The notes beneath the pieces are model-generated. The model ran no database searches and had not been told where the DNA came from. It worked only from the letters and a program-made list of their open reading frames with translations. This document shows positions 1-7,863 of a stretch of DNA of 7,863 bases, in pieces. Each line of letters begins with the position of its first letter. The stretch's first letter is position 1. The position numbers were made by a program, and so were the translations under genes. The DNA is from Candidatus Dormiibacterota bacterium (lineage in GTDB: Bacteria; Chloroflexota; Dormibacteria; UBA8260; Bog-877), in NCBI GenBank assembly GCA_003164475.1, contig PLTL01000029.1, positions 9,815 through 17,677 on the forward strand, written 5' to 3'.

Positions 1-59
1 GGCGGTACGGTGCGGCTGCCGCGGTCCGGCGCACGTCGCCTCTTCGGTCCGGGCAATGT

Positions 60-64
60 GGAGG
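60..64 (+). promoter_or_regulatory. Ribosome binding site for the 75-350 lipoprotein
   Basis: GGAGG lies 10 nt upstream of ATG 75. It supports that start over the in-frame-shifted ATG at 56, whose reading frame runs in poor codon usage across this lipoprotein. Confidence 0.7.
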
Positions 65-74
65 TCTCACGAAC

Positions 75-350
75 ATGGCGTGGAAACGGTGGGCGCGAGC
101 CGCAGGGACGGCGGTCGTCGCTTCGAGCACGCTCGTCCTGGCAGGGTGCGGTGGCCTGAGTGCCAGTTCCACCTGCACGGACTACCTGAATGCGGCATCC
201 ACGGATCAGAGCGCCGTCTTGTCGAGTCTGGCCGTGCAGTACCACCAACCCGAGCTGGCCACCATCCTGGGCACCGAGGAGGTGAGCTACACGTGCGCGG
301 AGTACCCCAGCTGGACCTTGGGGCACGTCGCCCAGGACTTCGGCGGGTAG
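75..350 (+). CDS. Small secreted lipoprotein, HdeA-like cysteine spacing
   Basis: This 91-residue protein has a typical lipoprotein signal: basic N-terminus (K4, R5, R8), hydrophobic segment 12-22 and lipobox L22-A23-G24-C25, so it is predicted to be exported and lipid-anchored at C25. The mature part is only about 67 residues and holds two more cysteines, C34 (in TCTDYL) and C74 (in YTCAEYP), which could form one disulfide. A small helical domain with one Cys pair of this spacing, including a C-terminal Cys-Ala...Pro...Leu pattern, resembles HdeA-like acid-stress chaperones found in actinobacterial lipoproteins; that link is from memory and is inference. The start is supported by GGAGG at 60-64. 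It stands alone, with about 200 nt before the next gene. Real gene: fairly sure; function: unknown. Confidence 0.8.
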   Translation: MAWKRWARAAGTAVVASSTLVLAGCGGLSASSTCTDYLNAASTDQSAVLSSLAVQYHQPELATILGTEEVSYTCAEYPSWTLGHVAQDFGG

Positions 351-456
351 AGGAGAAACGCGGCGCTGGTGGTGGAGCTGGCGGGGCCCTGAGCGACGGT
401 GCCTTCCGCCGTGGCCGTGGACAGCCGGCCCAAGACCGGCACCAGGACGGCTTCCC

Positions 457-486
457 TTGCCGCGCCGCCAGGCCCGGCGGTACAGT
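457..486 (+). promoter_or_regulatory. Putative promoter upstream of the first zinc-ribbon gene
   Basis: TTGCCG (457-462), an 18-nt spacer and TACAGT (481-486) match a sigma-70/HrdB-type -35/-10 pair. The -10 box sits in GTACAGTGCC (480-489), a 10-mer that recurs exactly at 1616-1625 upstream of the second zinc-ribbon gene, again with a TTGC -35-like box. It lies about 70 nt before the start at 557. No other feature is clear in 351-556, apart from a 5-bp stem (424-428 with 436-440) without a T-tract. Confidence 0.45.
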
Positions 487-556
487 GCCCGGGTCTCAGC
501 CTGCCTCATTCGGAGCAACCCCGAGGCCGCGCTCCTGCCTTGAGATGGAGGCCCAC

Positions 557-1009
557 GTGTATTGCGACAGTTGCGGGAAGCCCCTGCGTCACCAGGCTCA
601 ATTCTGCTCGAGCTGCGGTGTCGCGGTTGATCCCCGCTTCGACCCGGAGTTCGACACAGCGGATGCGGCTCCGTCGGCGCCGGATGGTGCCGATGAGCAG
701 GACGAGCCGCACTGGGGCCCGAGCCTACCGCGCGTTCATTGGCCGGAATGGAGTCCTCGACGGATACGCGATCCCGAGAACGCCGACCTGGGCGAGGTCA
801 CCGTCGATGTGGATCGTGTCGTCTGGGCGTGGCGCTGCGACGGTTGCGGCTCCTCGAGCAACGATGCGCAGGACTTCGAGCGCATCCATGGCGATCCGCT
901 CCATCGACGCTGCCCGTGCGGGGAGACCGTGGAGCGTACCCCGGCCGTCTTCTGCGGCAGCTGCGACACCCTGATCCTCCTGCGGAACACAGACCCCGAT
1001 ATCGACTGA
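557..1009 (+). CDS. Zinc-ribbon protein, MYCDxCGxPL family (copy A)
   Basis: The start is taken as GTG 557: GGAG at 547-550 is spaced 6 nt, and the product then begins (M)YCDSCGKPL, aligning with the starts of the genes at 1890 and 3696. An ATG four codons upstream (545) is the alternative. The protein is 150 residues. An N-terminal zinc ribbon has C3-x2-C6 and C17-x2-C20. An acidic, low-complexity linker runs from about 25 to 55, then a Trp-rich segment (53-66). A second cysteine-rich region has C94-x2-C97, C119-x-C121 and C133-x2-C136, enough for one or two more zinc sites. There is no signal peptide or membrane segment, so it is predicted cytoplasmic. The downstream membrane gene is dead, so this copy may have lost its partner. 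The molecular function is not recognisable from sequence. Confidence 0.8.
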   Translation: MYCDSCGKPLRHQAQFCSSCGVAVDPRFDPEFDTADAAPSAPDGADEQDEPHWGPSLPRVHWPEWSPRRIRDPENADLGEVTVDVDRVVWAWRCDGCGSSSNDAQDFERIHGDPLHRRCPCGETVERTPAVFCGSCDTLILLRNTDPDID

Positions 1010-1040
1010 TACCGACCGCGGTGCACGCTGGCCTCTGCCG

Positions 1041-1518
1041 ATGAGCTGGGACGGTTACACCATCTGCTCCGTTCTGAGCGGAGCCCTGCTGATCCTTGTT
1101 TGCCCTGCTGCTGGGGCAGTCGGTCCGTGACCGGTTCTGGGCGGTCGTGGTGGGCGCCTTCTTCGTCATCTACGGTGTCTACGTCGCCAACCAGACGAGC
1201 GGTACTCAACTCCTCCCGGTGTGAATCTTCGTCCTCCCCTTCGCCGTGCCGGTTTCCTCCTGTACGCCCTGGTGACCACCGCCCGGAAGAGGAGCGCGCG
1301 CGTTGGCGGTACCGGGCCCTCTCCGACCGTCTCTTCCCGGCCGCTGAGGGCGGCTGCACCTCGGCCTTTCCGACGTGGGCCGACGAGCAGCGGGCCTCGA
1401 TGACCACGTCGGGAGGCGCGAGAGCTCGGCGTTGGCTGGCCGGAGCGGTGGTGGCTGCAGCCGTTCTCTCGGGCCCCAGGCACGGTTCTGTCCCGCGTGC
1501 GGTAGCTGCACCGAATAG
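1041..1518 (+). pseudogene. Decayed copy of the membrane/zinc-ribbon gene at 3151-3684
   Basis: Read with frame changes, this stretch follows the intact protein at 3151-3684. It starts MSWDGYTICSVLSG (intact: MTQWDGYTVFSVLSG) and then carries a net 5-nt loss somewhere in 1099-1122. The shifted frame resumes as RDRFW...IYGVYVANQTSG (intact: RDRFW...IYGFYVANQTSG). A TGA at 1222-1224 stands where the intact copy has the TGG of SVWIFV. One nt is missing near 1246-1250, after which the frame continues GFLLYALVTTARK. A further frame change precedes the last part, SLGPQARFCPACG (intact: SLRPQARFCPQCG), ending at TAG 1516-1518. The first cysteine of the zinc ribbon is also gone. At least three frame changes plus one nonsense codon make this a firm pseudogene, not a sequencing slip. 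It lies 31 nt after the copy A zinc-ribbon gene, as the intact version follows the copy B gene. Confidence 0.9.
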
Positions 1519-1889
1519 ACAGCGGTTAGTCCCATCCCGCCCGCCACCGAGAGTTGGTCCACCGGGTCTTCCGCCGCCGGGGAGAGCTCCCCATTGCTCA
1601 ACGATCATCCCAGCAGTACAGTGCCGGCAGTCCGGTGATGGGCGTCCGATCCGCAGGCCCGAGTGACAGTACAAGAGAGGGGCACCGACCAGCATGAGCA
1701 CCTGGGGCCGAAAGCCTCAACGATCCCGATGGCAGGCGACCGGCACCCGCCATCAGATCTTCCCGCCGCCGCAGGAGGCCCTTGAGGCGAGTGGAGCGCG
1801 ATTCGGTGTTGGCCCCGAGGGTGTCAACCGAGCCCAAACCGGCAGGGGCAGTCCGACCGCGGGTGGGAAGATGCGCCGAGGAGGAGGAG
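1519..1889 (+). other. Gene-poor gap between copies A and B
   Basis: No convincing gene is seen here on either strand. It holds the promoter-like site at 1594-1622. An open frame from ATG 1694 (MSTWGRKPQ...) lacks a well-placed ribosome binding site, has mediocre third-position GC and runs into the start of the next gene in another frame. The gap is about 370 nt, whereas the equivalent junction after copy B is only 11 nt, so material was inserted here or lost there. Confidence 0.5.
1594..1622 (+). promoter_or_regulatory. Putative promoter for the copy B zinc-ribbon/membrane operon
   Basis: TTGCTC (1594-1599), a 17-nt spacer and TACAGT (1617-1622). The -10 region shares the 10-mer GTACAGTGCC with the promoter-like site at 457-486. 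A transcript from about 1630 would have a leader of about 260 nt before ATG 1890. Confidence 0.45.
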
Positions 1890-3020
1890 ATGTACTGCGA
1901 TCAGTGCGGTCAACCGCTGTCTGACCAGTCGACGCGCTGCCCCGCATGTGACACCGCGGACCCGGCCATTAGCCCACCCCTGCGATTCCCCACGCCCACC
2001 TCGGCCCTGGTCGCCGACCCGTACCAACCACTCCCGGGCCTGGCGCCGCTGATGCCTGTTGACGATCCGGGTTTCCAGCCAGAAGAGCGATCTGGCCTGT
2101 CGCCATCGCAGATACGGGGGTTGCGGCGGCTCACCTCCCTGGGACTCGCTGATCCCTGCCGCGTGCTGCTCACCGGCGACGGCAATGCGCCGGAGGCCAC
2201 GATGGTCGTCGCCATGCTGGCCCGCGCTGCGGACGATCGCAGGTTCCGCACCGAGCTCGTGAGCGCCATCGCCACGCGGGATTTCGGCAGCGTTCTGCGG
2301 CACCTTGAGTCCGACGATCGGCCAAATCCGGCTGCGGTACCCGCTGATCCGGCGCTGCAACAGGGCGCTCAGATCGATCACGCCGAGGCTCAGGCTGACG
2401 CGGAAAGCGTCCAGGAGGACGTCCCGCCGCGCCTCTGCGACGCCTGTGGCAGCACGCTCATCCCCGACGCCCGGTTCTGCGAGGCGTGCGGTCGTTCCCT
2501 GCCGTCTCCCCTTCCCGCATCGCAACCCAGCGCGACCGGGGCTCCGGTGAGGGCCGCTGTGGCCCTGACGAGTGCGCGTGAGCCTCTTTCGGCCGCGGCC
2601 CGTACGCCCAACTCCCGGAGCTGTCCCAATGCCGAGTGCCAGGCGTATCGTGCGCCGACCTCGGACGGATTCTGCGCGAACTGTGGAACCGCCACGGTGG
2701 ACGCGCCCATCACCGCCGGCGCCCTGACGGCAACGGCAGCAGCACGGAGCGGTTTCCCACCCAACGTGGCGTATCCAAGTCCGCGCCCGGCTGGAGCACC
2801 GCTGCGACGTCCCAGGTATAGCAATGCCCGCCGCATCTCCTATTCGTGCCTGTGGGCCTTCTACACCGTGGTCTTCGTCATTGGCTTCTTTGCCGCCGCC
2901 GCGCAAGGCGATGCCGGCGGCGCGCTGGTCTCCCTGGCGATCGCCGCCGCGACGGGGACCTACGTCTGGCGAATCTGGACGTATCGGTCGAAGCATCTTT
3001 GGATGGTCATCTTCTTCTAG
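1890..3020 (+). CDS. Triple zinc-ribbon protein with two C-terminal membrane segments (copy B)
   Basis: The protein is 376 residues. ATG 1890 is preceded by a strong GAGGAGGAG ribosome binding site. The product starts MYCDQCGQPL, as in the other family members; the open frame extends further upstream, but without coding character. Three zinc ribbons are visible: C3/C6 with C17/C20; C183/C186 with C197/C200; and C245/C250 (CPNAEC) with C262/C265. Between the first and second is a long stretch (about 65-140) with helical, charged character and no known motif, followed by an acidic patch near 163-177. After a Pro/Ala-rich linker come two hydrophobic segments (about 319-338 and 344-362) and a short basic tail, so the ribbons are probably cytoplasmic on a membrane anchor. 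It is followed 130 nt later by the membrane/zinc-ribbon gene, probably in one operon. Function unknown. Confidence 0.85.
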   Translation: MYCDQCGQPLSDQSTRCPACDTADPAISPPLRFPTPTSALVADPYQPLPGLAPLMPVDDPGFQPEERSGLSPSQIRGLRRLTSLGLADPCRVLLTGDGNAPEATMVVAMLARAADDRRFRTELVSAIATRDFGSVLRHLESDDRPNPAAVPADPALQQGAQIDHAEAQADAESVQEDVPPRLCDACGSTLIPDARFCEACGRSLPSPLPASQPSATGAPVRAAVALTSAREPLSAAARTPNSRSCPNAECQAYRAPTSDGFCANCGTATVDAPITAGALTATAAARSGFPPNVAYPSPRPAGAPLRRPRYSNARRISYSCLWAFYTVVFVIGFFAAAAQGDAGGALVSLAIAAATGTYVWRIWTYRSKHLWMVIFF

Positions 3021-3097
3021 AAGGGGGCGGAGCGCAGGCTTTGACACCACGGACGGAACCCACCGAGCGCGACCCGCTGAGGTCAGATGCTCGAAGG

Positions 3098-3154
3098 ATG
3101 AGCCGAGCCTCCCTCTCGCCCGCGCGGCCATCCCGACTGCTGGGCCACTCATGA
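3098..3154 (+). other. Possible 18-codon leader ORF coupled to the 3151 gene
   Basis: ATG 3098 opens a short frame (MSRASLSPARPSRLLGHS) whose TGA overlaps ATG 3151 as ATGA. The gene at 3151 has no clear ribosome binding site of its own, so re-initiation from this frame is conceivable. The GAAGG before ATG 3098 is too close to be a good site. This is weak evidence and the overlap could be chance. Confidence 0.2.
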
Positions 3155-3684
3155 CTCAGTGGGACGGGTACACCGTCTTCTCCGTTTTGAGCGGAGTTGC
3201 GCTCGTCATTATGGCGCTGATCCCAACGGTGGTCCCCCGGACGCGCGACCGCTTCTGGCTGTTCCTTGGCGGAGCAGGGCTAGCCATCTATGGGTTCTAT
3301 GTTGCGAACCAGACGTCAGGCATCTACTTCTTCTCGGTGTGGATCTTCGTCATTCCGTTCGTGGCGGTGGGCTACGTGATCCTCTCGGCCATGGAGAGGC
3401 GCTCGCGAGCTGCAGGCGGCGCCACAGCAGCGCCGCGTTCGAGCGATTATCCGGCGTCCGTACCACCAAAGCGACAGGTTCAGCGCGCGCCAGCCGGTCG
3501 GACGCAGCCGCCACCGGTTTCGCGCGCCACCACTCCCCCTGCGACTCGTGGCATCGGCTCCGTCGGGAGGGACCACGACCCCCTTTCCTGCCGGGGGTGC
3601 GGCAGGTCGTTACGACCTCAGGCGCGCTTCTGCCCGCAATGCGGTGTGCGCGCAGTTCACTACCCGGCGGGGGATCCCCGTTGA
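3151..3684 (+). CDS. Three-span membrane protein with a C-terminal zinc ribbon
   Basis: The protein is 177 residues. It starts MTQWDGYT, then has three hydrophobic segments (about 9-28, 36-52 and 58-80). The last ends in basic residues (ERRSR), suggesting that the tail is cytoplasmic. A Pro/Ala/Arg-rich linker (about 85-140) leads to a zinc ribbon, C147-x2-C150 and C161-x2-C164, in the form SCRGCGRSLRPQARFCPQCG. Zinc binding is inferred from this CxxCG spacing. The start matches that of the decayed copy (MSWDGYT at 1041), which supports ATG 3151 although no clear ribosome binding site precedes it; translation may be coupled to upstream reading. The next reading frame (3696) begins 11 nt after its stop. 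No catalytic motif is seen. It probably acts at the membrane together with the protein encoded at 1890. Confidence 0.85.
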   Translation: MTQWDGYTVFSVLSGVALVIMALIPTVVPRTRDRFWLFLGGAGLAIYGFYVANQTSGIYFFSVWIFVIPFVAVGYVILSAMERRSRAAGGATAAPRSSDYPASVPPKRQVQRAPAGRTQPPPVSRATTPPATRGIGSVGRDHDPLSCRGCGRSLRPQARFCPQCGVRAVHYPAGDPR

Positions 3685-3695
3685 CAGGAGAGGAG

Positions 3696-3767
3696 ATGTA
3701 CTGCGATTCGTGTGGGCAGCCGCTGGCTGAGACACCCAACAGGATGCGACAAGGAGATGTTCGATGA
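3696..3767 (+). pseudogene. Truncated third MYCDxCGxPL zinc-ribbon start (23 codons)
   Basis: ATG 3696 has a good ribosome binding site (GGAGAGGAG) and encodes MYCDSCGQPLAETPNRMRQGDVR, then stops. The first ten residues match the starts at 557 and 1890 almost exactly, but only the first CxxC knuckle is present, so it cannot form the complete ribbon. The expected second knuckle falls where the sequence reads AGGATGCGACAAG. The related gene has CGCTGCCCCGCATGTGAC there, so a small frame-changing deletion is a reasonable explanation. Its TGA overlaps ATG 3764 of the lipoprotein by ATGA. Either it is a dead gene left in the operon, or it survives as a short translated leader that feeds ribosomes to the lipoprotein gene. 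Confidence 0.65.
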
Positions 3768-4036
3768 TGACCAGAACCCTCGCTGTGCTCGCAACGGCTA
3801 GCATGGCCATGGCAGTGAGTGGCTGCGGGAGTGGTGACGCGAGGGCGTATGACATCTCGCCGATCTTCCCGCTCTCCTCAGATAAGTGCGCGAAATACGA
3901 TGGCGTCCAGCAGGGATCGGGTATCTATGCAACCTGCATGGTTACCTTGGCCGAGTGCCAGAGAGCCGCCGCCGATTGGAGAGCGGCAATGGAGAGCTCC
4001 GACGTCCCCGATGCAATCGAGTTCAGTTGCCAGTGA
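3764..4036 (+). CDS. Small cysteine-rich lipoprotein
   Basis: The protein is 90 residues. A hydrophobic signal segment (about 6-18) ends in the lipobox V18-S19-G20-C21, so it is predicted to be exported and lipidated at C21. The mature part has four more cysteines (C42, C58, C65 and C89), an even number compatible with two disulfides outside the membrane. AAGGAG at 3751-3756 is spaced 7 nt from ATG 3764 and decides the start; the adjacent ATG 3767 is an alternative that changes one residue. The start overlaps the stop of the truncated zinc-ribbon frame by 4 nt, so the two are probably translated together. It is not obviously homologous to the lipoprotein at 75-350. A similar set of short Streptomyces lipoproteins may exist, but no function is known to me. 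Confidence 0.8.
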   Translation: MMTRTLAVLATASMAMAVSGCGSGDARAYDISPIFPLSSDKCAKYDGVQQGSGIYATCMVTLAECQRAAADWRAAMESSDVPDAIEFSCQ

Positions 4037-4050
4037 ATGCAGCGAGGGGT

Positions 4051-4064
4051 GTGGCTCGGGCCAC
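4051..4064 (+). terminator. Possible hairpin terminator after the lipoprotein
   Basis: GTGGC, loop TCGG, GCCAC: a perfect 5-bp GC-rich stem 14 nt after the stop at 4036. There is no T-tract, which is common in actinomycetes but also makes the call weak. Confidence 0.3.
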
Positions 4065-4170
4065 GATGTCACCAGTGTTGGGCGGCGGGCGGCGGTTGTC
4101 CCGGGCTCCGTGGAGTGTTCTGGTAGGGATTCCGGAGCAGGAAGCGAGTACAAGCCAATTCAGCCGTGAC

Positions 4171-4431
4171 TCATACGCCGCGCTCAGCGCCAATCGCACT
4201 CGTAACGCTGCCCAGTGCCAGATACTGGCTGAACAGCCCAGCGGTTTGGGACTCTCGTCGCGACCTGCCCGCGCAACCCAGACTCCTGCGCGCAACAGCG
4301 CGCCTGGGGTCATCAACTCGCCCGTGATACCGCTGGCCGACCTGCTCGTAGTGCCCCCCGAGGGCCGCCTCGGCCCTGGTCAGGCAGCGCTCGATGACAG
4401 CGAACTCAGGGTAGCCCGGCGCCCACATCAC
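4171..4431 (-). pseudogene. Possible antisense gene remnant (coding-like near 4320-4431)
   Basis: On the minus strand, from GTG 4431 or ATG 4428, the first about 35 codons read MWAPGYPEFAVIERCLTRAE, then AALGGHYEQVGQRYHGRVDDP. They use mostly G or C at the third position and look like real actinomycete protein. Beyond that (below about 4320) the frame turns into Arg-rich sequence with poor codon use and ends at 4171 without a sensible C-terminus. No ribosome binding site is clear and I do not recognise the family. It may be a truncated gene head cut by a rearrangement, or chance. The + strand of 4037-4458 shows no gene. Confidence 0.3.
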
Positions 4432-4445
4432 CCACCGGGACGAGG

Positions 4446-4458
4446 TACGATCCCGGCG
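4446..4458 (+). promoter_or_regulatory. Putative -10 box for leaderless transcription of the 4459 gene
   Basis: TACGAT (4446-4451) ends 7 nt before ATG 4459, the usual distance from a -10 box to the first transcribed base. There is no well-placed ribosome binding site (GAGG at 4442-4445 is 13 nt away), so a leaderless mRNA is the simplest reading. A -35 box is not convincing. Confidence 0.4.
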
Positions 4459-4725
4459 ATGCGGTATACCTGTCAGGTCTGCGGCGCCAAGCCGGCAACC
4501 GTGATCACAAGCCGCCACCACGTCGGCATGATCGTCCGCAGGCGAAGCCCGACGACGTCGGGCCTGCGGTGCGTTGACCGCACCCGCCGCCAGCTCACCG
4601 CCGACCTGGCCTCGACCTTGTTGCTGGGCTGGTGGGGGGCGATCTCCCTCTTCATCAACGGGCTGTTCATCGTGCCCAGCCAGGGCCCCAAGCCCGCGCC
4701 ACTGATTAGCCGGAGGCATTCCTGA
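4459..4725 (+). CDS. Short zinc-ribbon-like protein with a GWWG membrane segment
   Basis: The protein is 88 residues. The N-terminal knuckle C5-x2-C8 (CQVCGAKPA) is followed by a stretch ending in GLRCVDR, then LTADLASTLLLGWWGAISLF (hydrophobic, about 50-74). This order (CxxCGxxPA, HxGMI, a second CxxC, then TAxT...GWWG) is one I recall from small actinobacterial membrane proteins; that match is from memory. In those the second knuckle is usually C-x2-C. Here C38 is present, but position 41 is Arg (CGC, where TGC would give Cys), so one expected zinc ligand is missing. The tail is short and basic. Its TGA shares one base with ATG 4725 of the next gene (TGATG), so the pair is translationally coupled and probably works together. 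Confidence 0.7.
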   Translation: MRYTCQVCGAKPATVITSRHHVGMIVRRRSPTTSGLRCVDRTRRQLTADLASTLLLGWWGAISLFINGLFIVPSQGPKPAPLISRRHS

Positions 4726-5480
4726 TGCCGTTTAACATCATCACAATCCGGGAAGCGGAGGATCAGGGCCCGGATGACCTGTACCCGATCGTGGGGGACG
4801 AGCATCTCATCCGGCTCGACCCCGAGGAACTACCGGCGCAGCGCTACACGGCCAAGGCCATCATCGCCAAAGAATGGACGGGGCGCCGCATGCTCTCCAT
4901 CGGCCGGGTTGAGGACAGCCACATCGAGATGTACGTAACCGACTGCCGGATGGCGGTCGCCTCCGAGAAGTTCCTCAAAGGCGGTACTTGGATCGGTTTC
5001 GGCGCCGGCGGAATCGCCGTGGCGATGACCGCCACCGCAGTGAGCAAGATCAGGGCCCGGGTTCGCCGTCGGGGCAAAATGCTGGTCGGCCAGGTGCGCT
5101 ACCCCTGGCTGAAGCAGATCGGCTTTCGCCCCCGGCGAGCCCTGCGCAACGACGGCCAGGTTCGCTTCATCATCGAGGATGGCACCCAGGCTAGTCGGCG
5201 CACCGTCGTTCTCGACGTCGGGCTGACCAGCAACTACGATCCCCGCGAGGTCGCTACCAGGATCCTGCGGCGCGCCGTGCAGTACCGGCTCGCCCACGAT
5301 GTCGGGACTGCATCCTCGGAGGTCCAGGCGGCCTTCATGGCCCTCAGTGACCCCCCGCATCTCGACGACCCTCTACCGGGCAGGTTCGCTCTGTACACGT
5401 TGCCGACGTACCTCCCCGTCGGCAGTGACACGGTGCTGAACAGCCCGGCAATGGCCGAGAAAGCGGCGCCGATCGAGTGA
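4725..5480 (+). CDS. Conserved hypothetical protein with a possible PH-like domain
   Basis: The protein is 251 residues and is not recognised by name. GGAGG at 4712-4716, 8 nt before ATG 4725, fixes the start, which overlaps the upstream stop by one base. The N-terminal part has a strand-rich feel, with IEMYVTDCRMAVASEKF (67-83), similar to the 'Y-vTd-R' strand of bacterial PH-like/GRAM folds. A Gly/Ala-rich hydrophobic stretch follows (about 87-107), which may be buried or a single membrane segment. It is bounded by a strongly basic patch (KIRARVRRRGK, 108-118), then VGQVRYPWLKQIGF (121-134). The C-terminal part (after about 170) is probably helical, with a disordered tail. No catalytic motif is visible. 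Coupling with the GWWG protein suggests a small membrane-associated complex; that is inference. Confidence 0.8.
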   Translation: MPFNIITIREAEDQGPDDLYPIVGDEHLIRLDPEELPAQRYTAKAIIAKEWTGRRMLSIGRVEDSHIEMYVTDCRMAVASEKFLKGGTWIGFGAGGIAVAMTATAVSKIRARVRRRGKMLVGQVRYPWLKQIGFRPRRALRNDGQVRFIIEDGTQASRRTVVLDVGLTSNYDPREVATRILRRAVQYRLAHDVGTASSEVQAAFMALSDPPHLDDPLPGRFALYTLPTYLPVGSDTVLNSPAMAEKAAPIE

Positions 5481-5767
5481 TCCGCTTACCAGCGCCACGT
5501 ACATCGGGAGTCTGACCGTCCCGGGGGACGCCGGGCCGGGGCCGAGTTGGAGGGACCTACCAGCCGCTCCGGCACCGAGGCCAAGGCCGCTGGGATCGAG
5601 CTCCAGGGTGGAGGCGGTGAAGGTGGTCATCGAGAGGGATTCTGAACTTCGCCTCCCTCAAGGACCTGGCGATTACGAACGGCCGTATTGCCGTCCATCT
5701 GAGCAGATCAGCCCTACACTCTGCGCCGTCATGTCCTCGCGAGACGGCGGCCGTCCTCCCGCACCGC
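5481..5767. other. Gene-free stretch before the regulator fragment
   Basis: I see no gene that can be supported here. The frame of the downstream regulator stays open upstream to about 5624, but its product (ILNFASLKDLAITNGRIAVH...) does not look like the expected upstream part of a BTAD protein. TACACT (5715-5720), 10 nt before an ATG at 5731, looks like a promoter -10 box. The ATG leads into a shadow frame of the regulator, so a former gene start may have been fused to other DNA here. Confidence 0.4.
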
Positions 5768-6157
5768 GTGGCGCTCCTCACCCGGGCCACCGACGGCATC
5801 CGCGGCGCCCCCTTCACCCATGCCGACTACAGCTGGCTGGTCGAGGACCAGGAGCACGTGCGCAGCGTTGCCGTCGACACCCTGAGCCAGCTCGCCGAGC
5901 TCCACGCCGCCGCCGGCGACCTTGACAAGGCCATCGTGACCGTCGAGCAGGCGCTCACCCTCGACCCCGACCCGATCGAGGACCTCTTCCGCCAGCAGAT
6001 GCTCTGGCAGCACCGGCTCGGACGCCCCCAGGAGGCACGCGACGTGTACCGGCAGCTCGTCCGTCAGCTCTCCGACCGCTGCGACCGCACCCCCAGCGAG
6101 GAGACCACAGCACTCCTCGAGTCCCTCGGGGGTGAGCCCAGGGTGGTAGTCCAGTGA
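5768..6157 (+). pseudogene. C-terminal fragment of a BTAD-domain transcriptional regulator
   Basis: The readable part is 129 codons from GTG 5768, but no ribosome binding site precedes it and the true start is probably missing. The sequence is a bacterial transcriptional activation domain (BTAD), the helical TPR-like module of SARP/AfsR-type and LysM-BTAD regulators. It shows RATDGIRGAPF...DYSWLVEDQEHVRSVAVDTLSQL (6-42), a TPR-like helix pair ELHAAAGDLDKAIVTVEQAL (44-63), then DPIEDLFRQQMLWQHRLGRP (68-87), EARDVYRQLVRQL (89-101) and the typical end TPSEETTALLESL (108-120). Full-length family members carry a DNA-binding or LysM/membrane N-terminal part of several hundred residues, absent here. 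It is therefore most likely a 5'-truncated remnant. A stand-alone BTAD protein is the alternative. The coding frame is otherwise intact, with strongly GC-biased third positions. Confidence 0.75.
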
Positions 6158-6267
6158 GGTGAGGGGACGGGGGGCCGCCACGTCCGACCCCGGAGGTTCA
6201 GCGTGGCTGTCGCTCGATCCTCTGAATTAGCTAGTCACTGGGGTGTCAGCGCAACACGTCGAATTCC

Positions 6268-6285
6268 CCCCGCGTAGGCGTGGGG
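6268..6285. repeat. Solitary stem-loop resembling a type I-E CRISPR repeat
   Basis: CCCCGCG, loop TAGG, CGTGGGG: a 7-bp stem with one G-T pair, within TTCCCCCCGCGTAGGCGTGG and followed by GGATCGG. Type I-E repeats of actinomycetes have the same core (CCCCGCG...CGGGGAT). Only one copy is present and no spacers or cas genes are in the window, so this is not an array. Confidence 0.35.
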
Positions 6286-6348
6286 ATCGGCGTACCCTTC
6301 GGCGTGGTTCGCATCTCTGGCTCCGTCTCAGTCATGGATAGGGGCAGC

Positions 6349-6906
6349 GTGGCCAACCATCACAAACGGCCGAAGCCACCCGATGGACACTCCATAGACC
6401 TCAAGGTGTGGCGGGCAGAGGCTCATCAGAAGGCTCTGCACGATGAGTTTGCCCTTATCGAGAAAATCGGGCTGGTCCGCTTCGAGACCAAAATCGAACG
6501 AGAAGGCCTTGATCACTCCTTCTACCCGATGGAGACACCGGGCATCCCAGACTCGTTCCTCGCGAAACTCGGTGACTGCCTCCATAACCTTAGGAGTGCG
6601 CTCGATCACTTGGCCTACAACTTGGTTCGGGTGAGTGGAACCAACCCAGACAACCAAGTCACCTTCCCCGTCTGCCCCAACGAATTCCGGATTGACAAGT
6701 GCACGGGTGCCGAGGAGCCAGCCCTCAAGATCGCCGTGCGGCCAGACATCCGGGAGTGGATCGACTCCGTACAACCGTACAAGGGAACGGACACGGGTAG
6801 GCGGCTCTTGACCCTGCACGATTTGGACGTTATCGACAAGCATCGAAGCCAGATCGTGGCTGTGTTTGCGGCCACCGGCACGCGCCCGGCCGGCCTCGAA
6901 ACTTGA
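6349..6906 (+). CDS. Hypothetical protein with HNLRSALDHL and DKHR motifs
   Basis: GTG 6349 is preferred (AGGGG at 6340-6344, 4 nt away), giving 185 residues; an in-frame ATG at 6334 has no ribosome binding site. I recall a family in actinobacteria and proteobacteria with this order of motifs: GDCLHNLRSALDHLAYNLV (75-93), TFPVCP (105-110), a QPY (142-144), and LHDLDVIDKHR (156-166). R82-x4-H87 within the first motif has the form of the Rx4-6H motif of HEPN RNase toxins, but the surrounding fold has not been checked. Remembered relatives continue past DKHR by some tens of residues, while this one ends 19 residues later, so it may be C-terminally shortened. Codons such as ATA, TTT, CTT and AAA are more frequent than in neighbouring genes, suggesting a separate origin. 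The function is unknown. Confidence 0.7.
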   Translation: MANHHKRPKPPDGHSIDLKVWRAEAHQKALHDEFALIEKIGLVRFETKIEREGLDHSFYPMETPGIPDSFLAKLGDCLHNLRSALDHLAYNLVRVSGTNPDNQVTFPVCPNEFRIDKCTGAEEPALKIAVRPDIREWIDSVQPYKGTDTGRRLLTLHDLDVIDKHRSQIVAVFAATGTRPAGLET

Positions 6907-6927
6907 CCCACTACCAGCCCGTAGACT

Positions 6928-6960
6928 TGCTAGCACCGACCTACTAGCCTGTCGTATGCT
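6928..6960 (+). promoter_or_regulatory. Promoter and possible operator of the XRE regulator gene
   Basis: TATGCT (6955-6960) ends 6 nt before ATG 6967, placing transcription start at or next to the ATG (leaderless mRNA). The 8-bp palindrome TGCTAGCA lies at 6928-6935 and a related CTAG occurs nearby (ACTAGC); either could be an operator for the regulator itself. No good -35 box at 16-18 nt is seen. Confidence 0.4.
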
Positions 6961-6966
6961 GCCCCG

Positions 6967-7269
6967 ATGGCAACAGCCGGTCCCATCCAGGTCCGCATCC
7001 GGGCCACGCGCCTGGCCGAGTGGCGGCGGGCGCAGGGGCTGACCCAGCGCGAGCTGGCCCGTCGCCTGGCCGTCAGTCAGAACTACATCCCGGCCCTGGA
7101 GGGTGGCTCGCGTGACCCCGGGCCCACAATGCGCGGGCGGCTGATGGAGAACCTCGGGGTCGGATTCTTCGACCTCTTCGAGGTGGTCCTCGTCGGCGTC
7201 GCTGGCGAAGAGTTCCACCTTCAGCCCTCGACGCCGCCGACCGCACCTTCGGCGCCCTCACGCCGATGA
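6967..7269 (+). CDS. Small XRE-family HTH transcriptional regulator
   Basis: The protein is 100 residues. A Cro/CI-type HTH spans about 14-71: RLAEWRRAQGLTQRELARRL (15-34), then the recognition helix AVSQNYIPALEGGSRDPGPT (35-54) and RGRLMENLGVGFFDLFEVV (56-74). The LTQxELAxxLxVSQxYIxxLExGxRxP pattern is diagnostic. It binds DNA in the cytoplasm, probably as a dimer. The 25-residue Pro/Ser/Thr tail carries no sensor domain. Such single-domain regulators often control a neighbouring promoter in mobile or accessory regions. The tandem 21-bp repeats at 7316-7357 just downstream, and the palindrome at 6928-6935, are candidate targets (inference). ATG 6967 is supported by the leaderless promoter; no ribosome binding site is present. 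Confidence 0.85.
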   Translation: MATAGPIQVRIRATRLAEWRRAQGLTQRELARRLAVSQNYIPALEGGSRDPGPTMRGRLMENLGVGFFDLFEVVLVGVAGEEFHLQPSTPPTAPSAPSRR

Positions 7270-7315
7270 AGCACCCCGGGCACTCACTTGTCCCCGGTTC
7301 GATTGCTTCTCCTGC

Positions 7316-7357
7316 GATGCAAACGTCAGTCCGGGGGATGCAAACGGTTAACCGGCC
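7316..7357. repeat. Two tandem 21-bp repeats (GATGCAAACG-N5-CCGG)
   Basis: Unit 1 is 7316-7336 and unit 2 is 7337-7357. Both begin GATGCAAACG, followed after 5 nt by CCGG, and are directly adjacent. The 21-bp period equals two helical turns, as expected for paired operators. The palindromes CGGTTAACCG (7345-7354) and CCGGCCGG (7352-7359) lie in or next to unit 2, and a complement of the GATGCA core (TGCATC) occurs at 7367-7372. Confidence 0.6.
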
Positions 7358-7371
7358 GGAGACAGCTGCAT

Positions 7372-7404
7372 CTATCAAACCCCGTGGGCCATCTGTTTAG
7401 ATAG
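7372..7404. repeat. AT-rich hairpin upstream of the 7429/7623 frames
   Basis: CTATC-AAAC (7372-7380) pairs with GTTT-A-GATAG (7395-7404) with one bulged A, around a 14-nt GC-rich loop. It may be an operator half-site pair or a leader RNA hairpin. It is followed at once by the right arm of the 11-bp inverted repeat. Confidence 0.4.
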
Positions 7405-7428
7405 CCGGGGACAAGGGAGGAGGACGAA

Positions 7429-7626
7429 GTGCACCTAGGCAGACGATGGCGCGCACCATTTGCCGCGTTTGCGCCTCCGTGTAGGGTTCGTGTCGGATTC
7501 CCGTACGAATCATGTAGGTCTTACGCGGCACATGCCGCAATCGCTTGCGACAGGGCGGGCAGGCATGGCAGGATGCGTCGGAGCCGGGCTACAGGGGTCC
7601 GGGGGAGCAAGGGAGGAGCCTCGTGA
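7429..7626 (+). CDS. Possible small ORF overlapping the start of the lipoprotein
   Basis: GTG 7429 has an excellent ribosome binding site (AGGAGG at 7418-7423, 5-nt spacing) and opens 65 codons. The TGA overlaps GTG 7623 of the next gene (GTGA). The product (MHLGRRWRAPFAAFAPPC...) is Arg-rich and uses codons rare in such genomes (CTA, AGA, AGG, TTT, GTT), with no domain or signal I recognise. Another short frame starts inside it at ATG 7446 (MARTICRVCASV, stop 7482-7484). The region also has two small stems, GATTC/GAATC (7496-7500, 7507-7511) and GCGGC/GCCGC (7525-7529, 7534-7538). It may be an untranslated or leader-peptide-bearing 5' region of the lipoprotein gene rather than a protein gene. 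Confidence 0.3.
   Translation: MHLGRRWRAPFAAFAPPCRVRVGFPYESCRSYAAHAAIACDRAGRHGRMRRSRATGVRGSKGGAS
7612..7616 (+). promoter_or_regulatory. Ribosome binding site of the 7623 lipoprotein
   Basis: GGAGG, 6 nt before GTG 7623. It decides this start, since no in-frame alternative is as well placed. Confidence 0.75.
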
Positions 7627-7863
7627 AGCACGCTCGGGGCTGGGCGGCTCCGCAACCCCATCGCTCGGTGCGGCGTCGTCAAGTTCCCCAGCTCCTCGCG
7701 CTGCTGTCTGCCGCCGCGGCCCTCGGCCTGGCAGGCTGCGGCTCCTCGGCGCGCGCCCTGCCAACGTTGCGACCCACGAGCAGCCCCACGCCCACCGCGT
7801 CGGTGAGCGCCTCTCCCACGCCCGATGTGAGCGACGCTGCCGTAATCGCGGCCTACGACGCTT
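7623..7863 (+). CDS. Lipoprotein, 3' end beyond the window
   Basis: The open frame from GTG 7623 runs to the window edge (80 codons seen). The basic N-terminal region is long (R5, R14, R17-R19), followed by a hydrophobic stretch (22-36) and lipobox L36-A37-G38-C39, so the product is predicted to be exported and lipid-anchored at C39. After the cysteine comes a Ser/Thr/Pro-rich linker (about 51-68) typical of actinomycete lipoproteins, then the beginning of a helical domain (DAAVIAAYDA, 71-80). The A-x-x-A-A-Y pattern is common at the start of small NTF2-like or related lipoprotein domains, but too little is visible to assign one. GGAGG at 7612-7616 supports the start. Regulation may involve the repeat region at 7287-7415. 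Confidence 0.8.
   Translation, partial: MKHARGWAAPQPHRSVRRRQVPQLLALLSAAAALGLAGCGSSARALPTLRPTSSPTPTASVSASPTPDVSDAAVIAAYDA

What the first reader, a model, noticed from the sequence alone, without database searches (positions are those of the whole stretch)
557..3767. Tandemly duplicated zinc-ribbon/membrane module in three states: alive, dead and truncated
Three frames begin with nearly the same ten residues (MYCDxCGxPL at 557, 1890 and 3696), and two membrane/zinc-ribbon genes follow them (1041 decayed, 3151 intact). The order ZR gene, TM-ZR gene, ZR gene, TM-ZR gene, ZR start suggests duplication of a two-gene unit, then divergence: the first ZR gene is soluble with one extra Cys-rich region, and the second has three ribbons and two membrane spans. 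Both genes of copy B carry ribbons on membrane anchors. No known pathway with this pairing comes to mind. It could be a membrane-bound scaffold or redox/zinc sensor. The pairing is seen; the function is inference.
Basis: partly seen in the sequence, partly recalled or inferred. Interest (0 to 1): 0.7.

Follow-up and report, generated by a model that had tools for sequence, protein, structure and literature searches.

The report
Decaying membrane zinc-ribbon gene cluster
A stretch of DNA from an uncultured actinobacterium-like microbe holds several related, partly broken genes for small membrane proteins that carry zinc-binding knobs; it is a rare, unnamed gene family rather than a demonstrated new system.

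Summary
The observation largely holds. Three genes begin alike: GTG-YCDSCGKPL at 557, MYCDQCGQPL at 1890, MYCDSCGQPL at 3696. That DNA motif occurs in 0 of 198 sampled genomes of the phylum. TM1 (1041-1518) is a decayed relative of TM2 (3151-3684). ZR3 (3696-3767) is a stub: in a relative (P0003) the same spot, after a TM2-like gene, carries a ZR gene 63% identical to ZR2 over 144 residues. Duplication of a whole two-gene unit is not shown: ZR1 matches ZR2 mainly in its first ~30 residues, and TM1 is no nearer to TM2 than to a Streptomyces homologue. The three-helix membrane module recurs sparsely in Streptomyces, Lentzea and Actinomadura, but at none of 8 genome loci (about five lineages) was a zinc-ribbon motif found beside it. 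ZR2 matched only four database proteins; all 12 ribbon cysteines are kept in a 51%-identical relative. Best reading: membrane-tethered cytoplasmic zinc-ribbon adaptors undergoing birth and death of copies; partners unknown. Zinc ribbons on membrane anchors are a known kind; these families are unnamed. The cross-genus 'system' claim is not supported.

The parts
75..350 (+). LP1: predicted small lipoprotein (LAGC, Cys25), with two further Cys in the mature part
   Evidence: ORF; aligns to the C-terminal part of the protein beside the Actinomadura membrane module, 0 of 5000 shuffles (post hoc; BLASTP did not find it); no Pfam family at E<=1
557..1009 (+). ZR1: 150-aa zinc-ribbon protein without a membrane segment, GTG start with GGAGG upstream; N-terminal CxxC-10-CxxC ribbon plus a second Cys-rich region (Cys 94, 97, 119, 121, 133, 136)
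1041..1518 (+). TM1: decayed copy of the three-helix membrane module with zinc-ribbon tail
   Evidence: 68% DNA identity to TM2 over 204 nt; frameshift and in-register stops
1890..3020 (+). ZR2: intact 376-aa protein; N-ribbon (Cys 3,6,17,20), helical domain (about 64-141), second ribbon (183,186,197,200), third ribbon (245,250,262,265), C-terminal hydrophobic hairpin (about 312-363)
   Evidence: Pfam DZR 36.4 bits over cut-off 27.3; model; all 12 ribbon Cys kept in P0010
3151..3684 (+). TM2: intact 177-aa protein; three membrane helices (6-23, 31-52, 64-88), Pro/Ala-rich linker, C-terminal ribbon CxxC-10-CxxC (147-164)
   Evidence: P0001 99% and P0002 76% identical
3696..3767 (+). ZR3: 23-codon stub of a third ZR gene; its stop codon overlaps the start of LP2
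   Evidence: P0003 carries a longer ZR gene at this place; 41-nt block shared with ZR2
3764..4036 (+). LP2: predicted small lipoprotein (VSGC, Cys21), apparently coupled to the ZR3 stub; not detectably related to LP1
   Evidence: ORF; LP1-LP2 3559 of 5000 shuffles

Best explanation
This is a lineage-specific cluster in an uncultured actinobacterium-like organism in which two kinds of membrane-linked zinc-ribbon genes alternate and are being gained and lost. TM2 anchors one cytoplasmic zinc ribbon to the membrane through three helices and a flexible Pro/Ala-rich linker. ZR2 anchors three cytoplasmic ribbons and a small helical domain through a C-terminal hairpin. Most likely both act as membrane-tethered adaptors: the ribbons and the helical domain hold partner proteins at the inner face of the membrane. 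TM1 is a dead relative of TM2, and ZR3 is what is left of a third ZR gene. Shown: gene architecture, decay, truncation, conservation of the ribbon cysteines, TM-ZR adjacency in one relative. Inferred: the organism group, cytoplasmic side (Arg-rich ends flank the helices), adaptor role, co-function of the two proteins.
For: Decay of TM1. The stub's place is filled by a longer ZR gene in P0003. All 12 ribbon Cys of ZR2 are kept in 51%-identical P0010, while its two other Cys (90, 320) are not, which argues for selection on zinc sites. The four ribbon Cys of TM2 are kept in 76%-identical P0002. Three predicted helices in TM2 and a helical domain (block pLDDT 67-79) in ZR2. The membrane module also occurs without a ribbon and with other tails (P0005, P0007, L001-L004), so it behaves as an exchangeable anchor. 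No enzyme family reaches its curated cut-off in ZR1, ZR2 or TM2 in Pfam or NCBIfam, and PADLOC gives nothing at E<=0.1.
Against: At none of 8 genome loci of the membrane module is a zinc-ribbon motif beside it, so ZR2 and TM2 may not work together at all. ZR2 and TM2 models are of low confidence (mean pLDDT 47 and 59). No partner is identified. P0003's TM part leaves its frame before its ribbon, so either that copy is broken too or its assembly has an error. TM1 is not detectably closer to TM2 than to L001. Sub-threshold enzyme-like hits exist, e.g. ADK_lid 17.1 of 26.6 bits on the second ribbon of ZR2; I read them as generic ribbon likeness.
Confidence: 0.5

Rival explanations
1. Independent neighbours: ZR1, ZR2/ZR3 and TM1/TM2 are separately acquired accessory genes in a variable region, and their adjacency carries no functional meaning.
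For: No zinc-ribbon motif beside the TM module at 8 of 8 genome loci, with differing neighbours; ZR1 resembles ZR2 mainly at the start; TM1 is as far from TM2 as from L001; the region also holds a BTAD/TPR fragment and genes without a family.
Against: P0003 keeps TM2-like and ZR2-like genes adjacent in another assembly; the shared start motif is absent from 198 sampled genomes.
Confidence: 0.3
2. A sensing or conflict module: the three-helix protein is a membrane effector or sensor run by cyclic-nucleotide or other signalling, and in this lineage the zinc-ribbon proteins replaced the usual regulators.
For: CRP-like regulators lie within about 2 kb of the module in Streptomyces L001 and Actinomadura L004 (cNMP_binding by Pfam; look-alikes by eye in L002 and L019); a TIR-NTPase-TPR gene in Lentzea; LP1 resembles the C-terminal part of the Actinomadura neighbour; sparse distribution, 2 of 396, 2 of 150 and 4 of 199 genomes, centres included.
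Against: L020 and L021 have a SecDF_P1-type lipoprotein instead; the cyclase-like frame has no Pfam hit at E<=0.1; no cyclase or CRP family among the 10 window proteins scanned; no PADLOC match for ZR1, ZR2 or TM2; the LP1 likeness is post hoc and BLASTP missed it.
Confidence: 0.1
3. The ZR3 'stub' is a working leader peptide whose translation is coupled to LP2, not debris.
For: Shine-Dalgarno-like GGAG before an intact start, and a stop that overlaps the LP2 start.
Against: A longer ZR gene occupies the same place in P0003; only the first 10 to 16 residues are ZR-like.
Confidence: 0.1

Closest known systems
Pfam DZR (PF12773) / Zn_Ribbon_1 (PF13240) zinc-ribbon proteins
   Same: ZR2 passes both curated cut-offs; ribbons of ZR1 and TM2 have the CxxC-10-CxxC spacing
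   Different: ZR1 and TM2 stay below the cut-offs; membrane parts and helical domain match no Pfam family at its cut-off
Small actinobacterial three-helix membrane module (unnamed; L001-L004 and others)
   Same: TM2's membrane part aligns with L001-L004 at 37-45% identity, with invariant Y...VA.Q..G...F...IF..P
   Different: These genome homologues lack the ribbon tail and a zinc-ribbon neighbour
Generic N-ribbon membrane proteins, e.g. the two neighbouring ones in L016 (1495-2040, 2004-2984)
   Same: N-terminal ribbon, membrane segment, two such genes side by side (by eye)
   Different: One matches ZR1 at 35% over residues 1-111, E 3e-7, likeness mainly in the ribbon by eye; no three-helix module seen there
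DUF7315 (PF23997)
   Same: P0005, a relative of TM2, matches it at E 8.5e-4 over its membrane part
   Different: Below the curated cut-off (20.2 of 27 bits); TM2 itself is not listed for it
VTC transmembrane subunits (7ytj chain A)
Effector-associated domains of conflict systems (PMC7159879, passages read)
   Same: Small helical domain without enzyme match in ZR2, membrane proximity
   Different: No sequence match; no core component of those systems among the 10 window proteins scanned

Membership tests
DZR / zinc-ribbon proteins | Passes the curated Pfam cut-off | tested here: met
   ZR2: DZR 36.4 of 27.3 bits; Zn_Ribbon_1 29.6 of 25
DZR / zinc-ribbon proteins | TM2 tail passes a curated cut-off | tested here: not met
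   Best DZR 22.9 of 27.3 bits, although the four Cys are in place
Actinobacterial three-helix membrane module | Sequence alignment over the membrane part with the invariant residues | tested here: met
Conserved ZR-TM two-gene system | Adjacency kept across genera | tested here: not met
   0 of 8 genome loci have a zinc-ribbon motif beside the module; adjacency seen in P0003 only; the contigs behind the other database proteins could not be read
Effector-associated domain (EAD) proteins | Sequence or fold match of the ZR2 helical domain | tested here: inconclusive
   No Pfam match to the helical part; Foldseek 22 matches, none with E<=0.001; the second look barely covered that part
HdeA/HdeB (for LP1) | Pfam HdeA match | tested here: not met
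   LP1: 0 families at E<=1; the L004 protein only 13.6 of 22 bits
Known anti-phage defence systems | PADLOC model match for ZR1, ZR2 or TM2 | tested here: not met
   0 families at E<=0.1 for each
Zinc-binding protein | Metal content of purified protein | not testable with these tools
   needs experiment

The most novel reading that the evidence does not exclude
An uncharacterised membrane adaptor system in which a three-helix membrane module, elsewhere found near cyclic-nucleotide-type regulators, has been rewired to multi-ribbon zinc proteins carrying a small helical interaction domain, with an outside-facing lipoprotein (LP1) as sensor; repeated gain, truncation and death of copies would reflect an arms race.
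Probability: 0.07. Interest if true: 0.6.

Novelty: new member of a known kind. Interest (0 to 1): 0.3.

Why it matters
It describes an unnamed, sparsely spread actinobacterial three-helix module and a near-orphan multi-ribbon membrane protein that keeps its zinc sites, and shows one locus with living, dead and truncated copies side by side. As it stands it is a modest annotation gain: no function is shown, and cross-genus adjacency, the feature that would make it a system, was looked for at 8 genome loci and not found.

Tried and rejected
Own-genome search: no genome is held for the window. Plasmid DNA search and plasmid protein searches for TM2 and ZR2: no match. Viral contigs with ZR2, membrane alignment A3 and ZR2 alignment A2: no relative; one locus (L015), 31% in residues 138-206 inside a 508-aa frame in a gene row that looks phage-like by eye, rejected as chance. 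ZR2 in the four genomes that hold a TM module: 0 of 4. ZR2 C-terminal hairpin in the class: 0 of 296, without a positive control. ZR1 in the phylum: 1 of 198, L016, an N-terminal ribbon protein whose rest looks unrelated by eye. The 4725 protein: 0 of 198 at E<=1e-10, without a positive control. LP1 profile A8: 2 of 149, one being the genome it was built from; the other (L024) was not resolved. Likeness of the ZR2 helical domain to the N-terminal part of the L004 neighbour: 2650 of 5000 shuffles reach it, rejected. The LP1-L004 likeness was first seen by eye and only then tested; BLASTP did not find it, so the 0 of 5000 is post hoc. An extended tblastn match of P0003 to bases upstream of ZR2 (1701-1889) was read as a weak extension of the ZR match and not pursued. 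Fold searches gave nothing usable. Literature: five searches, listings seen; passages read of PMC8612252 and PMC7159879; no listed title or abstract start describes this gene pair. Gene lists of the genome loci come from my own frame picker by codon-position G+C, not from an annotation.

Full report
What is in the sequence. The window is 66.6% G+C; the organism is taken to be actinobacterium-like from its composition and from where the membrane module's relatives lie, and no genome is held for it. On the + strand lie LP1 (75-350, lipoprotein), ZR1 (557-1009), TM1 (1041-1518, broken), ZR2 (1890-3020), TM2 (3151-3684), ZR3 (3696-3767, stub) and LP2 (3764-4036, lipoprotein). The start motif is real and unusual: 0 of 198 genomes of the phylum carry its reverse-translated form. 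At 557 the start codon is GTG.

Living, dead, truncated. TM1 and TM2 share 68% of 204 nt (E 2e-12). TM1 has a frame-shifting 5-nt gap and TGA codons in TM2's register at residues 64, 84 and 117, the last two in a poorly aligned part. ZR2 and ZR3 share 25 of their first 30 bases, and 12 of the next 42. P0003 settles what ZR3 is. This 291-aa database protein, from a 32.7-kb contig, runs from a TM2-like gene through a frameshift into a gene that starts MDCDQCGQPL at the place of the ZR3 start (88% over 65 residues in that frame) and goes on as a ZR2-like protein (63% over 144 residues). So a third ZR gene exists in a relative and only its first codons remain here. P0011, on a 28-kb contig, matches ZR2 at 98% over 38% of its length and then leaves its frame. 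So two of the few relatives also look broken, unless those assemblies carry indel errors; I cannot tell which.

Was a two-gene unit duplicated? TM1 and TM2 are related, and both have the ribbon tail, which the genome homologues L001-L004 lack. ZR1 and ZR2 share 50% over 30 residues at the start; elsewhere the matches are ribbon to ribbon or weak. In the readable pieces, TM1 matches TM2 at 24 of 39 residues, P0002 at 25 of 39 and Streptomyces L001 at 24 of 38. Decay inflates the distance of TM1 from all, so an old duplication and separate acquisition both remain open.

The proteins. ZR2 has three ribbons (Pfam DZR 36.4 bits over a cut-off of 27.3), a helical domain at about 64-141 with block pLDDT 67-79 from residue 71 to 140, and a C-terminal hydrophobic hairpin; the whole model averages only pLDDT 47 on a three-row alignment. 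In P0010 (51% identical) all 12 ribbon cysteines are kept and the two other cysteines are not. Two searches of the 5.8-billion-protein collection found only P0009 (the same protein but for a residue), P0010, P0011 and P0003; only the 7,997 candidates sharing most words were scored. TM2 has three predicted helices (mean pLDDT 59) and a ribbon tail; relatives are P0001 (99%), P0002 (76%), P0003 (57% over 76%) and five others at 42-55%. Those five others show no ribbon in the alignment.

Is the pairing conserved? A scan with TM2 of the collection of one genome per species (84,980 species by the tool's description) returned 10 loci; 4 match the membrane part (L001, L002 Streptomyces; L003 Lentzea; L004 Actinomadura) and 6 match only the ribbon. 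Profile searches found the membrane module in 2 of 396 genomes of the phylum, 2 of 150 of the Actinomadura family and 4 of 199 of the Streptomyces genus, centres included and partly the same genomes. At 8 loci (L001-L004, L019-L022; L001/L002/L019 and L020/L021 are alike, so about five lineages, and L022 is a weak homologue) a C..C-8to25-C..C motif in any frame of 40 codons or more was found twice, each more than 4 kb from the module (L004 at 10359, L022 at 606), never beside it. Neighbours differ: CRP-like regulators within about 2 kb in L001, L002, L019 and L004; a TIR-NTPase-TPR gene in L003; a SecDF_P1-type lipoprotein upstream in L020, and one of like sequence in L021 (the Pfam names come from the L001, L003, L004 and L020 genes, the rest by eye).

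How it probably works. The arginine-rich ends next to the helices (VVPRTRDR and MERRSR in TM2; RRPRYSNARR and WRIWTYRSK in ZR2) suggest that ribbons and linker are cytoplasmic; this is the positive-inside rule, recalled, not tested. With no enzyme family at its cut-off and no PADLOC match, the likeliest role is a membrane-tethered adaptor. That step is inference. A possible outside part is LP1, whose mature domain resembles the C-terminal part of the protein beside the Actinomadura module (0 of 5000 shuffles, post hoc; BLASTP did not find it).

Verdict. The sequence observation is good and the stub and pseudogene are now explained. The claim of a new cross-genus system is not supported. I score it as an uncommon, unnamed member of a known kind: membrane-anchored zinc-ribbon proteins.

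Noticed in passing
L001:3520-4203, L001:4647-5756, L004:5029-5733, L019: Within about 2 kb of the stand-alone three-helix module in Streptomyces and Actinomadura lie CRP-like regulators, and in Streptomyces also a frame that looks by eye like a class-III nucleotide cyclase (no Pfam hit at E<=0.1).
   Followed up: partly
L004:6301-6999: 232-aa membrane protein directly after the Actinomadura module; its C-terminal part resembles window LP1 and weakly HdeA.
   Followed up: partly
L003:3069-5978: TIR-NTPase-TPR gene divergent from the Lentzea three-helix module.
   Followed up: no
L016:1495-2040 and 2004-2984: Two neighbouring frames that each begin with a zinc ribbon and carry a membrane segment: side-by-side ribbon-membrane genes exist elsewhere too.
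   Followed up: no
4459-4722: 88-aa protein with an N-terminal CxxC and a hydrophobic segment, ending just before the 4725 gene; another small Cys-bearing membrane protein in the same region.
   Followed up: no
4725-5480: 251-aa protein of no known family with a glycine-rich stretch; no relative in 198 genomes of the phylum at E<=1e-10.
   Followed up: partly
5768-6157: BTAD/TPR piece of an AfsR/SARP-type regulator without the rest of the gene, probably a fragment.
   Followed up: no
3764-3767: Stop of the ZR3 stub overlaps the LP2 start, a translational-coupling arrangement.
   Followed up: no
7623-7863: Start of another predicted lipoprotein (LAGC lipobox) running off the window end.
   Followed up: no
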